Made by a program: the position numbers and the translations under genes | Shown: positions 1 to 64,000 of the stretch, in pieces | How the letters are laid out: every line of letters starts with the position of its first letter | Position numbering within the stretch: the first letter of the stretch is position 1 | The notes under the pieces: generated by a model | Told to the model about the DNA's origin: nothing | Databases searched by the model: none | The model's input: only the letters and a program-made list of their open reading frames with translations | DNA from: Pyrobaculum ferrireducens | Lineage (GTDB): Archaea > Thermoproteota > Thermoprotei > Thermoproteales > Thermoproteaceae | Assembly: GCF_000234805.1 (NCBI RefSeq) | Contig: NC_016645.1 | Span: forward strand, 2,146,391-2,210,390 | Length of the DNA: 64,000 nt | Direction of reading: 5' to 3'

Positions 1-315
1 AGCGGCGTCCACGGCGCCGTATTGGTGTACCACAATATTTCTAAACCTCACCACGGCTCTGTACCTCTTAAACTCGTCCTCGTCTATAACTCCCGCGGTC
101 CTCAGCTTCACGCCGGCGTCGATATAGCCCTCCACCTCCATGCCAAGCGCCGCCGCCGCCTTAACGGCTATGTCTATGAGCGCCTGGGCCTGCGCCTGGA
201 GCATGTAGACAGCTGAGAAGAACTTATACACATCGTCGAGGTCCTCAACTTTCACGTTGTCGAGTAGCGACGTGTAGTACAGAAGGAGCTTAAGTATCCT
301 CTCTACTGCGCCCAT
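1..315 (-). CDS. HepT-like HEPN-domain toxin/RNase (3' part cut by window edge)
   Basis: A 105-codon open frame on the minus strand that leaves the window without a stop, so the C-terminus is missing. The start is an ATG at 315, inside the last codons of the upstream nucleotidyltransferase gene (13-base overlap). The protein is mostly helical and contains RNIVVHQY at about residues 93-100, which fits the Rx4HxY motif of HepT-type HEPN RNases. In this family the HEPN protein is an RNase toxin and the adjacent MNT protein neutralises it, in characterised cases by adding AMP to the Tyr of this motif. Order here is antitoxin first, toxin second. Function is inferred from motif and pairing. Confidence 0.8.
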   Translation of the reverse strand, partial: MGAVERILKLLLYYTSLLDNVKVEDLDDVYKFFSAVYMLQAQAQALIDIAVKAAAALGMEVEGYIDAGVKLRTAGVIDEDEFKRYRAVVRFRNIVVHQYGAVDAA

Positions 316-713
316 TTCCTCATCACGGCCTTTATCTGTGTCTCTAAAAGCTCAAGCTTTTCCGAGTCGATCATAAAGTCGAAACAGGGATACAGCAACC
401 TAGATCTAATTTCTAGAAACTCGTCGAGATTTCTGAAATAGAGAACTCTGCCCCGACCCAGCACGTCTATTATAAGCGAGCACGGGAGGCTCTCGTAGCC
501 GTTTAGAACCACCAGATCCACGTCCTCCTCCCTGACCCCGAGAAATCTAGCCAAGGCGTACAAAAGATCCACGTCCCTATCCACGTCCTCTAGCCAGACC
601 CCGATATCCCAATCACTCTTCACAGCTCTCCCCCACGCCCTCGAGCCGAACAGCACAGAGAAAACTACAGAAAACTCCCTCCACGGGAAGAGGCGTAGCT
701 TTTCAATATCCAC
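303..713 (-). CDS. MntA-like nucleotidyltransferase (antitoxin of HEPN/MNT pair)
   Basis: 136 residues, GTG start at 713. A GS-x9-DxD motif (GSRAWGRAVKSDWD, about residues 23-36) marks the minimal nucleotidyltransferase fold; the second half carries a conserved-looking hydrophobic core and an acidic stretch (EEDVDLVVL) that may supply the third carboxylate. It precedes and overlaps the HepT-like gene by 13 bases, the classic translational coupling of HEPN/MNT modules. Such proteins are thought to AMPylate the partner toxin. A TATA-like stretch (minus strand, about 742-735) lies about 27 bases upstream of the GTG and supports this start. Confidence 0.8.
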   Translation of the reverse strand: MDIEKLRLFPWREFSVVFSVLFGSRAWGRAVKSDWDIGVWLEDVDRDVDLLYALARFLGVREEDVDLVVLNGYESLPCSLIIDVLGRGRVLYFRNLDEFLEIRSRLLYPCFDFMIDSEKLELLETQIKAVMRKWAQ

Positions 714-750
714 CTGAGAAACTAAGGGCTGGTAATAAATATTGAAATGC

Positions 751-758
751 TTTTATAG
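751..758 (+). promoter_or_regulatory. TATA box for the small gene at 777
   Basis: TTTTATAG, first base 26 bases before GTG 777. This spacing, seen for most genes in the window, favours the internal GTG 777 over the upstream TTG 765 or GTG 768. Confidence 0.55.
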
Positions 759-776
759 TGGTTTTTGGTGCGTGGC

Positions 777-1013
777 GTGGAGCCCGACGTGACAGCCGCC
801 ATGTTGCGCCGGGTGGAGGAGCTACAGCGCCTCGCGGACAGCATAGCGGAGCACCACCCCTACTGGCCTGCGTTGCACTTCACGCTTCAATTGCTCAGAA
901 GGCTTGTGGAGAAGTGGCACGAGGACTTCAGCGGGGAGGAGTACGAAGAGCTGACTTGGCTGGCTGAGAAGGTGCTGGACAGCGTCAAGAAAATTCAGCC
1001 CCGACAGGAATGA
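777..1013 (+). CDS. small hypothetical protein
   Basis: About 78 residues, acidic and helical, with no motif I recognise. Three in-frame starts exist (TTG 765, GTG 768, GTG 777); the TATA box at 751-758 best fits a leaderless start at 777. The last codons overlap the candidate C/D-box sRNA on the opposite strand. The sequence is rich in Leu, Glu and Trp and has no signal peptide or membrane segment. It sits alone between a HEPN/MNT pair and malQ. Coding is likely from promoter spacing and composition, but the function is unknown. Confidence 0.55.
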   Translation: MEPDVTAAMLRRVEELQRLADSIAEHHPYWPALHFTLQLLRRLVEKWHEDFSGEEYEELTWLAEKVLDSVKKIQPRQE

Positions 1014-1047
1014 CATCACCAGTCAGGGGCGGCACACATCTTCACAC
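993..1047 (-). ncRNA. candidate C/D-box sRNA (2'-O-methylation guide)
   Basis: Read on the minus strand: C-like box GTGAAGA (1045-1039), 12-base guide, D' box CTGA (1026-1023), 3-base spacer, C'-like box GTGATGT (1019-1013), 14-base guide, D box CTGA (998-995). Order and spacing match archaeal C/D-box guide RNAs; C and C' each differ from the RTGATGA consensus at one position. A TATA box on the same strand (TATTTAAAG, 1073-1065) lies just past the malQ stop and predicts transcription starting near 1046, directly before the C box. The RNA is partly antisense to the end of the 777-1013 gene. I could not match the guides to rRNA or tRNA targets by eye. Confidence 0.6.
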
Positions 1048-1064
1048 AAAATCCCCGGGGCAGG

Positions 1065-1073
1065 CTTTAAATA
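1065..1073 (-). promoter_or_regulatory. TATA box for the candidate C/D-box sRNA
   Basis: TATTTAAAG read on the minus strand, immediately downstream of the malQ stop codon (1075-1077). No protein gene starts downstream of it on this strand, but the candidate sRNA does, at the expected distance of about 27 bases. Confidence 0.5.
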
Positions 1074-1074
1074 C

Positions 1075-2481
1075 TCAACGCCCGTAGAGCCGGGCTAGGC
1101 TCCTCAGCCTCCTCCACTGGCGTGGCTCCGGTTGCTTTGCCATCCTCCAGCGCCAGTTGCCTCCAACTGTGCCGGGGCGGTTCATCCTCGCCTCGGGGCC
1201 CAGCCCCAGCACGTCTTGCATGGGGACAACGGCCACGTCTGCGACGGACATGTAGGCCAGCTTTATGAAGCACCAGTTGACCGCCTCTCTGCAGTTACTG
1301 TACTGCCGGAACTCCCGCCGGGCCCGGGGGCTTGCCTCTTGGAGATACCACCCCACAGCGGTGTTGTTGTCGTGGGTTCCAGTGTACACCACGGAGTTTT
1401 TCACATGGTTGTGGGGCTTGTGGGGGTTTGCCGGGTTCCCGTCCCAGGCGAATTGAAGCACCCTCATGCCGGGGAGGCCCAGTTCGTCTCTCAGCGCCTC
1501 CACGTCGGGGGTTATGTAGCCGAGGTCCTCCGCAATGAGCCTTCCCAGCTCCACCGCCGCCGAGGCGGCGTCGAAGAGCCTCTTCCCCGGCGACGGGGCC
1601 CACCTCCCCCTCGCAGCCGTCGTCTCTCCCCCGGGAATCTCCCAGTAGGCCAGGTACCCCCTGAAGTGGTCAAGCCTCACGTAGTCGAATACCTCCAGCA
1701 TGTGTCTCAGCCGCTCCACCCACCATCTGTAGCCGTCACGCTCGAGGGCCTCCCAGTTGTAGACGGGGTTGCCCCAGAGTTGTCCCGTGGCTGAGTAGTA
1801 GTCCGGCGGCACGCCGGCGACGTAAAGAGGCTTGCCGTCATCCCCCACTTTGAAGTACTGTCTGTACCTCCACACGTCTACGCTGTCTACGCTGGGGTAG
1901 AAGGGGAGGTCGCCGATGAGGAGGATCCCCAGGTCGTTTACATACTGCTTAAGTCTCTCCCACTGGCTCCAGAAGACGAACTGGGCGAATTTATACAGCT
2001 CGACGAGGCGGCGCGGCGGCGCCTCATCCGGCCAGCGGCCCCACGGGCCGTGCCTCTCTCTCATCGCCATGTAGTATGCGTAGTCCTCCAGCCAGGGGGT
2101 CTTGTCCACGAAGTTTCTATAGTCGCTGAGGGCCCTCGCCTTTTTAAGCGCCTTCTCCAAGACGGCCCTCTTGACCTCCCACGCCTTTACGTAGTCCGCC
2201 CTCTCAGTCGCTGGGCACTGCGGCGCCTGGTCGACTAGGCCGTCTTTCTTCATGAGGTCTAGGCTTATGAGGACGGGGTCGCCGGCGAAGCTCGACACAG
2301 CGTTGTATGGAGAGTTTTCGTACTCGGGCAGGGTGTGGTTGATGGGGAGCGTCTGCCAGTAGGTCTGCCCGGCGTCGGCTAGGCCCTCGGCGAATTTATA
2401 CGCCTCGGGCCCCAGATCCCCCACGTAGCAGCCCCCGGGTAGGGAGGTTATGTGGAGGAGGATCCCCGCCCCTCTCAGCAT
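1075..2481 (-). CDS. malQ: 4-alpha-glucanotransferase (amylomaltase, GH77)
   Basis: 468 residues, close to full length for a compact GH77 enzyme. It transfers alpha-1,4-glucan segments between oligosaccharides or to glucose in glycogen/maltodextrin metabolism, in the cytoplasm. Visible motifs include the nucleophile Asp at about 271 in RLDHFRG, the acid/base Glu at about 318 in AEDLGY and the stabilising Asp at about 371 in GTHDNN; the N-terminus has the typical GILLHITSLPG. Its ATG shares one base with the stop of the upstream unknown gene, so the two are probably cotranscribed from the promoter at 2940-2933. No signal peptide is visible. Confidence 0.95.
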   Translation of the reverse strand: MLRGAGILLHITSLPGGCYVGDLGPEAYKFAEGLADAGQTYWQTLPINHTLPEYENSPYNAVSSFAGDPVLISLDLMKKDGLVDQAPQCPATERADYVKAWEVKRAVLEKALKKARALSDYRNFVDKTPWLEDYAYYMAMRERHGPWGRWPDEAPPRRLVELYKFAQFVFWSQWERLKQYVNDLGILLIGDLPFYPSVDSVDVWRYRQYFKVGDDGKPLYVAGVPPDYYSATGQLWGNPVYNWEALERDGYRWWVERLRHMLEVFDYVRLDHFRGYLAYWEIPGGETTAARGRWAPSPGKRLFDAASAAVELGRLIAEDLGYITPDVEALRDELGLPGMRVLQFAWDGNPANPHKPHNHVKNSVVYTGTHDNNTAVGWYLQEASPRARREFRQYSNCREAVNWCFIKLAYMSVADVAVVPMQDVLGLGPEARMNRPGTVGGNWRWRMAKQPEPRQWRRLRSLARLYGR

Positions 2482-2912
2482 TACAGAGTGAACTCTACGA
2501 CGCCGCTGGTGGTGGACTCCGCCAGTACCTGTTCATCGATTTCAATGTAGTACTGAACCTCCGCCGTATACACCACGTTGTTTCCCTCCTCGCCGCTGGG
2601 GGTCTTGGGGATCTGCGCCTCCATGACGGCGCGGCCCTTCGTGTCGCCTCCCTTGAGAAGGGGGATCTCGAGTCTCGCCTTGATAGAGTCCCCCTCCGTC
2701 TTGACGTCCCACTTCTTCTCGCCTAGCTCGAGGCCGTAGTCCGCCGCGTATATCTGGACCAGCTTGTTGAAGTTTGACCCAGACTCATCCAGCACCACTG
2801 TCATGCCCGCCTCGCGGGGCCACCGCTCCAACTTTTTTACCCTGGCCTGCTCGTCGGCTCCCTTGGAGATCTTTATCGGAATCTCCATCTTCCGGTCGTA
2901 AACCCTGTACAT
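2481..2912 (-). CDS. conserved hypothetical protein cotranscribed with malQ
   Basis: 143 residues from ATG 2912 (a GTG at 2927 would add five). TATA TTTATAAA at 2940-2933 is 28 bases upstream, which favours 2912. The sequence is mixed alpha/beta with many charged residues and a C-terminal run of beta strands; no signal peptide, membrane segment or catalytic motif is evident. The middle holds EAGMTVVLDESGSN and the C-terminal part alternates charged and aliphatic residues. It overlaps the malQ start by one base, which suggests a link to glucan metabolism by context only. I do not recognise the family. Confidence 0.75.
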   Translation of the reverse strand: MYRVYDRKMEIPIKISKGADEQARVKKLERWPREAGMTVVLDESGSNFNKLVQIYAADYGLELGEKKWDVKTEGDSIKARLEIPLLKGGDTKGRAVMEAQIPKTPSGEEGNNVVYTAEVQYYIEIDEQVLAESTTSGVVEFTL

Positions 2913-2932
2913 AAGGTGGTCCCCCACTTAGG

Positions 2933-2940
2933 TTTATAAA
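2933..2940 (-). promoter_or_regulatory. TATA box of the 2912-malQ operon
   Basis: TTTATAAA on the minus strand, 28 bases before ATG 2912. The divergent gene at 3017 has its own box at 2991-2999. Confidence 0.6.
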
Positions 2941-3016
2941 TAATGCTTCCCCCAAGCCCTGAGAGTTTCATGTGAAATGTGTGTGGAGGTTTTTAAATAG
3001 GTGTGGTGGTTTGTAC

Positions 3017-3715
3017 GTGTCTTTAGAGCGGATTTTGTCGGCGGTGAGAGCTTTGATAGCGAAGGAGCTGGTGGGCGGGGGGCTGAGTGTCAACGAGACT
3101 GCTAAGCTACTGGGCTTGACACCTGCTGCGGTTTCGATGTATTTGTCAGGTAAGCGGGGGGGCGAGCTTGTAGAGGAGCTGGCGAAGGACGAGAGGGTAA
3201 TGGCGCTTATTAAGAGCCACGCCGCCGCTTTCCTCGACGCGGCGAGGAGGGGGGTTAGGGGGCCTGTGGATCTGACGGAGCTTGCGAAGGTGGTGTCGAA
3301 CATTTTGGCGCAGAAGTCCCCAAAGGAGCAGCTGGAGGAGTTGATTCGGGCTAGGATCCGCCTAGAGCAGGAGACTGCCACCAGGGCTATGGCGTATTCA
3401 TACAAGGTGCGCAACCCCCTCATAAGGGCGTTGTTTATGCAGATCGCCTCCGACAGCCTTAGACACGCCGAGATCTTGACTATGATTCTAGACTACCTGG
3501 CGGGGAGGCTTAAGGCTGAGGAGGTCGATTTAGGGGAAGAGGAGCTGGAGGCATTGGCCGCGGAGGAGGGGGCGATGAGGGAGAGCATAGCCGAGCTCTA
3601 CAGAGTCGGCGATCCGGTTCTGCGGGCGTTGATACTCTCTATCGAGCTGGATGAAAATAAGCACTTTCAGTTAGTGAAGTCGTTGCAGCTCGCCGCGGGC
3701 CAGGGTAAGCACTAG
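3017..3715 (+). CDS. HTH regulator fused to a ferritin-like helical domain
   Basis: 232 residues from GTG 3017, 26 bases after the TATA box TTTTAAATA (2991-2999); the longer ATG 2972 frame would put the promoter inside the gene. Residues about 25-50 form a Cro/C1-type helix-turn-helix (NETAKLLGLTPAAVSMYLSG). The second half is a four-helix bundle resembling ferritin-like domains: Glu in EQETA, a His in DSLRH, Glu in RESIAE and an ExxH (ENKH). The first ExxH position reads SLRH, so a diiron site may be incomplete. A DNA-binding protein that senses iron, oxygen or peroxide is an inference. The 3' end overlaps coaBC convergently by 45 bases. Confidence 0.75.
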   Translation: MSLERILSAVRALIAKELVGGGLSVNETAKLLGLTPAAVSMYLSGKRGGELVEELAKDERVMALIKSHAAAFLDAARRGVRGPVDLTELAKVVSNILAQKSPKEQLEELIRARIRLEQETATRAMAYSYKVRNPLIRALFMQIASDSLRHAEILTMILDYLAGRLKAEEVDLGEEELEALAAEEGAMRESIAELYRVGDPVLRALILSIELDENKHFQLVKSLQLAAGQGKH

Positions 3716-4882
3716 CCGCGCCAGCTCCCGCTTGTGTCCGGGGCCTATCTCCCTCACGCCGCCTCGCTTGTCAATGAGTATGTAGTGGTCTTTCAAGGTG
3801 CCGAAGCCCATCTTGGAGACGTCGTGTGCCAGGGCGAAGTCCCAGCCGCCGCTTTCCATCCTAGACCTGGCTCTCTCCACAAGCTCCTCCCGGCTGACGT
3901 TGTGCTCAGCTTTGAAGCCTATGACTACCGCGTTGGGGTTTAGCCTCTTGACCTCTTGGGCCGCCTTGGGGGCCTGCCTCAGGGTGATGTGGTAGTGAGT
4001 TAGGGAGCTGTCGATTTTTCCCCTGGCTTTCTCCTCTACGTAGAAGTCTAGGGGGGCGGCGGAGAAGATGAAGAGGTCGTGTTGCCGGGCCCGGTCCACA
4101 ACTGCTTGGTGCATCTCGAGGACAGATGTGACTCTCACCACATCTACTCCGGGGGGCGGCTTAATGGAGGAGGGCCCGAGGACCAGCGTGACTTTTGCCC
4201 CGCGGGCCGCCGCCTCCCTGGCGAAGTAGTACCCCGTCAAGCCGCTGCTCGGCGTGGTTATGTACTTAACGTCGTCTATGTGTTCGTGGGTGGGTCCGGC
4301 GGTTACAAGCACCCTAACGCCGGTGTAGTCGCTGGGTGCCGTCGCGTCGATGACGTATTCAACCACCTCCTCTGGCGGGGGGTACTTCGCCTTGCCCTCC
4401 TCCACGAGCGGAGGGACAACCACGGCCCTCTTCCCGAGCCTCTCCACCGCCTCTCTCACCGGCGTGGAGTTCCACATCGCCAGGTTCATGGCGGGTACCA
4501 CCACCGTTTTCGCCTCCGCCGCGGCTAGGGCGCATGTCAATGCGGCGTTGTCTGCGATGCCGAGGGACAGCTTGGCTAGGGTGTTGGCGGTGGCTGGCGC
4601 TACTAAAACGACGTCGGCTTTGGCGCAGATCTCGACGTGTTCCGCGGCGCCCGTGAGCCTAACCACCGGCTTCCTCCCAGTGGCCCACCAAAATAGGTGG
4701 GGCGATACCAGCCGCGCGGCTTTTGGAGTCATGAAGGTGTAGACGTCGGCTCCGTGGCGGATCAGTAGCCGCGCGACGTCGATAGATTTGTAGAGAGAGA
4801 CGCCGGAGGATACCAAGAGTACGACCCTCTTCGCCTTCAGTAGCTGGCTGTATGTCCCTCTAATCGCCTCTACCTCAGACAC
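3671..4882 (-). CDS. coaBC: bifunctional phosphopantothenoylcysteine decarboxylase / phosphopantothenate-cysteine ligase
   Basis: 403 residues. Makes 4'-phosphopantetheine for coenzyme A from phosphopantothenate and cysteine. The N-terminal flavin decarboxylase domain (about 1-180) shows the catalytic His in EHVEI, a PATANT variant of the PASANT motif and PAMNLAMW. The C-terminal ligase domain (about 185-400) has VLVTAGPTHEHID near 190 and ARGKIDS with the conserved Lys. It overlaps the upstream speE-like gene by 8 bases (ATG inside that gene's end), so the two are probably one operon. The 3' end overlaps the regulator gene on the other strand. Confidence 0.95.
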   Translation of the reverse strand: MSEVEAIRGTYSQLLKAKRVVLLVSSGVSLYKSIDVARLLIRHGADVYTFMTPKAARLVSPHLFWWATGRKPVVRLTGAAEHVEICAKADVVLVAPATANTLAKLSLGIADNAALTCALAAAEAKTVVVPAMNLAMWNSTPVREAVERLGKRAVVVPPLVEEGKAKYPPPEEVVEYVIDATAPSDYTGVRVLVTAGPTHEHIDDVKYITTPSSGLTGYYFAREAAARGAKVTLVLGPSSIKPPPGVDVVRVTSVLEMHQAVVDRARQHDLFIFSAAPLDFYVEEKARGKIDSSLTHYHITLRQAPKAAQEVKRLNPNAVVIGFKAEHNVSREELVERARSRMESGGWDFALAHDVSKMGFGTLKDHYILIDKRGGVREIGPGHKRELARLVLTLARGELQRLH

Positions 4883-5750
4883 GGTTTATTTTCCTAAACA
4901 CGGGCATGTTCATAAGCCCGATGTGCGTCCTCCCGGTGTAGAACAGAGTTTTGACCCCCCTCTGGGAGAGCCTCCTGTCTATCTCGTCTGCTGTGAGGGA
5001 CTTGGGGTCGTGCACTAGGGAGCCTATTATATAATTCACCGCGTAGCCGAAGGCCGGTATCCACACGTTGTACTCAGCCACGATGGGGAAGTTTTCTCTA
5101 ACTGCGTTTAGAACCATGTCGTATGCCTCTGGGAAGAAGAAGCTGTTTCCAGCCTGGGTGACGACAACGCCCTCATCTCTCAATATTCTCTTTATCTTGT
5201 TGAAGAAGTCGGGGGTGTACAGTTGCTTTGCTATGTCTGAGCTGTAGGGATCGGTGAGGTCCATGATCACTACATCGAATTTCTCGCCCCGACGCAGGGC
5301 GTTTTCTACATATACAAAACCGTCCTCAATCCTCACTTCTGCCCGGGGGTCCTCAAAGGCTCCCTGATGCATTAATGGTAGGTATTTCTTGGATAGCTCC
5401 ACCACGTCGCCGTCGATATCTACCATAACCGCCCTCTTGACTGTGCCGTGTTTAAGCACCTCGCGGAGCGTCGCCCCCTCCCCCCCGCCTAGTATCAAGA
5501 CGTCTTGTGGAGACGGGTGGGTGGCCATGGCTGGCTGTACCAGCGCCTCGTGGTAATACGCCTCGTCTTTGTATGTAGACTGGATGTAGCCGTCGAGCAC
5601 CAGCGCTGGTCCGTAGTCCTCGGTCTCCACTATGAGGATTTCCTGATATTTAGACTTCTTGGAGGCGTATATCGCGTTTATCTTAATTAGGAGTGAGGTG
5701 TTGCCGCTGAGGGGCTCTAACAGAGTGACGGGCCCGGCTACTGTAAACAT
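4875..5750 (-). CDS. speE: polyamine aminopropyltransferase (spermidine synthase family)
   Basis: 291 residues. Transfers an aminopropyl group from decarboxylated S-adenosylmethionine to a diamine; archaeal members may use agmatine, putrescine or longer amines, so the exact product is open. The Rossmann fold carries GGGEGATLREVLK (about 88-100), an acidic MVDIDGDVV and the catalytic-loop MDLTDPY near 163-169. Thermophile polyamines stabilise nucleic acids. A TATA element (TTTAAAAAA, minus strand, about 5778) lies 27 bases before the ATG. Overlap with coaBC implies cotranscription. Confidence 0.9.
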   Translation of the reverse strand: MFTVAGPVTLLEPLSGNTSLLIKINAIYASKKSKYQEILIVETEDYGPALVLDGYIQSTYKDEAYYHEALVQPAMATHPSPQDVLILGGGEGATLREVLKHGTVKRAVMVDIDGDVVELSKKYLPLMHQGAFEDPRAEVRIEDGFVYVENALRRGEKFDVVIMDLTDPYSSDIAKQLYTPDFFNKIKRILRDEGVVVTQAGNSFFFPEAYDMVLNAVRENFPIVAEYNVWIPAFGYAVNYIIGSLVHDPKSLTADEIDRRLSQRGVKTLFYTGRTHIGLMNMPVFRKINRV

Positions 5751-5784
5751 GCCTCACACACCTCCCCGTTTTTTAAACTTTGAG

Positions 5785-7494
5785 CTACCCGGCGTGTTTT
5801 GCGATGAACTCCACGGCTCTGCTGTATGCCTTCACCCGGTTTGACACTTTTGTAATTACGTGGCCCTCGTCTGGCAACACCAACAACTCTACCTCTCTGC
5901 CTAGCTCCCTTAGTCTCTGGGCGAGTTGCTCCGCCTCGTATACCGGGACGCGTATGTCGTTTGCCCCGTGGATTATCATTAACGGCGCCTGAATCTTCTC
6001 CACGTGAGCGGCGGGGGATAGCTGTAGGAGGAGGTCTTTATGTTTCTCCAACGAGCCATACTCGGCCTCTCTATACCTCCGCCTCCACGGGGCAGTCCTT
6101 TCTAAGAATGTCACTAGGTTGAATATGCCGACTATCTCCACGCCGCATGCCCACGCGTCGGGTGCGGTTGCCAGGGCCATTAGGGTCAAGTAGCCGCCGT
6201 ATGAGCCCCCCAGCACGCACGGCTTCTTCTGGAGGTAGCCCTCCTCCCTTAACCACTTGGCGAAGGCCTCTACGTCTCTTATGGCGTCCCACCGCTTTTC
6301 TAGGTCGTCTAGGTGGACGAAGGTTTTCCCGAAGCCGGTGCTTCCGCGGTAGTTCGGCGCGGCGACTGTGAAGCCCGCGGAGAGCAGGGCGGCGACGAGC
6401 GGCTTAAACTCGGGGCGATCCTGGCTTTCCGGACCGCCGTGTAGGTAGACAACGGCGCCGCGTGGCTCCCCCGGCGGGAGGTATATATTTGCGTGTATCT
6501 TCCTACCGTCGAAGCTGGGGTACCACACAGATCTGGGCTCTGGGAGCTTATCCAGCGGCGTGCCGAATTTTGGAGAGTTTGTAACCTGCCTAACTGAGCC
6601 CTGGAATATGTACACCTCGTGGCCCCGGTTTATGCTCGACAGAGAAAAGGCGGCTACTCCCCTACCGTATTCTAGATGCGTAACTACGCCAGGCGGCGTC
6701 GGAAGCTTGTAGGTAAGGCCGGATGGCATGTGCATTTGATAAAGCCCAGACCTCCCCTCTTCGTTTACCGCGAAAAGCATGTAGGCCCCCCATACGTCGA
6801 AGTGCTCCACGTCACGGTCTAACTGAACTAGGTACTTCCAGCTTCCTGTGGCCAAGTCCATCTGCGCGACGCCGACGTACTCCCAGTCGGCGTTTGTGAG
6901 GAATAGTACCTTGCCGTTGCCGATGTATCTCGGGGAGTGGTTCAAGGCCTCTCCTCCGTGCTTCGTCAGCTCTCTGAGCTCTCCATCTCTATATAGGTAT
7001 ATAGAGCTGTCAAGGTTGGTTTCGTAGTGTGTAATAAAGATGCCGGCTTCTGACCACTCCTCCACGACGTTTATCCCGGGCATCTCAGCCGCTCTCTTGA
7101 CCTCCCCGGCGGCGCGGTCGTAAATGTATAGGTAGAAGTCGGTGGAGCTGTCTCTGGTAGATGTGAAGGCGAGCTTTTTACCATCCGGCGACCACGCCCC
7201 CAGGTTGTTAACGCCTTCGGTGGACACTTCGTAAACTCCGCCATCTACAATGTAGATACGCCACTTCTCGTCGCCGTCTCTGTCAGAGGCCAGCGCCACG
7301 GCGCCGTCGCTGGCTACGCGGAAGTCGCCCACCCTCTCATCCCACGGGACTACTACGTCGTGTTGACTGCCGTCGAATCGCCATAGTTGCATCACGCCGG
7401 TGTAGTCGCTTAGGTAGTAGAGCACGCCGCCGGGGCCCCACCTCGGCGTGGTGGCCGACCGCACAGACAACGCCCTCTTTATGAGAAGCTCCAT
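5785..7494 (-). CDS. S9 family serine peptidase (acylaminoacyl-peptidase / prolyl oligopeptidase type)
   Basis: 569 residues from ATG 7494, exactly 27 bases after the TATA box TTATATAC (7521-7514); an upstream in-frame start would add ten residues and contain that box. The N-terminal two thirds form a beta-propeller with WSPDGKKLAFTS-type repeats; the C-terminal alpha/beta-hydrolase domain has the nucleophile Ser in GGSYGGY, Asp in HGANDIRVP and His in DEGHVI. The propeller usually limits substrates to short peptides. No signal peptide is seen, so it is likely cytoplasmic and scavenges small or N-acylated peptides. Exact specificity cannot be read from the sequence. Confidence 0.93.
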   Translation of the reverse strand: MELLIKRALSVRSATTPRWGPGGVLYYLSDYTGVMQLWRFDGSQHDVVVPWDERVGDFRVASDGAVALASDRDGDEKWRIYIVDGGVYEVSTEGVNNLGAWSPDGKKLAFTSTRDSSTDFYLYIYDRAAGEVKRAAEMPGINVVEEWSEAGIFITHYETNLDSSIYLYRDGELRELTKHGGEALNHSPRYIGNGKVLFLTNADWEYVGVAQMDLATGSWKYLVQLDRDVEHFDVWGAYMLFAVNEEGRSGLYQMHMPSGLTYKLPTPPGVVTHLEYGRGVAAFSLSSINRGHEVYIFQGSVRQVTNSPKFGTPLDKLPEPRSVWYPSFDGRKIHANIYLPPGEPRGAVVYLHGGPESQDRPEFKPLVAALLSAGFTVAAPNYRGSTGFGKTFVHLDDLEKRWDAIRDVEAFAKWLREEGYLQKKPCVLGGSYGGYLTLMALATAPDAWACGVEIVGIFNLVTFLERTAPWRRRYREAEYGSLEKHKDLLLQLSPAAHVEKIQAPLMIIHGANDIRVPVYEAEQLAQRLRELGREVELLVLPDEGHVITKVSNRVKAYSRAVEFIAKHAG

Positions 7495-7513
7495 GTGGGG
7501 CAGAGAAACATGG

Positions 7514-7521
7514 GTATATAA
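7514..7521 (-). promoter_or_regulatory. TATA box of the S9 peptidase gene
   Basis: TTATATAC on the minus strand, first base 27 bases before ATG 7494. It decides the leaderless start. Confidence 0.6.
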
Positions 7522-7571
7522 CACTATGGAGACATAGCCCTCAGGTGCTTTTAATTCTTAGTAGAAATATC

Positions 7572-7820
7572 GTGAAGGCGAGGCAGATATCAGCTCTGCT
7601 CTATTACCTGCACAAGGCCAAGTATAGGGAGAGGGGCGGCGTGGTGGTGGTGAGGACCAGCCGCATATGCGGCGTGGATAGGCAGTGCGGCGCAGAGCTT
7701 AGAAAGTTAATGCTCTACCTCGTGGAGAGGGGGGTGGCCGTGCGCCACAGACAGGGCGTCTACCTGGTGAAGAAGCAACTGGTGGACAGGGCTATTGAGC
7801 TTTTGAAAGAATTAGTATAG
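7572..7820 (+). CDS. small hypothetical, possibly winged-helix DNA-binding protein
   Basis: About 82 residues from GTG 7572; a GTG at 7545 would add nine but lies upstream of the TATA-like CTTTTAATT at 7548-7556. The order of helices followed by LRKLMLYLVERGVAVRHRQGVYLV resembles a small winged helix with a beta wing. It contains two Cys (ICGVDRQC) but no complete zinc site. It is basic and cytoplasmic. Located just upstream of the M50 protease gene, which has its own promoter. Function unknown; a regulator is only a guess. Confidence 0.6.
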   Translation: MKARQISALLYYLHKAKYRERGGVVVVRTSRICGVDRQCGAELRKLMLYLVERGVAVRHRQGVYLVKKQLVDRAIELLKELV

Positions 7821-7847
7821 TTTTTTAAGGAGTAACCAAAAGCCCAC

Positions 7848-8453
7848 GTGTTCGACAGAGAGGTCAGGAGGAGGGAGCTGGTGGACATGGCTGTGTCGCT
7901 CGCAGTCCTCACCCTCGGCTTCTCCATCTCGCTGTCGGGCAGGGGCATCGCCGGGGGGATAAACTGGGCAAAAGTCATCTACCTCCTCCCCTACACCGCC
8001 TTCGTCCTGCTCTTCGCATTTCTGGGGCACGAACTTGCGCACAGACAAGTGGCGAGGAGGCTTGGGTACTACGCCATGTACCAAGCAGACTACACACTAC
8101 TCCCACTCGCTGTGATATTTCCGCTCCTCTTCGGGTTCATATTCGCGGCGCCGGGCGCCGTGGTCATCTCCCCCTTCAGGCTCTACGGCCGCGGCGACGA
8201 GCGGCGAGACGTCTTCTTCATCTCCGCGGCCGGCCCCCTCTCAAACATCGCCTTCGCCGTCTTGGGGATAGCCCTGTTCGAAACAATTGCGTCTCAATTC
8301 TGGTGGTTTTTCGCCTACATCAACGCGTGGCTCGCCCTATTCAACCTCCTCCCCATTCCGCCGCTGGACGGTAGCAAAATGATGAGGACAAATCCGGCCA
8401 TGTGGCTTCCAATAATAGCGGTGGCCGCCTTGCTGGTGCTGTGGCTCTGGTAG
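7848..8453 (+). CDS. M50 family membrane metalloprotease (site-2 protease type)
   Basis: 201 residues, GTG start 27 bases after TTTTTTAAG (7821-7829). A polytopic membrane protein with about five to six hydrophobic segments. The zinc motif HELAH sits near residue 62 and the third ligand region is the NLLPIPPLDGSKM segment near 170, both typical of S2P-like proteases that cut within the membrane. No PDZ or CBS domain is present, making it a minimal form. The downstream kinase gene starts inside its last codons (13-base overlap), so they are cotranscribed, though no functional link with galactose metabolism is obvious. Confidence 0.85.
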   Translation: MFDREVRRRELVDMAVSLAVLTLGFSISLSGRGIAGGINWAKVIYLLPYTAFVLLFAFLGHELAHRQVARRLGYYAMYQADYTLLPLAVIFPLLFGFIFAAPGAVVISPFRLYGRGDERRDVFFISAAGPLSNIAFAVLGIALFETIASQFWWFFAYINAWLALFNLLPIPPLDGSKMMRTNPAMWLPIIAVAALLVLWLW

Positions 8454-9526
8454 CTAAAGCATCCGCGCCGGGCAGACTAGACTTCCTAAACACTCACCAA
8501 GACTACAAAGGCCTCCCAGTGGTTTCAGTCGCCGTCAACATGCGGACATTCGTAACCCTCCAAGAGGGCGACTACTACCAGATCGAGTCGTTAAATACCG
8601 GCGAGAGATGTGTATTCAGCCAGATAAACATCACAGGTAGGGCTTTCTGCGACTACGTGAAAGCCGCCGTGGTTGCGCTGGAGAGAGCCGGCGTCCCAGT
8701 CAAGGGGTTCAGGGGCTTCGTCAGCTCCCAAGTCCCCATCGGCGCCGGCATGGCCAGTAGCGCCGCCATGCTAGTCGCCCTGATAGGCGCGGCGATGAAG
8801 CTAACCCGCCGCGAGGCCGATCCCTCGCAGGTAGCCGAGCTTGCCTACATAGCCGAGAGGGAGATACTCGGCGTCCCATGCGGAAGGCTCGACCAGTACG
8901 GATCGGCCTATGGGAGAGTCGCCGTCATATACCCAACCCCGCCAGTTAGAGTGGAGCAACTAGACCTGCCCCACGGCGTATTTCTCGTACTCGACAGCGG
9001 CATACGCCACAGCACCGCCGAGATACACCCCAGACGCCAAGCCGAGCTACAAGCCGCCGTCGACATCCTCAAAACGGAATTAGGCATCAAGAGCGGGGGC
9101 TATTGGGACTTCCCATGGGCCGCCCTCGCGGACAGGAGAGACGCTGTGGAGAGGTTGCCAAGCCCCCTCAGGGAAAGGGTGCTGTTCACCATCGAGATGC
9201 AGAAATCCACAGAGAGGGCCCTCGCCCTGCTGAGAAACAAAGACCTGCCAGCCGAGGAGGTGCTCAAGGGGGTGGGGCGGGAGATGTCGCTACAACACCG
9301 CCTACTATCAGAGCTCTACGACGTGTCGCACCCCAGACTAGACCGCCTAGTTGAAGAGGCGGTGGAGGCCGGTGCCTACGGGGCGAAGCTCTCCGGCGCC
9401 GGGCTCGGCGGGGTGGTCATAGCACTTGCAAGGGACAGACAGACGGCGGAGGCAATAGCCCGGAAAACCAGCGCCGAGAGGTGGTGGGTCGTGGAGATAG
9501 ATGAAGGGCTGAGATATGGAGATTAG
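8441..9526 (+). CDS. galK: galactokinase (GHMP kinase family)
   Basis: 361 residues from GTG 8441, the in-frame start closest to the family N-terminus; it overlaps the end of the M50 gene. Phosphorylates galactose to galactose 1-phosphate. Visible motifs: SAPGRLDFLNTHQDY near the N-terminus (substrate-binding region), the glycine-rich ATP loop VPIGAGMASSAAM near residues 102-114, and KLSGAGLGGVV near 320. The downstream gene is galT, overlapping by 11 bases, which strongly supports galactose use by the Leloir route. No epimerase or transporter is adjacent. Substrate assignment rests on family and pairing; related sugar kinases share these motifs. Confidence 0.85.
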   Translation: MALVAKASAPGRLDFLNTHQDYKGLPVVSVAVNMRTFVTLQEGDYYQIESLNTGERCVFSQINITGRAFCDYVKAAVVALERAGVPVKGFRGFVSSQVPIGAGMASSAAMLVALIGAAMKLTRREADPSQVAELAYIAEREILGVPCGRLDQYGSAYGRVAVIYPTPPVRVEQLDLPHGVFLVLDSGIRHSTAEIHPRRQAELQAAVDILKTELGIKSGGYWDFPWAALADRRDAVERLPSPLRERVLFTIEMQKSTERALALLRNKDLPAEEVLKGVGREMSLQHRLLSELYDVSHPRLDRLVEEAVEAGAYGAKLSGAGLGGVVIALARDRQTAEAIARKTSAERWWVVEIDEGLRYGD

Positions 9527-10457
9527 AAAACACCCCCTCACCGGCGAATACATACTGGTATCCCCACACCGACTCGGCCGCCCCTGGCAACCAGAGGGTA
9601 CATGCCCCTTCTGCCCCGGCGCCCCCGAGACAGGTTTCGGCTGGGACGTGTTGCTACTACCAAACAAATACCCGGTGGTCACGAGAGAGCCTCCCACCCC
9701 CGGCGGCGAGGAGCTCTACGAGGCGTTGCCAGCCCGCGGCCTATCCCTAGTAGTGGTGGAGACGCCGCGGCACGACGTCGACGACATCAGCGACCTCCCC
9801 ACAGAGCAGATAGAAAAAGTGCTGAAGCTACTCATCGAAACTCAGAAAAAGGCGGAGGAGGACCCCGCCGCCCGGTACTTCCTCTACTTCCGAAACAAGG
9901 GCAGGGAGATAGGCGTCTCGCTAACCCACCCACATTCCCAGATCTACATCCTCCCAGTCGTGCCGCCGCGCGTCGAGGCGGAGCTAAGGGCCTCGGAGGA
10001 GTGGTACAGGCGGAGGGGCACGTGTCTACACTGCCTAATCACAGCGCGGGAGGAGAAACGCGTCGTCTACCAAAACGCCAGCTGGAAAAGCTTTGTCCCC
10101 TACTACGCCAGGTGGCCCCACGAGGTGCACATCTACCCCAAGAGACACGTCACCCACCTCACCCACCTCAGACGAGACGAAATTAGAGATCTCGCAGACG
10201 CCTTGAGAAAAACCCTATGCACACTCAAGACCGCCCTAAGCAAGCCAATGCCCTACATATTAGTACTGCACCAAGCCCCCCTAAGACAGGAGACACCCCA
10301 CTACCACCTACACTTCGAGATATACGGCATGTACAGACCAGACGGACGCCTCAAATACGCCGCTGGCGCAGAGCTCGGCGCCTCCCTCTACACACTAGAC
10401 ACAACTCCAGAAGAGGTGGCGGAGAGACTGAAAACCGCCCTCAGCCAATGCCCCTAG
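9516..10457 (+). CDS. galT: galactose-1-phosphate uridylyltransferase
   Basis: 313 residues. Exchanges galactose 1-phosphate with UDP-glucose to give UDP-galactose and glucose 1-phosphate. The histidine-triad-like active site THPHSQIY (about 140-147) contains the nucleophilic His; a CPFC pair near residue 30 and His residues of HVTHL suggest the structural metal site, and HYHLHFEIYG lies near the C-terminus. It starts within the last codons of galK. The next gene, rpl30, converges from the other side with only six bases between stops, so the two transcripts probably overlap. Confidence 0.92.
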   Translation: MEIRKHPLTGEYILVSPHRLGRPWQPEGTCPFCPGAPETGFGWDVLLLPNKYPVVTREPPTPGGEELYEALPARGLSLVVVETPRHDVDDISDLPTEQIEKVLKLLIETQKKAEEDPAARYFLYFRNKGREIGVSLTHPHSQIYILPVVPPRVEAELRASEEWYRRRGTCLHCLITAREEKRVVYQNASWKSFVPYYARWPHEVHIYPKRHVTHLTHLRRDEIRDLADALRKTLCTLKTALSKPMPYILVLHQAPLRQETPHYHLHFEIYGMYRPDGRLKYAAGAELGASLYTLDTTPEEVAERLKTALSQCP

Positions 10458-10463
10458 CTAAAT

Positions 10464-10997
10464 TTACAACATCCGGCGAATTAAATCATTTATCAACGGT
10501 CCCCGGTAACCCAAGTCGCCGCCCACTGAGAAGTGTAGCTTCAGGCTGTTTAGGCCGCCGCGGGGCGGGTGTAGCCTAAAGAACGGCTTCAAGTAGGGTA
10601 TGCACGGCGGCCGCGTGCCCTCCTTAACCCTAACCTTTTTACTACAAGTGAGGCGGTCAATCTCGCCAGCTACGTACGCCAGCGCCACTTCCTCAAACGA
10701 CTGCCAGCCCCACTTCTGCAGATACTCAAGAGTGAGAGGCCGCTCACCCACCAACCTACCTCTCTTCCTCAACACCTCCGCCAGAGTGTCCGCGTCTATC
10801 TCCCCCCAGGTAACCCAGTCGTTCACCTTCCGTATCATGCCCATTATGTCGGGCGTGCCCGGCACTACCACCATGGTGAACTTCCTCCTCAGTCTCAACA
10901 GATCCAGCGTAGAGGCGATGTCAAGCGGCGTCGTGGGAATACCCCTGAGCCTAATAACTGCGTAGCGTGGATACACCACTTTCTGTTGCGCCATCAT
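10464..10997 (-). CDS. rpl30: 50S ribosomal protein L30 (uL30)
   Basis: 177 residues, long like archaeal/eukaryotic L30/L7 rather than the ~60-residue bacterial form. The N-terminal part [13 protein letters not shown] and the TLDLLRLRR segment are typical, and the C-terminal FRLHPPRGG is conserved in archaeal members. It starts four bases before the uS5 gene ends, fitting the usual archaeal S5-L30 order. In many archaea L15 and SecY follow; here the operon stops at L30 and converges on galT, so those genes must lie elsewhere. Confidence 0.95.
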
Positions 10998-11602
10998 GTT
11001 CTGAAGTAGTAGGTGTTTCTCAGAGCGTTGTACACAGCCATGGCAAAGTTGAGAGTAGTCCGCGTGTCGCCACGCGTCTTAGTCCACACATCCCTCACGC
11101 CAGCTAGCCTAAGAACTGCCTTGGCCACATCGCCAGCCACCAGCCCGACGCCCTTCGGCGCAGGTATAAGCGTAACCTCCACACTCCCCGCCTTCCCCCT
11201 CACCACAAAAGGCACGCTGTGCGGCTCGTCACATGAACACTTCCACGACCCGCAACCCCGCCTAACCGGCACCAGGTTGAGCTTAGCCTCTCTTGTCGCT
11301 TTTTCAATAGCCTGCCTCACCTGCCTCGCCTTGCCGATGCCAACCCCCACGTAGCCATCCTCGTTGCCAACCGCCACAACCGCTTGGAACTGGTTCCTCT
11401 CGCCCGCGTGTGTCTGCCGCTGGACAAGGTTTATATTTAGCAACTCCTGCTTCAGCCCAGGCAGGAGAATATCCACGATCTCAGGCTCTTTGATAATGTA
11501 GTTATTGGCAAATATTTCGTCAATAGTCCTAATCTTCCCCGCCTTCACAAGTCTCCCAAGCTCAGTCCTGGGCTCCCAAATACTCAAATCGACAACGCTC
11601 AC
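10994..11602 (-). CDS. rps5: 30S ribosomal protein S5 (uS5)
   Basis: 202 residues from GTG 11602. The box TATTTAAATA (11632-11623) lies 30 bases upstream and would fall inside the longer frame that begins at 11641, so the short form is preferred. The double-stranded-RNA-binding-like N-domain includes [19 protein letters not shown] and the C-domain includes [27 protein letters not shown] segment near 135-145 carries Cys residues typical of archaeal S5. The promoter lies inside the 3' end of the upstream rnhB gene. Confidence 0.95.
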
Positions 11603-11621
11603 GAACCGAGGCAAACAGGAC

Positions 11622-12209
11622 CTATTTAAATAATTTACCAACCGTCCCCCAGCTCCACCTAACGCATTCCCGCGGCACTAGGCCAGCACGCAACCACTCC
11701 ACAGTCTTGCGGTCGGAAGGGTAGCCACTGCCGAAGTCCCCCACCTCCCTCTTCACAACCTCCAGCAGGCGATCCCGCACCACCTTAGCAACAATGCTGG
11801 CAGCCGCCACCTGCGGCACTTTCTCCCCCTTGTGCAGAGCCACCACCCGCCTGCCGGTGAGGAACGAGAGCCCGCTCCCGTACCTATCTGCGTCCACATC
11901 CGGCGAATCCACGTAGTAGACGTCGGCGGGGCACAGCTCTATTAACCTCGCCGTGTAGTCCAGCTCAAGCGCGTTCAGCAACCCCCTAGAGGCGTATCTA
12001 TCAACCTCGTAGGGCTCCACCACGACATAATTCACACACTCGGAAACCCTCAGCACCTCCCGGTACAGCACCTCCCTAGCCCCCGGCGTCAGCTTCTTAG
12101 AATCCCTCACCCCCAGACGGCGGAGCGCCTCCCCATCCCCCGCCACCACGGCGATGACCAGAGGACCCACCACCGGCCCCCTACCCGCCTCGTCAACCCC
12201 AGCAATCAT
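11622..12209 (-). CDS. rnhB: ribonuclease HII
   Basis: 195 residues. Removes RNA from RNA:DNA hybrids and single ribonucleotides during replication and repair. The family N-terminus GVDEAGRGPVVGP with its DE pair is intact, RDSKKLT follows near 35-41, and a further acidic residue appears in VYYVDSPDVD near 100. Length is normal for archaeal RNase HII. The 3' end overlaps the rps5 promoter region. I see no good TATA box at the usual distance from the ATG, so the start is chosen from family alignment. Confidence 0.95.
   Translation of the reverse strand: MIAGVDEAGRGPVVGPLVIAVVAGDGEALRRLGVRDSKKLTPGAREVLYREVLRVSECVNYVVVEPYEVDRYASRGLLNALELDYTARLIELCPADVYYVDSPDVDADRYGSGLSFLTGRRVVALHKGEKVPQVAAASIVAKVVRDRLLEVVKREVGDFGSGYPSDRKTVEWLRAGLVPRECVRWSWGTVGKLFK
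11623..11632 (-). promoter_or_regulatory. TATA box of the rps5-rpl30 operon
   Basis: TATTTAAATA on the minus strand, sitting over the rnhB stop codon and 30 bases before GTG 11602. It gives the ribosomal genes their own promoter. Confidence 0.55.
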
Positions 12210-12241
12210 AACAAAAATAAACCCCAGCTAGCATCTACGAC

Positions 12242-12424
12242 GTGGAGATCCCCCAGGAGCTCGCCAGCCACCTCGCGGCTGAGGTAGACCAGTGGGACGT
12301 CCCCCACATAGTCTGTAGGCGCTGCGGCAAAAAATTCTTCTCTCTGCGAGACGCCGCCCTCCACATCTACCACATCCACGGCGTCAAAATAGCCCAGAAG
12401 TACACTGGCGAGCAGTCATCTTGA
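12242..12424 (+). CDS. small C2H2-type zinc-finger protein
   Basis: 60 residues from GTG 12242, 27 bases after the AT-rich box AAAATAAA (about 12214-12221). A single finger, with CRRCGKKFFSLRDAALHIYHIHG at about residues 25-47, cannot be quoted whole here but shows Cys-x2-Cys, Phe and Leu core positions and the two closing His residues. Single-finger proteins of this size occur widely in crenarchaea; some bind DNA or RNA, others mediate protein contacts. The last nine bases overlap the padR gene on the other strand. Function unknown. Confidence 0.75.
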   Translation: MEIPQELASHLAAEVDQWDVPHIVCRRCGKKFFSLRDAALHIYHIHGVKIAQKYTGEQSS

Positions 12425-12895
12425 CTCCAGACGCCGGAGACGCGCCGATATTTTCTCCTCAAGGCGCCTCAGCAGTATAAGCACCTCTCTAAGCACCTCG
12501 GCGTCGTCCCCCTCAACCTCGTCAATAACCTCATCTATGTACACAAGCTCATCTCTAATAGCCACCAGCAGGTTTCCCCCCTCCCCGCCGCCCTCAAGAG
12601 CCTTCACCAGCTCCCTAAACTCGTCGTCCTCCATCAGCTTCTCTAAATATTCCAGCCCCTGCTCTGTGATGGCGTAGATCTTCTTCCTCCGCCTACCAAC
12701 GTAGGTCTCCCGCGCCTCGATAAGCCCCTCAGCTTCCAGGTACGATAGGAGAGGGTAGAGAGTCCCGGGGGAAGGCGCGTACCTCCCCGAGCTCAGCCTG
12801 CTCAACTCCTTTAGCATCTCGTAGCCGCTGAGGGGTCTCGACCTTAAGAGATACAGCACGACGCCTTTGAAGATCCCCCTACGCCTCTTAAACAT
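12416..12895 (-). CDS. PadR family transcriptional regulator
   Basis: 159 residues. The N-terminal winged helix contains SGYEMLKELS, SPGTLYPLLSYLEAEGLIEAR and the wing RRRKKIYAITEQG, all typical of PadR. The C-terminal part is a long acidic helix likely used for dimerisation. It begins eight bases before the nadE stop, so it is translated with NAD synthetase; regulated targets are unknown. PadR proteins often respond to small toxic compounds or control efflux, but nothing nearby shows that here. Confidence 0.9.
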   Translation of the reverse strand: MFKRRRGIFKGVVLYLLRSRPLSGYEMLKELSRLSSGRYAPSPGTLYPLLSYLEAEGLIEARETYVGRRRKKIYAITEQGLEYLEKLMEDDEFRELVKALEGGGEGGNLLVAIRDELVYIDEVIDEVEGDDAEVLREVLILLRRLEEKISARLRRLESR

Positions 12896-13685
12896 CTCTC
12901 CTCGCCGGGGAGAGGTCGGGGGCCGGCGGCGGCTGGAGCTTATGTAAATTTCTCCGCACCCGGGTGACCACCATGTCGGCCACCTCGCCGAAGCGCCTCC
13001 TAACCTCCTCCAGCGGCGTCTTTAAGTCGAAAACTGCGTAGAGAACCTCGTCAATAACTTCGTAAGGTGCCCCCAGCTCCCCCTCCGCCGTGTGTCCGTG
13101 CCACAGGCGGGGGCTACTGGCCTTCTGGGCAATCCAGCCGAAGCCAAGCCGGCGCGCCAACTCGCGGACCTGCAACTTGTACATAGACCCTATGGGGATG
13201 AGGTCCGAGCCTCCGTCGCCGTACTTCGTGAAGTACCCCAGCAACAGCTCGCTCCTATCGCTGGTGCCCAGCACCAGCAGGTTACCCTTATTTGCGTAGT
13301 AGTAGAGCATGGCCATTCTAATCCTCGGCAGGAGGTTCCCAAAGGCTAGCCTCTCCCCCGGGGCGAAGTCGGGAATCGCCTTGGCAAAGGCGTCGGCTAC
13401 AGGCTGGATGTCGATGAGGCGCGTGGCGATTCCAAGCCTTTCCCCCACCTTAACCGCGTCGTCCACATCCTCCTTCGGCGTAAACGCCGAGGGCATAATT
13501 AAGCCGAGCACCCGCCCGCTCCCAAGCGCCTCGACCGCCAGCGCCGCGGCCACCGTCGAGTCCACCCCACCGCTGAGCCCCACCACGACCCCCCGCGCCC
13601 CTGCCCTCTCCACATACTCCCTAATAAAAGAGATAATTAACTGCCGCGCCTTGTCGTAGTCAAGAGCCTCCACGACGTTTTTCAT
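12888..13685 (-). CDS. nadE: NH3-dependent NAD+ synthetase
   Basis: 265 residues. Adenylates and amidates nicotinate adenine dinucleotide to NAD+. The PP-loop SGGVDSTVAAALA lies near residues 39-51; LGTSDRSELLLGYFTKYGDG near 138-157 is the substrate-binding region and the ASSPRLWHG segment follows. There is no glutaminase domain, so free ammonia is the nitrogen donor. A TATA element (TTTAATAAAG read on the minus strand, near 13713) lies about 27 bases before the ATG. Confidence 0.95.
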   Translation of the reverse strand: MKNVVEALDYDKARQLIISFIREYVERAGARGVVVGLSGGVDSTVAAALAVEALGSGRVLGLIMPSAFTPKEDVDDAVKVGERLGIATRLIDIQPVADAFAKAIPDFAPGERLAFGNLLPRIRMAMLYYYANKGNLLVLGTSDRSELLLGYFTKYGDGGSDLIPIGSMYKLQVRELARRLGFGWIAQKASSPRLWHGHTAEGELGAPYEVIDEVLYAVFDLKTPLEEVRRRFGEVADMVVTRVRRNLHKLQPPPAPDLSPARRDV

Positions 13686-13748
13686 TAAGCCAGAAATAAC
13701 TTGCTTTATTAAACACTTACGAAAACCGCCGCCAAGCCTCCGGGTGAT

Positions 13749-14927
13749 CTACACCAGCTCTATGGCTAGGGCAGTCCCCCCACCCGTGCCGTGGCAGAGC
13801 GCCGCCAAGCCTCTACGGCCGCCCCTCTGCCTCAGCACAGATATGAGCGTCGTCACGATCCTCGCGCCGGAGGCCCCCAGGGGGTGCCCCAGCGCGATGG
13901 CCCCCCCGAAGACGTTCATCTTGTCGTAGGGGACGCCGAGCACCCTATTTACCAGGGCGTTGACAACTGCAAACGCTTCGTTAAATTCAAAGTAGTCAAA
14001 GTAGTCTAGCCCCACCCCCAGCTTCTTCAAGAGCTTCTGTGTCGCGTAGATGGGGGCCTCGGTGAAGCGCCACGGCTCCACCATATGCCAGCTGTAGCCC
14101 AGGACGCGGGCGATGGGCCTCACCCCCAGCTCCTTCGCCTTCTCCTCCGACATCAGCAAAAGCGCCGCCGCGCCGTCCGACAGCTGGCTGGAGTTGCCCG
14201 CTGTCAAGACGCCGTCGGCTTTGAAGGCGGGCCTGAGCTTAGCCAGCTTCTCCAGCGTGGTGTCGGGCCTGATCCCCTCGTCTCTATCCAGCTTGACGCC
14301 GCCCCACTCGCCCAGCACGGGCTCCACGTCGTCGAACCACTTGTTCTCAGTGGCCCTCCACGCCCTCATGTGGCTTTCGTAGGCAATCCAGTCAAGCTCC
14401 TCCCTCGTCAACTTGTGCTCCCGCGCCACCAGCTCAGTCTCCTCACCCATCAACATGCCGGTGATCGGGTCGGTGAGCCCGTCGTACACCATCAAATCTC
14501 TGAAGTCCTCCCTCTTCCCAATTAAGTGCTTCATCCCCCAACGCGCGCTGTCAGGCAGACAGATAGGCGCGGTTGACATGGACTCAGCCCCGCCGGCTAC
14601 AACCACAGAGGCGTCTCCCATTGCGATCTCTCTATACGCCTCGACGATGGCCTGCATACCTGAGGAGCACACCCTGTTCACAGTATAGGCGCTGACCTCC
14701 ACAGGGAGGCCCGCCAGCAACGCCGCGTAGCGGGCTAGATTCTGCCCCATCCCGCCCTGCAACGTGGAGCCGAAAACCACCTCCTCCACGACCTTCCCGT
14801 CCACTCCGGCGCGTTCAAGCACCTTCTTAATGGTAAAGGCGGCTAAATGGGGCGTCTTTACATCTTTCAATGCGCCTCCGAACTTGCCAATGGGGGTCCT
14901 CACATACCCAACAATTACTACTCCCAT
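13749..14927 (-). CDS. acetyl-CoA C-acetyltransferase (thiolase)
   Basis: 392 residues from ATG 14927; an upstream in-frame start at 14963 would include the TATA box at 14957-14949. Condenses or cleaves acyl-CoA by a Cys nucleophile. Motifs: VNRVCSSGMQ near residue 85 (nucleophile Cys), FNEAFAVVNA near 315, GHPLGASGARI near 345 and CHGTGGG near 376. Length and all four loops fit biosynthetic or degradative thiolases of type II. No HMG-CoA synthase or DUF35 partner is adjacent, so whether it feeds mevalonate synthesis or beta-oxidation cannot be decided here. Confidence 0.93.
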   Translation of the reverse strand: MGVVIVGYVRTPIGKFGGALKDVKTPHLAAFTIKKVLERAGVDGKVVEEVVFGSTLQGGMGQNLARYAALLAGLPVEVSAYTVNRVCSSGMQAIVEAYREIAMGDASVVVAGGAESMSTAPICLPDSARWGMKHLIGKREDFRDLMVYDGLTDPITGMLMGEETELVAREHKLTREELDWIAYESHMRAWRATENKWFDDVEPVLGEWGGVKLDRDEGIRPDTTLEKLAKLRPAFKADGVLTAGNSSQLSDGAAALLLMSEEKAKELGVRPIARVLGYSWHMVEPWRFTEAPIYATQKLLKKLGVGLDYFDYFEFNEAFAVVNALVNRVLGVPYDKMNVFGGAIALGHPLGASGARIVTTLISVLRQRGGRRGLAALCHGTGGGTALAIELV

Positions 14928-14948
14928 GCAAATATGTAATAACCTCAA

Positions 14949-14957
14949 ATTTTTAAA
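14949..14957 (-). promoter_or_regulatory. TATA box of the thiolase gene
   Basis: TTTAAAAAT on the minus strand, first base 30 bases before ATG 14927. It supports the shorter thiolase start. Confidence 0.5.
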
Positions 14958-14997
14958 TTTCACTTAAACAATTATTAATTATAAATTTAGCCATTTA

Positions 14998-16065
14998 TTA
15001 AACTCGTACGCCGTCTCTAAACAGCTTAACCCCCTCCTTCCTTAGAAAGACCCTGGCGGTGTCCCCCTCTCTCAACTTGTTGTACATAGCCGCCCTTATC
15101 TCAGTCCTCTCCCACCTCACAACGGCCACCGGCGTGAAGCCGAGGTACTCCACCAACACTATCCTACCCGGCGCCAGCTCAATATCGCCGGGGTTGAGGG
15201 GCCTATCAGCGACGTATATATCAGTGGGCCTAATCCCAACCTGGAGCCTGCCCTGTGGCGCCTGGACGGGGATCTTCAAATCGCCCAAGTCCACGTGGTC
15301 CCCCCTGCCCTCGCCCTCCACCAGGTTTATAGGCGGGTCGCCGAAGAACTGCGCCACGAAGACGTTAGCCGGGTTGTTAAGTACCTCGTCGGTGGTGCCG
15401 ATTTGTTGCACCACTCCGTTGTTTATAATCATGAGTCTATCGGCGAGGGCATATGCGTCGTGCTGGTCGTGGGTCACCAGGATAGTGGTTATCCCCAGCC
15501 TCCTCTGGAGACTCTTCACAAACTCCCTCGCCGAGATCCTCAACCGCGCGTCTAGGTTAGAAAACGGCTCATCCATGAGGAGAACCTGCGGCTCCTTAAC
15601 CAACGCCCTGGCAATCGCCACCCTCTGTTGCTGGCCCCCCGACAGTTGCCGGGGGTAGCGGCTCAGCAAATCGGAGATGCCCAGCGCCTCGGCCACCTCT
15701 CTCACACGCTTCTCAACCTCCCGCCTCGGGAGCTTCTTAATCTTCAGGGGGAAGGCTATGTTGTCAAACACCTTCATGTGGGGGTAAAGAGCCCAGTTCT
15801 GAAACACCATCCCCACGTTCCTCTTCGCCGGCGGGACGTTCACCCCCCTCTCCACGTCCACAACAGGCACGTCGCCGAATAAAATCCGCCCCTTGGTAGG
15901 AGTCTCAAGACCAGCGATGCACCGGATAAAGGTGGTCTTGCCGGAGCCGGAGGGGCCAAGCACCACCAGAAACTCCCCATCCCTAATAGACACACTTACG
16001 TCTCTCAAGGCGTAGACATTCGGTGGAAAAAACTTTTCGAGCTTCTCCACCTGGAGAGAGACCAC
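14998..16065 (-). CDS. ABC transporter ATPase of the MalK/UgpC type (orphan)
   Basis: 355 residues from GTG 16065, exactly 27 bases after TTTTAAA (16092-16086). Walker A GPSGSGKTT near residue 38, Q-loop, signature LSGGQQQRVA, Walker B VLLMDEPFSN and the H-loop VTHDQ are intact. The C-terminal third is a TOBE-like OB fold (GIRPTDIYVA), as in ATPases of sugar and polyol importers. No permease or binding protein is beside it, so it probably serves a transporter encoded elsewhere. Another ATPase of the same type is at 42830-43897. Confidence 0.92.
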   Translation of the reverse strand: MVSLQVEKLEKFFPPNVYALRDVSVSIRDGEFLVVLGPSGSGKTTFIRCIAGLETPTKGRILFGDVPVVDVERGVNVPPAKRNVGMVFQNWALYPHMKVFDNIAFPLKIKKLPRREVEKRVREVAEALGISDLLSRYPRQLSGGQQQRVAIARALVKEPQVLLMDEPFSNLDARLRISAREFVKSLQRRLGITTILVTHDQHDAYALADRLMIINNGVVQQIGTTDEVLNNPANVFVAQFFGDPPINLVEGEGRGDHVDLGDLKIPVQAPQGRLQVGIRPTDIYVADRPLNPGDIELAPGRIVLVEYLGFTPVAVVRWERTEIRAAMYNKLREGDTARVFLRKEGVKLFRDGVRV

Positions 16066-16085
16066 GTATCCACCAATACACAATC

Positions 16086-16101
16086 TTTAAAAGTTATTAA
16101 T
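16086..16101. promoter_or_regulatory. divergent promoter between the ABC ATPase and MYG1 genes
   Basis: Two adjacent boxes: TTTTAAA on the minus strand (16092-16086) for GTG 16065 and TTATTAAT on the plus strand (16094-16101) for GTG 16120. Each is about 27 bases from its start. Confidence 0.55.
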
Positions 16102-16119
16102 GAAAAAATAGGGAAAGCC

Positions 16120-17238
16120 GTGTCGTGGCTCGACGACGTGCTCAAAGCCTCCCGGCTCATTAAGTCGGGCGGGTTTGTGGCCGTTACCCACGGAGGGACG
16201 GCACACGCAGACGACACCGTAGCCGCCGCGTTGCTGAAGCGACACGGCGCCGAGGCCGTCTACCGCCTCAACACGGTGGATGAGATACTCGAGGTGGGCG
16301 GAGGCGTGGTGTTAGCGGACATCGGCGACGCGTTTAGAGGCAAACTCCCGGAGCGATACGCCGTGCTTGACCACCACGGCGTGTCCGACCCCTCGGAGGA
16401 GCCGTCCAGCGTCGTGCAGGTTATGTACGCTGTGGGGGCCCGCCCCGCGCCGCTTGTCGCCACCTTGATACACTTCCTCGACCTCTTCGACAGATACGGT
16501 CCCGGGGCCAAGAGGTGGGCAGGTCCCTACGGCAACTCCCTCAACAACGGCCTTACGAAGTACTTCTCAGACTTCCACGGCGTTGTGAAAGACGAGAAGT
16601 TTCTAGACCTAGTCGCCGAGGCGGTGTACGCAAGGCTGGAGGTGGACCTCCCGGCTTTCCACGAGGCTTTTAAACTCGCCGAGCGGCTCCCCTACGCCGA
16701 CGCCGCCGAGAGGTTCCCCCGGACCTTCCAAAACCTGAGGCTCATGCTCTCGGCGGCTAGGGACCCGGTGGCGGCCGCCGCGACGAAGGAGGCCTACGAG
16801 ACCGGCTTCGGGGTGGACTTCGGCGCATACGCCGTGCTGGCGGTGCCCGAGCTGGAGCCCTACGTGCTGAAGGGCTTGGAGAAGTACTTCGGCGACGCGG
16901 CGAAGGCCGTGGAGCTGGTGACCAGCGGGCGGTACAGCCTGTTGCGGGGCGACGCCGCCGTGGCGGTCGCCGTGGAGGACAACATCCCCCCAGCCCCCCT
17001 CTGGAACGCCCTTCTCGACACCGGCGTGCTGTCAAACGAGCCAGCTATCATTGTGGTGAGGGATCGCCGCACGAAGGGCGCGTATACTGTGTGGCGCCCG
17101 GACAGATACGCCAGCGTGATAGACCTGAGGAGGCTCAAGGGCGACGCCGTGGTTTTTAAACACGTCACGGGATTCATGGCGGTTGTAAAAGCCTCCACAG
17201 CTGAGGAGGCGGCGGAGTACGCGCTGAGGCAGCTATGA
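16120..17238 (+). CDS. MYG1 family protein (DHH-like exonuclease/hydrolase)
   Basis: 372 residues. The N-terminus VTHGGTAHADDTVAAALL (about 23-40) and DHHG near 87 are the metal-binding hallmarks of the MYG1/UPF0160 family, which is related to DHH phosphoesterases; eukaryotic MYG1 is a 3'-5' RNA exonuclease. A further acidic/His-containing region FLDLFDRYGPG follows near 125. Length matches the family. It overlaps the downstream methyltransferase start by four bases (ATGA). An RNA-processing role is inferred from the family. Confidence 0.88.
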   Translation: MSWLDDVLKASRLIKSGGFVAVTHGGTAHADDTVAAALLKRHGAEAVYRLNTVDEILEVGGGVVLADIGDAFRGKLPERYAVLDHHGVSDPSEEPSSVVQVMYAVGARPAPLVATLIHFLDLFDRYGPGAKRWAGPYGNSLNNGLTKYFSDFHGVVKDEKFLDLVAEAVYARLEVDLPAFHEAFKLAERLPYADAAERFPRTFQNLRLMLSAARDPVAAAATKEAYETGFGVDFGAYAVLAVPELEPYVLKGLEKYFGDAAKAVELVTSGRYSLLRGDAAVAVAVEDNIPPAPLWNALLDTGVLSNEPAIIVVRDRRTKGAYTVWRPDRYASVIDLRRLKGDAVVFKHVTGFMAVVKASTAEEAAEYALRQL

Positions 17239-17735
17239 TAGAGGAGATTTTCCAAGACCTGGACGCCTTGGATCTGGGGAGTTCCGCAGTCGACGTGGGA
17301 GCCGGCTTCGGCGCCTCGACGGAGTACCTCCTGAGGAGGGGGGTGAGGGTCTGCGCTGTGGACGTCGACCCAGGAGTGGTGACGAGCCTGAGGAGCCGCT
17401 TCCGGCAGTTCGTGGAGATCGGCATGCTTAGGCTAGACCTGGCGCCGGCCGAGGCCCTGCCCTACCGCGACGCCGCGTGCAACTCCGCGATTTCCGTCGT
17501 GGCGCTACACCACTTTAGAGACGTGCGCAGAGCCCTGCTGGAGATGGAGAGGGTGGCGAGACGCCTCGTGGTGGTGTACGACTGGGCGCCCGAGGCGGGC
17601 GGCGTGACCAACCCCCACAGCCCCGAGGAGCTTAGTCAGAAAATGGAGACGGCGGTGGAGATAGCCAAGACGCTGGGGTTTGAATACACGGCGAGGCGCC
17701 TCTGGTACAGACTCTTAAAACGCAAAACTTTATAA
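17235..17735 (+). CDS. class I SAM-dependent methyltransferase
   Basis: 166 residues. Rossmann motif I is VDVGAGFGASTEYL (about 19-32), followed by AVDVDPG (motif II) and VVALHHFRDV (motif IV region). It is short and lacks an obvious substrate domain. The ATGA overlap with the MYG1 gene shows translational coupling, so a joint role in RNA metabolism is possible. Substrate unknown; UbiE/COQ5-type and RNA methyltransferases share these motifs. Confidence 0.85.
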   Translation: MIEEIFQDLDALDLGSSAVDVGAGFGASTEYLLRRGVRVCAVDVDPGVVTSLRSRFRQFVEIGMLRLDLAPAEALPYRDAACNSAISVVALHHFRDVRRALLEMERVARRLVVVYDWAPEAGGVTNPHSPEELSQKMETAVEIAKTLGFEYTARRLWYRLLKRKTL

Positions 17736-17754
17736 GACGTGCAGAGACGGCGAC

Positions 17755-18843
17755 ATGCGCTTCTTAACACTGGCGCTTCTGGCGGCGTTGATCGCGCTGG
17801 CCGTATCGCCAATAAGACTTGAAGTCGATTCAGTGCTGGTGTCTCCTATAAACACTACAAAAATCGTGGACTACGTCAAGGGGGCGAAGCAGGCGGTGTA
17901 CGTAGAGGTCTACGTCCTCACCTACAGACCCCTAGCCGACGCCCTAGTCGAGGCCGCTAGGCGGGGCGTCGATGTCTACGTAGTCCTCTCGGCTAAGGTA
18001 TACGGCGGAGTTCCCCAGCAGGCAAAGGAACTCGCCAGCTACATGGAGAGCAACGGCGTGAAGGTTAGGTGGAACGGCGACTTCCCCAACGTCCACACAA
18101 AGCTATACGTCATAGACAACAAGACAGTCATCATAGGCAACATAAACCCAACGGCCTCGGGCTTCAGCAGAAACAAAGGGGTGATGCTGGTGATCCACAA
18201 CGCCACCCTCGCCCGCCAGCTGACCACCATAATCCTCAACGACTACCGCGGGGTATACCCCCGCTACAGATACCCCGGCGTCTTGGTGTCGCCGATAAAC
18301 TCCCAGGACGGCCTCGAGTGGATACTCAGCCAGCCAGGCGAGCTGTACATAGCCATGGAACAGATATATACAGACTCCGGCCTAGTCCCCCTAATCCTCC
18401 GGCACCCCACGTACTACGCCGTGGTGGCTAGGACAGACGCCGACATAAACACCGCAGTGGACGAGGACATCGTCGCCAAGATAATTGTAGTGGGCGACTA
18501 CGTCTACGTCGGGTCGATAAACATCGGCTACTACTCAATACAGAGGAACAGAGAAGTCGGCCTCCTAATCCACAACCCCCAGCTAGCCCAGCGCCTCAAG
18601 GCCCTGGTGTTGCAGTGGTACAGAGAAGCCGGCGGCAAGCCGCCAGCCACCACACAGACGGCGACAACCCCCGCCACAGCCCCCGCGACGAGAACCCAGC
18701 CCACCACAACCGCCGCCACTCAGCCCACGACCAACACGGCGGCCGCTAGGGGAGGCGGCTACGGACTGCACATACTGATATGGGTGGTGATAATCATAGC
18801 GGCAGTTCTCTTCGTCCTCTGGATGAATAGGAAAAGGCCGTAA
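17755..18843 (+). CDS. secreted, membrane-anchored phospholipase D-like protein
   Basis: 362 residues. An N-terminal signal peptide (about 1-18) is followed by two PLD repeats. The first HKD motif is intact (HTKLYVID, His114, Lys116, Asp121), with GNINP after it. The second repeat keeps Lys242 and the GSINI tail but has Val240 in place of His and Gly247 at the Asp position, so it is degenerate. A Thr/Pro/Ala-rich stalk (about 298-335) and a C-terminal membrane helix (about 340-357) with a basic tail anchor it outside the cell. The substrate may be lipid, nucleic acid or another phosphodiester. A TATA element ends near 17733, about 27 bases before the ATG. Confidence 0.85.
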   Translation: MRFLTLALLAALIALAVSPIRLEVDSVLVSPINTTKIVDYVKGAKQAVYVEVYVLTYRPLADALVEAARRGVDVYVVLSAKVYGGVPQQAKELASYMESNGVKVRWNGDFPNVHTKLYVIDNKTVIIGNINPTASGFSRNKGVMLVIHNATLARQLTTIILNDYRGVYPRYRYPGVLVSPINSQDGLEWILSQPGELYIAMEQIYTDSGLVPLILRHPTYYAVVARTDADINTAVDEDIVAKIIVVGDYVYVGSINIGYYSIQRNREVGLLIHNPQLAQRLKALVLQWYREAGGKPPATTQTATTPATAPATRTQPTTTAATQPTTNTAAARGGGYGLHILIWVVIIIAAVLFVLWMNRKRP

Positions 18844-18845
18844 AG

Positions 18846-18852
18846 TATATAT
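18846..18852 (+). promoter_or_regulatory. TATA box of the membrane-anchored winged-helix gene
   Basis: TATATAT just after the PLD stop codon, first base 27 bases before GTG 18873. It favours GTG 18873 over TTG 18852. Confidence 0.55.
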
Positions 18853-18872
18853 TGACGGAGCGGGACGCCGGC

Positions 18873-19235
18873 GTGAAGACTGAGTACTACCTCGTCCTGG
18901 AGGCCCTCGCCTCAGGAACGCCCCCTGGCAGGATCAGCAAGATGCTAGACATGGAGCCCCACGACGTAGAGGCGATAATCAACACCCTCCAGGAGAGGGG
19001 CTACGTGGAGAGGAAAGGCGCCCGCTACGTCTTGACAGAGGCGGGGCGCAAGACGCTGGAGGAGTGGAGAGAGCGGGTGAGGAGAGAGCTAGGGGACGCC
19101 GTGGAGCTCCGCAGAGCCGGCAGAGAGGCAGAGGCCTGGGAAATCGTGGAGAAGTGGCTCCCCGCACTCCCCATACTCGTAGGCCTCGGCGTGGTTTCCC
19201 TCGCCCTGTGGAAACTCCTCACAGCTAAGCGGTAG
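18873..19235 (+). CDS. winged-helix DNA-binding protein with C-terminal membrane anchor
   Basis: About 120 residues from GTG 18873. Residues about 5-60 form a winged helix (ISKMLDMEPHDVEAIINTL, then ERGYVERKGARYVLTEAG). A charged helical linker leads to one hydrophobic segment near the C-terminus (LPILVGLGVVSLALWKLL). It is therefore a small regulator tethered to the membrane from the cytoplasmic side. It lies directly downstream of the membrane-anchored PLD-like gene but has its own promoter. One-component membrane-bound regulators of this kind are common in archaea; targets are unknown. Confidence 0.75.
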   Translation: MKTEYYLVLEALASGTPPGRISKMLDMEPHDVEAIINTLQERGYVERKGARYVLTEAGRKTLEEWRERVRRELGDAVELRRAGREAEAWEIVEKWLPALPILVGLGVVSLALWKLLTAKR

Positions 19236-19242
19236 CGTTGGG

Positions 19243-19626
19243 CTAGGAAATGCCAATCCCCGCTTCTCTAAGCTTGATCTTGAGGTCTTGGCACTGCCCC
19301 ACTGAGAGGTAGAGTAGCTCGTCGTAGTAGTCCCAGTCGGCGGCCACCACGACGCCCCGCGTCAGGGCCTCGGCGACGAGGCAAGGCGGCGCGAGTCCGG
19401 CGGGCACCACGTCGGCGGGGACGCCCAGGGCCTCTTCTATCTCGGCCGCGAGGCGGAGGGCCTCTCCCAGATCCGAGCCGTCGATGAGGACATCGACGTC
19501 GTGCACCACCTCCGACTCCGCGGCGGAGCCGAACAGCACGGCCAGCCTCCTGCCGCCGGCCGCCCTCCTCAACTTCTCCAGAACCTCGTCCAGCCTAACT
19601 TGATAGACAGGGCGCATTTTCCTCAA
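19243..19626 (-). CDS. MntA-like nucleotidyltransferase (second HEPN/MNT pair)
   Basis: 127 residues. GSAAESEVVHDVDVLID near residues 33-49 gives the GS-x8-DxD nucleotidyltransferase signature, and VPADVVPAG near 77-85 may supply the third acidic residue. It overlaps the upstream HEPN gene by 32 bases, so here the HEPN gene comes first and the transferase second, the reverse of the pair at the left edge. An AMPylating antitoxin role is inferred from the family. The C-terminal tail beyond about residue 95 is longer than the minimal domain. Confidence 0.75.
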   Translation of the reverse strand: MRKMRPVYQVRLDEVLEKLRRAAGGRRLAVLFGSAAESEVVHDVDVLIDGSDLGEALRLAAEIEEALGVPADVVPAGLAPPCLVAEALTRGVVVAADWDYYDELLYLSVGQCQDLKIKLREAGIGIS

Positions 19627-20011
19627 CCCTCTTGATAAATTCGAGGACGCATTTGAAGTCGCTCTTCACCGCGTCGTACACCCTTCTGTCGTCCACTGCG
19701 AAGTATCTATGGACGAGGAGGTTGCGGAGCCCCACCAAGGCGGCTAGGACCTCTCCACAGCCGATCCCCAGCCTCCTGTCCACCTCCCTTAGACACTCGC
19801 GGTAGGAGGAAAACACGCGGCCCCACGCCGCCCTCGCGAACTTCATACACATAGAGGCGAGGGCCTCTACGAGCACAATTAGCTGGTATCGAAGGGCCCA
19901 CACCTCCTCGTCGCTGAGTTCCTCAAATCTGCGGCTAGCTATCCTCAAGGCGTCGTTTATAGCCCCCCGCGCCTCCGATGCCCTCTGGAGTACGGAGAGG
20001 CAAGTCCCCAT
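19595..20011 (-). CDS. HEPN-domain protein, HepT-like
   Basis: 138 residues, all-helical. LRNLLVHRYF near residues 97-106 contains RNLLVHRY, an exact Rx4HxY HEPN motif. Its ATG shares one base with the deoC stop and its end overlaps the nucleotidyltransferase gene, so deoC, HEPN and MNT appear to be one transcription unit. By analogy with HepT the protein is an RNase toxin held in check by its partner. Link to deoC is probably only positional. Confidence 0.78.
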   Translation of the reverse strand: MGTCLSVLQRASEARGAINDALRIASRRFEELSDEEVWALRYQLIVLVEALASMCMKFARAAWGRVFSSYRECLREVDRRLGIGCGEVLAALVGLRNLLVHRYFAVDDRRVYDAVKSDFKCVLEFIKRVEENAPCLSS

Positions 20012-20691
20012 TACGCGAGGGCCTCGGGGGTGGAGGTCCCCAGCCTAACCCGCGCCGGGTCTAGGCCGAAGCCTATGGCTTCTATAATGGCGCGGGCCTG
20101 CTCCCTTGTCCTAATCCCGCCGGCCATCTTCACCCCCAGTCTGTACCCCCTCTCTCTGATGTACCTGGCGATCGCCGCCGCCCTCTCAGGCGTGGAGTGG
20201 GTGGGGTTGCCCAGCTGCTTGGCGTAGGCCTCCTCGGCGAAGCCGGTGGAGCTTTTTATAAAGTGGGCCCCGGCCTCCGCCACTATGTCGTACAGCCTGT
20301 ACCTCTCCTCGTCGGTGAGATAAGGCTCCTCTACGATCACCTTGACAACCCTCCCGCCGGCCGCCCCCACCACGCTGACGAGGTCCCGCCTCACCTCCAC
20401 CCATCTCTGGGACTTCACCAAGCCGATCGGCGCCACGACGTCCAGCTCCTCCGCCACCTCCGCGAGCCTAGAGACGGCTTGCGCCCTCTCCCAGGTCTGG
20501 GAGGCGCCGAAGGGGAAGTCGACCACCACGCAGAGCCTCACCCTCCTCAGAAGCGGCCTCACGTACTGGGCGTAGACCGGGTTGACGCAGAAGGAGGCCA
20601 CCCCCAGCTCCTCAGCCCTAGCGGCACCCCTCGCCACATCCTCCACGGTCAGATACGGCTTAAGAAGGGCGTAGTCCACCACCTGGAGCAC
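20011..20691 (-). CDS. deoC: deoxyribose-phosphate aldolase
   Basis: 226 residues from GTG 20691, 27 bases after the minus-strand reading of the shared TATA box at 20711-20718; an ATG at 20709 would leave too short a gap. Cleaves deoxyribose 5-phosphate to glyceraldehyde 3-phosphate and acetaldehyde. TIM-barrel motifs include the Schiff-base Lys in FIKSSTGF near 150, a second Lys in GVKMAGGIRT near 190 and Asp in ELDVVAPIG near 85. Length is typical. Followed by a HEPN/MNT pair in the same direction. Confidence 0.93.
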   Translation of the reverse strand: MLQVVDYALLKPYLTVEDVARGAARAEELGVASFCVNPVYAQYVRPLLRRVRLCVVVDFPFGASQTWERAQAVSRLAEVAEELDVVAPIGLVKSQRWVEVRRDLVSVVGAAGGRVVKVIVEEPYLTDEERYRLYDIVAEAGAHFIKSSTGFAEEAYAKQLGNPTHSTPERAAAIARYIRERGYRLGVKMAGGIRTREQARAIIEAIGFGLDPARVRLGTSTPEALA

Positions 20692-20710
20692 TGGGGAAAG
20701 GCGCCACATC

Positions 20711-20718
20711 TATAAAAA
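20711..20718. promoter_or_regulatory. single TATA box shared by deoC and acyP
   Basis: TATAAAAA on the plus strand reads TTTTTATA on the minus strand. Its centre (20714.5) is 23.5 bases from both GTG 20691 (deoC) and ATG 20738 (acyP), so one box appears to serve two leaderless divergent genes. Confidence 0.5.
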
Positions 20719-20737
20719 CATTCTCCCACAAGCCGGC

Positions 20738-21025
20738 ATGGACATGGTGAGAGCCCACGTCTTCATAAGGGGGAGGGTGCAGGGCGTCTTCTTCAGGCAG
20801 TCTATGAGAGAGGTCGCCACTAGACACGGCGTCAAGGGCTGGGTCAGGAACAAATCCGACGGCAGGACAGTCGAGGCCGTGCTGGAGGGGCCGAGAGACG
20901 CTGTGGAGAAGGTCCTCCAGTGGGCACAGGTGGGGCCCCCCGGCGCCCGTGTAGAGGACTTGGAGGTGCGCTGGGAGGAGTACCGCGGCGAGTTCCAAGA
21001 CTTTAAAATACTGCCGACCGAGTAG
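20738..21025 (+). CDS. acyP: acylphosphatase
   Basis: 95 residues, normal family length. Hydrolyses carboxyl-phosphate bonds of acylphosphates. RGRVQGVFFRQSM (about 11-23) contains the phosphate-binding loop with the catalytic Arg, and GWVRNKSDGRTVEAVLEG (about 34-51) contains the catalytic Asn. ATG 20738 is 27 bases downstream of the TATA box at 20711; an internal ATG at 20744 is less well placed. A small stand-alone housekeeping enzyme. Confidence 0.93.
   Translation: MDMVRAHVFIRGRVQGVFFRQSMREVATRHGVKGWVRNKSDGRTVEAVLEGPRDAVEKVLQWAQVGPPGARVEDLEVRWEEYRGEFQDFKILPTE
21001..21010 (+). promoter_or_regulatory. TATA-like box at the end of acyP
   Basis: CTTTAAAATA within the last acyP codons. No protein gene starts downstream on this strand; it would place a transcript start near 21030, at the beginning of the inverted-repeat-rich intergenic stretch. 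Confidence 0.35.
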
Positions 21026-21029
21026 AACA

Positions 21030-21240
21030 GGGCCCCTTGCCACAGCCGGCGTGTTTTCGCCAGGCGTCTCCTCTACTTTACGTCGCCGCCGTGACGATGG
21101 CGGCAACGTGGACGAGGGGTCACTGGACACTGCCGGAGCAATGCCGAAAGTCGTACAGTAGGCGCGTGTCCGACCCGCGGCTACAGACTTGAAACGCGTG
21201 GCTGGTAGTTCGGCACCCCTCCCTAAACCGCACTACGCCC
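21030..21240 (+). ncRNA. possible structured noncoding RNA in the acyP-permease gap
   Basis: The 250-base gap is the largest non-coding stretch outside the A+T-rich zone and is dense in inverted repeats. Visible helices: GCCGGCG 21045-51 with CGCC/GGC 21058-65 (one bulged A); ACGT-GCCGCC 21080-90 with GGCGGC-ACGT 21099-109; GGCCCC 21031-36 with GGGGTC 21116-21; TGCCGAA 21142-48 with TTCGGCA 21209-15; and GGACAC 21125-30 with GTGTCC 21166-71. A TATA-like box at 21001 points into it. It contains GAAAGTC and ACAGA strings, but I could not fold it as RNase P. G+C-rich DNA forms helices easily, and the strand is uncertain. Confidence 0.3.
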
Positions 21241-21279
21241 AGATTGATGGCGGCTGTGGAGCCCTTGCCTCTCGCATCT

Positions 21280-22410
21280 CTATTCGTATCTGAGGGCGTC
21301 TACTATGTTTAGTCTACTCGCTCTGTAGGCGGGGGCCAGGGCGCCTAGCATATTGGCGGCCAGCACCACCGCGGCTGAGGCGAGCACGGCCGCGGGGGTT
21401 ATTTTGAGTTTCAGTGCGGTGCCGAAGCCTATGGGGATTGATATCTGCGAGATGAGGAACAGGACTGGCAGCGCGGCGGCGATGCCCATGGCTATTACAA
21501 TGAGGGACTCGGCGAGTATCACCGCGAGGATGTGCCTCCTCTTGAACCCGACGGCCCTCATTATGCCGATTTCCTTCGTCCTCTGCAGAATAGATATTGT
21601 CATGGTGTCGTAGAGCCACATAGCGGTTATCAAGGCGCTTACGCCGGCCAAGACGCCGAGCCCCATCTGGGCAATGGCGGCGAACTGCCCAACCTGTCGC
21701 GCCAGTACCTGGGGGGAGAGGATGGTGGCGTCTGGGAAGTAGGGCGTCAGCCGGGCCGCCGCCTTCTCAGCAGTCTGGGGGCTGTCCGTGATGACGTAGA
21801 TCAAGGCGTAGCCCTCAACCGCGGAGAGGGCTCTGTCCACAAAGACGTCGCCGCCGCCGAGAGGGCCCGCGATGCCGGAGAGGTCCACCACCCCCGCCGC
21901 TGTCACCTCCAGCGGCGGACCCGTCGAGCGCTCCAGCGTAACAGGCATGCCTGACTCGAGCGGTACGTCCCCGGCCATCTTGACCCTGGTGGAGACCAGG
22001 GCTAGGGAGCCTCCTACCGACATGACGCCGGACTTCAAGGCGTCCCGCGGAATTAACACGTCCACGGCCTCTGGCGGCACGTAGTATATCATCACGTCCC
22101 TCTCGGAGCCGTCTGGCAACCTCGCCTTGGCGCCCTCCCCCGTCATCGGTATAACCACCGCCGTTGGGAGGAGGGCGGAAACCGTGGCCACGTCGGCCTC
22201 TGTAAGAGGCCTAAACCGGGGCAGTATCCACACCGTGTTTAGCCCAAGGCGCTGAAAGGCCTCCTCCACGACGCCCTTGAAGGTCTCCCCTATGGAGAGC
22301 GCCGTCGCGAGGGCTAGAAAGGCGATGAAGACGCCCAGGGCGGCGAGTGCCGACCTGCCGGCCCTCTCCCTAACCGCCAGCCACGCAAGCCTAGCTACGT
22401 CTGGCAACAC
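21280..22410 (-). CDS. ABC transporter permease of the MacB/FtsX type
   Basis: 376 residues from GTG 22410 (a longer frame to 22473 would overlap the upstream gene by 83 bases). One N-terminal membrane helix (about 15-35), a large extracytoplasmic domain of about 200 residues, then three C-terminal helices with QRTKEIGIMRAVGFKRRHI between them, the FtsX/MacB signature topology. The matching ATPase is not adjacent. The gene begins within the last codons of a secreted surface-protein gene, so the two form a unit that may act in export or in coupling to a surface structure. Confidence 0.85.
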   Translation of the reverse strand: MLPDVARLAWLAVRERAGRSALAALGVFIAFLALATALSIGETFKGVVEEAFQRLGLNTVWILPRFRPLTEADVATVSALLPTAVVIPMTGEGAKARLPDGSERDVMIYYVPPEAVDVLIPRDALKSGVMSVGGSLALVSTRVKMAGDVPLESGMPVTLERSTGPPLEVTAAGVVDLSGIAGPLGGGDVFVDRALSAVEGYALIYVITDSPQTAEKAAARLTPYFPDATILSPQVLARQVGQFAAIAQMGLGVLAGVSALITAMWLYDTMTISILQRTKEIGIMRAVGFKRRHILAVILAESLIVIAMGIAAALPVLFLISQISIPIGFGTALKLKITPAAVLASAAVVLAANMLGALAPAYRASRLNIVDALRYE

Positions 22411-24394
22411 GGCCCCGCCTGAAGCCCAGCGCCAACAGCGCAACTGCCACCGCCGCCAGCGCCGCAACGGCATAGAGCTGCGGGTTGCTCCCCCCGCCGC
22501 CTCCCGAGCCCGTGGCCGTCGCCGGGGCGTAAGCAGTTTCCGTCTTGTTGACCACCACCTCCACCGTCTGCTCCGCTGTGTAGCTTCTGCCGAGCCTATC
22601 CCAATATGTCGCCGCTACCCTCACCTGGTACCTCCCGGGGCTGTCGGCCGTTAGGGTGAAGACGGCGTCTTTGCTCGTCTGGGGCGGCACTGCGCCCAGC
22701 GGGCCGGGTTGCCTCACCACCTTGACGGGGCCCGAGACGTTTAGCCTGACGTCTCTGGCCTCCACACCGCCGGAGTTGTAGAGCCTCACCGTTAGGTAGA
22801 AGGGGTTGCCGGGCTCGGCCTTCTCGGGGCTGACCGAGGCGGAGAGGGACAGGATCGGGCGCTGGGTGGCTACTAGGTACAGCGTCCCGCCGTACTCCCC
22901 GGAGATCCCAGACGCAAGGGTGTACACGATCTTGTAGCCAAGGGCGGCTGTGCCCACGACGTCGGAGGGTACCTCCACGGGGATGTCAACCGATCCTCCC
23001 CCCAGCCTCGCGGTGATCTGGGGGAAGACCAAGCCGCTGACGGGAAACAGCGTGACCGTAGCCTCCGACACGTTTACAAGGGGCTTCACGTAGATGCGCA
23101 GGACGTGCCTCCCCCCAGAGGCGACCTCAGACGGCTCCACGGAGACGTCGAATATCTGCCTCTGAGCCGCCAAGAGGTTCACCACGTGCCTCGTGGAGTA
23201 GCCGCCCGGGTTTACCACGGTGACGTCTAGAGTAACAACGCTGGAGGTGGGTACTATCTGGAGAGTCAGCTCGGCCTTGTCGCTGGCGGTGAAGGTCACG
23301 GGGTTGACCCCCAGCGCCACCCCGCCGGACACAGAGATAGACCCTTCAAAAACGCCGGGGTACTTGATGGAGATCTTGACGTTGTTCACATCGCCGGCCA
23401 CCAGCGTCGTGGGCGACACGGCTATCTCCACCACGTCGGCGGGCACCGAGTATACCGGGAGGGGCACCTCCACCCGGTCCACAGCCCCGGTGTCTAGTTG
23501 CACAACCACCGGCACGTAGACCACCGGGGGAGCGGCGTATACAGAGCCCCATATCTCCGCCTCGCCGTTTACAAGCGGCGCCGAGGAGCTGCCTGCGTAC
23601 ACCGTGCCGTTTACAGGTATGCTGTACCGAACGGCGAAGCCCACAGACTCGACGAGACCAGCCCTCAGCCACGTCACCTTAGGCACGACGAGGGGTGCCG
23701 GCCTGGGCTTAACCGCCAGGGGGATCTGCCGCGACACGGCCACCTCCCTCCCCAGCGCGTCCCGCGTCCTCACAGTCGCCACCAGCGCCGCGTTGAAGTC
23801 CAGAGGCGCCACAGCCACGTATACACACCAGTTGCCCAGCTCCCCTCTGAACCGCGCGTCGCCGTACAGCCTCGCCCCAACGGCGGACACCTCCACAGTG
23901 CCGTTGTAGGTATACCCGTCGTATACGCACAGCGACACCCTCCCCACAACCCCCAGGTAGAGAGTGCCGTTTACCCTAAACGCGGGGGAGGGGTAGTGCG
24001 GAACCGCCACCTCGTGGTACTCCACCTTCTCAACGCCGTCCCCAAGCGCCCCGGCCTTCACCGTGTGCCTCGACCTAAACACCACCCGGCACCCCTCCGA
24101 GACCCCCAGCTCCTCCGCCCTCACCTTCAGCACCACCTCAAAAACACCGGGCCCCGCGGAGGCGGCGCGGGCCGCCTCGGCCGAGGCCTGTCTGCACTTA
24201 AGCTCCACGCCTACGTCGATGTGCTGGGCGGCGAGGTAGAAAGACAGCTTGTACAGCCCGACGTCGCCGGGGTACTTAGGCAAGTCCACCCACTGCCCGC
24301 CGAGGAAGAGAAAATCAGCCGCCGGCTGGAAGAGAGCCGCCTGCCCCGCCGCGAGGGCCGCCAGCGCGACGGCCAGGGCCGCGGCGTGCCTCAT
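22391..24394 (-). CDS. large secreted surface protein with beta-sandwich repeats and C-terminal anchor
   Basis: 667 residues. A signal peptide (about 1-18) is followed by a long, Val/Ser/Thr-rich extracellular region of beta-sandwich type; the later part has CARDB/COG1361-like repeats such as ASVSPEKAEPGNPFYLTVRLYN-type segments, which describe alternating strands. A Gly/Ser linker near 632-640 and one membrane helix near 643-660 with a basic tail (RRGRVARRS) anchor it. It is expressed together with the MacB/FtsX-like permease, a pairing seen in archaea where surface proteins flank such permeases. No enzymatic motif found. Confidence 0.75.
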   Translation of the reverse strand: MRHAAALAVALAALAAGQAALFQPAADFLFLGGQWVDLPKYPGDVGLYKLSFYLAAQHIDVGVELKCRQASAEAARAASAGPGVFEVVLKVRAEELGVSEGCRVVFRSRHTVKAGALGDGVEKVEYHEVAVPHYPSPAFRVNGTLYLGVVGRVSLCVYDGYTYNGTVEVSAVGARLYGDARFRGELGNWCVYVAVAPLDFNAALVATVRTRDALGREVAVSRQIPLAVKPRPAPLVVPKVTWLRAGLVESVGFAVRYSIPVNGTVYAGSSSAPLVNGEAEIWGSVYAAPPVVYVPVVVQLDTGAVDRVEVPLPVYSVPADVVEIAVSPTTLVAGDVNNVKISIKYPGVFEGSISVSGGVALGVNPVTFTASDKAELTLQIVPTSSVVTLDVTVVNPGGYSTRHVVNLLAAQRQIFDVSVEPSEVASGGRHVLRIYVKPLVNVSEATVTLFPVSGLVFPQITARLGGGSVDIPVEVPSDVVGTAALGYKIVYTLASGISGEYGGTLYLVATQRPILSLSASVSPEKAEPGNPFYLTVRLYNSGGVEARDVRLNVSGPVKVVRQPGPLGAVPPQTSKDAVFTLTADSPGRYQVRVAATYWDRLGRSYTAEQTVEVVVNKTETAYAPATATGSGGGGGSNPQLYAVAALAAVAVALLALGFRRGRVARRS

Positions 24395-24395
24395 A

Positions 24396-24869
24396 TCAGC
24401 TACCTCTCCTCTCCAGCAACCAGGAGAGCACCAGCGGGCCGGCGAAGGTGAGCACTGCGCCGAGTATTTGGAACACCGCTGGGGGCGCGGGCTCGTTAGG
24501 CGTCTTAATTAACACGCCCGGCAACACAGAGATGAGGAGAAGCGCCAGCGAGAAAATCGCCCCCTTCCCATACCACGGAAGCTTCAGCCTATCCCACACC
24601 GCGGCCATGATCAAGCCCACGATGGTCAAGATTATGAGGTTGCCCAGAACGCCGCCCACAAACGCCCCCAACCCCAAGGCCCCCGCCGCGAACTCAACAG
24701 CCTGTTTCGCGGCCTCTGGCGAGGCGCCTGACTCCACGGCCACTTTGTATATACTCTCCAAAATCTGGGGCTTGATGCTCTCCACGGCTAGGTACCCCAC
24801 GACGCCGTTTAACAAGCCAAAGAGGAGGCCCGTCAAGGCGCCCCACTTAGCTCCAGCCGAGAGCTTCAT
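24396..24869 (-). CDS. small polytopic membrane protein
   Basis: 157 residues with about four hydrophobic helices (about 10-28, 65-95, 105-122 and 132-150). The ATG is 27 bases after an A+T-rich element that reads in both directions (24884-24896), shared with the divergent Dph6 gene. Its stop is one base before the start of the surface-protein gene, so surface protein, permease and this protein are probably one operon. No known family recognised; an accessory component of the permease system is an inference. Confidence 0.7.
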   Translation of the reverse strand: MKLSAGAKWGALTGLLFGLLNGVVGYLAVESIKPQILESIYKVAVESGASPEAAKQAVEFAAGALGLGAFVGGVLGNLIILTIVGLIMAAVWDRLKLPWYGKGAIFSLALLLISVLPGVLIKTPNEPAPPAVFQILGAVLTFAGPLVLSWLLERRGS

Positions 24870-24883
24870 ACAAATTCAAGAGA

Positions 24884-24896
24884 TTTAATTAATTTA
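24884..24896. promoter_or_regulatory. A+T-rich divergent promoter element
   Basis: TTTAATTAATTTA is nearly palindromic and lies about 20-27 bases from both ATG 24869 (minus) and ATG 24909 (plus). Confidence 0.45.
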
Positions 24897-24908
24897 TGGA
24901 TTGTGGAG

Positions 24909-25595
24909 ATGCCGGTGGACGTCTTGGTGCTCTACACGGGGGGGAAGGACAGCCACTACGCCGCCCTCCGGGCCGTGGAGGAGGGGCACGTAATCAAGTG
25001 CCTAGTCACGGCCGCGCCGCGTAGGCAGGACTCCTACATGTTCCATACTGTGAACGTCATGTGGGCGTCGCTACACGGCGAGGCGATGGGGGTGCCCCAC
25101 CACTTCGTTGAGGTTTCTGGGGAGAAGGAAAGGGAGGTGAAGGAGCTGGCCGGAGCTCTCCGATACGCGGCTAGGGACTGCGGCGTGGAGGCTGTGGTGA
25201 CCGGGGCCGTGGCGTCTAGATACCAGAGGGAGAGGGTGGACAAAATCGCGGAGAGGCTGGGCCTCCGCCACGTCGCGCCGCTCTGGGGCCGGGGCCAGGA
25301 GGAGCTTCTGCTGGAGGAGGCGGCCCGCCTCGGCTTCATAATAGTGGCGGCCATGGCCATGGGGCTGGGTCGGGGCTGGCTGGGGGTGAGGGTGGGCCCC
25401 ACAGAGGCGAGGAGGCTTATCGAGCTGAGCCGCCTCTACGGCTTCTCACCCGTGGGCGAGGGGGGCGAGTACGAGACCTACGTGGTGGAGAGCCCCCTAT
25501 TCCGGGGCAGAAGAGTTGAGGTGGTGGAGGGAGACGTGGTGTGGAGCGAGGCTGGCTGGGGCTACTACGTGATAAAGAAGGCGAGGCTCGTGTAG
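24909..25595 (+). CDS. dph6: diphthine--ammonia ligase-like PP-loop ATPase
   Basis: 228 residues from ATG 24909 (GTG 24903 adds two). The PP-loop YTGGKDSHYAA lies at the N-terminus and the C-terminal part has the family segment GEGGEYETYVV near 185-195. In archaea and eukaryotes Dph6 performs the last amidation in diphthamide synthesis on elongation factor 2. Length matches archaeal Dph6. No other diphthamide gene is nearby. Confidence 0.85.
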   Translation: MPVDVLVLYTGGKDSHYAALRAVEEGHVIKCLVTAAPRRQDSYMFHTVNVMWASLHGEAMGVPHHFVEVSGEKEREVKELAGALRYAARDCGVEAVVTGAVASRYQRERVDKIAERLGLRHVAPLWGRGQEELLLEEAARLGFIIVAAMAMGLGRGWLGVRVGPTEARRLIELSRLYGFSPVGEGGEYETYVVESPLFRGRRVEVVEGDVVWSEAGWGYYVIKKARLV

Positions 25596-25637
25596 AGGGC
25601 GCAGAAATAATTTAAAACGGGACGCTGTGCGTAATAC

Positions 25638-26810
25638 GTGGCTAGGCTGTTGCTGGTTTTTGTCGCATTGTTTTCGGCTGTGGCTGGCGCCGCTGTGGTG
25701 AAGTGGGCAGTTGTGTCGAACCCGTCGAGTTGGATAGACGGGCCCTACGGCGCGTGTGTAGGTGGGGGGTATGTATACGTCGTTGGGTTTGACAGCGGCC
25801 CCGGCGCCGTTTCAGAGTGGCGTATTGAGAAGCGTGACAAGTCTAGCGGGAGGCTTGTCAAGACGTGGGCCCTCGACCCAACCGACGGCTACGACGTCCT
25901 CACTAGCTGTGTCGTGGTGGGAGACAGGCTCTACGTGGTGGGCTACGCCGGTTTTAGGTGGGCCGTGCTCCAGCTCGACCTAGACCTCAGCTCGTTGAGA
26001 TACGTCGAGGGGGCGGCCGGCGTGCCTCTATCCGTGGCTTCAGACGGTCAGCATCTCTACATAGCTGGTTTTCAGTACATAGACTTTGTTCCTCATTGGC
26101 GTGTGGAGAAGAGGCGGCTAGACGACCTCTCCCTGGCGTCGGCTCTTCTCCTAAACTCCACGGAGGGACAGGGCGCGGCGTGGGGCGTCGGCGTAAGCCC
26201 CGCCGGCTACATCTGGGTGGCTGGAAACAACGCGACGGGCTGGCGCATAGAGATTCTCGACAGGAACCTCAGCCGCGTCGCCGTGCTAAGGCCTGGCCTG
26301 GAGAGAGGGGCGCTGGGTGTGGTGTTCGACGAGGGGGGAAACGCCTACGTCTACGGCGACCGCGGCGTGGTTAAGTTCAGCAAAGACGGCATGCAACTGG
26401 CGAGGGCTCTTGGTTTCGACGCCATGGAGGCGGCGTACGCAGGCGGCAGACTCTACGTAATTGCGGACATCAGCCGCCTCTTGGTGCTGGACACAGAGCT
26501 TAGAAAAATCGGCGAGGTATACCTACCGCCAGAGATCCAAAAACATCAACGCATCTATGGTATAGAAGTACCGCAAAAGGTCTCCGGGAGTTTTGATGGA
26601 GGTACTCTCTACATGGTTGGCTCCACCGTTGTAAATACCCTGAGCGGCGACGCGTGGCTTATATACGCCGTATCTACGGCTGACGTCGACCTCTATCTAC
26701 TGGCGGGTGCTCTCACAACCGCGGCGCCAGTGGCCATGGCGGCCGCCGCTCTTGCCGGCGCCTACCTAGCCGTGAAGAGGCGGAGGAGGGCCGCCGCGGC
26801 GCTGGCTTAG
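25638..26810 (+). CDS. secreted beta-propeller-like protein with C-terminal membrane anchor
   Basis: 390 residues from GTG 25638, 27 bases after TTTAAAAC (25611-25618). A signal peptide (about 1-18) leads into repeats of the form LYVVGY..., WRVEKR..., LYIAGF..., consistent with a propeller of about six or seven blades. One membrane helix (about 355-378) and a basic tail (KRRRRAA) close the protein, giving an extracellular propeller on a membrane stem. No catalytic residues are evident, so binding or structural roles are likely. The 106 bases downstream hold only a weak A+T-rich element. Confidence 0.75.
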   Translation: MARLLLVFVALFSAVAGAAVVKWAVVSNPSSWIDGPYGACVGGGYVYVVGFDSGPGAVSEWRIEKRDKSSGRLVKTWALDPTDGYDVLTSCVVVGDRLYVVGYAGFRWAVLQLDLDLSSLRYVEGAAGVPLSVASDGQHLYIAGFQYIDFVPHWRVEKRRLDDLSLASALLLNSTEGQGAAWGVGVSPAGYIWVAGNNATGWRIEILDRNLSRVAVLRPGLERGALGVVFDEGGNAYVYGDRGVVKFSKDGMQLARALGFDAMEAAYAGGRLYVIADISRLLVLDTELRKIGEVYLPPEIQKHQRIYGIEVPQKVSGSFDGGTLYMVGSTVVNTLSGDAWLIYAVSTADVDLYLLAGALTTAAPVAMAAAALAGAYLAVKRRRRAAAALA

Positions 26811-26916
26811 CCAGCTCCGCGCCTAGCGTCGTCAAGAATTTTAACCTTGTTTGTACTGTGGATCGGGCTGGACTGCCGTGGATGCGGCTGGATGAGGGGC
26901 CCGCCCGCGGCCGAGT

Positions 26917-27351
26917 CTACATCTTTACTGCCTGTAGCTTCATGCCGCCTTCCAGCCACCCCTCTGGGTGGTACCAGTTCTTTACAATTCTGTAGCCGCA
27001 GTGGATGAGGAGCCTACCCAATCTAGTGGCTTCGGGCGGCTCTCCCCGCTGGAGGGCTTGGAAGGTTTGTAGGTCGTCTACGTATTCTGCATACAGCACG
27101 TCGCCTGGCTCCATGTGTCGGTGGAGTACGCAGTACACGTGGCGCTCCCACTCCGTGGCTATATACCTGGGGTTTATGTTGAAGACCTCGGCCCACGGGC
27201 CGTAGTAAGGCGGCCTCCCCGTGAAGATCTTTACGTGGCAGAGGAGGTCCTGGCCTATGTAGAGCTCTGCGTTATACTCCTCTTTAAATCTGCCCTTTTT
27301 AAACAGGGCGCGTAGGGGTGAGAAGGACTGGGGGGTGAGTTGGCTAAGCAC
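26917..27351 (-). CDS. DUF1122-like protein
   Basis: 144 residues from GTG 27351, which overlaps the end of the upstream 72-residue gene by eight bases. Segments such as YYGPWAEVFNI, EPGDVLYAEYVDD and NWYHPEGWLEGG match my memory of the DUF1122 family, a small archaeal/thermophile group possibly related to acyltransferase folds. It is cytoplasmic. The pattern of conserved Trp, Tyr and His suggests a ligand site. Biological role unknown. Confidence 0.65.
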   Translation of the reverse strand: MLSQLTPQSFSPLRALFKKGRFKEEYNAELYIGQDLLCHVKIFTGRPPYYGPWAEVFNINPRYIATEWERHVYCVLHRHMEPGDVLYAEYVDDLQTFQALQRGEPPEATRLGRLLIHCGYRIVKNWYHPEGWLEGGMKLQAVKM

Positions 27352-27562
27352 TTACGAGGAGTATCTCCTTCTTGGCGGCTCTGGCCTCTAGATACATGCC
27401 GTAGAGAACTTCAGCAATGTGGGGCCCCGCGGCCTTGGAAATAGCCGCCAGCGCGCCTTCCTCCTCTAACCCCTCGAGATCTAGGCCTATTTTTTTGAGG
27501 CTGTAGTGGATGTAGAACTTGAGGGGGTCGTCGAGAGTTTTTAGGAACTCCACAAACTCCAT
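27344..27562 (-). CDS. small helical hypothetical protein
   Basis: 72 residues from ATG 27562, about 27 bases after an A+T-rich box near 27589. It is acidic and helical (LEEEGALAAISKAAGPHIAEVLYGMYLEAR-like helices, described here rather than quoted) with no Cys or membrane segment. Its last codons overlap the DUF1122-like gene, so the two are translated together. Function unknown. Confidence 0.6.
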   Translation of the reverse strand: MEFVEFLKTLDDPLKFYIHYSLKKIGLDLEGLEEEGALAAISKAAGPHIAEVLYGMYLEARAAKKEILLVSA

Positions 27563-27623
27563 GGGGTATGTGTTAGCCGTGTTATTAATATATTACTTGT
27601 GAAATACGGAGAGTTGGCTGAAA

Positions 27624-27821
27624 CTATTCCTCCGGGGCTGTGAACTTCCTAATTAGCAGGGGGGCGACCACCCCGAGGACAATCGCGAGGATGGACGTGA
27701 TGAGGTCTCTGGCTAATATGAGGGGGTCTAGGGAGGGGGCTGATATGGTGCTTATGAGGAAGAGGGCGCCGAGGATTATGGCGACAGCGCTGAGGGCGTA
27801 TACAAGCGGCTTAGTGCTCAT
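27624..27821 (-). CDS. two-helix membrane protein (tandem paralogue A)
   Basis: 65 residues: two hydrophobic helices (about 8-25 and 36-56) joined by a short loop with SLDPLILARDL, and a C-terminal RKFTAPEE tail. ATG 27821 is preceded by TTAAATA (27847-27841) at the usual distance. The next gene upstream on the same strand encodes a clear paralogue with the same loop and tail, so this is a tandem duplication. No family recognised; size suggests a membrane subunit or stress protein. Confidence 0.6.
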   Translation of the reverse strand: MSTKPLVYALSAVAIILGALFLISTISAPSLDPLILARDLITSILAIVLGVVAPLLIRKFTAPEE

Positions 27822-27843
27822 GGAGGGGGTAAAGTAGGTGTAT

Positions 27844-28056
27844 TTAATTGTTGGGTTGCCTCCCCTCTTCGTCGCTTGTGAATTTTCTGTGGAGGAGGGG
27901 GGCCGCGATCCCCGTGGCGAGGGCCGAGAGGGAGAGGCCTAGGTCTCTGGCGAGGATAAACACGTCGAGGGAGGGGTTGCTTAGTGTGGATACTAGGAAG
28001 AGCCCGCCCATGGCTATAGCCACGAAGCTCAGGGCGGTGACGACCCCGCTCTTCAT
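27844..28056 (-). CDS. two-helix membrane protein (tandem paralogue B)
   Basis: 70 residues with two membrane helices, the loop SLDVFILARDL and the tail RKFTSDEE, closely matching the neighbouring 27624-27821 protein. ATG 28056 lies about 26 bases after TATA TCTATATAAG/its minus reading at 28082-28074. Each copy keeps its own promoter, so they may be regulated separately despite the duplication. Function unknown. Confidence 0.6.
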   Translation of the reverse strand: MKSGVVTALSFVAIAMGGLFLVSTLSNPSLDVFILARDLGLSLSALATGIAAPLLHRKFTSDEEGRQPNN

Positions 28057-28111
28057 GTATCTATCCGTCTGGATCTATATAAGCCCTGTGTGGAGTATTT
28101 GGGTAATAGGA

Positions 28112-28975
28112 GTGAGATTTATATACCGCCTCGTTCTGCCGCTTCATGGGGAAATTGATTTTGTCTACGACGTCGCCAGGCTCGACGAGAAGCTTCTACT
28201 AGCCGAGCTGAGGAACCTCGGACTTAGGGTTAGGGCGGTTAATATTGAGGAGGTGGTGGCGCCAGACGGCTTGGGGGAGGTGGGTGTTATACGCGTCGCC
28301 GCGAGGTCCCGGGTGATCCCCACCGCGTTTACCTACGAGAGCCGCGGCGGCGTGGCTATAAACAGCGCCACGTCGCTTGTCCTATCCCACGACAAGTACC
28401 TGACATACCTCAGCCTACTGAAGGCGGGGGTGCCCACCCCGGCCACCTACCTAGTCTTCGGGGGCGAGGCAGCGGTCGCCGTCGCGGAGAAGTTGAACTA
28501 CCCGGTGATTGTGAAGCCGACCGACGGTTCGTGGGGCCGGTTTGTAAATCTGGTAAAGTCCGCCGAAGATCTGCGATCGCTTGTTTTGCAGAAGTGGGGG
28601 ATGGACAGCCACATGCACCTCTTCCTAGTGCAGGAGTATGTGGAGAAGCCGGGGCGGGACATCAGGGTGACCGTGGTGGGGGACAGGGCGGTGGCCGCCA
28701 TCTACAGAATTAGCCAGGGGGACTGGCGCACCAACACCGCTAGGGGCGGGAGGGCCGAGCCGGTTAGGATAGACCCGGAACTTGAGGACGTGGCGGTGAG
28801 GGCCAGCAGAGCTGTGGGGACGCTGTACTCGGGCGTGGATGTGGTGGAGTCGGAGAGGGGATACATGGTTCTCGAAGTCAACGGAATCCCAGAGTTTAAG
28901 AACGTGCAGAGGGTCACCGGCGTAAACGTGGCTGGGGAGATCGCCAAGCTAGTGGCGGAGGTGGCTAGGCGCTAG
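28112..28975 (+). CDS. lysX: LysX-like ATP-grasp ligase (start uncertain)
   Basis: About 287 residues from GTG 28112. ATP-grasp motifs match LysX/RimK-type ligases that add amino-acid precursors to the carrier protein LysW: GSWGRFVNL-type loop near 150, VQEYVEKPGRDIRV near 180, AIYRISQGD, NTARGGRAEP and EVNGIPEFKNV near 265. Length and order fit. The start is a problem: the TATA box TTTATATA (28118-28125) predicts initiation at ATG 28146, which is one base out of frame with the gene; adding one G to the G run 28148-28151 would give a family-like N-terminus. No LysW or other lysine/arginine genes are nearby. Ends four bases into the convergent DUF2203 gene. Confidence 0.8.
   Translation: MRFIYRLVLPLHGEIDFVYDVARLDEKLLLAELRNLGLRVRAVNIEEVVAPDGLGEVGVIRVAARSRVIPTAFTYESRGGVAINSATSLVLSHDKYLTYLSLLKAGVPTPATYLVFGGEAAVAVAEKLNYPVIVKPTDGSWGRFVNLVKSAEDLRSLVLQKWGMDSHMHLFLVQEYVEKPGRDIRVTVVGDRAVAAIYRISQGDWRTNTARGGRAEPVRIDPELEDVAVRASRAVGTLYSGVDVVESERGYMVLEVNGIPEFKNVQRVTGVNVAGEIAKLVAEVARR
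28118..28125 (+). promoter_or_regulatory. TATA box upstream of the lysX-like gene
   Basis: TTTATATA, first base 28 bases before ATG 28146. If it drives lysX, the coding start must lie near 28146 and not at GTG 28112. Confidence 0.5.
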
Positions 28976-29307
28976 TCGAAGAGGCCCGGCTTTATACGTC
29001 TCCGCCCGGCGAAGCCCTCGGGGCCGTGGTAGTACATAACCTCCGGCTCGTCTATTTTCCAGCACAGGTATACAAAATCGCCGTCTCTAGTCACAGTGGG
29101 GAAGTCCACAATCCCATTTACAAAATCCCTGATGATGAAGCCGTTTTCAGACGCGGCCTTCAGCAACCACTGGGCCTGCCTCTCGGCCTCTTCCATCTCT
29201 TCAGGAGTCAGCTCGTCCCACCGCCTCGCCGCCTCCACTACGGGGGCGAGGAGAGGTCTTAGTTGCTTAACCACCTCGTTAGCCTCTTCGAGGGTGAAGA
29301 GCTTCAC
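28972..29307 (-). CDS. DUF2203 family protein
   Basis: 111 residues. The N-terminal FTLEEANEVVKQLRP and the C-terminal GIVDFPTV, VYLCWKIDEPEVMYYH and GFAGRR segments are the family's recognisable parts. Members are small cytoplasmic proteins of unknown function found in thermophiles and cyanobacteria. It begins one base before the end of the SWIM gene region, in the same direction, so the SWIM protein and DUF2203 are probably cotranscribed. Confidence 0.82.
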   Translation of the reverse strand: MKLFTLEEANEVVKQLRPLLAPVVEAARRWDELTPEEMEEAERQAQWLLKAASENGFIIRDFVNGIVDFPTVTRDGDFVYLCWKIDEPEVMYYHGPEGFAGRRRIKPGLFD

Positions 29308-29598
29308 CTAGCTACTCCGTTTGGCAAGTTTTAAGTATTGCCTCAACGCCACCTTGGCCCGGACGAGGTGTTTACAAGGCCCCCCGCGGAATTTGAAGTC
29401 GGGGCATTCGCAGCGCCCTACGAAGTACCTAGTGCCCAGCTTAATCTTGAGCACCACCTGGTAGCAGACGTCGCGGCGGGTCTCAGACCTGACGTAGGAG
29501 ACGGCGTAGAGCCAAGGCCCACGCCTCTCTACCCTCTCTATAAACACCTCCTGGCCCAGGGCGAACACAGCCCTCTTCGCCGCCTCTCTGCAAAGCAC
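29308..29598 (-). CDS. SWIM zinc-finger protein
   Basis: 96 residues. CECPDFKFRGGPCKHLVRA near residues 66-84 contains the CxCxnCxH pattern of SWIM domains, which bind nucleic acid or proteins and often accompany recombination factors. It is basic and otherwise beta-rich. A TATA element (TTTTTAAAT, minus strand, near 29624) lies about 27 bases before the ATG. The stop abuts the start of the DUF2203 gene. Archaeal stand-alone SWIM proteins have been linked to RadA paralogues, but none is adjacent here. Confidence 0.82.
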   Translation of the reverse strand: MLCREAAKRAVFALGQEVFIERVERRGPWLYAVSYVRSETRRDVCYQVVLKIKLGTRYFVGRCECPDFKFRGGPCKHLVRAKVALRQYLKLAKRSS

Positions 29599-29601
29599 AT
29601 G

Positions 29602-30396
29602 TCAACCTACTACCAATTTAAAAACCTTTTTAAGCACAGTGTCAAAAACGGGGTCTGCCTCCAGCTCCGCAGACGCGCCGAGGTCGGTTATGAAGAGGTC
29701 GATTAAGTCGGGAGGCGCCCGGTCGAACAGCGGCACCCTGGCCCTCACCCCCCACACGTCGGCCTCCACCTCCATGGGCCGCGGCGCCGGTAGTGGCACG
29801 GCTTTGTAGCTTTCGAAAACCGCCACCGCCCTCGCCCCAATGGCCCTAGCCGCCGCCAGTAGGGGGAGGGTCCCCACCTTGTTCACCGCCGCATCTTGAT
29901 ACAAGCCGTCTAGCCCCACCACCGCCGCGTCGTACTCCAACGCCCCCACAGCCGAGTCCGTCACGGGGACCACCTCGACGTATTTAGAGTAGGTGCGGTA
30001 GGCCTCTGGGAACTCCACCCCCGGCCTGCTCTCCGCCAGGTAGAGCCTCTTCACGCACCTCCCCGCCAGCTCCAGGAAGCGGGCCACGGCCCGGCTGAGG
30101 CTAATAGTGGCGATCCGCCGCGGGCAGAAGCCGGAGTTTACAATAGCCTCGTCGAGCCTCCGCCGCGCCTCCTCTGCGTATCTCAAAACCGCCACCGCGG
30201 CCGACCTGGGATCAACCCCGGCGTCCTCCGCCCTTTTTAGGACTAGGTAGAGGAAGTCTAGCGGGGCCATGCCAGGCCTCACGCGGCGGAGCTCCTCCGC
30301 CTGCGCCACGGGGTTGTCCGAATTTGTCACAATCTCCACGGCCTTCTCTAGATACCAACTGGCGCCTCTCACCCATTCACGGCTTAGCTCGTCCAT
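29602..30396 (-). CDS. eIF2B alpha/beta/delta-like protein
   Basis: 264 residues, shorter than the about 320 of ribose-1,5-bisphosphate isomerase. The C-terminal Rossmann-like half has LYLAESRPGVEFP near 118, VGLDGLYQDAAVNKVGTLPLL near 160-180 and FITDLG near the end, typical of the aIF2B/MtnA/R15P-isomerase superfamily. It may be a regulatory eIF2B-like protein or a sugar-phosphate isomerase; the sequence does not settle this. ATG 30396 follows TATATAA (30421-30415). Confidence 0.8.
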   Translation of the reverse strand: MDELSREWVRGASWYLEKAVEIVTNSDNPVAQAEELRRVRPGMAPLDFLYLVLKRAEDAGVDPRSAAVAVLRYAEEARRRLDEAIVNSGFCPRRIATISLSRAVARFLELAGRCVKRLYLAESRPGVEFPEAYRTYSKYVEVVPVTDSAVGALEYDAAVVGLDGLYQDAAVNKVGTLPLLAAARAIGARAVAVFESYKAVPLPAPRPMEVEADVWGVRARVPLFDRAPPDLIDLFITDLGASAELEADPVFDTVLKKVFKLVVG

Positions 30397-30500
30397 GTCG
30401 AGAGATAGGAGTTGTTATATATCCCCTTACTCGACGCGTGCAGCGGTCAAATTGTGCACGGCGCACTGGCTACATCACCCTAGTTGCACCGGCTCTGTGC

Positions 30501-30510
30501 ATTTAAATAG
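30501..30510 (+). promoter_or_regulatory. TATA box of the ABC-3 transporter operon
   Basis: ATTTAAATAG; the TTTAAATA core begins 27 bases before GTG 30529. Confidence 0.55.
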
Positions 30511-30528
30511 TAAATTCTGTGGGGTGAC

Positions 30529-31260
30529 GTGTCTCTTAGATTGGAGAGGGTCTCGGTGCACCGGGGAGGCCGCCCCGTGTTGCTGGATGTGTCCTTCGCC
30601 GCCTCCAAGGAGTTCGTGCTGGTGGCGGGGCCAAACGGGGCTGGGAAGACTACTCTGTTTATGGCTATTCTCAACCTCGTGCCTTACGAGGGTAAGATCT
30701 GCATAGACGAGGAGTGCGGCGGGGGGCGGGTCTATAAGGTGGGCTACCTGCCCCAGATCCTACCCAAGGGATCCTACGGCACCGTCTGGGAGTACGTCTA
30801 CCTGCCAGCCAGGTTCAGGGGGGTGAGGGACGCCGCGGCGCGGGCCGAGGAGGCTTTGAAGCTGGTGGATTTGTACGACGCGAGGGACCGCCCCGTCGCC
30901 GCGCTTTCGGGAGGACAACTCCAGAGGGCGTCTATAGCAAGGGCGCTGGCGGCTGGAGGCGACGTGTTGCTCCTCGACGAGCCCCTGTCCAACGTAGACC
31001 CCCAGGGCAGGGTGGAGCTTCTGAGATTGCTTAGAGAGTTGAAGAGGGACAGGACTATACTAATGACGTCGCACGAGCTCAGCCTCCCATCAGACCTCGC
31101 CGACAAGATTTTGCTCATAAACAGGCGGGTAGTGGCGTACGGAGCTGTGGACGAGGTGTTGCGGGAGGACGTCTTGGCGAAGATATACCGCTACGTGCGC
31201 CTCGCCAAGACGCCCTACGGCTACGTCTGCGTCACCGAGGACTATGCGCATCCGCATTGA
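30529..31260 (+). CDS. metal-type ABC transporter ATP-binding protein (ZnuC/MntB-like)
   Basis: 243 residues from GTG 30529. Walker A GPNGAGKTT near 35-43, signature LSGGQLQRAS near 127, Walker B VLLLDEPLSN near 148 and the H-loop TSHEL are intact. Family resemblance and the ABC-3 permease that overlaps by four bases indicate a Zn, Mn or Fe importer. No substrate-binding protein is encoded next to the pair, so it is either elsewhere or the system uses an unrecognised partner. Confidence 0.88.
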   Translation: MSLRLERVSVHRGGRPVLLDVSFAASKEFVLVAGPNGAGKTTLFMAILNLVPYEGKICIDEECGGGRVYKVGYLPQILPKGSYGTVWEYVYLPARFRGVRDAAARAEEALKLVDLYDARDRPVAALSGGQLQRASIARALAAGGDVLLLDEPLSNVDPQGRVELLRLLRELKRDRTILMTSHELSLPSDLADKILLINRRVVAYGAVDEVLREDVLAKIYRYVRLAKTPYGYVCVTEDYAHPH

Positions 31261-32123
31261 GGCCCCCCGCGGCCCTGGCGGCCCTGGCGGCGCTGGGACA
31301 CGCCTACTTCGCAACCCCGTTGCTTTTCTGGCCGCTGACTTCCCTCATGGCCACGTCGCTTGTACTCGCAATGCACAGCCCCCTAGCGCTGAGTAGACGC
31401 ATGGTCTTTCTAGCGCACGCCCAGGGCCACAGCATCTTGACGGCGGCCCTCGCCGCGGCGCTCGTCCTCGCCGCAGTGAAAACCACAGCGTCGGCCTGGC
31501 CCTTCTACGGGCTTGTGCTGATGTTTGTCATTGTTCTCAACTTGGCGGTGCTGGCGGTGGCCAGGCTTGGATACAGAGAGGACGTGGCCACCGGGGTCGT
31601 CATGTCTCTGCAAATATCTGCAACCATAGCCCTGCTATTCGCCGTGCGGATGTTCTACGGAGCCTCTGTTGACCCAATCACCATAATAACCGGCGAATAC
31701 GTGCTTGTGGGCCTCGGCGACGTCGCGGCGCAGGCGCCCTTTCTCGCACTTGCCTCTCTGTTCCCCCTTTTGTACGGCGTGAGGTATTTATACGCCGCTA
31801 TCGACGAGAGCTTCGCCGAGGCCATCGGGCTGAGGCCCAGACTCATGGATAACCTATTCCTCATCTCCATGTCCCTGGCGGTGGCGTCAAGCGTCTACAC
31901 CCTGGGCTCTCTAATGCCCGCGGTCCTCTTGGTTATGCCAGGCGCCATAGCCGCGAGGTACACTACGAGCGTTATAAGGCTAATCCCCACCTCGGTCTCC
32001 GTGGCGGCCCTCTCCGTGGCCGCGGCGCACTTCATCTACACGCTGTTGCCGTGGCTGTGGCCAAGCGCCGCAATTGGCCTAGTCCAGTTGTTGATGTTGC
32101 TGGCGAAGCCCAAGGCCACCTGA
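31257..32123 (+). CDS. ABC-3 family metal transporter permease (ZnuB-like)
   Basis: 288 residues with about eight hydrophobic helices. ABC-3 features include DESFAEAIGLRPRLMDNLF near 182-200, which is the coupling helix to the ATPase, and the LMPAVLLVMPGAIAARYT region near 220. The start ATG overlaps the ATPase stop by four bases. Imports a transition metal across the membrane; the metal cannot be told from sequence. Confidence 0.87.
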   Translation: MRPPAALAALAALGHAYFATPLLFWPLTSLMATSLVLAMHSPLALSRRMVFLAHAQGHSILTAALAAALVLAAVKTTASAWPFYGLVLMFVIVLNLAVLAVARLGYREDVATGVVMSLQISATIALLFAVRMFYGASVDPITIITGEYVLVGLGDVAAQAPFLALASLFPLLYGVRYLYAAIDESFAEAIGLRPRLMDNLFLISMSLAVASSVYTLGSLMPAVLLVMPGAIAARYTTSVIRLIPTSVSVAALSVAAAHFIYTLLPWLWPSAAIGLVQLLMLLAKPKAT

Positions 32124-32172
32124 GCGGCGACTTCGCGGGAAACAAATATATTTCCGACGTTTATTTTAACTC

Positions 32173-33378
32173 ATGAGAGGGGTACTAGCGGTGATCGCGC
32201 TGGCGTTGATAGCCGCCGCGGGTACGCTGACCGACCACTTCACGTCGCCCCCCGTGGAGGTGCTGGTGACGCGCACCGACCAGTGGGTGTTCTGCCAAGA
32301 CTACGGCGTCACCATCCAGATAAAAGCCCTCCAGCCGGTGACGGTAAATAAGGTGGAGGTGGTGGCCAAGTTCTACACAGAGCCGTACCTCGTGCCGACG
32401 GTTGACAAGCGGAGCTTCGGCGGCTTCAGCCTCGTGACTGGGGAGACGAAGCAACTGGCCCTGACCTTCAACTACTGTCCCCGGAGGGCCGTCGACCCCC
32501 TCATACTCCTGGAGATCTGGATATACCTCTCCAACTACACCATTTCCTACAACTACTACATAGGGAGGGTGCTCCCCATGTCTTACGACGACTTGGCCAG
32601 CTACGCGGCTTCGCTTGAGCAGAAGGTTAAGGAGCTCAGCGCGCAGATCGACCAGCTTAAGCAGAAGATAGCCGAGCTCCAGGACCTGCTTAAGAAGAGG
32701 GACGCCCAGGTGGCCAACCTCTCCGCCCTGCTCTCGGCGGCTAGGCTAGACAACGACAGGCTGGCGGCCGCCCTGGCACAGCTGAGGGCGGAGCGAGACG
32801 CCCTGCGGGCTCAGCTGGAGCAGACCCAGGCACAGCTGAACGCAGTCAGCCAGGCCAAGGCCTCGCTTGAGGCGCAACTCGCCGACGCTCAGAAACAACT
32901 AGCCAACCTCAAGGCGTCTTACGACAAGCTCTCCGGGCAGTACACAGATGCGCAGAGGACAATAGCCGAGCTCCAGACTAGGCTCGCCGAGTTGCAGAAA
33001 AGATACGACGAGCTCACAAAGGCAGAGCAACAGCTCAGAGAGAGCTACTACAGCCTCTCGGCGAAGTACAGCGAGCTGAGTGGGCGCTATGACGAGCTCA
33101 CCAAGTCATACCAGGCACTCCAGCAACAGAACAAGATACTTGAGAGCAGATACAGCGAGCTGAACACAGGATTCACATGGGCCATCAACACCGCCACCGC
33201 CCTGGGCATAGCCCTCCTCTTCGTAATCGCCTTGTTCCTAACACGCAAGAGATACGCCGCCCCGCCGCCTCAGCCAGCCACGGCGCAGGCGCCGCCGGGC
33301 GCCGTTAAGGCGGCGGTGGTGGTCAACCCGGAGCCGCCCAAGGAGGCGCTCGTCAGGTGGCCGGCGACGGCTGAGTAA
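32173..33378 (+). CDS. membrane-anchored protein with long extracellular coiled coil
   Basis: 401 residues from ATG 32173, 27 bases after ATATATTT. A signal peptide (about 1-18), a globular domain (about 20-135) with two Cys (FCQDYG and NYCPRR), then an almost continuous heptad coiled coil (about 140-335; runs of QL, EL, AQL), a membrane helix (about 340-358) and a Pro/Ala-rich cytoplasmic tail. The coil would hold the head about 25-30 nm above the membrane if fully extended, by standard helix geometry. Such stalks occur in archaeal surface layers. A strong hairpin terminator follows. Confidence 0.78.
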   Translation: MRGVLAVIALALIAAAGTLTDHFTSPPVEVLVTRTDQWVFCQDYGVTIQIKALQPVTVNKVEVVAKFYTEPYLVPTVDKRSFGGFSLVTGETKQLALTFNYCPRRAVDPLILLEIWIYLSNYTISYNYYIGRVLPMSYDDLASYAASLEQKVKELSAQIDQLKQKIAELQDLLKKRDAQVANLSALLSAARLDNDRLAAALAQLRAERDALRAQLEQTQAQLNAVSQAKASLEAQLADAQKQLANLKASYDKLSGQYTDAQRTIAELQTRLAELQKRYDELTKAEQQLRESYYSLSAKYSELSGRYDELTKSYQALQQQNKILESRYSELNTGFTWAINTATALGIALLFVIALFLTRKRYAAPPPQPATAQAPPGAVKAAVVVNPEPPKEALVRWPATAE

Positions 33379-33389
33379 AATTTTCCCGG

Positions 33390-33421
33390 CCCCCGGCGGA
33401 TGGCCGGGGGTTTCTTTTTTT
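33390..33421 (+). terminator. hairpin plus T-tract terminator
   Basis: Perfect 8-bp stem CCCCCGGC (33390-33397) / GCCGGGGG (33403-33410) with a five-base loop, followed by TTTCTTTTTTT. Starts 12 bases after the stop of the coiled-coil gene. This is a bacterial-looking intrinsic terminator; archaea usually need only the T tract. Confidence 0.65.
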
Positions 33422-33452
33422 AAACCCGGGCTCTGGACTCCATAGGTGGGGT

Positions 33453-33545
33453 GTGTCTGAGCCTCTGATTGGTGAGGAGATGGCGGATTTCCGACAGTGT
33501 TTAAATAAGGCAGTCGGTGTGGTGCCGTGCTGTGGTTTCTGCTGA
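33453..33545 (+). CDS. possible 30-residue Cys-rich peptide ORF overlapping the radical SAM start
   Basis: GTG 33453 opens a 30-codon frame ending in ...VVPCCGFC, with a fourth Cys at residue 16, and stops 19 bases inside the radical SAM gene. It is next to an enzyme of a peptide-modifying type, and a TATA-like stretch (TTTTTAAAC near 33417) lies upstream at a slightly long distance. Against it: the radical SAM gene's own promoter (TTTAAATAA, 33500-33508) lies inside this frame, and a 30-codon frame can arise by chance. Listed as a candidate only. Confidence 0.2.
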   Translation: MSEPLIGEEMADFRQCLNKAVGVVPCCGFC

Positions 33546-34597
33546 CTACCGGCGCGTGTAACCTCAGCTGTAGGTACTGCGGGGGTTCGTTCAACCCACG
33601 GCACTCGCCGTGGAGGCCGCAGGTGGAGCCTCGGGAGGTGGCGCGCTTCATTGCACAGAGGGACCCGGCCCCCGTGGTGTTTTTCTACGGGGGGGAGCCT
33701 CTCCTGAACCCTCGCTACGTCGTGGAGGTTATGGAGGCGTTGCCTCACGCTCGCTTTGGGATTCAGACAAACGGCACTCTTGTCAGAAATCTGCCTCCTG
33801 AGTACTGGCGGAGGGTGTCGACAGTTCTTCTCTCCATCGATGGGCCGCCGGAGGTGACGGACTTCTACAGAGGCCCCGGCGTCTACAAGAGGGTGGTGGA
33901 GGCGTTGAGGTGGCTGAGGGGGGAGGTCGGCTGTGGGTGCAAAATAATCGCCAGGATGGCCGTGTCCCGGCGGTCCAGCCTCTTCCGCGACGTGGCGCAC
34001 CTCCTGGGGCTGGGGTTCGACGCGGTGCATTGGCAGTTGAATGTGTTGTGGACAGATGAGTGGGGGCCTCGGGAGTTTCTTGAGTGGGCCGAGTCCAGCT
34101 ACCTACCAGACGTGGCTAGGCTGAGGGATTGGTTTGTCGCCGAGGCTGAGCGGGGCAGGGTTCTGGGGGTCATACCCCTCCTGGGCATCTACCGGGCTCT
34201 GCTGGTGCGGCCCTACGACTGGGTGCCGTGCGGCGCGGGGAAGTACTCCTTTGCTGTAAACACCGAGGGGAGGGTGCTCCACTGCCCCATAGCCGTGTCG
34301 GAGAAGTGGGCCACGGCGGGGCATATCAAAATTGGCATAACCAACGGCGCCAGGCTGAGGGATAGATGCCTCACATGTGAGTACCGGGGCGTCTGCGGGG
34401 GCCGCTGTCTATACACGCACTACGAGGACTACTGGGGGGAGGAGGGATTCGACGCCGTGTGTAGAGTAACAATAAAAACAATTGAGACGTTGAAAGTAGC
34501 CGCGCCCCGCATCGCCGAGCTAATGAAGGCGGGGGTCATCCGAAGGGAGGACTTTGATTACAACCCCCTGCTCGACTCTACCGAGGTTATTCCATAG
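33527..34597 (+). CDS. radical SAM/SPASM enzyme, putative peptide-modifying (AF1577-like)
   Basis: 356 residues from GTG 33527, 27 bases after TTTAAATAA. The N-terminal GACNLSCRYCGG has the CxxxCxxC motif for the SAM-binding 4Fe-4S cluster, followed by FFYGGEPLL and IQTNGTL. The C-terminal SPASM-type region has VPCGAGK, HCPIA and CLTCEYRGVCGGRC, enough Cys for auxiliary clusters. The overall pattern resembles the archaeal family described as putative peptide-modifying (AF1577 family, TIGR04084). The substrate is unknown; no clear precursor peptide beyond the small overlapping ORF is visible. Confidence 0.82.
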   Translation: MLWFLLTTGACNLSCRYCGGSFNPRHSPWRPQVEPREVARFIAQRDPAPVVFFYGGEPLLNPRYVVEVMEALPHARFGIQTNGTLVRNLPPEYWRRVSTVLLSIDGPPEVTDFYRGPGVYKRVVEALRWLRGEVGCGCKIIARMAVSRRSSLFRDVAHLLGLGFDAVHWQLNVLWTDEWGPREFLEWAESSYLPDVARLRDWFVAEAERGRVLGVIPLLGIYRALLVRPYDWVPCGAGKYSFAVNTEGRVLHCPIAVSEKWATAGHIKIGITNGARLRDRCLTCEYRGVCGGRCLYTHYEDYWGEEGFDAVCRVTIKTIETLKVAAPRIAELMKAGVIRREDFDYNPLLDSTEVIP

Positions 34598-34654
34598 GCG
34601 GCTTTCAGAAGGCGCCGCGCATGGCAATATATTAACCTACAATGTTCTTGAGAC

Positions 34655-35266
34655 ATGGGCCTCGGCTCGTTGCTCTCGGGTCTGATGCTCGGCTACAGCC
34701 TCGCCGTGCCCCCCGGCCCCATGAACGCGCTGATCGCGGCGTGGTCGCTGAGGGGCTTCAGATACGGCTTTGCGGTGGGAGCGGGGGCCATGAGCGCCGA
34801 CTTTCTGCTAATGGTGCTGACCATCGCCCTATACTCCAGGCTAAAGGCGCTGGGGGCGGAGTACTTCACGCCGTTCTACATAGCAGGCGGCGCCTTCTTT
34901 CTATACCTAGCCTACAAGATATTTAAATCGAGACCCCCCGGGAGGAGGGAGGGAGGAGGCGGCTCCCCGGCGAGGGGGTACCTCCTGGGCCTCACTCTGG
35001 GCCTCATAAATCCGTACCAGGTGGGGTGGTGGCTCACGGCGGGGCTCAGCTCCATTGCGCAGTTCGGCGTGGAGTGGGCCGCCGGCCTGTTCACAGCCAT
35101 ACTTACGTGGATAACCACCTTCCCAGCCGCCGTGAGGGCTGGCTGGGAGCTCAGTAGCAGGGCGACGTGGCTAGCCATAAAAATCTTCTCAGTGGCGACG
35201 CTCCTGTTCTTCGGCGTCTACTTCCTAATAAGGGCCGCGGGCGTACGGCTACCGTGGATAAGCTGA
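34655..35266 (+). CDS. LysE/RhtB family exporter
   Basis: 203 residues with about six membrane helices; the N-terminal GYSLAVPPGPMNALIAAWSL carries the PGPxN family motif and LTLGLINPYQVGWW is the second conserved loop. Members export amino acids or related small molecules. ATG 34655 follows a TATA-like AATATATTAA (34626-34635). The downstream NreA gene starts within its last codons, so they share a transcript, but no functional link is evident. Confidence 0.87.
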   Translation: MGLGSLLSGLMLGYSLAVPPGPMNALIAAWSLRGFRYGFAVGAGAMSADFLLMVLTIALYSRLKALGAEYFTPFYIAGGAFFLYLAYKIFKSRPPGRREGGGGSPARGYLLGLTLGLINPYQVGWWLTAGLSSIAQFGVEWAAGLFTAILTWITTFPAAVRAGWELSSRATWLAIKIFSVATLLFFGVYFLIRAAGVRLPWIS

Positions 35267-36459
35267 GGCCCGAGCTCTGCGTCAGGTGCCGCGGCGGGAG
35301 GTACCTATGCGGGCTCGCCTACTGCCCCCTCCTCGCCCGCCGGCTCTCCGCGCCCCACAGACTGGGGGCTGTGAGGGAGCTGAGGGGCTCCAGCCCCCCG
35401 TCCCTATTCGTCGGCCGGGTGGGCTACCCCAAGGTGTGGGTTTACCCCGCCGCGCCTCCTGAGCTGGGCGATACGACTATCTACGAAGACCCGGCAAGGT
35501 GGCTGGGGTTCCCCCTTGAGCGGTTCATTGCAATGCGACTCTCCCTATACCGCGCCTCCCTCAGCCTGAGGGTGGAGGACGCCGCAGATCCGCCCCGGGC
35601 GCTTCAGGAGATACAGCTAGCCGCCCTCTCCCAGAGGCCGGTGGACGCGGAGGTGGAGTTTGCCAGGAAGCCAAGGGGGGCGTACCTCAGCGAATACGCG
35701 CCGCCCATGGGGCCCGCCGCGCCCGCCAAGAGCCTCCGCTTCACCACCGAGCCGAAGTTACCTAGGAAGGCAGAGGAGCTCTACGGCGACAGAGACGTAA
35801 AGGCGAGGGAAGCCGTGGCGGAGCTCTACGAGGCCGGCCTCGACGTGAGCTACATAGCCCGCGTCCTCAGCGCCGGGGCCCTCGGCGGGCGGCGGCGCCG
35901 CCTCGTCCCAACCAGGTGGGCCATCACAGCGGTGGACAAGATAGTGTCTGACCACCTGCTTGAAAGGGTCAAGGAGATGCCTGAGGTGGACGGCTACTAC
36001 CTATACGCGAGGAGGGCGGTTGGCAATCTGTTTATTGCGATACTAGCCCCCTCCAGGTGGGCGTATGAGTGGGGAGAGGCCTTCGAGCCCCACACCGTGT
36101 GGAACCCCGGCGAGGGGATCGAGGTGGAGGTAGACTACGAGCTGTACGGCGGCAGGAGGGACTACCCGGAGATCGGCGGGTGCTACTACGCAACCCGCCT
36201 AGCCGTGGCCGAGGCTCTGCTCCGCATGAAGAGGCAGGCGGCGGCGGTGCTCTGGCGCGAGGTCTACACCGGCTTCACACTGCCCGTCGGCGTTTGGTGG
36301 GTGAGGGAAAACGTCAGGGCGATGTTTAGAGAGCCCCCCGCCCGGTTCGACACGTTGGAAGACGCCCTAGAGGCCGCCTCCTTCCTATTGAAGATCCCGA
36401 TAGAGAGGTGGCTCGCCAAGTCCCGCCTAGTCCACTTGCTGAGGAGCCGCGTCGCCTAA
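35254..36459 (+). CDS. nreA: Nre family DNA repair protein
   Basis: 401 residues from GTG 35254, which gives the family N-terminus; a longer frame to 35167 would overlap the exporter gene by 100 bases. N-terminal Cys cluster CVRCRGGRYLCGLAYC, then LFVGRVGYPKVWV and RRRRLVPTRWAITAVD near 240 identify the family. NreA is implicated in archaeal repair of DNA damage with PCNA; I see no clear PCNA-binding box at the C-terminus here. The stop overlaps the convergent mscS-like gene by four bases. Confidence 0.88.
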   Translation: MDKLRPELCVRCRGGRYLCGLAYCPLLARRLSAPHRLGAVRELRGSSPPSLFVGRVGYPKVWVYPAAPPELGDTTIYEDPARWLGFPLERFIAMRLSLYRASLSLRVEDAADPPRALQEIQLAALSQRPVDAEVEFARKPRGAYLSEYAPPMGPAAPAKSLRFTTEPKLPRKAEELYGDRDVKAREAVAELYEAGLDVSYIARVLSAGALGGRRRRLVPTRWAITAVDKIVSDHLLERVKEMPEVDGYYLYARRAVGNLFIAILAPSRWAYEWGEAFEPHTVWNPGEGIEVEVDYELYGGRRDYPEIGGCYYATRLAVAEALLRMKRQAAAVLWREVYTGFTLPVGVWWVRENVRAMFREPPARFDTLEDALEAASFLLKIPIERWLAKSRLVHLLRSRVA

Positions 36460-37460
36460 GAAGAGGCGCGGGGCCCCTCCTTAGCCAGCTGTTCCGCATA
36501 GCGGTCGCAGAGGACGGCGCGGGTGAGGCAGAGGTATCTGTAGTAGTTCTCCCTAATCTTCCTCTCCCGGTACTCCAACAGCTTCTTTAGGGCGCGGCTC
36601 TTTAAGTCACGCCAGTCGGCGCCGTTGGGCACCTCCAGCTTTACTCTCAGAATTACGTGGTCTTTATCGCTCTGCTCTGTGAAGTCCACGGCGATGATGC
36701 TAAATTCCGCAAGGACCTCCCTCACCTCCCTCTCCACTGCGTCGAAGTTTATTACAGAGAGCGGCAACTCGATCCTCACCATGACTGTGCCCTTCTCGCT
36801 CCACTGCGGCGTGTAGTCCACGACGCCTGAGTTTAGCAGTATCGAGTTGGGGATTCTCAGCTCGTAACCTGTGTCTAAAATGACTGTGGTGTAAAACAGC
36901 CCGATCTCCACCACGCGGCCCTTGTAGCCCGGCACTACGTAGTCGGGTGAGAAGTACTTGTAGGGGGGCAGTACGGCTAGCTGATAGGGGATCCCTGTCG
37001 ACGTTATTCTAACCACGTCGCCGATTGTGACGAATCTAGTGGCTAGGATCACCAACCCGGCGAAGAGGTTGCTGAGCACCGGCTGGAGGGCTAAACCCAG
37101 CACGAGGCCCGTGACGGTGCCGCCCAGCAGAGCCGCCTCAGCCCCAATTTTCCCCAGCGTAAAAGCCACCAGTATCGAAAACAGGAAGCCGATGATCTTT
37201 ATGACGTTGCCCACGGAAAACGCCCTCTCCCTAAGTGCAGGTTTCAGATACAGAATCACGGCGTTGCCCAAGATGTTTGAAATAGCGACGCCCGCCGCAG
37301 AGGCAATCAACGCAATCAATACGCCGTATACGTCGGGGGTAATGCCCAGGTGAAACAGGTAGTCTGCAAACTTAATCGAGTAGTAGATGGCGAAGCTTGT
37401 GACTACGACTCCCACCACCTTGCCCACAGTTGCCAGCCACACCCCCCTCGTGCTAGCCAT
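36456..37460 (-). CDS. small-conductance mechanosensitive channel (MscS family)
   Basis: 334 residues from ATG 37460, 28 bases after TTTAAATA (37488-37481). Four hydrophobic helices; the pore-lining third helix is Gly/Ala-rich (GGTVTGLVLGLALQPVLSN) and leads into FVTIGDVVRI, the start of the cytoplasmic vestibule. The beta domain and C-terminal part follow normally, with an extended basic tail. Releases solutes on osmotic downshift. Confidence 0.9.
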   Translation of the reverse strand: MASTRGVWLATVGKVVGVVVTSFAIYYSIKFADYLFHLGITPDVYGVLIALIASAAGVAISNILGNAVILYLKPALRERAFSVGNVIKIIGFLFSILVAFTLGKIGAEAALLGGTVTGLVLGLALQPVLSNLFAGLVILATRFVTIGDVVRITSTGIPYQLAVLPPYKYFSPDYVVPGYKGRVVEIGLFYTTVILDTGYELRIPNSILLNSGVVDYTPQWSEKGTVMVRIELPLSVINFDAVEREVREVLAEFSIIAVDFTEQSDKDHVILRVKLEVPNGADWRDLKSRALKKLLEYRERKIRENYYRYLCLTRAVLCDRYAEQLAKEGPRASS

Positions 37461-37587
37461 GGCGCCGCTTGGAGACATAGTATTTAAACCTGTTCCCCTG
37501 GGCCGACGCTCCTGGGCCGTCGTTAGCTACGTACCTGTGGGGATATTGTAGCTATTTGGGTTATATCCAGCCTGCGAGGTGTTTACA

Positions 37588-37815
37588 ATGAGGAGGGCAC
37601 TTCGTTTTTACGACATCGCCGCGGGCAGGGGCTTCTACTCCACCTCTTACAGACTGGTGGAGGTTGAGATACGATACAGACGCGGCGTCGTTAAGAGGCA
37701 ACTGGCGGTTGCCATATCCCCCTACACCGGCCATGAGTGCTACAGCTTTGCCCCGCGGAGGAGCGAGGTGAAGTCACTCCCCCTCACCCTATTCACCAAG
37801 GGGGATAAGATATAA
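37588..37815 (+). CDS. small basic hypothetical protein
   Basis: 75 residues from ATG 37588, exactly 27 bases after TTATAT (37561); a GTG at 37579 is less well placed. Strongly basic and Tyr-rich, beta-type, with two well-spaced Tyr/Arg strands and SFAPRRSEVKSL at the end. No metal or membrane motif. It lies just ahead of the DUF5752-TreT genes but with a separate promoter between. Nucleic-acid binding is possible from charge alone. Confidence 0.5.
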   Translation: MRRALRFYDIAAGRGFYSTSYRLVEVEIRYRRGVVKRQLAVAISPYTGHECYSFAPRRSEVKSLPLTLFTKGDKI

Positions 37816-37835
37816 ATTGGCGGCTGTGCAAAGAC

Positions 37836-38501
37836 GTGGGCTTGGGGGCAAAGGCGCTGGACACAAGGGGGAGGGGGATTCCCTTTAAGTTCTACACGGC
37901 TTACTACATTTCTCTCTACAGCAAGATGAGGGCGAGGACCCTGCGCCAGCTTCTCCAGGGGATTGAGGCCGCCGACGCCAACACCCTTTTCCACCACCTA
38001 TTCCACACCATCAGGTCGAAGCACCTCATCCCCCCGAGGTACACCAACGACTTCGCCCACTGGGTAGGCGAGGAGGTTGGCGACGAGGAGCTGGCCGCCG
38101 CCTTGTCAGACATATCTGGCGCAGAGCCTGCGACGATCGAAGACATTAGGAAGGAGCTCGTTGCAGTGCTGGAGCCGCACGCAGACGACAGAGCCGGCAA
38201 GTCGGAATTTGTATTCGTGGCTATGGAGCCCGTAGTGGTGGAGACTAGCTACGTGGCGCACACCCTCGCCGACTTTCTAGACCTCGTCGAGATGGTGCCG
38301 GGGGAGTCCATTGTGTACCACTTCGTCACTAGGAGAGTGCTGGAGGGCACGGGCCGCAACGACTTCTCCATATGGCTAGAGAAAAACTTCGGCCTTTCTG
38401 AAGTGGCCGAGGCGCTGTCCCGCATAGATCCGCTGATGTACAACAGCGAGGAGTCCTTAAGAGGCGACATACTGAAGACCCTCAAGAGGTACCTCCTATG
38501 A
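37836..38501 (+). CDS. DUF5752 family protein paired with TreT
   Basis: 221 residues from GTG 37836, about 27 bases after TATAAATT. Two related halves each contain a hydrophobic-His segment (TLFHHLFHTIRS near 50 and ESIVYHFVTRRVLEG near 155) and an acidic DFAHWV/DFSIWL motif, indicating an internal duplication. DUF5752 proteins are usually encoded beside TreT-type glycosyltransferases; this gene overlaps treT by four bases (ATGATG). A regulatory or structural partner of trehalose synthesis is an inference from context. Confidence 0.75.
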   Translation: MGLGAKALDTRGRGIPFKFYTAYYISLYSKMRARTLRQLLQGIEAADANTLFHHLFHTIRSKHLIPPRYTNDFAHWVGEEVGDEELAAALSDISGAEPATIEDIRKELVAVLEPHADDRAGKSEFVFVAMEPVVVETSYVAHTLADFLDLVEMVPGESIVYHFVTRRVLEGTGRNDFSIWLEKNFGLSEVAEALSRIDPLMYNSEESLRGDILKTLKRYLL

Positions 38502-39706
38502 TGCTTGAAAAATACGCCCAGTTCGTCGGAGAGGATGAAATCGACGCCATTGTGAAGCTGGCCCAGAGGCTTGAAGACCTGTCGATACTCCACGTCAACT
38601 CAACCGCCGCGGGCGGGGGAGTGGCCGAAATACTAAACAGACTCATACCCTTGATGAGAGAGCTGGGGCTGAGAGCCGACTGGAAGGTGATAAGGGGAGA
38701 CCAGGAGTTCTTCACAGTGACGAAGACCTTCCACAACGCCCTCCAGGGCACCACATCGGCCGTGCCGGAGCACTACTACTCAATATATGAAAAGTGGCAG
38801 GAGATAAACGCCAACGAGCTAGACCTAGACTACGACGTGGTCTTCATCCACGACCCACAGCCAGCCGGCCTCGTGAAGTACCGGAAGAAGGGGCTCTGGA
38901 TATGGCGTTGCCATATAGACCTCTCCACCCCGGACCCCCACGTGTGGAGCTACCTAAGGCGCTACGTATCGCAGTACAACCTAGCCATCTTCCACATACC
39001 CGACTTCGCCCGCGACGACCTGGACATACCCCAGCTCCTCATACCCCCATCAATAGACCCCCTCAGCCCAAAAAACATGGAGCTACCCCAGACGGCGGTG
39101 GAGAGGATAGTGCGTAAATTCGACGTGGATCCCGAAAGGCCGTTGTTGCTCCAGGTCTCCCGCTTCGACCGCGCCAAGGACCCGCTAGGCGTGGTTGAGG
39201 CCTATAGACTGGCTAAGAGACACGTGCCGGATCTACAGCTGGTGTACCTCGGTAGCCCCGCCCACGACGACCCAGAGGGCGAGGCGGTGTACAACGAGAC
39301 TCTGAAGGCGGCGGGCGGCGACCGCGACATACATCTACTAATGCTCCCGCCCGACAGCCACGTAGAGGTCAACGCCTTCCAGCGCGCCGCCACTGTGGTG
39401 ATGCAGAAATCCATAAGAGAGGGCTTCGGCCTCACGGTGTCTGAGGCGCTTTGGAAGCGCAAGCCCGTAGTCGGGGGCAGAGCCGGCGGGATCAAGATAC
39501 AGGTGATCCACGGCGTGACGGGCTTCCTAGTCACCTCCCCAAAAACGGCGGCCCACTACACGACTTACCTCATACGTGAGAAGAGGGTAAGAGAGGAGAT
39601 GGGAAACGCCGGCAGGGAACACGTAAGGAGAAACTTCCTAATAACCCACCAGCTGAGGCGCTATCTAATGGCCATTGCCTACGCCGCAAAGAGGCATAGG
39701 GTATAG
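38498..39706 (+). CDS. treT: trehalose glycosyltransferring synthase (GT4)
   Basis: 402 residues. Forms trehalose from a nucleotide-diphosphate glucose and glucose, reversibly in some archaea. GT-B fold with STAAGGGVAEIL near 36-47, HDPQP near 125, QVSRFDRAKDP near 220 and the donor-site IREGFGLTVSEALW near 305-318. Length matches archaeal TreT. The gene precedes a complete sugar ABC importer and a HAD phosphatase, which suggests trehalose or maltose handling as a compatible solute or carbon source. Related GT4 enzymes cannot be ruled out. Confidence 0.85.
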   Translation: MMLEKYAQFVGEDEIDAIVKLAQRLEDLSILHVNSTAAGGGVAEILNRLIPLMRELGLRADWKVIRGDQEFFTVTKTFHNALQGTTSAVPEHYYSIYEKWQEINANELDLDYDVVFIHDPQPAGLVKYRKKGLWIWRCHIDLSTPDPHVWSYLRRYVSQYNLAIFHIPDFARDDLDIPQLLIPPSIDPLSPKNMELPQTAVERIVRKFDVDPERPLLLQVSRFDRAKDPLGVVEAYRLAKRHVPDLQLVYLGSPAHDDPEGEAVYNETLKAAGGDRDIHLLMLPPDSHVEVNAFQRAATVVMQKSIREGFGLTVSEALWKRKPVVGGRAGGIKIQVIHGVTGFLVTSPKTAAHYTTYLIREKRVREEMGNAGREHVRRNFLITHQLRRYLMAIAYAAKRHRV

Positions 39707-39795
39707 ATTATATAGTTTTAAATCTATCTATAGTTTCTATTCTCGTTGAGGTCTTAAGTATGAACGAATAAATATCCCATGTTTCAATTAAATAC

Positions 39796-41109
39796 ATGAA
39801 TTCAAAGCTACTTCTAGGTATACTGGCCGTAGTTGTACTTATTATTATCGTAGCTGCGTTATTAGCAACGCAACGGCAACCTCAGCAAACACCTGCCCCG
39901 CAACCGCCCACACAGAGCATAACATCGCCGACTGCCACTCCGCCTCAGACCGCGACGCCGACGCCAAGTCCTTCTCCCACTGCGGCTAAGGTGAAGATTA
40001 GAATATGGGGGCCCTGGTCGGGAGATGAGTATCAATATTTCAAGGTGGTGCTTGACGAGTATCAAAAAACTCATCCAAACGTCGAGTTCGAATACGTAAC
40101 GAGGAGGGCAGAGGAGATTTCCCAGATCTTGCCTACACAGCTAGAGGCGCACGTCGCGCCTGCAGACGTCATATTCACTTCATTTGGCTGGTTTGTCACA
40201 GAGATGGCAAAGCGTGGGCACCTAGTAGATCTCACTAGTGTAATAAACGAGAAGGATTATGTGCCTGGCATACTTGATTCTGTGAAATACGACGGGAAGA
40301 TATGGGCCGCGCCTTTCACCATCTGGCTAAAGCCAGGTTTCTGGTACAGAAAGTCTTTCTTTAAGATCCACGGACTAAGCGAGCCCAAGACATGGGACGA
40401 GTTTGTAGCTCTGCTAAGCAAGATGAAGGAGATTAAGGGTCTCAAGGCCCCAATTGCGTCTGGAGACGGCGTGGGCTGGCCTCTATCAGACGTCACCGAG
40501 GCTTTTATAATAGCCTATGCGGGTCCTGACGTCTTCAATGGCATTATCAACAGATCAGTCAAGTTTAACGACTCAAGGGTAGTGGCTGTTTTTAGAGATA
40601 GGATCTACCCACTTCTAAAAGAAGGTGATTTCGGCCCACCCACTGAGTGGACCGCTGCGGTTCAGCAGTGGTGGAAGGGGGAGTACGGGATCTACTTCAT
40701 GGGTACATGGATACTTGGCATGGTGGAGAACGTCTCTGACGTCGGCTTTTTCCCAATGCCAGAGAGCAGAGGCGTCACTGGGGGAACTGACTATATAATA
40801 ATACCGAAGTACTCTCCTAATGTTGACGCCGCGGTGGAATTTGTAAAGTGGCTCGCCACAAAGGGACAGGAGGTACACTCCTCTACCAAGGCCGGCAAGC
40901 TACCTTCGTGGCTAAAGGCTGATCCCAACATGATCTGGGCGCCTCTACGTGATGTATATTCCAAGACTGTCGGCGCCGGGATGCAGCTACTTCCAGATCT
41001 GGACGACACCATCGGCGGGGATTGGCAGAAGCTGTTCTGGGATCAATTAAAGCTTCTATGGGTTCAGCCAGATAAGTGGCGTGAAGTAGTTAACACACTT
41101 GCCGGCTAA
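39796..41109 (+). CDS. sugar ABC transporter substrate-binding protein
   Basis: 437 residues from ATG 39796 following the box GAATAAATAT (near 39764-39773). An N-terminal membrane helix (about 7-27) anchors the protein, then a Pro/Thr/Gln-rich stalk (about 30-68), then a family 1 solute-binding domain: KIRIWGPWSGDE, PADVIFTSFGWF, WAAPFTIWLKPGFWYRK and YFMGTWILG. Followed 12 bases later by the first permease. Likely ligand is an oligosaccharide such as trehalose or maltose, inferred from the adjacent treT. Confidence 0.9.
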   Translation: MNSKLLLGILAVVVLIIIVAALLATQRQPQQTPAPQPPTQSITSPTATPPQTATPTPSPSPTAAKVKIRIWGPWSGDEYQYFKVVLDEYQKTHPNVEFEYVTRRAEEISQILPTQLEAHVAPADVIFTSFGWFVTEMAKRGHLVDLTSVINEKDYVPGILDSVKYDGKIWAAPFTIWLKPGFWYRKSFFKIHGLSEPKTWDEFVALLSKMKEIKGLKAPIASGDGVGWPLSDVTEAFIIAYAGPDVFNGIINRSVKFNDSRVVAVFRDRIYPLLKEGDFGPPTEWTAAVQQWWKGEYGIYFMGTWILGMVENVSDVGFFPMPESRGVTGGTDYIIIPKYSPNVDAAVEFVKWLATKGQEVHSSTKAGKLPSWLKADPNMIWAPLRDVYSKTVGAGMQLLPDLDDTIGGDWQKLFWDQLKLLWVQPDKWREVVNTLAG

Positions 41110-41121
41110 TTTCCCGTCAAA

Positions 41122-42000
41122 ATGAAGTTTTTTTCTTACCTCTTATTCCTGGCCGTCCCCCTTCTCTTTCTCTCGATTTTTACATTTTATCCAGTGGTGG
41201 CTAGCGTTTTCTACAGCTTCTACGACTCCAAGACCGGGGATTTTGGCATCGGGAATTACGTCAGGGTTTTGAGCGACACGAATCCGTTGCGCGCGTTGGT
41301 TATGCCGAGATTTGGCGACACCCCGCCGTGGGGGGCGCTGATCCACAACGTTGTGTGGATTGCCATACATGTGCCGCTTGTGACGCTACTTGGTTTACTG
41401 CTCGCTTATGTATTAAAGTACTACGTAGTGGGTAGTAATATTGTCAAGGGCATAGTTTTTCTGGGTATGGTAATTCCGCCAGCCATTGGGGGGCTGATAA
41501 TAAGGTTGATGTACGACGGCGACATAGGAATTGTGCCTAAGTTCTTCTCTGCGCTCGGCGTTAAGGAACTGGCCGTGACTTGGATTAACTACCCGAATCT
41601 CGCCCTCTACGCCCTGATACTGGGCTCCGTCTGGATTTGGCTCGGGTTCAGCGTCACGATATTCACCGCGGCGCTGGAGGCGATACCTAAAAGCCACATA
41701 GACGCCGCACGCGTCTTCGGCGCCTCCTCGTGGCAGATCTTCAGGCGGATTGTCATTCCCGAGGTGAGGGCCGCAATAGTCATCGTAGTGGTGATGACAA
41801 TGCTGTGGGATATGAAGATCTTCGACGTGGTGTTCGCGTCGACGGGTGGCGGGCCGGGCGGCGCGACAAATGTCCTAGCACTTGTGGTGTATAATTACTT
41901 CGCGAGGTCGCTAGACTACTACACCGCATCCACCGTCGCAGTTATTCTCACAATATTGGTAGTGCCCGCGGTTGTGTTCGCCGTGAAGAAGTGGCTATGA
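41122..42000 (+). CDS. sugar ABC transporter permease (MalF/UgpA-like)
   Basis: 292 residues, about six membrane helices. The coupling EAA loop reads EAIPKSHIDAARVFGASSW followed by IVIPEVR, normal for carbohydrate importers. Located between the binding protein and the second permease, which it overlaps by four bases. Unlike MalF of enterobacteria there is no large periplasmic loop. Confidence 0.9.
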   Translation: MKFFSYLLFLAVPLLFLSIFTFYPVVASVFYSFYDSKTGDFGIGNYVRVLSDTNPLRALVMPRFGDTPPWGALIHNVVWIAIHVPLVTLLGLLLAYVLKYYVVGSNIVKGIVFLGMVIPPAIGGLIIRLMYDGDIGIVPKFFSALGVKELAVTWINYPNLALYALILGSVWIWLGFSVTIFTAALEAIPKSHIDAARVFGASSWQIFRRIVIPEVRAAIVIVVVMTMLWDMKIFDVVFASTGGGPGGATNVLALVVYNYFARSLDYYTASTVAVILTILVVPAVVFAVKKWL

Positions 42001-42833
42001 GGAGGGCAAGCCTTGTTCTTCTGAACGCGGCGGTGTGGGCCTTCGCCGTGTTTTGGACGCTCCCCTTTGTGGGGGTTGTAGTGATATCTATCATGCCCTA
42101 TAGAGAGGTGGTGACTGAAGGCTGGTTGAGAGTGCCTAATCCGCAAAGCATATCTCTTGACAACTATATACAGGCTCTCTTCAACCCCTTGTACGACCTC
42201 TCTACGGGGCTGAAAAACTCTTTGATAGTAGCCACGGCCTCTACTGTGATTGCCCTAATGGCCGCCGCTCTTCTGGCCTATGCCTTTGTTAACCTACCTT
42301 TTAAATTTAAGACTATGTTGTTTGCATTAATTATATTCGTAATGCTTGCGCCTCAGCAGATATCAATTGTCCCCCTCTTTTTCCTATTCAACGCCCTTGG
42401 CCTCTATGATACCCTACCCTCTATAATACTTCTACACAGCGCGTGGGGGACCGCTTGGGCTACCTTCTTTCTCCGTAACTTCTTCACTCTTATCCCCCGT
42501 AGCCTAGTTGAAGCGGCTAGGGTGGACGGCGTACCTGACTGGGTAATTTTCTCCAGAATCATCCTCCCCCTGGCCAAGCCCGGCATTATAGCGGCCGCGT
42601 TGTTGCAGTACACGTGGGTGTGGAACGACTTGTTCTACGCGTTGGTTTTCCTCGCCAGTCCACACAACCAGGTCCTTACCCAGAAGGTAGTTTATCTAAA
42701 GGGGGAGTACCACATTGACTGGGGGTTGCTTACGGCTGGTTCCATTCTATCTATGTCTGTGCCCGTCGTGCTGTACATCGTATTTAATAGGTATTTCGTG
42801 AGGGGGGTGGCTGGCTGGGGAGTTAAGCGATGA
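41997..42833 (+). CDS. sugar ABC transporter permease (MalG/UgpE-like)
   Basis: 278 residues from ATG 41997, whose ATGA overlaps the stop of the preceding permease; GTG 41991 would add two residues. About six helices and the EAA loop EAARVDGVPDWVIFSRIILP near 170-189. Overlaps the ATPase gene by four bases, completing the transport operon SBP-permease-permease-ATPase. Confidence 0.9.
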   Translation: MRRASLVLLNAAVWAFAVFWTLPFVGVVVISIMPYREVVTEGWLRVPNPQSISLDNYIQALFNPLYDLSTGLKNSLIVATASTVIALMAAALLAYAFVNLPFKFKTMLFALIIFVMLAPQQISIVPLFFLFNALGLYDTLPSIILLHSAWGTAWATFFLRNFFTLIPRSLVEAARVDGVPDWVIFSRIILPLAKPGIIAAALLQYTWVWNDLFYALVFLASPHNQVLTQKVVYLKGEYHIDWGLLTAGSILSMSVPVVLYIVFNRYFVRGVAGWGVKR

Positions 42834-43897
42834 CGTACGTTGTTCTTGACAATGTTATAAAGAGATACGGGAAGGTTCTAGCTGTAGATAAAGTCTCTCT
42901 TACCGTAAACAAGGGGGAGTTCGTAGTTCTACTAGGGCCTTCTGGATGCGGAAAAACTACAACGTTGAGACTTATAGCGGGGCTGGAGATACCTGACGAG
43001 GGGAGGATATACATCGACGGCGTCGACGTTACGTACAAAGAGCCGGCTGAGAGGGACGTGGCCATGGTGTTTCAGGACTACGCCATCTACCCCCACATGA
43101 CCGTCTATCAAAACATAGCCTTTCCGCTGGAGGTGAGGAAGAGGAAGCTACGCCTTTCTAAAAAAGACATAGAGGAAAGGGTCATGCGCATTGCCAAGCT
43201 TCTGCAAATCGACCACTTGCTGGACCGCAAGGCGTCGCAACTCTCTGGTGGGCAACAGCAGAGGGTGGCCTTGGCTAGGGCGCTGGTGAGGGAGCCGAAG
43301 GTCTGGTTGATGGACGAGCCGCTTTCAAATCTAGATGCGTTGATTAGGCTACAGGTTAGGGCGGAGTTAAAAAGACTTCAGAGAGATCTAGGCATAACAG
43401 CTATATATGTCACGCATGACCAGGTAGAGGCGTTGACGCTGGCGGATAGAATTGCGGTGATGAACGCCGGGAGGGTGGTGCAGTTTGGAACTCCTAGGGA
43501 GATATACGACGCGCCGAGACATGTCTTTGTGGGAACTTTCGTAGGCAACCCGCCTATGAACATCCTAAGGTGTAGACCTAGCGGCGATCTAATGCAGTGT
43601 CCCGGCTTCACGCTGAGGAATCCCGGCGTTAAAAACGAGGTGTACTTCGGGATAAGGCCGGAGTATATTGAATGGTCCACAAAGCCTGTTGAGGGGGCTG
43701 TTAAAGGCGTTGTCTACGTAGTGGAGCCAATAGGCTCCGAGTATATAATTAACGTTAAGCTTGACAGCGAGGCGTTGATAAAAGTCAAAACCGTGAGAGA
43801 GGTGACGCTACAGCCAGGTGATGAGATCTACCTAGTGTTTGACCTAAAAAAGGCGGTGCTATTCGACTCAGAGACTGGCGCCGCTCTGAGCCAATAG
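42830..43897 (+). CDS. sugar ABC transporter ATPase (MalK/UgpC type)
   Basis: 355 residues. Walker A GPSGCGKTT near 36-44, signature LSGGQQQRVALARAL near 138, Walker B VWLMDEPLSN near 157 and VTHDQVEA near 190. The C-terminal TOBE-type domain (GIRPEYIEWS) could bind regulators. Expressed with the two permeases. It is a paralogue of the orphan ATPase at 14998-16065 and may be able to energise other sugar importers in the cell. Confidence 0.92.
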   Translation: MTYVVLDNVIKRYGKVLAVDKVSLTVNKGEFVVLLGPSGCGKTTTLRLIAGLEIPDEGRIYIDGVDVTYKEPAERDVAMVFQDYAIYPHMTVYQNIAFPLEVRKRKLRLSKKDIEERVMRIAKLLQIDHLLDRKASQLSGGQQQRVALARALVREPKVWLMDEPLSNLDALIRLQVRAELKRLQRDLGITAIYVTHDQVEALTLADRIAVMNAGRVVQFGTPREIYDAPRHVFVGTFVGNPPMNILRCRPSGDLMQCPGFTLRNPGVKNEVYFGIRPEYIEWSTKPVEGAVKGVVYVVEPIGSEYIINVKLDSEALIKVKTVREVTLQPGDEIYLVFDLKKAVLFDSETGAALSQ

Positions 43898-43923
43898 TTA
43901 AAACCCCCCGCCTGACTCTCTCC

Positions 43924-44622
43924 ATGGACATAGCGCTCTTCACGGACTACGACGGGACGCTGGTGCCGCCGGAGGAGGTTAGGAGGGGGGGCGCCCTGCC
44001 GGCGGAGGTTGAGGAGGTTCTGAGGGAGCTCGCCAGGCACATCCCACTCGCCGTGGTGACCACCAAGGACTGCGGCTTTGTCATGCAGAGGGTTCCCTTC
44101 GCCTCGGCGTACGCCTGTATAAACGGTATAGAGATACGCGCCGGCAGGTACGTCGCGGTCGCCGCCGACCTCAACCACTCGGCCGTGTCGGAGGTGTACC
44201 AGCTCGCGTCTCGCCTAGACGCCTATCTAGAGCCCAAGAGGACTGGGAGTGGCGAGCTGGCGGGCTTTACAGTGGACTGGCGCGGCCGCGCGGAGTCCCC
44301 CAAGGGTCTGGGCGACGTCGTGGTGGAGGCCGAGAGGCGGGGGCTCAAGGTGGTTAGGTACTCCCGCCACCCGTTTCTGGACGTGTATGGGTCGGCTGTC
44401 GATAAGGGGGACGCGGTGCGGGTACTCAAGGCCCTCCTCGGGGTGAGGCACGTGGTGTATATGGGCGACAGCGAAAACGACCTACCTGCGTGGAGGGAGG
44501 CCGACGTGAAGATACTGGTTAGAAACAGTTTGAACCGCGGCTTCGCCGTACCTGGCGCAGTGGCTGTGGAGTACAGAAACCTGGTGTCGTATCTAACGGA
44601 GGTCTTGAAAAACTTTAGATAA
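43924..44622 (+). CDS. HAD family sugar phosphatase (Cof/MPGP-like)
   Basis: 232 residues from ATG 43924, 26 bases after TTAAAAC (43898). HAD motif I DYDGTLVPP near residue 8, motif II VVTTKD near 45, Lys in DKGDAV and motif IV MGDSENDLPAW near 180. The C2-type cap between motifs II and III fits trehalose-6-phosphate, sucrose-phosphate or mannosyl-3-phosphoglycerate phosphatases. Position after treT and the sugar importer suggests disaccharide phosphate hydrolysis. Confidence 0.82.
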   Translation: MDIALFTDYDGTLVPPEEVRRGGALPAEVEEVLRELARHIPLAVVTTKDCGFVMQRVPFASAYACINGIEIRAGRYVAVAADLNHSAVSEVYQLASRLDAYLEPKRTGSGELAGFTVDWRGRAESPKGLGDVVVEAERRGLKVVRYSRHPFLDVYGSAVDKGDAVRVLKALLGVRHVVYMGDSENDLPAWREADVKILVRNSLNRGFAVPGAVAVEYRNLVSYLTEVLKNFR

Positions 44623-44635
44623 GAAAAGCGCCGGG

Positions 44636-44651
44636 AAGCCGCCGGCGGCTT
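44636..44651. repeat. 16-bp perfect palindrome
   Basis: AAGCCGCCGGCGGCTT lies 14 bases after the HAD gene stop and about 60 bases before the TATA box of the next gene. It could form a hairpin at a transcript end or be a protein-binding site; there is no T tract after it. Confidence 0.5.
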
Positions 44652-44740
44652 TAGTCCTGCTTCCTAGGCATAGGGAGGGGTCGGCTGAGATGTACACCGC
44701 ATATGGGAAGGCTTAAATAGTAGTACTGGGTCGACTTCTG

Positions 44741-45661
44741 GTGGATAGCTGGATTTCTGAGCTTCGGGACATCCTTATCCACTCTTTGGAGAAGTCTTGG
44801 CTTCCGTTTCCCGTCGAGGCCGGGATTTGCGAGTCGTGGAAGCGGGGACTTGAGTCTGACCAGGGATCTGGTACGGTTTTCTACACGTCGTGTATGTACC
44901 ACCTCGCCCCCGTTATTGAGAAGGCGGTTGAAAACCTTGAGAAGTTCGGCGTTACAAGGGGGGGTCTGAGAAGTAGATTAGCGGGTGTGGTGGCTAGGGC
45001 GGCTGGGCAGCTACTGGTGAGGCCCGACGAGTCAGAAATCCAACGGGCCGACGAAGTTGTTAAGAAGATTTACGGCTTATTGAAGAGGAGGGGTGTAAGA
45101 ATTAGGCTACTGGAGAGGGAGGTCTACTCCGGCGCGTTGCTGTATGAACTGGGGCTGGAGAAGGACTTCGCGGAGTACGCCCAGAGGGTGGCTAGGTTTT
45201 TCAAAGAGGCGGGGGTGAGGGAAATAGTCACGGTGGACCCGCACACCCACTACATTCTTGAGAAAGTCTACCCGAGGTACGTGCCCGACTTTGACTTTAA
45301 GGTGCTTAGCTACATGGATTTGATAGACAGTGGCGGCGTTGCTGTTAAAAACTTCGCCATACACGACTCGTGTCTCTACGCGCGGTTCCTCGGGAGGTAC
45401 GACGTCGTTAGGAAGATCCTCTCCGCTGGGGAGCCCGTCGAGCATCCGTACTACACGGGGAGGGATACATCGGGTTGCTGCGGCGGGCCGATTGAGTCGC
45501 TGTTTCCGGATGTGGCGAGGAAGGTGGCGCAGATCAGGGTGAGGGACCTCGCCAAGTTGTCGAGAGACGTCGTCGTGCAGTGCCCAATCTGCTACGTGAA
45601 TCTGAAGAGGGCATCAAACGGAGAGGTGAGGCTATACTACCTACCGGAGGTGTTGCTATGA
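44741..45661 (+). CDS. CCG-domain (Hdr/LutA/GlcF-type) iron-sulfur redox protein, copy 1
   Basis: 306 residues from GTG 44741, 28 bases after TTAAATAG. The C-terminal cysteine-rich domain has HDSCLYARF near 208, SGCCGGPIE near 246 and CPICYVNL near 285, the C-CCG-CxxC pattern that binds a special 4Fe-4S cluster in HdrB, GlcF and LutA. The N-terminal half has YTSCMYHL but lacks a second CCG, so that domain is degenerate. It overlaps a two-cluster ferredoxin gene by four bases. A paralogue is at 52016. Likely passes electrons from the 2-hydroxyacid oxidase to a carrier. Confidence 0.82.
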   Translation: MDSWISELRDILIHSLEKSWLPFPVEAGICESWKRGLESDQGSGTVFYTSCMYHLAPVIEKAVENLEKFGVTRGGLRSRLAGVVARAAGQLLVRPDESEIQRADEVVKKIYGLLKRRGVRIRLLEREVYSGALLYELGLEKDFAEYAQRVARFFKEAGVREIVTVDPHTHYILEKVYPRYVPDFDFKVLSYMDLIDSGGVAVKNFAIHDSCLYARFLGRYDVVRKILSAGEPVEHPYYTGRDTSGCCGGPIESLFPDVARKVAQIRVRDLAKLSRDVVVQCPICYVNLKRASNGEVRLYYLPEVLL

Positions 45662-45930
45662 TTGAGAAACTCATCGCCGAGGCCTCTAAGTGCGTATTTT
45701 GCGGTTTTTGCGAATTTGCATGCCCCACATATAGGGCAATTAGAATGAGGCACTTCGGCCCCAGGGGGCGTATAAACCTCATAAAGAACTTCGACGGGAA
45801 GCTGTCTAAAGAGGCCTACGAGGGGATAATGACATGTCTTCTCTGCGGAGCATGTGATCCTCAATGTCCCGCCGGCATAAAAATAACAGAAACTATCAGA
45901 GCCTTTAAAACGTATTTAATTAATATGTAG
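45658..45930 (+). CDS. two-cluster 4Fe-4S ferredoxin-type protein
   Basis: 90 residues from ATG 45658, whose ATGA overlaps the stop of the CCG-domain gene. Two cluster motifs: CVFCGFCEFACP (about 12-23) and CLLCGACDPQCP (about 60-71), the arrangement of the iron-sulfur half of GlcF/LutB/HdrC proteins. With the CCG protein before it, this makes a split HdrBC/GlcF-like module. Its 3' end abuts the convergent glcF gene one base away. Confidence 0.88.
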   Translation: MIEKLIAEASKCVFCGFCEFACPTYRAIRMRHFGPRGRINLIKNFDGKLSKEAYEGIMTCLLCGACDPQCPAGIKITETIRAFKTYLINM

Positions 45931-45931
45931 C

Positions 45932-47095
45932 CTAAAGCGTTTTCTCTCTTAACTCCATATATCCCCTATTCCCCCCTCTTTGGTAGGACAAGTCCAGCAC
46001 TTCAAGTGGGAAGTACACCTTGAGGCCGAGTTTGGACATTTGTTGTAAACATGAGGGGCTTTCGATTAAAATGCCGTCTGGGGAGAGGGCTTTGACTTCC
46101 TCCCTCTTCTTATCTAGAATTGCTTTAGCAATGTCCCGGTGTCTAAGGGGGTACATATTACCGCCTCCGCAACACACATCAGCGCTGGGTAACGGGGTCA
46201 GGACTAGGCCAGGCACTTTATACAGCGGCTTAGGCACCACGTCATGAGCTTTAGATACATTCATTAGATGGCAACTGTACTGCACCGCCAACCTCAATTT
46301 TACCTCGCCGAGGTTTCCCCTAAGATCATCTGCTATTAATTGCATTACATCTACAACTCTACGGCCGCGCATATATCTAAGGAGCTCCGCTTGACACCCT
46401 CCAGAATTGGGAACGGCTATCGTGTCTACGTGGCCTAGCTTATCGACAATTGATAAATTCCTGCGCGCCAGCTCTTGGGCCTTCTCGAACTGCCCGCTAT
46501 GTCTATACGGAGCTCCGCAACAACTAAAACGCGGCACCACGACCTCATAGCCATTCCACGTAAGTACTCTAATGGCCGCCTCAACAACGCCCCTCCTGTG
46601 ACGCCACGTCACACATTCACCAGAGACAAATAGGACAACTCTCCCCTTGACACTACCCTTTGCTTCATAAATCTTGCCAACTAAGCCAGATACATCCCCA
46701 CCTGAGACCAAGGGCTTTAGCTCCAGAGATAACGAAGCCGCCATAGGCGCTATTCTTAATCCAAGTCTTGTGTTCAATAGATTGAATAGCGGGATGTAGC
46801 GCTTGTAACTAACAGACTGCATGGCGCTTCTATGCATTTTAAAGAACTCTTCAAACACCTCGCCGTATTTAACGCCAGACGGACAGGCGGTTTCACACCT
46901 CAGGCAGTATACACAAGCGTCTAAGTACTTCAAGAGCTTGCTATCAGCCATAGCCCTCCCCTCTGCAACTGCCCTCATTAAATACAGCCTACCCCTGGGG
47001 CTATGGCCCTCAACTCCCGTGGCTAAATATGTGGGGCAAGTGGGGAGGCAAAAGCCACAGTGAACACAGCGGTAGAGCTCGTCTAAAGCACTCAT
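45932..47095 (-). CDS. glcF: glycolate oxidase iron-sulfur subunit (GlcF-like)
   Basis: 387 residues. Two ferredoxin motifs, CVHCGFCLPTCP (about 10-21) and CVYCLRCETACP (about 62-73), then two CCG regions: FSCCGAPYRHSG near 195 and VCCGGGNMYPLR near 305, ending with SPSCLQQM. This is the complete GlcF/HdrD architecture. It overlaps the upstream glcE by four bases and would pass electrons from the two flavoproteins to an acceptor such as quinone. Confidence 0.88.
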   Translation of the reverse strand: MSALDELYRCVHCGFCLPTCPTYLATGVEGHSPRGRLYLMRAVAEGRAMADSKLLKYLDACVYCLRCETACPSGVKYGEVFEEFFKMHRSAMQSVSYKRYIPLFNLLNTRLGLRIAPMAASLSLELKPLVSGGDVSGLVGKIYEAKGSVKGRVVLFVSGECVTWRHRRGVVEAAIRVLTWNGYEVVVPRFSCCGAPYRHSGQFEKAQELARRNLSIVDKLGHVDTIAVPNSGGCQAELLRYMRGRRVVDVMQLIADDLRGNLGEVKLRLAVQYSCHLMNVSKAHDVVPKPLYKVPGLVLTPLPSADVCCGGGNMYPLRHRDIAKAILDKKREEVKALSPDGILIESPSCLQQMSKLGLKVYFPLEVLDLSYQRGGNRGYMELREKTL

Positions 47096-48075
47096 GGCAA
47101 CTTACCAGGCGAAAGCACGCCATTCGGGTCAAATACGCCTTTTATTTTCTCCATCAAGTCTCTATTTTCAATATTCCACCTCTGCCGTGGCTTTAGCCAA
47201 TAAGCCTTGACTTCAGACGGCGGCGATCCCGCTAAATACATAACGCCGAGTAGCGGATAACGCACGTATTTCACGCCAGGAGGAGCCTCGGGGAGGGCGG
47301 CTGGAGGAGTCACTATCTTGACTATAGTGTTTTGAGAGAACACCTCCTCAGCCTCAGTTATTACGCTCCACCTCTCCTCTGCCTCTCTGTCGTAAAACAC
47401 CTCCCCCCGCCCAGCACTGGCCAGCCTATACTCAACCTCAGACCTAACCCCCTCAAACCTCAAGTACAAGACGCCGTCTGTCTCCACTGCGCCAACTGCG
47501 TGAAGTCTCCTCAATTCTTGCAGTGGCTTTTTCTCTGTTGCAAACACGGCTACTGTGTCTGGCAACGCGTATATGCGCATATACGCTTCTACAATAATGG
47601 CGAGAGTTCCCCACGACCCCGCCACTAACCTCTTAATGTTATAGCCGGCCACGTCCTTAACCACCGGCGCCCCAAACCTCATAAGCTCCCCCCTACCCGT
47701 GACTATTTTAACGCTGAGTAGTTGATCTCTCGGCGTCATGTAGCGGTATGCCATGGGGCCGTAGAAGTTAGTAGACAATATCCCGCCGATAGAGGATCTT
47801 CGGAATAGAGGCGGGTCAAGGGCGAGCCTCCTCCCCCTCCTCCTCAACTCTTCTTGAAGCTGTACTGCTGGAATACAAGCAGAGGATCTCACAACCATTT
47901 CCTCCTCGTCTATTTCTATCACCCTGGGCATATCCGACATATGGAGCAAGTCGTCGTATTCAACCGGCGGCCCGAGATGCGCCTTAGAGCCCATGCATAT
48001 GGGGAGCAAACGCCTCCTCTCCTTATTGGCCTCGTATATAAACTCCACGAGCTCTTCTACTGACGTGGGCCTCAT
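47092..48075 (-). CDS. glcE: glycolate oxidase FAD-binding subunit (GlcE-like)
   Basis: 327 residues from ATG 48075, whose ATGA overlaps the glcD stop. A short FAD_binding_4 protein: SACIPAVQLQEELRRRGRRLAL and RRSSIGGILSTNFYGP near 97-112 and DVAGYNIKRLVAGSWGTL near 160-177 are the nucleotide-binding segments. It lacks the C-terminal substrate domain found in GlcD, as GlcE does. Works in a complex with GlcD and GlcF. Confidence 0.85.
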   Translation of the reverse strand: MRPTSVEELVEFIYEANKERRRLLPICMGSKAHLGPPVEYDDLLHMSDMPRVIEIDEEEMVVRSSACIPAVQLQEELRRRGRRLALDPPLFRRSSIGGILSTNFYGPMAYRYMTPRDQLLSVKIVTGRGELMRFGAPVVKDVAGYNIKRLVAGSWGTLAIIVEAYMRIYALPDTVAVFATEKKPLQELRRLHAVGAVETDGVLYLRFEGVRSEVEYRLASAGRGEVFYDREAEERWSVITEAEEVFSQNTIVKIVTPPAALPEAPPGVKYVRYPLLGVMYLAGSPPSEVKAYWLKPRQRWNIENRDLMEKIKGVFDPNGVLSPGKLP

Positions 48076-49499
48076 GGGAATATCTTGCCCGGGTTCATAA
48101 GCCACTTTGGGTCAAAGGCGGTTTTTATGGCCTTCATTAACTCGATTTCTTCCTTTGTATACATCTTGGGCAACAACTTCCTCTTCATATACCCAACTCC
48201 GTGCTCCCCGGTTATAGTACCGCCGAGCTCTACGCAAGCCTCTAGTATCTCCTCCCCCGCCTCTATAGCCTTTTCTCTCTCGCCGGGTTTCCTCTCGTCG
48301 TAGAGTATCAACGGGTGGAGATTCCCGTCGCCAGCGTGGAATACGTTAGCAACTCTCAGCCCCCGCTTCGCACCGGCGGCTCTAGCTATCATGAGGGCTT
48401 CGGCGAGTTTCTTCCGAGGTATTGTGCCGTCTTCGACCACGTAGTTAGGGCCCACGTAGCCCATGGCGCCGAATGCTTGTTTTCTAGCGGCCCAGATCCT
48501 CGCGGCTATGGCCGGATCCACAACAACCTCCACTCCAACGGCGCCGCTTTTCTTTAAAACCTCCGCGACTTTAGCGGACTCCTCCGCGGCGCCAGGTGGA
48601 GACCCCTCTACTTGAATTAACAAAATGGCCTCGGCGTCTTTGGGGAGGCCAGCTGCATAGGGCCCTGACTCAATGGCCTCTACGGCCAGTTTGTCCATGA
48701 GCTCCATGGCGACCGGCACGGCACCTGAGGCAATTACTGCCGACACGGCACGGCCTGCCGCAGACAGATCGTCAAATTTCGCTATAATTGTAACCGTTGT
48801 TTCATAAGTGGGGATTATTCTCACCACAGCCTCGGCGATGAAGGCGAGAGTCCCCTCCGACCCGGTCAACAAGCCAATTAAGTCGTAGCCAGGTTGTTCA
48901 AACTCCTTACCCCCTATTCTCCTAACCTCGCCATTCGGCAGAACTATTGTGAGACCTCTTAGCTGGTTAACAGTCACGCCGTATTTAAAACACTTTACCC
49001 CTCCTGAGTTATGCGCTATATTCCCTCCAATTGTGGAAACTCTCTGCGAGCCGGGATCCGCCATGTATTGATAACCCAGATCTATGGGGTATTGGTAACC
49101 CATACGTGTGAGGTAGGAGTTTATCCAATCGTTTATAACCCCCGCCTGAACCACCGCCACCTCGTTGGCGAGGTCTATTTCTAAGATCTTGTTCATCCAG
49201 GCGGTGCTGATTATGACCCCCCCTTTGACAGGATTTGCCCCTCCGCTTAAACTAGTACCCGAGCCCCTGCCCACTATCGGGATGCCGTAGATATATGCCA
49301 GCTCAACTACTTTTGACATTTCCTCCACGGTTCTGGGGAAAACCACAGCATATGCCCTGCCCCTTATGGCTAGAGTCCCGTCTTGTTCATAAACTATCAG
49401 ATCTGCCTCCTCATGTAATACCCCCCTCTCTCCTAATAACTCCCTTGCCTTTTTAATAAATTGTTGCAAACCGCTAGGCGGAGTATGAGGGTTAGCCAT
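48072..49499 (-). CDS. glcD: glycolate/D-lactate oxidase FAD subunit (GlcD-like)
   Basis: 475 residues from ATG 49499, about 27 bases after the minus reading of the promoter at 49521-49530; a start at 49508 would add three residues. FAD site GRGSGTSLSGGA near 77-88 and GSQRVSTIGGNIAHNSGG near 145-160; C-terminal catalytic segment FHAGDGNLHP near 385 and TGEHGVGYMKR near 430. Oxidises a 2-hydroxyacid, glycolate or D-lactate; the divergent malate synthase argues for glycolate. Confidence 0.88.
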   Translation of the reverse strand: MANPHTPPSGLQQFIKKARELLGERGVLHEEADLIVYEQDGTLAIRGRAYAVVFPRTVEEMSKVVELAYIYGIPIVGRGSGTSLSGGANPVKGGVIISTAWMNKILEIDLANEVAVVQAGVINDWINSYLTRMGYQYPIDLGYQYMADPGSQRVSTIGGNIAHNSGGVKCFKYGVTVNQLRGLTIVLPNGEVRRIGGKEFEQPGYDLIGLLTGSEGTLAFIAEAVVRIIPTYETTVTIIAKFDDLSAAGRAVSAVIASGAVPVAMELMDKLAVEAIESGPYAAGLPKDAEAILLIQVEGSPPGAAEESAKVAEVLKKSGAVGVEVVVDPAIAARIWAARKQAFGAMGYVGPNYVVEDGTIPRKKLAEALMIARAAGAKRGLRVANVFHAGDGNLHPLILYDERKPGEREKAIEAGEEILEACVELGGTITGEHGVGYMKRKLLPKMYTKEEIELMKAIKTAFDPKWLMNPGKIFP

Positions 49500-49520
49500 A
49501 TTACCCACTAGAACTAATAC

Positions 49521-49530
49521 TTAAAAAATA
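49521..49530. promoter_or_regulatory. shared divergent TATA box of glcD-E-F and malate synthase
   Basis: TTAAAAAATA reads TATTTTTTAA on the other strand. ATG 49499 (glcD) and GTG 49549 (malate synthase) are placed symmetrically about 49524, so a single element may control both halves of the glycolate-to-malate pathway together. Confidence 0.5.
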
Positions 49531-49548
49531 TCTTTAGCATTTCATATT

Positions 49549-51990
49549 GTGATTGAGATAAACCCACTTGTAGTTAAAAATTACGGAGATTTGCTTGGCG
49601 TTAAGACTGTTAATAATAGGGAGGTTTCTGTTGAGGGCCTTATAGAAGAGTTGACACGTGAGTTTCGCGATGAGATAGATCGCGTTATTAAGGCCAGGAG
49701 AGAGTGGCTTAACGACAAGAGGCCTGTTAGAGTTAAAGCCGCGTTTCCCAGCTGGGATGAGAAATTTGTCGACGCCGATGGTAATGTGAGGACTTTTAGG
49801 GAAATAGTCCAGGGGCTAATTGACAACCTCCTTGGCCGGGACACGCCATTGAGGTGGGGCCTAAACTGGAACACGCCAGTGCCAGATGATCTCCACCCAT
49901 TGAAAAATCCAGGGCTTGAAATCACGGGGCCCTGGCACCCCATGAGCAGAGCAATTCACCAGATAAACGCCGATGTTGCGTCCATGATGGAGGACGAGGA
50001 GGACGCCTCGCCGGCGTGGTACGTCCCGCGGGGCTCCGGCCGCGCGGTGGCCGCTGTGTGGGAGGCGCGGAGGGTTGTAAACCGGGTTCTGCGGGGGGAC
50101 GTGCCGCAGCCGTATTACGAGGGGGGGAAGGAGTACAGGTTGAGGAAGCCGAGGGAGAGGTGGCCAACTCTTATACACCGCGTCCCCGGCCTCCACATCT
50201 TGGACTTCGACATAAGGGTAGACGGCAAGCCGGCCACGGCCATAATCACCTCTATTGTGCTCTACGCTGTTAATAACTACGACTTGTTGAAGAGGGCGGG
50301 CTCCGGCGTCTACTTCTACGTGCCTAAGGTGCAGACCGCCGACGAGGCTTTGGTTGTGGAGAAGATCCTCCGCCGCGTGGAAGACAGGCTGGGGCTGAGG
50401 CGCGGCGAGTTGAAAATCGCGATGCTTTACGAAGAGGCTAGGGCCGGCCTGCACCTACCTGTCATCTTCTGGATTTGGAGAGAGAGGCTTGTGAAGAGCA
50501 ACAACGGGCGCTGGGACTACCTCGGCTCTCTCATAGAGATGTGGAAAGACGAGGCGGTGTACCCCGACCCCCAGAACATCACCATGACGCACCCCATCAT
50601 GATGGCGTACCAGAAGTACAACGCCCTTATGTGCCTAATGGCGGGCCTCGGCAGAGACGGGAGGCTAAACGCCGGGCCGGTGGGCGGCATGGCCGCGGTT
50701 ATGCTGTACAGGCCGGACGACCCCTACCAGAGAAACCGCTTCAACGCCAGGGCGCTTAGGGCCATATGGCTGGACAAGCTTAGGGAGAGGCTTATAGGCC
50801 TCATCTTCTACACAGAGGAGCCCGTCAAAAAGGTGGCACTGAAGGATATACTAGAGGGCAAGGTGAGGGGGAGGCTGTACGACCTGTTCCGCCAGAGCTG
50901 GGTGGCGACCCCCGAGGAGTCCTACGTCAAGGCTGGGAACGAGCCGCTGAGGGCTAGTCTAGAGGAGCTACAGGCCATGATAAACAGGCCGGTTAAATAC
51001 GTGGAGGTAGACGGAGTCAAGATACCGGCTGTCGACAGCGGGTTGACAGAACAGGAGAGGGCCCTCTTCCAGAGGCTGGGTCTCATAGACGAGGCCGGCA
51101 ACATAACGCCGTGGGTAATACGCCCCGACATGCTGGACACTCCGGAGAAGCTTTTCAACAACCCAGAGCTGTGGGGCGGGAGGGATCTGTGGACTGCCCT
51201 ATACGAGCCGCCTAAGGGCGACATCACGGCCGAGCACATCCAGCACGCCTTCTACATGGCGGCTAACTACGGCTTTCAGCTCCTCAACGGCAACCTAGCC
51301 GCCGCCATAGACGACTACGAGCTAGGCCAGAGGTTTATGAATGACCTCGCCACCTACCGCATATTCTCCACCTGGCTGTGGACTCTCCTGCGCCACAAAG
51401 CCGCCGTCACGAAAGACGGCGCGTTTAAGGGGCCTGGGAGGACTAGCCTCGGAGTAATACCGGCCGAGGACCGGGTCAAGATACCCGCCGGCACGCGCTT
51501 CACCGAGGAGCTGTTTGACAAGCTGTGGGATCTCCACATGGAGTGGACCTACGCCTTCTACGACGACCTCGACCGCATAGCCGCAGAACGCGTGCTGGCC
51601 CGCTTCGCCGGGGACGTCAAGAAAATCCTAGCCGAGGCATACAGGGCTGGGCCGTTTAGATACTTGTCGCCTAGGGAGGCGGCGAAGAGAATCGCAGAGG
51701 CGGTGCGGGTTGAGGAGGTGGAGAGGGCCGTTGTGGAGAACCAGCCGAGGTTTGACAGGTCCTTCGCCCCTGTGATTATGGAGATACTAAAGACAAAGCT
51801 GAAGTCTCCAATGTATCTACAACACGGCGGCAGGATGATAATGGCGCTGTCGCCGTTACCAGATGAAGAGAGAGACCTCGTGCTCAGGGCGCTGTTCACA
51901 CCTAGAGTGGAGGTAGAGAGAATGGTCAAGGAGGGCAGGTTAAAGCCCTTTGTCCTCGAGCTGTACGACTACATACACGACATTAGATAA
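49549..51990 (+). CDS. aceB: malate synthase (archaeal type)
   Basis: 813 residues from GTG 49549, 27 bases after the TATA box. Condenses glyoxylate with acetyl-CoA to malate. It matches the long crenarchaeal type seen in Sulfolobus: EITGPWHPMSRAIHQI near 125, MMEDEEDASPAWYVP near 146, LHILDFDIRVDGKPA near 222, FYVPKVQTADEALVVE near 258 and LKIAMLYEEARAGLHL near 290 with the catalytic acidic/Arg region. No isocitrate lyase is nearby, so the glyoxylate source is probably the divergent GlcDEF oxidase. Confidence 0.88.
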   Translation: MIEINPLVVKNYGDLLGVKTVNNREVSVEGLIEELTREFRDEIDRVIKARREWLNDKRPVRVKAAFPSWDEKFVDADGNVRTFREIVQGLIDNLLGRDTPLRWGLNWNTPVPDDLHPLKNPGLEITGPWHPMSRAIHQINADVASMMEDEEDASPAWYVPRGSGRAVAAVWEARRVVNRVLRGDVPQPYYEGGKEYRLRKPRERWPTLIHRVPGLHILDFDIRVDGKPATAIITSIVLYAVNNYDLLKRAGSGVYFYVPKVQTADEALVVEKILRRVEDRLGLRRGELKIAMLYEEARAGLHLPVIFWIWRERLVKSNNGRWDYLGSLIEMWKDEAVYPDPQNITMTHPIMMAYQKYNALMCLMAGLGRDGRLNAGPVGGMAAVMLYRPDDPYQRNRFNARALRAIWLDKLRERLIGLIFYTEEPVKKVALKDILEGKVRGRLYDLFRQSWVATPEESYVKAGNEPLRASLEELQAMINRPVKYVEVDGVKIPAVDSGLTEQERALFQRLGLIDEAGNITPWVIRPDMLDTPEKLFNNPELWGGRDLWTALYEPPKGDITAEHIQHAFYMAANYGFQLLNGNLAAAIDDYELGQRFMNDLATYRIFSTWLWTLLRHKAAVTKDGAFKGPGRTSLGVIPAEDRVKIPAGTRFTEELFDKLWDLHMEWTYAFYDDLDRIAAERVLARFAGDVKKILAEAYRAGPFRYLSPREAAKRIAEAVRVEEVERAVVENQPRFDRSFAPVIMEILKTKLKSPMYLQHGGRMIMALSPLPDEERDLVLRALFTPRVEVERMVKEGRLKPFVLELYDYIHDIR

Positions 51991-51999
51991 TATATAAAA
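51990..51999 (+). promoter_or_regulatory. TATA box of the CCG copy 2-lutB operon
   Basis: ATATATAAAA overlaps the malate synthase stop codon; ATG 52016 is 26 bases downstream and is preferred over GTG 52001. Confidence 0.55.
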
Positions 52000-52015
52000 G
52001 GTGGTTAGTATTGCC

Positions 52016-52945
52016 ATGGAGCCGTCAACTAGCTGGATTTTTTCACTACGCGACTTAGTTCTGTCTTCTCTCAAGGATAGGGGCCTTCCTATCCCCGTCG
52101 ACAGAGAAATCTGTAGCAGGTGGCAACAAGGACTCCCCTCCGGCCCCAAGGAAACGGTATTGTACACGTCCTGTATGTATCAAATGACGCCGATGATTCA
52201 GAAAGCCGTGGAGAATTTGGAGAAGTTCGGCGCGACGCGGGGAGGCGCCGCGTCTAGGGTGGCCGCCGTCGCGGCGAGGTATTTCGGCGGCCTCGTCCTG
52301 AGGCCAGACAAGGAGCATCTGGAGAGGGCATACAGCATCCTGAGAAGTATCTACAACATGCTTAGGAAGAGCAACGTAGAGGTTGGCTTACTGCCCGACG
52401 AGCCCTACTCCGGGGCTCTGCTCTACGAGCTTGGGTTCGTGGAGGACTTCGCCAGCTACGCCGCCGAGGTTTATAAATACTTCGAGGAGAGGGGGGTGCG
52501 CCGGGTTATTACCGTGGATCCACATACTCAATACGTGTTGGAGAGGATCTACCCGCAGTACGTGCCGGGGTTTGATCTAGATGTGCGTAGCTACCTTGAA
52601 TATATAGACGTGTCGAGAGTCAAGGTGAAGATAAGTGGCTTTGCAATACACGACTCGTGCCTCTACGCGAGGTTCCTCGGGAAGTACGACTTAGTTAGGA
52701 GGATACTCGCCGGAGGCAACCCCGTGGAGGATCCCTACGTCACTGGGAGGGAGACTTCTGGGTGTTGTGGAGGGCCAGCTGAGTCTATCAACCCGCAACT
52801 CGCCACGAAAATTGCGCTGGGGAGGGCAAAAAAGCTCGCGGGGCTCTCCAGAACAGTCGTATCGGCCTGCCCGATATGCCTCGCCAACCTATCCAGGACC
52901 GGGATCGTAGAGGTGAGAGATCTCGCCGAGGTGGTGGAGCTATGA
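52016..52945 (+). CDS. CCG-domain iron-sulfur redox protein, copy 2 (LutA/HdrB-like)
   Basis: 309 residues from ATG 52016. Closely similar to the 44741 protein along its whole length, for example YTSCMYQMTPMIQKAVENLEKFG against YTSCMYHLAPVIEKAVENLEKFG (only parts quoted), HDSCLYARFLGKYD, SGCCGGPAE and CPICLANL. The N-terminal cysteine-rich half again has a single Cys site. It overlaps the LutB-like gene by four bases. The pair resembles LutAB of lactate utilisation, but LutC is missing. Confidence 0.82.
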   Translation: MEPSTSWIFSLRDLVLSSLKDRGLPIPVDREICSRWQQGLPSGPKETVLYTSCMYQMTPMIQKAVENLEKFGATRGGAASRVAAVAARYFGGLVLRPDKEHLERAYSILRSIYNMLRKSNVEVGLLPDEPYSGALLYELGFVEDFASYAAEVYKYFEERGVRRVITVDPHTQYVLERIYPQYVPGFDLDVRSYLEYIDVSRVKVKISGFAIHDSCLYARFLGKYDLVRRILAGGNPVEDPYVTGRETSGCCGGPAESINPQLATKIALGRAKKLAGLSRTVVSACPICLANLSRTGIVEVRDLAEVVEL

Positions 52946-54084
52946 GTTGGGAAGTGGCTATCGAGCGGGCCAAGTCATCCATTGTGCCGAGGACGTACGA
53001 CGTTTTGAAGAGATATCCCTACCTCCAAGAGATTAGGAAACAGGTTAGAGAGGCTAAGGAAGAGGTGGTGAAGAACCTCGACCACTACATCGAGGAGACT
53101 AGAAAAGCGGTGGAGAGGATAGGAGGCCGCTTCTACCTCGCCGGCTCAGCCCAGGAGGCCACCGAAATTGCGGCGAAGATTGTGGGAAGCGGAAAAGTCG
53201 TGGTTATGAGCAAGAACAACGTGGCAGAGGAGACTAAGTTACGTGAGAGGCTCGAGGCCGCTGGGAACGAGGTCTGGGAGACAGATCTCGGGGCGTTCCT
53301 CGTGCAGATCGCCGGGGAGGAGCCGTCACACATACTGGCGCCCGCCGTGCATCTCACCAAGGAGAGGGTTGCCCAGGTGCTTAGGGAGAGGCTGGGCATG
53401 GCGGTGCCCCCCGACGCCGTTGAGATAGCCGCACGAGTCAGGGAGTTCCTCCGGGATAAGTTCATCAAGGCAGACGTGGGCATCACAGGCGCCAACGCAG
53501 TTGCGGCTGACACAGGCGCCGTGGTGCTTGTGGAGAACGAGGGCAACATTAGGATGACCTCCGTGCTCCCGCCGGTCCACATAGTCTACGACGGGGTTGA
53601 CAAAATCGTGCCGACTCTCGTAGTCGCCCAGCTGGTGGCCGACCTCCAGTCGGCATACGCCGGCCTGTACCCCCCCACCTACATGAACATATCCGCCGGC
53701 CCCAGCTCCACCGCCGATATAGAGATGACCAGAGTCTCGCCGGCGCAGGGGCCGAGGGAGTACCACATGGTGCTTGTAGACAACGGCAGGAGGGCCGCCG
53801 CCCGCGACCCCGTCCTCTGGGAGGCGTTGCTGTGCATAAGATGCGGCCGTTGCCACCTCCACTGCCCCGTCTACTGGGCCCTCGGGAAGGAGTTTGGAAA
53901 GCCGCCCTACACCGGCCCCATGGGCGTGATGTGGACAGCTGTGACCCGCGGGATAGAGGAGGCGGGCCCCCACGCGTTGAAATGCGTCCACGCTGGGAAC
54001 TGCAGGGAGGTGTGCCCCATGGGTATAGACATCCCCAAAGTAATACATGAAGTTAGGGTTAGATACCTGAAGATTACTAAATAA
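52942..54084 (+). CDS. lutB: LutB-like protein: LUD domain plus iron-sulfur clusters
   Basis: 380 residues from ATG 52942 (ATGA overlap). N-terminal LUD domain with VGITGANAVAADTGAVVL near 190-208 and GNIRMTSVLPPVHIV near 215-229. C-terminal cluster I CIRCGRCHLHCP near 318-329; the second site reads KCVHAGNCREVCP near 357, where one Cys of the usual CxxCxxC is Ala. Partner of the CCG copy 2 protein. Possible electron carrier for lactate or glycolate oxidation. The 3' end overlaps the convergent exchanger gene by eight bases. Confidence 0.85.
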   Translation: MSWEVAIERAKSSIVPRTYDVLKRYPYLQEIRKQVREAKEEVVKNLDHYIEETRKAVERIGGRFYLAGSAQEATEIAAKIVGSGKVVVMSKNNVAEETKLRERLEAAGNEVWETDLGAFLVQIAGEEPSHILAPAVHLTKERVAQVLRERLGMAVPPDAVEIAARVREFLRDKFIKADVGITGANAVAADTGAVVLVENEGNIRMTSVLPPVHIVYDGVDKIVPTLVVAQLVADLQSAYAGLYPPTYMNISAGPSSTADIEMTRVSPAQGPREYHMVLVDNGRRAAARDPVLWEALLCIRCGRCHLHCPVYWALGKEFGKPPYTGPMGVMWTAVTRGIEEAGPHALKCVHAGNCREVCPMGIDIPKVIHEVRVRYLKITK

Positions 54085-55051
54085 CACCAGTTAGGAAGCG
54101 GCTAATGTAGTAAACGTAAGCTAACAAGCCTACGGGAGCAGAGAGGCCAAAATAGCCAAATCTCCAAACAATTATTATTTCTATTATAGAAACCACAATA
54201 GCAAGCAGAAGTGCTAGAGCGGCCGCCTCACCCAGTGTGTAAACACCCAACGCCATAGCTACACCTGGATAAAAAGTGCCGTATAGAGCTTTTTCACCAA
54301 TCATGGCACTAACTCCTTCATTATCTTGCCCCTTAAATAAGAATATCAAACCAACAATTGATTCAGGTATTACCGAAGCTATTGGGATAATTATCACGGC
54401 AAGAGCCGTCTTATCGACGCCTAGGGTGACTCCGAGCTCTACAATCCCAGCTACCAAAAACTCTGCACCGGTTGCAATGCTCAGAATAGCAACGAAAGTC
54501 TGCAACAGAGAGTTTTTTAGCCAAAGACCGCCCTCAGGCTCCTCAACCTCTTCTTCGCGTAGCATGTATTTTGCATATATTACGTAGAGAACCAGTAATA
54601 AAACGCCATATGCTCTACCTATTACGCCGTATTTTTCAGGATGTAGAAAAAGTATAGGAAGAAGAGGTAGCGTAAACGCTATGAGAGGAACAGCAATATC
54701 ACGCGTGACGTGGGGTATCTTGTTTCTTCTTTTCCCGGCCACCCACGCACTAAACGTGGTGAGTAGAACCACGGGATATATAATGGTAGCCGCCATAAAC
54801 GGCTGAGCAACTATCGACCCCCATGCTACCTCAAGCTCTCCTTGTAGAATAGCAACGGTAAACACAGCCAGTTCGGGAGCTGAGGTTATTAATGGAGCAA
54901 AAATAGCAGCGACGCCGCTCTTCGCCCGTTGATAACGCCACGAAATGTAGTGCACTAGTTGCTCAATTAACACACCTGACAAAAAGACAAGAACTACTCC
55001 AATTAAGACACCTAGAGGACCTGCCATTGCGAAAATCGAGGTATTGCTCAT
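54077..55051 (-). CDS. CaCA-family cation/proton or cation/Na+ exchanger
   Basis: 324 residues from ATG 55051, exactly 27 bases after TTTAAAAC (55078-55071); a frame to 55096 would include that box. About ten helices with two alpha-repeats: APLITSAPELAVFTVA near 52-67 and IIPIASVIPESIVGL near 220-234, each with the acidic ion-binding residue. A charged cytoplasmic loop (REEEVEEPEG) separates the halves. Probably Ca2+ or Na+ antiport. The gene is more A+T-rich than its left-hand neighbours. Confidence 0.85.
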   Translation of the reverse strand: MSNTSIFAMAGPLGVLIGVVLVFLSGVLIEQLVHYISWRYQRAKSGVAAIFAPLITSAPELAVFTVAILQGELEVAWGSIVAQPFMAATIIYPVVLLTTFSAWVAGKRRNKIPHVTRDIAVPLIAFTLPLLPILFLHPEKYGVIGRAYGVLLLVLYVIYAKYMLREEEVEEPEGGLWLKNSLLQTFVAILSIATGAEFLVAGIVELGVTLGVDKTALAVIIIPIASVIPESIVGLIFLFKGQDNEGVSAMIGEKALYGTFYPGVAMALGVYTLGEAAALALLLAIVVSIIEIIIVWRFGYFGLSAPVGLLAYVYYISRFLTGVI

Positions 55052-55270
55052 GCGGGAGGTAAGAATAAAGGTTTTAAATTTTTCTAGGATAGACACAAAG
55101 ACAAATATTACATAGTTTAATATCTATACAGCATAAAAATTTAAATAAATTCTAAAAATAAAAGAGTTTATTAATTATCAATTCAATCTTCAAATATATA
55201 TATATATTGTTTTTATAGGTAAGCCACAACTTTAGCAGTAATACTTAAATAATTAAAATATCTATATTCT
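55052..55270. other. A+T-rich intergenic region with (AT)7 run
   Basis: Between two divergent transporter genes. It contains the exchanger promoter (55071-55078), poly-A/T stretches, a 14-base ATAT run at 55194-55207 and the TATA region ACTTAAATAATTAAAA before ATG 55271. I see no ORF or RNA gene in it. Confidence 0.6.
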
Positions 55271-56734
55271 ATGGCAGAAGGAAAAAACACTCAATTATTG
55301 GGAAAACTTCCAATTGAGGTAGAGAATAAGATTCCCACACCAGAAGAAGTATTTAAAATCAGCAAGATAGGTATCAGAGAAAGGGTACTTGTTCTGTATG
55401 GATCAGCGCTGATAGCCCTCGGCGTGAGTGTCGGTAGCGGCGAATTTCTACTGGGGCCCGCCCAAGCAATTAAATATGGATTAGTGCTGGCGTGGCTTGT
55501 CCCAATTGGTGCCTTTCTACAAGCTATGTACATGTACAGCTGGGCAAAGCTTACAATAGCCACGGGAGAAACACCGATAACTCTCATGTTTAGAATAGCC
55601 ACTTGGGCTGGCTGGCTGGGAGCACTCGGTGTCCTAGTGGGAAACATATGGGGAGGGTGGGCCTATAACTCAGCTGTGGCGCTGGCAGGCGGAGTTATGA
55701 GGAAGATACCGGGTCCACAGGATGTCGTGGCTGTGGGTATTGCGGGTGCCTCACTGCTGATTCTCACTTTCGTGATTTTAGCCCTAGGTAGACGCATAGC
55801 TAGAACTCTTGAGATTTTCAACTGGATAGATTTAGGATTTATATTTACATCTTTCATAGTACTTGCGATTATCCTAATTCCGCCGCAGATTTGGGGGGAG
55901 CTAGCCGCGGGTCTGATCTCTTTTAAGATACCTCAAGGCATCGATCCTGTCCAGTTGGCCGCGTGGTGGGGATATATAGGGCTCGCCACGGGTCTAAACT
56001 ATTACGCAACTGCGTGGTTTAAAGACAAGGGATTTGGAATGTCTTCTCTAACGGGGTACATACCGGCTTTGATTGGCGGGAAGAGGATAGAGGTGTCTGC
56101 GTGGGGGAAGATTTTCAAACCTACGCCAGAAAACATGAGGATTTTCAAACGCTGGACAAATCTAGCGCTGGAGGAGCTAATTGTAATATTTTTCCTGGGG
56201 GCAATTATAGGAATGCTTATTCCAATGTCGCTGTCTTACGCCATAGCGAGAGGCTTTGGATTGACTCTTTCGTGGAACTTGCCCATGTGGTTAGCGCTTG
56301 CTTTAGAAAAGCTTTGGGGTTACTGGGCCTATTGGTGGGGGATTTTCGTGGCCGTATTTGTCTTGTTTAAGACACAGCTAGGGATTGTAGACGCTGTTGT
56401 CCGTAACATGGCAGACGCCGCTTGGAAATTCGACAATTTGAGGAAATTCTTTAGAAACGATATTAGATATCTATACTACCTTCTTGCCGCAGTGTATTTA
56501 GCATGGGCTTCAATAGCTTTCGTAGCCACAGCTCCAGGAGTGTTGATCTTAATCTCGGCCAATATGGCTAATGCGGGCGCTCTGTGGGGTGTCCCATTTC
56601 TAATATATCTAAACTATAAAATGCCTAAAGAGTTTAGACTGCACTGGTCTCTAGTCATACTGAATATAATCTTTATGATTATGTGTATTTACTTCATGTC
56701 GCTATCCCTGGGAAGAGTACTAGGTATTATATAA
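55271..56734 (+). CDS. Nramp-related/APC-fold transporter of unknown substrate
   Basis: 487 residues with about eleven hydrophobic helices. The first helix has GVSVGSGEFLLGPAQA, like the GSGEW-type relatives of Nramp, but the DPGN motif that binds metal in true Nramp is absent, and helix six has no MPH motif. Therefore the substrate need not be a metal. ATG 55271 follows an A+T-rich promoter. Position next to the lactate/glycolate genes would suit a carboxylate permease, but this is inference. Codon use is visibly A+T-rich compared with most of the window. Confidence 0.7.
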   Translation: MAEGKNTQLLGKLPIEVENKIPTPEEVFKISKIGIRERVLVLYGSALIALGVSVGSGEFLLGPAQAIKYGLVLAWLVPIGAFLQAMYMYSWAKLTIATGETPITLMFRIATWAGWLGALGVLVGNIWGGWAYNSAVALAGGVMRKIPGPQDVVAVGIAGASLLILTFVILALGRRIARTLEIFNWIDLGFIFTSFIVLAIILIPPQIWGELAAGLISFKIPQGIDPVQLAAWWGYIGLATGLNYYATAWFKDKGFGMSSLTGYIPALIGGKRIEVSAWGKIFKPTPENMRIFKRWTNLALEELIVIFFLGAIIGMLIPMSLSYAIARGFGLTLSWNLPMWLALALEKLWGYWAYWWGIFVAVFVLFKTQLGIVDAVVRNMADAAWKFDNLRKFFRNDIRYLYYLLAAVYLAWASIAFVATAPGVLILISANMANAGALWGVPFLIYLNYKMPKEFRLHWSLVILNIIFMIMCIYFMSLSLGRVLGII

Positions 56735-56904
56735 AATCCTATATTTTTTCAAATTTTATGTTGATATGATTTATTTTTATTTCTGAATTAAAGTAGCAAA
56801 CCACCTTCGGAAATAATTATAAATATATTCAACATATTATAAATATACAGTTGGGACACGCCTTCTAGCAACGCAACTATAAAACATAGAAGCGATTCAA
56901 GGTA
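56735..56904. other. A+T-rich intergenic region, no gene seen
   Basis: 170 bases between convergent stops, with T tracts at 56750-56780 that could end the transporter transcript, and a 12-base direct repeat. No ORF or RNA motif was found. Confidence 0.55.
56816..56847 (+). repeat. 12-base direct repeat at 20-base period
   Basis: ATTATAAATATA occurs at 56816-56827 and 56836-56847. The 20-base period is close to two helical turns. Could be a tandem binding site or low-complexity sequence. Confidence 0.5.
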
Positions 56905-57636
56905 CTACTTCCAGCGGCTCCCTAACAAGTTCTTTAAAACGTCGAGAAGTATGTAGGCAATCTCCTCAGGCGGCAAACCAAGCCTATCGGATAGTTCCTT
57001 AACAGTGCCCTCAGCAACTTGGTAGGCCCTCCTCCTTGCCTCTACTGCTTCTTTCATACCCCCTCCATATTCAACCTCTACTAATTCTCCAGTGGTGGCG
57101 AATCTCCTCTTCACGGGGCCGGGTCTCCTCGTCCTCCCCACGTAGAGTATGGGCTTGTATTTTTCGAGCATCCAACCTCCCTCCGTGAAGTCGTCGGTGG
57201 CGTAAACAGCCTCCACCCTCCCAATGAAAATGTCGTGATCCCCACCTACGTCGAGCACAGTCTTGAGGGAGCACTCTATTACGGCTGAGGCGCCCTCTAT
57301 GGCGACACTGGGGATTTTTCTTGATGGTGTGAACTTGATGCCAGCCCTGTCGAATTTTTCTGACGCAAATCTCGCAGATACGTCCCCTAGAAGGGCCAAT
57401 GCCTGCGTCTTGGAGAAGTCGAGATAGTTCACAGTGAAGTAGCCGCTTTCCCTAACAAGGCGGTAGGTTCTCCTCTCTGGCGCAAGCACCGTCAGTAGAA
57501 GTGGTGGGTTTGTGGACACAGCGGTGGTCCACACAGCTGGCATCGCGCCGACGATCTCGCCTAGTTTAGTAGCTATAATAGGCACTGTGGCTGGGTATAT
57601 GACGTAGTGAAAAAGCTCCGGATTTACCTCCTTCAC
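56905..57636 (-). CDS. flavin reductase-like domain protein
   Basis: 243 residues from GTG 57636, whose GTGA overlaps the PfpI stop; a frame to 57672 would overlap by 40 bases. FMN-binding split-barrel features: GAMPAVWTTAVSTNPPLL near 28-45, SGYFTVNYLDFSKTQAL near 65-80 and GDHDIFIGRVEAVY near 132-145. Such proteins bind FMN and reduce flavins, iron or oxygen-linked substrates. Tightly coupled to the PfpI/DJ-1 gene, which suggests a redox or carbonyl-stress role. Confidence 0.82.
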   Translation of the reverse strand: MKEVNPELFHYVIYPATVPIIATKLGEIVGAMPAVWTTAVSTNPPLLLTVLAPERRTYRLVRESGYFTVNYLDFSKTQALALLGDVSARFASEKFDRAGIKFTPSRKIPSVAIEGASAVIECSLKTVLDVGGDHDIFIGRVEAVYATDDFTEGGWMLEKYKPILYVGRTRRPGPVKRRFATTGELVEVEYGGGMKEAVEARRRAYQVAEGTVKELSDRLGLPPEEIAYILLDVLKNLLGSRWK

Positions 57637-58196
57637 CGTGACTTGAGGAGTTTTATGAATTCTCTCATCCAAGCTGGGTTATCGGGCCAGGCCCTGGAGG
57701 TCACCAGGTTGCCATCTACTACAACCTCTTGGTCTACCCATGTCCCCCCGTTGTTTTCCACCTCAGGCCTTACTGCGATGTAGCTCGTCATTTTTCTACC
57801 TTTTACGACGCCGGCGGCGGCTAGTATGAGAGGGCCGTGGCATATTGCGGCCACGGGTTTATTTCTTTCAAAGAAGTGTCTAACAATTCTCTTCACGTCT
57901 TCGCTGGCGGCGACTCTCACGTATTCAGGCATCCTGCCGCCCGGTATCACGAGGCCGTCGTACTCCTCGGGCTTTACCTCTGATAGGGGTTTTTCTACCC
58001 ATGGGAAGTTGTAGCCGGGCTTCTCCGTGTATGTCTCCCAGCCTTGCTCAAAGTCGTGCACCACCGTCTTCAGAGTCTTTTTGCTTGGAGCCGCAACGTG
58101 CACCTCGAACCCCTCCTCCTTGAGCCGGAAGTAGGGGTAGAAGATTTCAAGCGCCTCTACGGCATCGCCGCCTATGATTAATACCTTCTTTGCCAT
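57633..58196 (-). CDS. DJ-1/PfpI family protein (glutamine-amidotransferase-like)
   Basis: 187 residues. The nucleophile elbow AAICHGPLIL near 115-124 contains the conserved Cys-His, with a Glu in DAVEALEIFYP near 12 and GLVIPGGRMPEY near 82. Family members act as glyoxalases/deglycases or peptidases; glyoxal handling would suit a neighbourhood with glyoxylate metabolism, but this is not shown. ATG 58196 follows ATATAAAT (58224-58217). It overlaps the flavin-reductase-like gene by four bases. Confidence 0.88.
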   Translation of the reverse strand: MAKKVLIIGGDAVEALEIFYPYFRLKEEGFEVHVAAPSKKTLKTVVHDFEQGWETYTEKPGYNFPWVEKPLSEVKPEEYDGLVIPGGRMPEYVRVAASEDVKRIVRHFFERNKPVAAICHGPLILAAAGVVKGRKMTSYIAVRPEVENNGGTWVDQEVVVDGNLVTSRAWPDNPAWMREFIKLLKSR

Positions 58197-58225
58197 GATA
58201 CAAGCTCTGTAGGTCTATTTATATG

Positions 58226-59188
58226 TTAATAGAGGCGGCAGGCGACGAATCTGCCGTTTTTAACCTCTCTCAGCGCGGGGTCCTCGCGGTCGCATTTCCC
58301 TTTTATTGCTACTGGGCAACGGGGGTAGAATCTACAGCCCGGCGGTGGGTTTATGGGGCTCGGGGGCTCGCCCTGGAGGAGTATCACCTTCCTACTCCTA
58401 GCCGCCTTGGGGTCTGGGACGGGTAGCGCAGAGATTAGGGCTTGGGTGTAGGGGTGTAGCGGTTCTTTTATCACGGCGTCTGCGGGGCCTAGCTCCACGA
58501 TTTTGCCCATGTACATCACAGCGATTCTATCGCTCATGTACCTCACCGCGCCTATGTCGTGGCTGATAAAGAGGTATGTAAGCCCCAGTCTCTTCTGTAG
58601 ATCTTTCAACATGTTTAGAATCTGGGCCTGTACCGAGACGTCGAGGGCAGAGGTGGGCTCGTCCAGCACCATAAACTTCGGCTCTAGTATCAAGGCCCTG
58701 AGTATTGCAATCCTCTGCCTCTGGCCCCCGCTGAATTCGTGGGGGTATCTATGCAACTGGCCCCGCTCCAGGCCTACGAGCTCCAGCATCTTGCCGATGT
58801 AGTCCTCCGGGTCGGGTATGTTGAGTCTATGGACTTTGATCACCTCCAGCAACGTCTGGTAAACTGTTAGGCGGGGGTTTAGAGACATGTATGGGTCCTG
58901 GAAGATTATCTGCGCCTTTCTCCTAAACTCCCTGAGCCTAGACCCCGACAGCTTGGTGACGTCCTCCCCGTCGAAGTATATCTTGCCCGACGTCGGCTCT
59001 ATCAGCCTCAGCACCAGCCTGCCTAGGGTGGTCTTCCCGCTACCCGTCTCACCCACCAGCCCAAGCGTCTCCCCCTCGTATATTTCGAGATCCACCCCGT
59101 CTACCGCCTTGACGTAGCTCCTCGGCCTCAGCAACCCGCCCACGGGGAAGTATTTGCTGAGTTTTTCCGTCTTTACAAGGATCTTCAT
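58226..59188 (-). CDS. oppF: dipeptide/oligosaccharide ABC transporter ATPase (OppF-like)
   Basis: 320 residues. Walker A GETGSGKTT near 47, signature FSGGQRQRIAILRAL near 155, Walker B FMVLDEPTSALD near 175 and the C-terminal Cys-rich tail GCRFYPRCPVAIKGKC near 285-300 that is typical of Opp/Dpp ATPases. It overlaps oppD by four bases and ends the operon. In hyperthermophiles such systems import either peptides or oligosaccharides like cellobiose. Confidence 0.9.
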   Translation of the reverse strand: MKILVKTEKLSKYFPVGGLLRPRSYVKAVDGVDLEIYEGETLGLVGETGSGKTTLGRLVLRLIEPTSGKIYFDGEDVTKLSGSRLREFRRKAQIIFQDPYMSLNPRLTVYQTLLEVIKVHRLNIPDPEDYIGKMLELVGLERGQLHRYPHEFSGGQRQRIAILRALILEPKFMVLDEPTSALDVSVQAQILNMLKDLQKRLGLTYLFISHDIGAVRYMSDRIAVMYMGKIVELGPADAVIKEPLHPYTQALISALPVPDPKAARSRKVILLQGEPPSPINPPPGCRFYPRCPVAIKGKCDREDPALREVKNGRFVACRLY

Positions 59189-60153
59189 ACGTAGAGCCAG
59201 CAGGCCACCTTATGCCTCTCTCCTACGGTGGGGGGCTCCTCCCGCTCGCATTTACCCTTTATAGCCACAAGACATCTTGGATGGAAGCGGCAACCAGGCG
59301 GCGGGTTGATTAAGTTGGGTATTGTGCCAGGTATGGGCTCGAGCCTCCCCTGTGGATTGAGGGGATTTACCACAGCCCTGAGCAGGCCCTTGGTGTAGGG
59401 GTGTCTCGGGTTTTGGAAAAGCTCTTCGACTGGCGCCTCCTCCACAATCTTGCCGCCGTACATCACAGCAACGCGGTCTGCGAACTCGGCCACCAAGCCC
59501 ATGTTGTGGGTGATAAAGATTACAGACATGCCGAACTCCTCCTTCAACCTTTTAAATAGTTGCAGTATCTGGGCTTGCACAGTGACGTCAACAGCCGTGG
59601 TGGGCTCGTCTGCAATTAATATCCTCGGCCTGTTGCTGATAGCCATAGAGATGACGGATCTCTGCTTCATTCCCCCAGAGAGCTGATGGGGGTAGGACTT
59701 AGCTCTGCTCTCGGGGTCGGGGATAAGCACGCGGCGGAGGAGATCCACAGCTTCTGAAAAGTACTGTTTAATCTTGCCCCCGCGGTGCGCGGCGACGGCC
59801 TCACCTATCTGATATCCTATCGTGTAGAGGGGGTCCAGGGCTGAAGACGGGTCTTGGAATACGTAGGCAATCTCCGCCCCCCGAATTTTCCGCAACTCTT
59901 CCTCTGGCAACTTCAGTAGGTCGATTTCCTCGCCGTCTCTCCTATATATCGCGGAGCCTGAAATGATCCTGCCGGGGGGCTGTATCAGTCTGGTGATTGC
60001 CCGGGTGGTGACGCTCTTGCCGCTCCCCGTCTCTCCCACGATTGCCAGCACCTCTCCCTTATACAGGTCAAAGGACACCTTCTCCACAGCCTTGACCACG
60101 CCGGCGTAGGTGTAGAAGTACACTGTGAGGTCTTTAACTTCTAGAATTTTCAT
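59185..60153 (-). CDS. oppD: dipeptide/oligosaccharide ABC transporter ATPase (OppD-like)
   Basis: 322 residues. Walker A GETGSGKSVTT near 41, signature LSGGMKQRSVISMAI near 162 and Walker B ILIADEPTTAVDVT near 182. The C-terminal oligopeptide-transporter tail GCRFHPRC...KCEREEP is present. Start overlaps the oppC stop by four bases. Forms a heterodimer with the OppF-like ATPase. Confidence 0.9.
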   Translation of the reverse strand: MKILEVKDLTVYFYTYAGVVKAVEKVSFDLYKGEVLAIVGETGSGKSVTTRAITRLIQPPGRIISGSAIYRRDGEEIDLLKLPEEELRKIRGAEIAYVFQDPSSALDPLYTIGYQIGEAVAAHRGGKIKQYFSEAVDLLRRVLIPDPESRAKSYPHQLSGGMKQRSVISMAISNRPRILIADEPTTAVDVTVQAQILQLFKRLKEEFGMSVIFITHNMGLVAEFADRVAVMYGGKIVEEAPVEELFQNPRHPYTKGLLRAVVNPLNPQGRLEPIPGTIPNLINPPPGCRFHPRCLVAIKGKCEREEPPTVGERHKVACWLYV

Positions 60154-61214
60154 ACTCCAAACTCGATGCGTCTCCTGTACTTGGGGTCGAAGACGTCTCT
60201 AAGAGCGTCGCCGAGGAGGTTCCAGCCCAGCGCCGTTAGGAATATAGCCACGCCGGGGAAGAAGACCAGCCACCACGCCGTGGGGAACCGGCTACCCCCC
60301 ATATTTATCAAGGAGCCCCAGTCCACAATCGGCGGCTGGGCGCCTAGGCCGAGGAAGCTGAGGCCCGCGGCGAGGAGATTCACAGATGCGAAGTCGAAAG
60401 TTACGAGGACCACCACTGGAGACATTATGTTTGGCAGGATGTGCCTCGTCATGATGCGCCACGCGGAGTAGCCCAGCGCCTTCGCCGCCTCTACGTAGGT
60501 CTTCTCCCTCTCTACAAGCACCATGCCCCTCACCACCCGGGCGTATGTGGGCCACCACACGATTATCAAAGCCGTGAAGATGGAGATCAGCGGCGCGAGG
60601 TGTATCGCGTCTTCTGGCTTAACCCCAAAAACCGCCGCCATAAACGAGGCGAAGGCTGGATTAGAGATCAGCACTTCTCTAATGCGCTGCGGCAGTGTGG
60701 CGGCGAGGGCGAGCGCAAGCACCAAGGCGGGGAAGGCGAGAAAGATGTCCGTAATTCTCATTATAGCCTCGTCGATCTTCCCCCCGTAATACCCCGCAAG
60801 AAGGCCTAGCAGAATTCCCAGGGGGACGCCGAGGGCGATGGTAACCACGGAAATGACTAGCGACACCCTGGCCCCGTACAGCATGAGGCTCAACACATCT
60901 CTCCCGTATATATCCGTGCCGAGCACCATCCCGTGAGCCCCGGGGGGCGCGAGGTAGAGATCAGGATTTTCGAGATAGAGAAACTGGCCGTAGCTGTAGG
61001 GGGCGAGGTAGGGCCCCAGGACGCCGACGGCCACGAACCCCAGCGACAGCACTAGGCCTATGACACCCGTGGGCGATCTGTTCAGCGCGTAGAGGGTGAG
61101 TCTCCACTCCTCTACCCGCGACTTGTTCCTGGCGTACCAATCCCTCCTCACTAGAGTAATAAGCTTCACTAGGAGCCTGATTAAGCCGTCTGAAACTTTG
61201 TCAAGCGCCTTCAT
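60150..61214 (-). CDS. oppC: dipeptide/oligosaccharide ABC transporter permease (OppC-like)
   Basis: 354 residues, six membrane helices, with a longer N-terminal extension than bacterial OppC. The conserved LGTDIYGRDVLSLMLYGARVS lies near 97-117 and the EAA loop EAAKALGYSAWRIMTRHILP near 245-264. Separated by a single base from the oppB gene. Confidence 0.9.
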   Translation of the reverse strand: MKALDKVSDGLIRLLVKLITLVRRDWYARNKSRVEEWRLTLYALNRSPTGVIGLVLSLGFVAVGVLGPYLAPYSYGQFLYLENPDLYLAPPGAHGMVLGTDIYGRDVLSLMLYGARVSLVISVVTIALGVPLGILLGLLAGYYGGKIDEAIMRITDIFLAFPALVLALALAATLPQRIREVLISNPAFASFMAAVFGVKPEDAIHLAPLISIFTALIIVWWPTYARVVRGMVLVEREKTYVEAAKALGYSAWRIMTRHILPNIMSPVVVLVTFDFASVNLLAAGLSFLGLGAQPPIVDWGSLINMGGSRFPTAWWLVFFPGVAIFLTALGWNLLGDALRDVFDPKYRRRIEFGV

Positions 61215-61215
61215 A

Positions 61216-62214
61216 TCAATACCTCACTCTTGGATCCACAAAGGCGTAGAGCACGTCTACAACAAAGTTCGTCACTACGTATATTATGGCGAAGACGAAT
61301 GTGGTAGCTATGATGGCGGGGAAGTCGAGGTAGTATATAGACTGGACGGTGTAGTACCCGAGGCCGGGTAGGCCGAAGATAGTCTCGGTGATGGGGGCCC
61401 CGCTGAGAGATGCACCGAACTCCAACCCAATAATAGTGATGATGGGAACCAGGGAGTTTTTAAAGACGTGCCTCCTCACCCAGCCCGTGGGCACGCCCTT
61501 GGCTTGTAGATATTCCACGAAGTCCGCCCCCAGCGCCTCCACTGTAGAGTTCCTCACAAACCTGGCAATTATCCCAGCGCCAGTGAACCCGAGCACGAAG
61601 CCGGGCAACCAGTACCTCCCGACGATTTGGGCCAGGCTTTCAAAATCCCCCGTAATCAAGGCGTCGATCAGCGGTATGCCCGTGACCACCGCTTTGGAGG
61701 TGGGGACGCCGGCCAGCGTTATAGATCTAAACTGTACAAAAAACACTAGTATAAGCAGGTAGGCGAGGAGGAAGGCGGGCATAGACACGCCGATAAGGGC
61801 GAATATCCTCACGGCGGTGTCTATCTTCGTGTCTCTCTTGTACGCCGCCACGAGGCCAAGCGGAACTCCGATAACCACTGAGAAGAATATGGAGAAGAGC
61901 GCCAGCTGTAAAGTAACCGAAAAGCGGGACGCTATGTCGCTAAAAACATTGTTCCCAGTGCGGGGGCTGATGAGGTTGCCCTCGAATAGCCTGACGAGGA
62001 AGTAGTAAAACTGCTCGTACCAAGGCCTGTCGAAGTAGTAGTACTGCTTGATTTTCTCAATAACCTCTGGCTTCGCCTTTTCCCCACCTGCCCACGCCCT
62101 CACTGGGTCGGCCGGGATGGCGTAGGCTATCAGATAAGTAATAAAAACAACGCCGAAGATTGTGGGTATAAAGGTGAGTAGGCGTCTTATTAAAAATTTT
62201 CTAAAAGAAGACAT
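61216..62214 (-). CDS. oppB: dipeptide/oligosaccharide ABC transporter permease (OppB-like)
   Basis: 332 residues, six membrane helices. N-terminal FLIRRLLTFIPTIFGVVFITYL is the family's first helix, and the EAA loop contains QAKGVPTGWVRRHVFKNSLVPI (described by its key residues). The start is 14 bases after the stop of the binding-protein gene. Pairs with OppC to form the channel. Confidence 0.9.
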   Translation of the reverse strand: MSSFRKFLIRRLLTFIPTIFGVVFITYLIAYAIPADPVRAWAGGEKAKPEVIEKIKQYYYFDRPWYEQFYYFLVRLFEGNLISPRTGNNVFSDIASRFSVTLQLALFSIFFSVVIGVPLGLVAAYKRDTKIDTAVRIFALIGVSMPAFLLAYLLILVFFVQFRSITLAGVPTSKAVVTGIPLIDALITGDFESLAQIVGRYWLPGFVLGFTGAGIIARFVRNSTVEALGADFVEYLQAKGVPTGWVRRHVFKNSLVPIITIIGLEFGASLSGAPITETIFGLPGLGYYTVQSIYYLDFPAIIATTFVFAIIYVVTNFVVDVLYAFVDPRVRY

Positions 62215-62228
62215 AGATGGGAAAAAGT

Positions 62229-64000
62229 TTAGGGTTTAAATCCGTATAGCTGTTGCCACAGTGTGGCGTTCCAGTAGTACGGGTTGTACTTCAACACTAT
62301 GTATGAATCCTGCTGGTAGTCGGCTACGTAGTAGGGGCCGGTAGATATGGGCTTCTCGTGGAGAAGTCTGTGAGTGGCGTCGTCCTCGCCTGTCGTGACG
62401 TATTTTGCCCACGCAGCCGGGTTCTTTCCGTTGTTAGAATCTGCTAGTGCCTGTTGGTACTTGTCGCCGAGGGCGTACTGCATCGACACAATCATTGTAA
62501 ACGGCGCCGCGAGTATAGGCAGAATCGCCGGGTACGCCTGCGTCAGCTCGAGCTTGACCACCCCGGCCGTGGGGCCGGAGTAGCCGAAGATTTTCATCAA
62601 GTCGTCCCAACTCTTCACGTTGTAGGACTTCCCGGCGTACTCTGTGACAAGCCCCTTGGAGAGCACTTGCTTAAACTCGTCTTCGGTCAAGACGGAGCTG
62701 GCATTGACGTCTACGTATGTAGTGATCATCCAGCTGGGGTCCAGCGACAGCCTGGCTATCCTCCATATGGAGAACAACACGTCAACCGCATCGATGTCAT
62801 AAACCTTGTTATTCCACGGCTCGTACGCCTTCATCCCACCCCTAATCACGAAATACCACGTGGTGCCGTTTTCGTCGTGGGCCCAAGCCACCGCTCCAGA
62901 AGGCACCACGTACTCAGTATTCTCCCTCCAGAAGGTGACTAACGTAGTGCCTATTTGCGTGAAGATTTCCCAGCCAAAAGACTCGTAGCTTGCGGCGGGG
63001 TCAAAGCTCTGTGGCCAGCCGATGGTGGCTATGACGTATGTGTCGGGGCCGTTCTTGTAGTCCTTGATACCAGTGCTGACGACGGGGGCGTCCGGCGTCT
63101 CCCACAGCAGGTCGTATCTCTCGAGCTCCAGAGGCGTATAGTAGCGCCCCTTCACCCAGTTCCAGTTGTGCATGAAGAACTTTGCCTGGCCTAGCCATAT
63201 AATCGCGGGATCTACGTTGCTGGCTATCGATATCGCCTTGTAGAGAGCTTCTCTCAGCATTGGGTCAAAATGCGTCCTCGCGGCGACTATCATGGCGTCT
63301 ACATCGTAATTCCTGTAGAACGCTGGGTTGATGTCTACGAAACCTGTGCTGGCGTTCACTGGTTTGGTATTCGCCAGATCCACCTCGTAAGCCACTATGT
63401 AGATCTTCTTCCCGGCGGGGACCTCAGCCTTGGCGCCGCTACCCTTCGGTCCTACGACAACAACGGCTTCTCCCACGTCGAACACCTTCGCGGAGGAGAG
63501 CATGGAGGATATCTGCTGAGCCGTGCCCTCAACTACATCTAGCGTCTTGAACCTGGTGCCGCCGTAGAACAGCGGGCTTGCGTAGTCGTCTGGGTCCAGG
63601 TAGTCTGGTAGCCAGCCGATTATATACACGTCGAAGTCTCCCTTCTCCGTCTTGCTCAGCAACGTCGGCCAGTTCAGAGGCTCTGTGGTCACTTTAAAGC
63701 CTAGCCTGGCCCAGGCGTTGGCCAGGAGGGCCGCGGTCTGGGCGCGCTGGTCGTTGCCGAGGTTGAAGTCGATTACTATTGTATACTTTGTGGGATCTAT
63801 GCCGCTCTTCTTTATCAACTCCTGTGCCTTGGTAATGTTGTAGGTGTACTTAACAATGCCATAGTCTGTGTAGCCGGGCAGGCCCTTTGGAATTACGGCG
63901 TACAGCCTGGCGTATCTGTTTGCGTATATTCTGGAGAGGATTGCGTCGTAGGGCACCGCCCAGGCCAGCGCTTGTCTAACGAGTGGGTTGTTAAAGGGCT
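62229..64000 (-). CDS. oppA: family 5 solute-binding protein with permuted or duplicated domains (5' end beyond window)
   Basis: The frame continues in phase to base 64000, so the N-terminus is missing; 590 codons are visible. The order is unusual. It opens with a C-half element of a family 5 binding protein (FNNPLVRQALAWAVPYDAI, then AQELIKKSGIDP and YIIGWLPDYLDPDDY). About 260 residues later comes an N-half element (TYVIATIGWPQSFDPAA..., DAVDVLFSIWRIAR). It ends with STGPYYVAD and KYNPYYWN, normally mid-protein. No C-terminal anchor is present. The gene leads the opp operon. It may be a tandem 1.5-copy protein or a circular permutation. Confidence 0.8.
   Translation of the reverse strand, partial: PFNNPLVRQALAWAVPYDAILSRIYANRYARLYAVIPKGLPGYTDYGIVKYTYNITKAQELIKKSGIDPTKYTIVIDFNLGNDQRAQTAALLANAWARLGFKVTTEPLNWPTLLSKTEKGDFDVYIIGWLPDYLDPDDYASPLFYGGTRFKTLDVVEGTAQQISSMLSSAKVFDVGEAVVVVGPKGSGAKAEVPAGKKIYIVAYEVDLANTKPVNASTGFVDINPAFYRNYDVDAMIVAARTHFDPMLREALYKAISIASNVDPAIIWLGQAKFFMHNWNWVKGRYYTPLELERYDLLWETPDAPVVSTGIKDYKNGPDTYVIATIGWPQSFDPAASYESFGWEIFTQIGTTLVTFWRENTEYVVPSGAVAWAHDENGTTWYFVIRGGMKAYEPWNNKVYDIDAVDVLFSIWRIARLSLDPSWMITTYVDVNASSVLTEDEFKQVLSKGLVTEYAGKSYNVKSWDDLMKIFGYSGPTAGVVKLELTQAYPAILPILAAPFTMIVSMQYALGDKYQQALADSNNGKNPAAWAKYVTTGEDDATHRLLHEKPISTGPYYVADYQQDSYIVLKYNPYYWNATLWQQLYGFKP

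Follow-up and report, generated by a model that had tools for sequence, protein, structure and literature searches.

In the window, the whole 64-kb stretch of Pyrobaculum ferrireducens DNA that was analysed, a short C/D-box motif lies on the minus strand directly behind malQ and overlaps by 19 nt the 3' end of a small ORF on the opposite strand, as the preliminary description had proposed; the identity of malQ is upheld by its Pfam match. The genome is a single contig of 2,467,972 bases and contains both fibrillarin and Nop5 genes. The features of the locus are as follows.

1075-2481, minus strand: malQ, 4-alpha-glucanotransferase of family GH77, upstream neighbour (Glyco_hydro_77, E 2.7e-148)
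1073-1065, minus strand: TATTTAAAG, resembling a TATA box; it follows directly on the malQ stop and precedes the C box by 20-28 nt
995..1045, minus strand: C/D-box sRNA core, C box to D box, 51 nt (motif search and homologues)
1045-1039, minus strand: C box GTGAAGA (consensus RTGATGA; fifth base T to A)
1038-1027, minus strand: D' guide TGTGTGCCGCCC (guide 1), 12 nt, pairing with 23S rRNA
1026-1023, minus strand: D' box CTGA (motif read)
1022-1020, minus strand: D'-C' spacer CTG, 3 nt (motif read)
1019-1013, minus strand: C' box GTGATGT (last base off consensus)
1012-999, minus strand: D guide CATTCCTGTCGGGG (guide 2), 14 nt, with a weak rRNA partner
998-995, minus strand: D box CTGA (motif read)
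765-1013, plus strand: 82-aa ORF, function unknown (ORF list; homologues adjoin the sRNA in relatives)

The order and spacing first read from the letters (C - 12 - D' - 3 - C' - 14 - D) were reproduced exactly on the minus strand, where positions 1045-995 read GTGAAGA TGTGTGCCGCCC CTGA CTG GTGATGT CATTCCTGTCGGGG CTGA, and both C-type boxes carry the single deviation from RTGATGA that had been ascribed to them. The box order, the guides of about 9-14 nt and the short D'-C' spacer are those of the C/D-box class. When the arrangement was searched for with at most one mismatch per C-type box, exact CTGA, guides of 9-14 nt and a spacer of 1-7 nt, it was found once on the two strands of the window and in 0 of 60 dinucleotide-preserving shuffles. 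All four boxes have GA at the tandem G-A pair positions, which are invariant in all four boxes across the alignment of homologues. The fifth base of a C box is usually a U engaged in a U-U pair with the D box; here an A replaces this consensus U, with the G-A positions intact, and in most homologues the C box is GTGATGN and the C' box mostly GTGANGT. The mature sRNA is probably about 50-60 nt long.

A TATA box specific to the sRNA had also been predicted at 1073-1065; the sequence is there, and a TATA-like block is kept in position across homologues. Among 12 non-redundant homologues, those in unrelated contexts included, the A+T content at -30 to -21 before the C box averages 80% against 52% overall, and when the upstream stretches were rotated at random 20,000 times, no rotation was as A+T-rich at this place. 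Transcription from archaeal promoters starts some 25 nt downstream of the TATA box, which would put the 5' end of the RNA at the C box or very shortly before it. Elsewhere in the window, a small Polbeta-family nucleotidyltransferase (303-713, minus strand; PF18765, E 8e-8) lies beside a small ORF (1-315, minus strand), an arrangement that may recall MNT-HEPN pairs.

Conservation of the box pattern in relatives had been named beforehand as a check, and its absence as grounds for giving up the reading; boxes and guides are in fact kept in at least eight relatives, several of them with unrelated flanking DNA. BLAST with a 111-base query found the block of about 51 bases, with both guides, in genomes of Pyrobaculum and Thermoproteus type (G003, G002, G016, G017, G018, G015, G012 and, weakly, G010). 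In the alignment the boxes and guides are kept and the flanks are not, conservation ending at the boxes, and both guides of P. oguniense (G002) differ from those of the window solely at the base beside the C box. A sequence-only model was built from eight homologues, with G003 left out, and searched over 45 genomes of the order; it recovers its own members by construction, and it found G003, outside the model, at E 7e-13. A second group of homologues (G004, G009, G007 and G008; model E 1e-5 to 3e-7) differs in the D guide, which is ACAAACCTCCG or ACTAACCTCCG, and retains C box, D' guide and D'/C' region. In these malQ-linked copies (L104-L107, around 1501-1560) the D guides resemble one another, AC[AT]AACCTCCG, and no rRNA target stands out for them. 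Weaker matches in G005, G014 and G032, and in genomes such as G021 and G038, have a C-like box, a guide with TGTGCCGC or TTGTGCCGC and mostly a D'-like box, each being individually weak and judged by eye. The model search of the 45 genomes found no homologue in G006.

The surroundings of the homologues differ. The distance from malQ, ending in LYGR, to the sRNA is 29 nt in the window and 28-46 nt in G004, G007 and G008; in G009 the sRNA is flanked by malQ and a homologue of the 82-aa ORF, and in G010 by the ORF homologue only. In P. oguniense and the Thermoproteus-type genomes neither gene stands beside the sRNA and the flanks are unrelated, malQ of P. oguniense being about 25 kb away. Since the sRNA is kept where the order malQ, sRNA, 82-aa ORF is shared as well as at unrelated sites, neither coding nor regional conservation explains it.

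A search of the two guides against rRNA and tRNA, also proposed at the outset, succeeded for one of them. The D' guide forms 11 contiguous Watson-Crick pairs with 23S rRNA at GGGCGGCACAC, beginning at the base that adjoins the D' box, and by alignment to E. coli 23S rRNA (E. coli numbering) the target is 2251-2261 in helix 80, the P-loop, with G2255 as the fifth nucleotide. Thus one guide of the sRNA is complementary to rRNA at the fifth-nucleotide register of the class. Taken alone the match is modest when compared with shuffled guides (P = 0.06). Positions 3-10 of the guide, with the core TGTGCCGC, are invariant and in one register in the homologues, including some with a different D guide, and positions 1-2 vary. 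G2255 was the best or joint-best rRNA site of the D' guide for each homologue tested, tests that are not independent because the sequences are related; with rRNA targets invariant among the relatives, guide-target covariation cannot show.

For the D guide no convincing target emerged. Its best rRNA partner is 23S CCCCGACGGG at site G2048 in domain V, with 10 pairs including one G-U, a match no better than chance (P = 0.51), and in G010 and G012 the outermost pairs with this region are lost. The D guide may be an orphan, a kind of guide described for Pyrobaculum (PMC7994747). Pairing with tRNA was no better than with rRNA (best 9 for the D' guide and 8 for the D guide, among 37 tRNA matches with flanks, genes with unusual introns possibly being missed). 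Over the whole genome, with up to two mismatches, the only exact match of the D guide is the sRNA gene itself, and the site with one mismatch, in apparently protein-coding sequence, is probably coincidental. As a separate observation on the rRNA genes, the archaeal SSU model matches the 16S gene of this genome (L026, G000:C1:127000-134200) piecewise, with additional blocks of sequence of about 0.7 kb; this suggests introns, and the 23S genes of G003, G008, G009, G010 and G018 are also interrupted.

The locus has a conserved box motif, a D' guide in the proper register and a promoter-like block. It is best read, at a probability of about 0.9, as the gene for an archaeal C/D-box 2'-O-methylation guide sRNA that has a TATA box of its own immediately downstream of malQ, is transcribed leftward and has a D' guide directed to 23S G2255. 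We infer that the sRNA is expressed, assembled into an RNP and used for methylation. Transcription would proceed leftward from the TATA box; L7Ae, Nop5 and fibrillarin would then bind the kink-turn and k-loop formed by the C/D and C'/D' pairs, and the D' guide would pair with the P-loop of 23S helix 80 to direct methylation of the predicted site G2255. The target of the D guide may be G2048 in nearby domain V or lie elsewhere, or this guide may have none.

Other origins for the motif were weighed against this reading. That C- and D-like strings merely fell into order by chance could be entertained because both C-type boxes are one base off and short motifs recur in a 2.5-Mb genome, but the empty shuffles and the conservation across two genera leave this with hardly any probability, and the conservation refutes it. 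A similarly minute probability attaches to the proposal that the stretch is conserved because it encodes the end of the 82-aa ORF or acts on this ORF as an antisense regulator, the boxes being incidental. The 19-nt overlap speaks for such an origin, as does the ORF end in G006, which keeps a CGGGGCTGAATT-like stretch without the remaining sRNA; however, the ORF covers the smaller part of the sRNA, conservation does not extend beyond the boxes, and the equivalent 51 nt occur in P. oguniense and the Thermoproteus-type genomes, where this ORF is not a neighbour, so that homologues at unrelated loci largely refute it.

An unlikely, though less remote, alternative is that the locus holds a decaying, inactive copy of the sRNA, with boxes and guides that can still be read, a degenerate C box and no stable RNA product. 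The C box here is GTGAAGA against GTGATGN in most homologues, and G006 has no homologue in the model search. In the closest relative, G003, a 4.9-kb insertion separates the malQ and TATA side from the sRNA and the C box is damaged, the break falling at this box; together with the missing G006 homologue, this indicates that the sRNA gene may be fading in part of the lineage. The window, on the other hand, retains intact D', C' and D boxes, two intact guides and an intact TATA box, the C box keeps its tandem G-A positions, and the guides match those of P. oguniense apart from the base adjoining the C box. The G003 insertion itself (L086:2313-7200; G003:C4 about 77812-82699) contains several ORFs that lack Pfam matches; one of them has a hit to a PHROG of unknown function (E 1e-9). 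A repeat of about 100 nt is also present there in three diverged copies.

As a guide sRNA gene, the locus belongs to a well-described kind. In box order and spacing, two guides, the fifth-nucleotide rRNA register, overlap with an ORF end and a hyperthermophilic crenarchaeal host it agrees with the archaeal C/D-box sRNAs of the Pyrobaculum and Thermoproteus sets (PMC4644070, PMC3558965, PMC7994747), and no structural difference from them was found, although its own TATA-like box is a feature that a review gives for only about 20% of such genes (PMC7994747). A permissive Rfam search brought up only C/D-box families at the locus, sR9 (RF01312), snoPyro_CD (RF00095), sR35 (RF01123) and sR23 (RF01138); the likeness is largely an alignment of box on box, with only the boxes in common, and at 15.5-17.8 bits against gathering thresholds of 36-60 the locus is a member of none. 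With the whole window searched at the gathering threshold, no Rfam family falls at the sRNA. The one match at that level in the window is PyrR210 (RF02808), a Pyrobaculum H/ACA-type sRNA, at 26864-26921 on the plus strand (70.6 bits). Sets of 83 predicted C/D-box sRNAs in P. oguniense (PMC3558965), and of 88 in P. calidifontis and 52 in T. tenax (PMC4644070), have been published, and since P. oguniense carries a near-identical homologue the family is probably already listed there and has probably been seen before.

In summary, the locus is a real but ordinary small-RNA gene, and through it the methylation map of a hyperthermophile gains a well-supported guide RNA that matches no Rfam family above threshold. 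A literature search found no papers naming G2255; methylation of the nearby G2251 has been predicted in three archaea, and the P-loop is the place that holds the end of the P-site tRNA (PMC4644070). G2255 is a testable site next to the P-loop nucleotides that do so. The comparison across genomes lends even odds to an order-wide sRNA family with one fixed and one exchangeable guide, in which the P-loop D' guide (G2255) would have been kept across Pyrobaculum, Thermoproteus and more distant genomes, whereas the malQ-linked locus would have exchanged its D guide one or more times and the gene would have changed its place in the genome. Guide turnover of this fixed and replaced kind has already been described in archaea (PMC4644070, PMC7994747), and a family with one constant guide and a replaced partner would bear on the evolution of guide RNAs.

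Follow-up and report, generated by a model that had tools for sequence, protein, structure and literature searches.

The well-known glc locus of Escherichia coli, with the gene order glcDEFGB, glcA, already joins glycolate oxidase to malate synthase. Other described clusters combine modules of the GlcD type and the LUD type. The Archaeoglobus fulgidus genes AF0806-0811 correspond to lctP-lldD-dld-lldEFG (PMC3949148), and in the luo cluster of Desulfovibrio vulgaris (DVU3025-3033) the proteins DVU3027, DVU3028 and DVU3033 fall within one activity band (PMC4481167). According to the excerpts cited, both clusters carry the two module types together, contrary to a preliminary description of the present locus that knew of no such version. 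For the remaining components, the excerpted sources describe a crenarchaeal malate synthase of 824 aa from Sulfolobus acidocaldarius (PMC3112382) and the NRAMP-family 5-oxoproline importers PxpT and YcsG (PMC13274462).

The locus analyzed here lies in a window of 64,000 nucleotides from Pyrobaculum ferrireducens (contig NC_016645.1) and looks from its sequence like the archaeal counterpart of the bacterial glc operon. The explanation that we consider probable is an archaeal glycolate-utilization locus in which the CCG1-FDX and CCG2-LutB pairs would derive from a broken-up GlcD-FDX-CCG-LutB operon, and in which an FDX-GlcD2 segment would have been swapped for FDX-GlcFED. Open reading frames and Pfam/NCBIfam scans confirm all genes named in the preliminary description at their positions (Table 1), although its "ten-gene block" contains eight genes.

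Table 1. Features of the locus and its surroundings, in positions of the window.
Feature	Position	Strand	Basis
HAD-IIB hydrolase, upstream; block membership doubtful	43924-44622	+	NCBIfam
CCG1	44741-45661	+	ORF and Pfam CCG, 33.7 bits
FDX, Fer4_8 two-cluster ferredoxin	45658-45930 (best start ATG 45658)	+	Pfam
Putative recombined segment: FDX, GlcFED, malate synthase 5′ end	45720-49955		Identity profiles, informative sites
GlcF, Fer4_8 and two CCG domains	45932-47095	-	Pfam/NCBIfam
GlcE, FAD-binding subunit	47092-48105	-	Pfam/NCBIfam
GlcD, catalytic FAD oxidase	48072-49508 (likely ATG start 49499)	-	Pfam/NCBIfam
Putative compact divergent promoter region	49500-49548		Sequence only
Malate synthase, large crenarchaeal isoform, 813 aa	49549-51990	+	Pfam MS_TIM-barrel
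CCG2, CCG1 paralog	52001-52945	+	Pfam; tree
LutB, LUD and Fer4_8	52942-54084 (best start 52942)	+	Pfam/NCBIfam
Na/Ca exchanger-like protein	54077-55096	-	Pfam
p487, Nramp-family polytopic membrane protein	55271-56734	+	NCBIfam NF037982

By these scans, CCG1-FDX is followed by the oppositely oriented GlcF-GlcE-GlcD and then by malate synthase-CCG2-LutB. GlcDEF and malate synthase diverge as described before, with 40-49 bp from the GlcD start to the malate synthase start and an AT-rich box at approximately 49520-49532, roughly 25 nt from either start; the spacing is similarly compact in G006 and reaches 247 bp in G002. Domain scans also agree on a CCG copy on each side, one paired with a two-cluster ferredoxin and the other with a LutB-like LUD protein, and an identical 4-nt ATGA overlap joins CCG1 to FDX and CCG2 to LutB. 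The comparison covered 19 genomes of the family, 15 of them with malate synthase, and 11 genomes of the genus, where G000 is the genome under study, G003 its nearest relative and G006 another genome of the genus Pyrobaculum. A search for the block in relatives, as had been proposed, recovered the gene order entirely retained in G006, and the arrangement is therefore not a product of chance.

The three oxidase subunits are encoded together and have GlcD, GlcE and GlcF as their best NCBIfam families, with scores of 445, 133 and 144 bits against equivalog cut-offs of 568, 284 and 333, respectively, and are thus homologs rather than certified orthologs. GlcD/E/F are also present in one Sulfolobaceae MAG. 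The best PDB match of GlcD is 9qgz, annotated as "Glycolate oxidase" (280 bits), with LctD second (241 bits). GlcDEF would accordingly be read as oxidizing glycolate, within a family whose substrate range (glycolate, D-lactate and others) is indistinguishable by sequence. Malate synthase scores 128 bits with NCBIfam malate_syn_A, and its PDB match is malate synthase A. A GlcD-type oxidase adjoins malate synthase in 10 of the 15 family genomes that have the latter, being GlcDEF in G000, G002, G006, G010 and G012 and GlcD2 in G003, G004, G008, G015 and G016; the other five have no intact oxidase beside it, and a GlcF remnant lies near malate synthase in an 11th genome. Isocitrate lyase was not found in G000, where the sole match to its superfamily is the methylisocitrate lyase PrpB (421 bits, cut-off 354). 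Among the 19 family genomes, an isocitrate lyase-like protein, intermediate between PrpB and isocitrate lyase, occurs only in G002, G006 and G011, and that of G006 (349 aa) falls under the cut-offs of both. Given the recurrent neighborhood of oxidase and malate synthase and the absence of isocitrate lyase from most such genomes, the previously proposed route from glycolate to malate without isocitrate lyase is well supported. PrpB might provide some glyoxylate, which counts against this explanation. In G011 and G013, malate synthase diverges from an aldehyde dehydrogenase instead; its assignment as a glycolaldehyde enzyme was set aside as unproven, the G013 copy best matching MMSDH.

The neighborhood of malate synthase also bears on the reading of the entire block as a D-/L-lactate utilization cluster with malate synthase as a bystander, which we regard as unlikely. 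The same module types stand together in AF0806-0811 and luo in the excerpted accounts (PMC3949148, PMC4481167), and DVU3027, annotated as glycolate oxidase GlcD, is there reported to have turned out to be a subunit of D-lactate dehydrogenase (PMC4481167). The adjacency of oxidase and malate synthase in two-thirds of the family genomes with malate synthase nevertheless argues against a bystander, as do the failure to find LutC (a LUD-only protein) in the G000 genome or a lactate permease among the block ORFs by Pfam, and the glycolate oxidase annotation of the best structural match of GlcD.

Returning to the glycolate reading, the comparison with close relatives reveals an exchange of the oxidase. 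In G003, GlcDEF is absent and GlcD2 occupies its position, and G000 is without GlcD2. Identity profiles and informative sites show a mosaic in which approximately 45,720-49,955 resembles G006 and the flanks resemble G003. At the left joint (~45,720), G003-type informative sites number 259 vs 30 before and 8 vs 35 after, and at the right joint (~49,955, in malate synthase) 26 vs 76 before and 387 vs 37 after, with breakpoints picked for maximal contrast, so that the associated significance is overstated. Over its initial 390 nt, malate synthase is 85% identical to G006 and 66-72% identical to every other genome compared, and FDX reaches 95.5% to G006. The position of GlcD2 in G003 combined with the mosaic window suggests that GlcDEF replaced FDX-GlcD2, probably through homologous recombination, and the direction proposed for the swap would follow mainly from FDX and the 390 nt of malate synthase. 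Because GlcD2 falls outside the GlcDEF clade in the tree, a substrate common to both enzymes can be presumed only indirectly.

With the catalytic partner GlcD2 lost and FDX inside the swapped segment, CCG1-FDX could be regarded as a non-functional remnant of CCG1-FDX-GlcD2. We consider this very unlikely, as the CCG1 and FDX frames are intact in G000, G002 and G006, and CCG1 is under purifying selection with a dN/dS against G003 of 0.15, comparable to malate synthase (0.13) and CCG2 (0.14); dS for FDX between G000 and G003 is saturated. Furthermore, G009 retains CCG1-FDX together with GlcD3 in the absence of GlcD2, GlcDEF and malate synthase.

CCG1 and CCG2 are 57% identical and contain one Pfam CCG domain each. 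In the alignment, CCG1 has a single canonical CCG cluster motif (C211-x34-CC-x33-CxxC) and a degenerate N-terminal CCG half, and its AlphaFold model (pLDDT 81.5) has Foldseek matches to EtfD, LutA and HdrB, consistent with a predicted HdrB/LutA-fold protein. The best NCBIfam match of FDX is the N-terminus of GlcF, and CCG1 and FDX together appear to be a split GlcF equivalent. The phylogeny called for earlier places CCG1 inside the diversity of CCG2, which marks CCG2 as the apparent vertically inherited copy. LutB is the single LUD protein of the G000 genome. Across the 11 genus genomes, four have CCG1 only, three CCG2 only, three both and one (74% complete) neither; LutB is found in all four with CCG1 only, and G010, with CCG2 only, carries FDX with GlcD2. 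In other families of the phylum, five loci contain GlcD-FDX-CCG-LutB as a contiguous operon.

This distribution does not sustain the earlier suggestion of a symmetrical assembly, in which CCG1-FDX and CCG2-LutB would be dedicated to GlcDEF as alternative outlets for electrons, the former with one substrate and the latter with lactate. The genes are all adjacent in G000, G006 and, with GlcD2, G003, both CCG copies are intact with CCG1 under the constraint given above, and the bacterial LutB family is linked to L-lactate in the excerpted literature (PMC3924224). However, dedicated outlets are quite unlikely when so few genus genomes keep both copies, LutB occurs with CCG1 alone and FDX-GlcD2 with CCG2 alone, the supposed alternatives share one operon with GlcD elsewhere, and GlcF already gives GlcDEF identical domains. 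The two pairs are better read as probable pieces of one ancestral enzyme or operon, rearranged and with CCG duplicated, than as designed symmetry. A broader proposal, which we put forward tentatively, concerns a 2-hydroxyacid dehydrogenase of four subunits, GlcD-FDX-CCG-LutB, in Thermoproteota. It would combine GlcD with a split GlcF and with a LUD protein as an integral component, LutC being absent; in Pyrobaculum its electron-transfer subunits might form a shared platform for interchangeable catalytic cassettes that species exchange through homologous recombination, with CCG/FDX as the anchor on one side and malate synthase on the other.

Downstream of the block, p487 matches the Nramp family NF037982 with 129 bits (cut-off 50), and has no Pfam match and no PDB match at E 0.01; its predicted structure (pLDDT 36.5) was left aside. 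Within the genus it is present in four of four genomes with GlcDEF and none of the seven others (chance 0.003, among few related genomes), and is thus likely to be a permease, with gene context making it a candidate for glycolate or other organic acids. G011 and G012 have GlcDEF without p487, and in G047 a homolog adjoins the GlcD-FDX-CCG-LutB operon. The Na/Ca exchanger-like gene accompanies p487, and both are missing here in G003. A common transporter was not found by Pfam scan among the ten ORFs neighboring CCG/GlcD operons at the phylum loci. An MFS metabolite/H+ symporter homolog preceding GlcD3-LutB at two loci, in genomes presumably of Thermoproteus type, was too unspecific as a substrate clue. 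The upstream HAD was rejected as a phosphoglycolate phosphatase supplying glycolate, since it reaches 43.7 bits with TIGR01487 (cut-off 122.75), is without a close solved relative and varies in location; HAD-IIB is near the block in four genus genomes and elsewhere in G001, G002, G005 and G010.

In the proposed pathway, glycolate would be imported, probably through p487, and oxidized by GlcDEF to glyoxylate, with electrons passing from FAD to the Fe-S and CCG clusters of GlcF and presumably on to menaquinone. Malate synthase would then condense glyoxylate with acetyl-CoA to malate, and as glycolate oxidation supplies the glyoxylate, isocitrate lyase would not be needed. The ancestral operon would have been split apart and CCG duplicated, CCG1-FDX partnering GlcD2 at the same spot until homologous recombination brought in FDX-GlcFED. 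CCG1-FDX and CCG2-LutB would most likely now serve GlcD3, the remaining GlcD-family dehydrogenase, whose substrate is perhaps D-lactate or another 2-hydroxyacid and whose gene lies ~0.5 Mb from the block, given a circular chromosome. No paper treating Pyrobaculum, glycolate and malate synthase jointly was found in the literature searched. The locus would make a genomic case for isocitrate lyase-independent net growth of Pyrobaculum on a two-carbon acid and account for the absence of isocitrate lyase from most family genomes with malate synthase. It also suggests that archaeal LutB, usually classed under L-lactate, may be a subunit of a GlcD-type dehydrogenase, and the natural exchange of GlcD2 and GlcDEF between close relatives offers a ready-made comparison.

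Compared with known systems, the block resembles E. coli glc in that a single locus encodes GlcD, GlcE and GlcF alongside malate synthase and a candidate membrane permease; it differs in its large crenarchaeal malate synthase in place of isoform G, its divergent rather than single-operon organization and its Nramp-like permease candidate, and a GlcA/LctP-type permease, GlcG and a GlcC/GntR-type regulator were not found among the block ORFs by Pfam. A. fulgidus AF0806-0811 is likewise archaeal and joins a GlcD-type FAD dehydrogenase to a LUD/CCG/Fer4 module, whereas it has a lactate permease and full LldEFG, and the excerpt mentions no malate synthase or second CCG paralog (PMC3949148). D. vulgaris luo similarly places a D-lactate dehydrogenase of GlcD and Fer4_8-CCG beside a LUD-type L-lactate dehydrogenase, but is described in the excerpt as acting on lactate, with a second LUD protein (DVU3032) and pta/ack/por instead of malate synthase (PMC4481167). 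With LutABC/LldEFG, as excerpted, the block shares a predicted LutA-like fold of CCG (Foldseek 9a6l for CCG1) and a LutB of LUD and Fer4_8, and differs in being without LutC and in having one canonical CCG motif where LutA has two CCG domains (PMC3924224). HdrB/HdrC and EtfD show the fold predicted for CCG1 and a CCG protein paired with a two-cluster ferredoxin; in contrast, CCG1 has a single canonical motif, and HdrA or a membrane part was not found in the block by Pfam. The malate synthase matches that of S. acidocaldarius in size class and in resembling isoforms A and G only slightly, as far as the excerpt describes it, and differs in its linkage to glycolate oxidase in a genome where isocitrate lyase is absent (PMC3112382). 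Finally, p487 is likened by family and context to PxpT and YcsG, which in the excerpted account are NRAMP-family proteins encoded with an organic-acid catabolic enzyme (PMC13274462).

Open reading frames together with domain and profile scans confirm that the gene block recognized in the preliminary description is real, and it holds eight genes (see the table). The window (G000:C1:2146391-2210390) belongs to a genome of one contig (2.47 Mb), here G000; G001-G010 complete the genus set and G011-G018 the family.

Features of the locus and of related loci (plain coordinates are window positions; L handles are loci of individual genomes)
Feature	Coordinates	Direction	Remarks
CCG1, FDX (CCG-domain protein, two-cluster Fer4_8 ferredoxin)		rightward	first genes of block
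GlcF-GlcE-GlcD		leftward	after FDX
Malate synthase, CCG2, LutB (LUD + Fer4_8 protein)		rightward	after GlcFED
p487	55271-56734		just beyond block; NCBIfam Nramp_1, 129 bits (cut-off 50)
GlcD3 (GlcD-family dehydrogenase)	G000:C1:229553-230869		
Pyrobaculum H/ACA-type sRNA PyrR210	26864-26921		Rfam match, 70.6 bits
Fer4_8 + two CCG domains, 585 aa	L082:5099-6853		elsewhere in G000
GlcF remnant	L031:9396-9860		G017, Thermoproteus MAG
Lyase-family protein, 349 aa	L083:1309-2355		G006

Malate synthase of this type is present in 15 of the 19 family genomes, and a GlcD-type oxidase adjoins it in ten of these: GlcDEF in G000, G002, G006, G010 (p487 between) and G012, and the distinct oxidase GlcD2 in G003, G004, G008, G015 and G016. 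An eleventh, G017 (L031/L094), carries a GlcF remnant at the gene, and no oxidase lies beside it in G001 (near a contig end), G011, G013 and G014. The same pairing was found independently in a Sulfolobaceae MAG (L037), where GlcF-GlcD diverges from GlcE-malate synthase. The remnant, with 130 aligned residues and divergent from malate synthase, has the appearance of decay of the GlcF/malate synthase arrangement. The isocitrate lyase search of G000 returned only the methylisocitrate lyase PrpB, and an isocitrate lyase-like protein beyond PrpB occurs only in G002, G006 and G011 among the 19 genomes. Given this rarity and the recurrent oxidase neighbor, glyoxylate for malate synthase would most simply come from glycolate, in support of the earlier suggestion of a glycolate-to-malate route without isocitrate lyase. 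The 349-aa protein of G006 is intermediate between methylisocitrate lyase and isocitrate lyase, with similar matches in G002 and G011. The E. coli glc system follows the same principle. Malate synthase G is itself named for glycolate-grown E. coli (PMC3112382).

Around the oxidase genes the block is a mosaic. The nearest relative, G003, with proteins mostly 91-97% identical to those of G000, has the order CCG1-FDX-GlcD2-malate synthase-CCG2-LutB (L040) and lacks GlcDEF, whereas G000 lacks GlcD2; the two oxidases are only about 32% identical (GlcD2 versus GlcD) and fall in separate clades. Identity to G003 along the locus is 80-96% through CCG1. It is lower in FDX (55-81%) and in the initial ~400 nt of malate synthase (58-82%), both of which are more similar to G006, and beyond this point recovers to 91-99%; the best switch points are ~45,720 and ~49,955. 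FDX is 95.5% identical to that of G006 versus 83% to that of G003, and in the opening 390 nt of malate synthase G000 and G006 share 85% versus 66-72% for all other G000 pairs, G003 being at this background level. The simplest reading is that the G000 lineage acquired FDX, GlcFED and the 5′ end of malate synthase from a G006-like donor. The family tally (GlcD2 in six genomes, GlcDEF in six, both in G010) fits replacement and is not significant alone. Such a clean natural swap of an oxidase cassette would be among the most interesting parts of the locus.

Across the 11 genus genomes, the presence of p487 coincides with that of GlcDEF: G000, G002, G006 and G010 carry it and the remaining seven do not (chance 0.003). 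In another family, G047 has a 59% identical copy next to the GlcD-FDX-CCG-LutB operon at L072. The protein, which had no match in the Pfam scan, is thus a candidate permease of the glycolate locus; NRAMP-family proteins (PxpT, YcsG) are described as needed for uptake of the organic acid 5-oxoproline (PMC13274462). Counting against this role, G011 and G012, which belong to the family but not the genus, have GlcDEF and lack p487 (at most a 20-bit match). In G003 (L040), neither the Na/Ca exchanger nor p487 separates LutB from the flavin reductase gene, and in the window the stretch spanning both (54000-58000) has 43-47% G+C versus about 51-60% in adjoining stretches.

CCG1 and CCG2 are true paralogs, as first proposed, with 57% identity, one canonical CCG motif each (lacking in the N-terminal half) and an identical 4-nt ATGA overlap with the partner gene, FDX or LutB. 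The predicted CCG1 structure (pLDDT 81.5, pTM 0.83) resembles EtfD, LutA and HdrB. As the best NCBIfam matches are the N-terminal ferredoxin part of GlcF for FDX and the C-terminal part of TfrB for CCG1, the domain make-up of the pair closely resembles that of a GlcF divided in two. A distant CCG relative, the 585-aa protein, has similar long frames across relatives.

A CCG2 query of 398 phylum genomes gave 86 genomes with a match at 1e-20, 47 of them new, and 20 loci were taken from 19 of the new genomes. Contiguous GlcD-FDX-CCG-LutB was present in four (L108, L109, L116, L117) and GlcD-ORF-CCG-LutB in one (L107), the other 15 being GlcD-FDX-CCG (3), FDX-CCG (1), CCG-LutB (10) and CCG alone (1). 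G047 has the four-gene set twice, contiguous in L072 and with an extra ORF in L071; the contiguous form spans several Thermoproteota families. In the Thermoproteus-type genomes G012, G014, G015 and G016, LutB is joined to GlcD3 (by coordinates in G014, by map in the others) and a second CCG to an FDX. The CCG pairs would therefore represent one ancestral module rather than two, and this four-gene archaeal operon is likewise among the most interesting findings. CCG1 forms one clade (16 rows, 100/98) within CCG2 diversity. Within the genus, four genomes have CCG1 but no CCG2 (G002, G004, G008, G009), three have CCG2 but no CCG1 (G001, G005, G010) and three have the two together (G000, G003, G006); the incomplete G007 has neither and is the one genome without LutB. 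The copies thus look largely interchangeable, so that the symmetry, initially read as an assembled system with two electron outlets, is better regarded as a matter of history. In G019, G022, G027 and G037 (as at L066:8689-10259), CCG adjoins a flavin-reductase-like gene rather than FDX or LutB.

The CCG1-FDX pair is intact, with a dN/dS of 0.15 indicating purifying selection on CCG1, and G009 retains the pair with GlcD3, lacking GlcD2, GlcDEF and malate synthase. On this basis GlcD3 is proposed as the dehydrogenase now served by CCG1-FDX and CCG2-LutB.

No publication on this Pyrobaculum locus was found in the open-licence library searched. The block is real, conserved and mostly understandable, a variation on established loci for the oxidation of glycolate and hydroxyacids. 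The initial impression that no version with both modules had been described does not hold, since PMC3949148 and PMC4481167 place GlcD-type and LUD-type modules in one cluster in Archaeoglobus fulgidus (AF0806-0811) and D. vulgaris, respectively. Shewanella Dld-II is also reported to be stimulated by LldEFG (PMC3949148), and mutant analysis in D. vulgaris links DVU3027-28 to D-lactate and DVU3032-33 to L-lactate (PMC4481167). Compared with the A. fulgidus and D. vulgaris clusters, the block differs in its lack of LutC, which is absent from the whole G000 genome, in its split and duplicated CCG, and in the presence of malate synthase.
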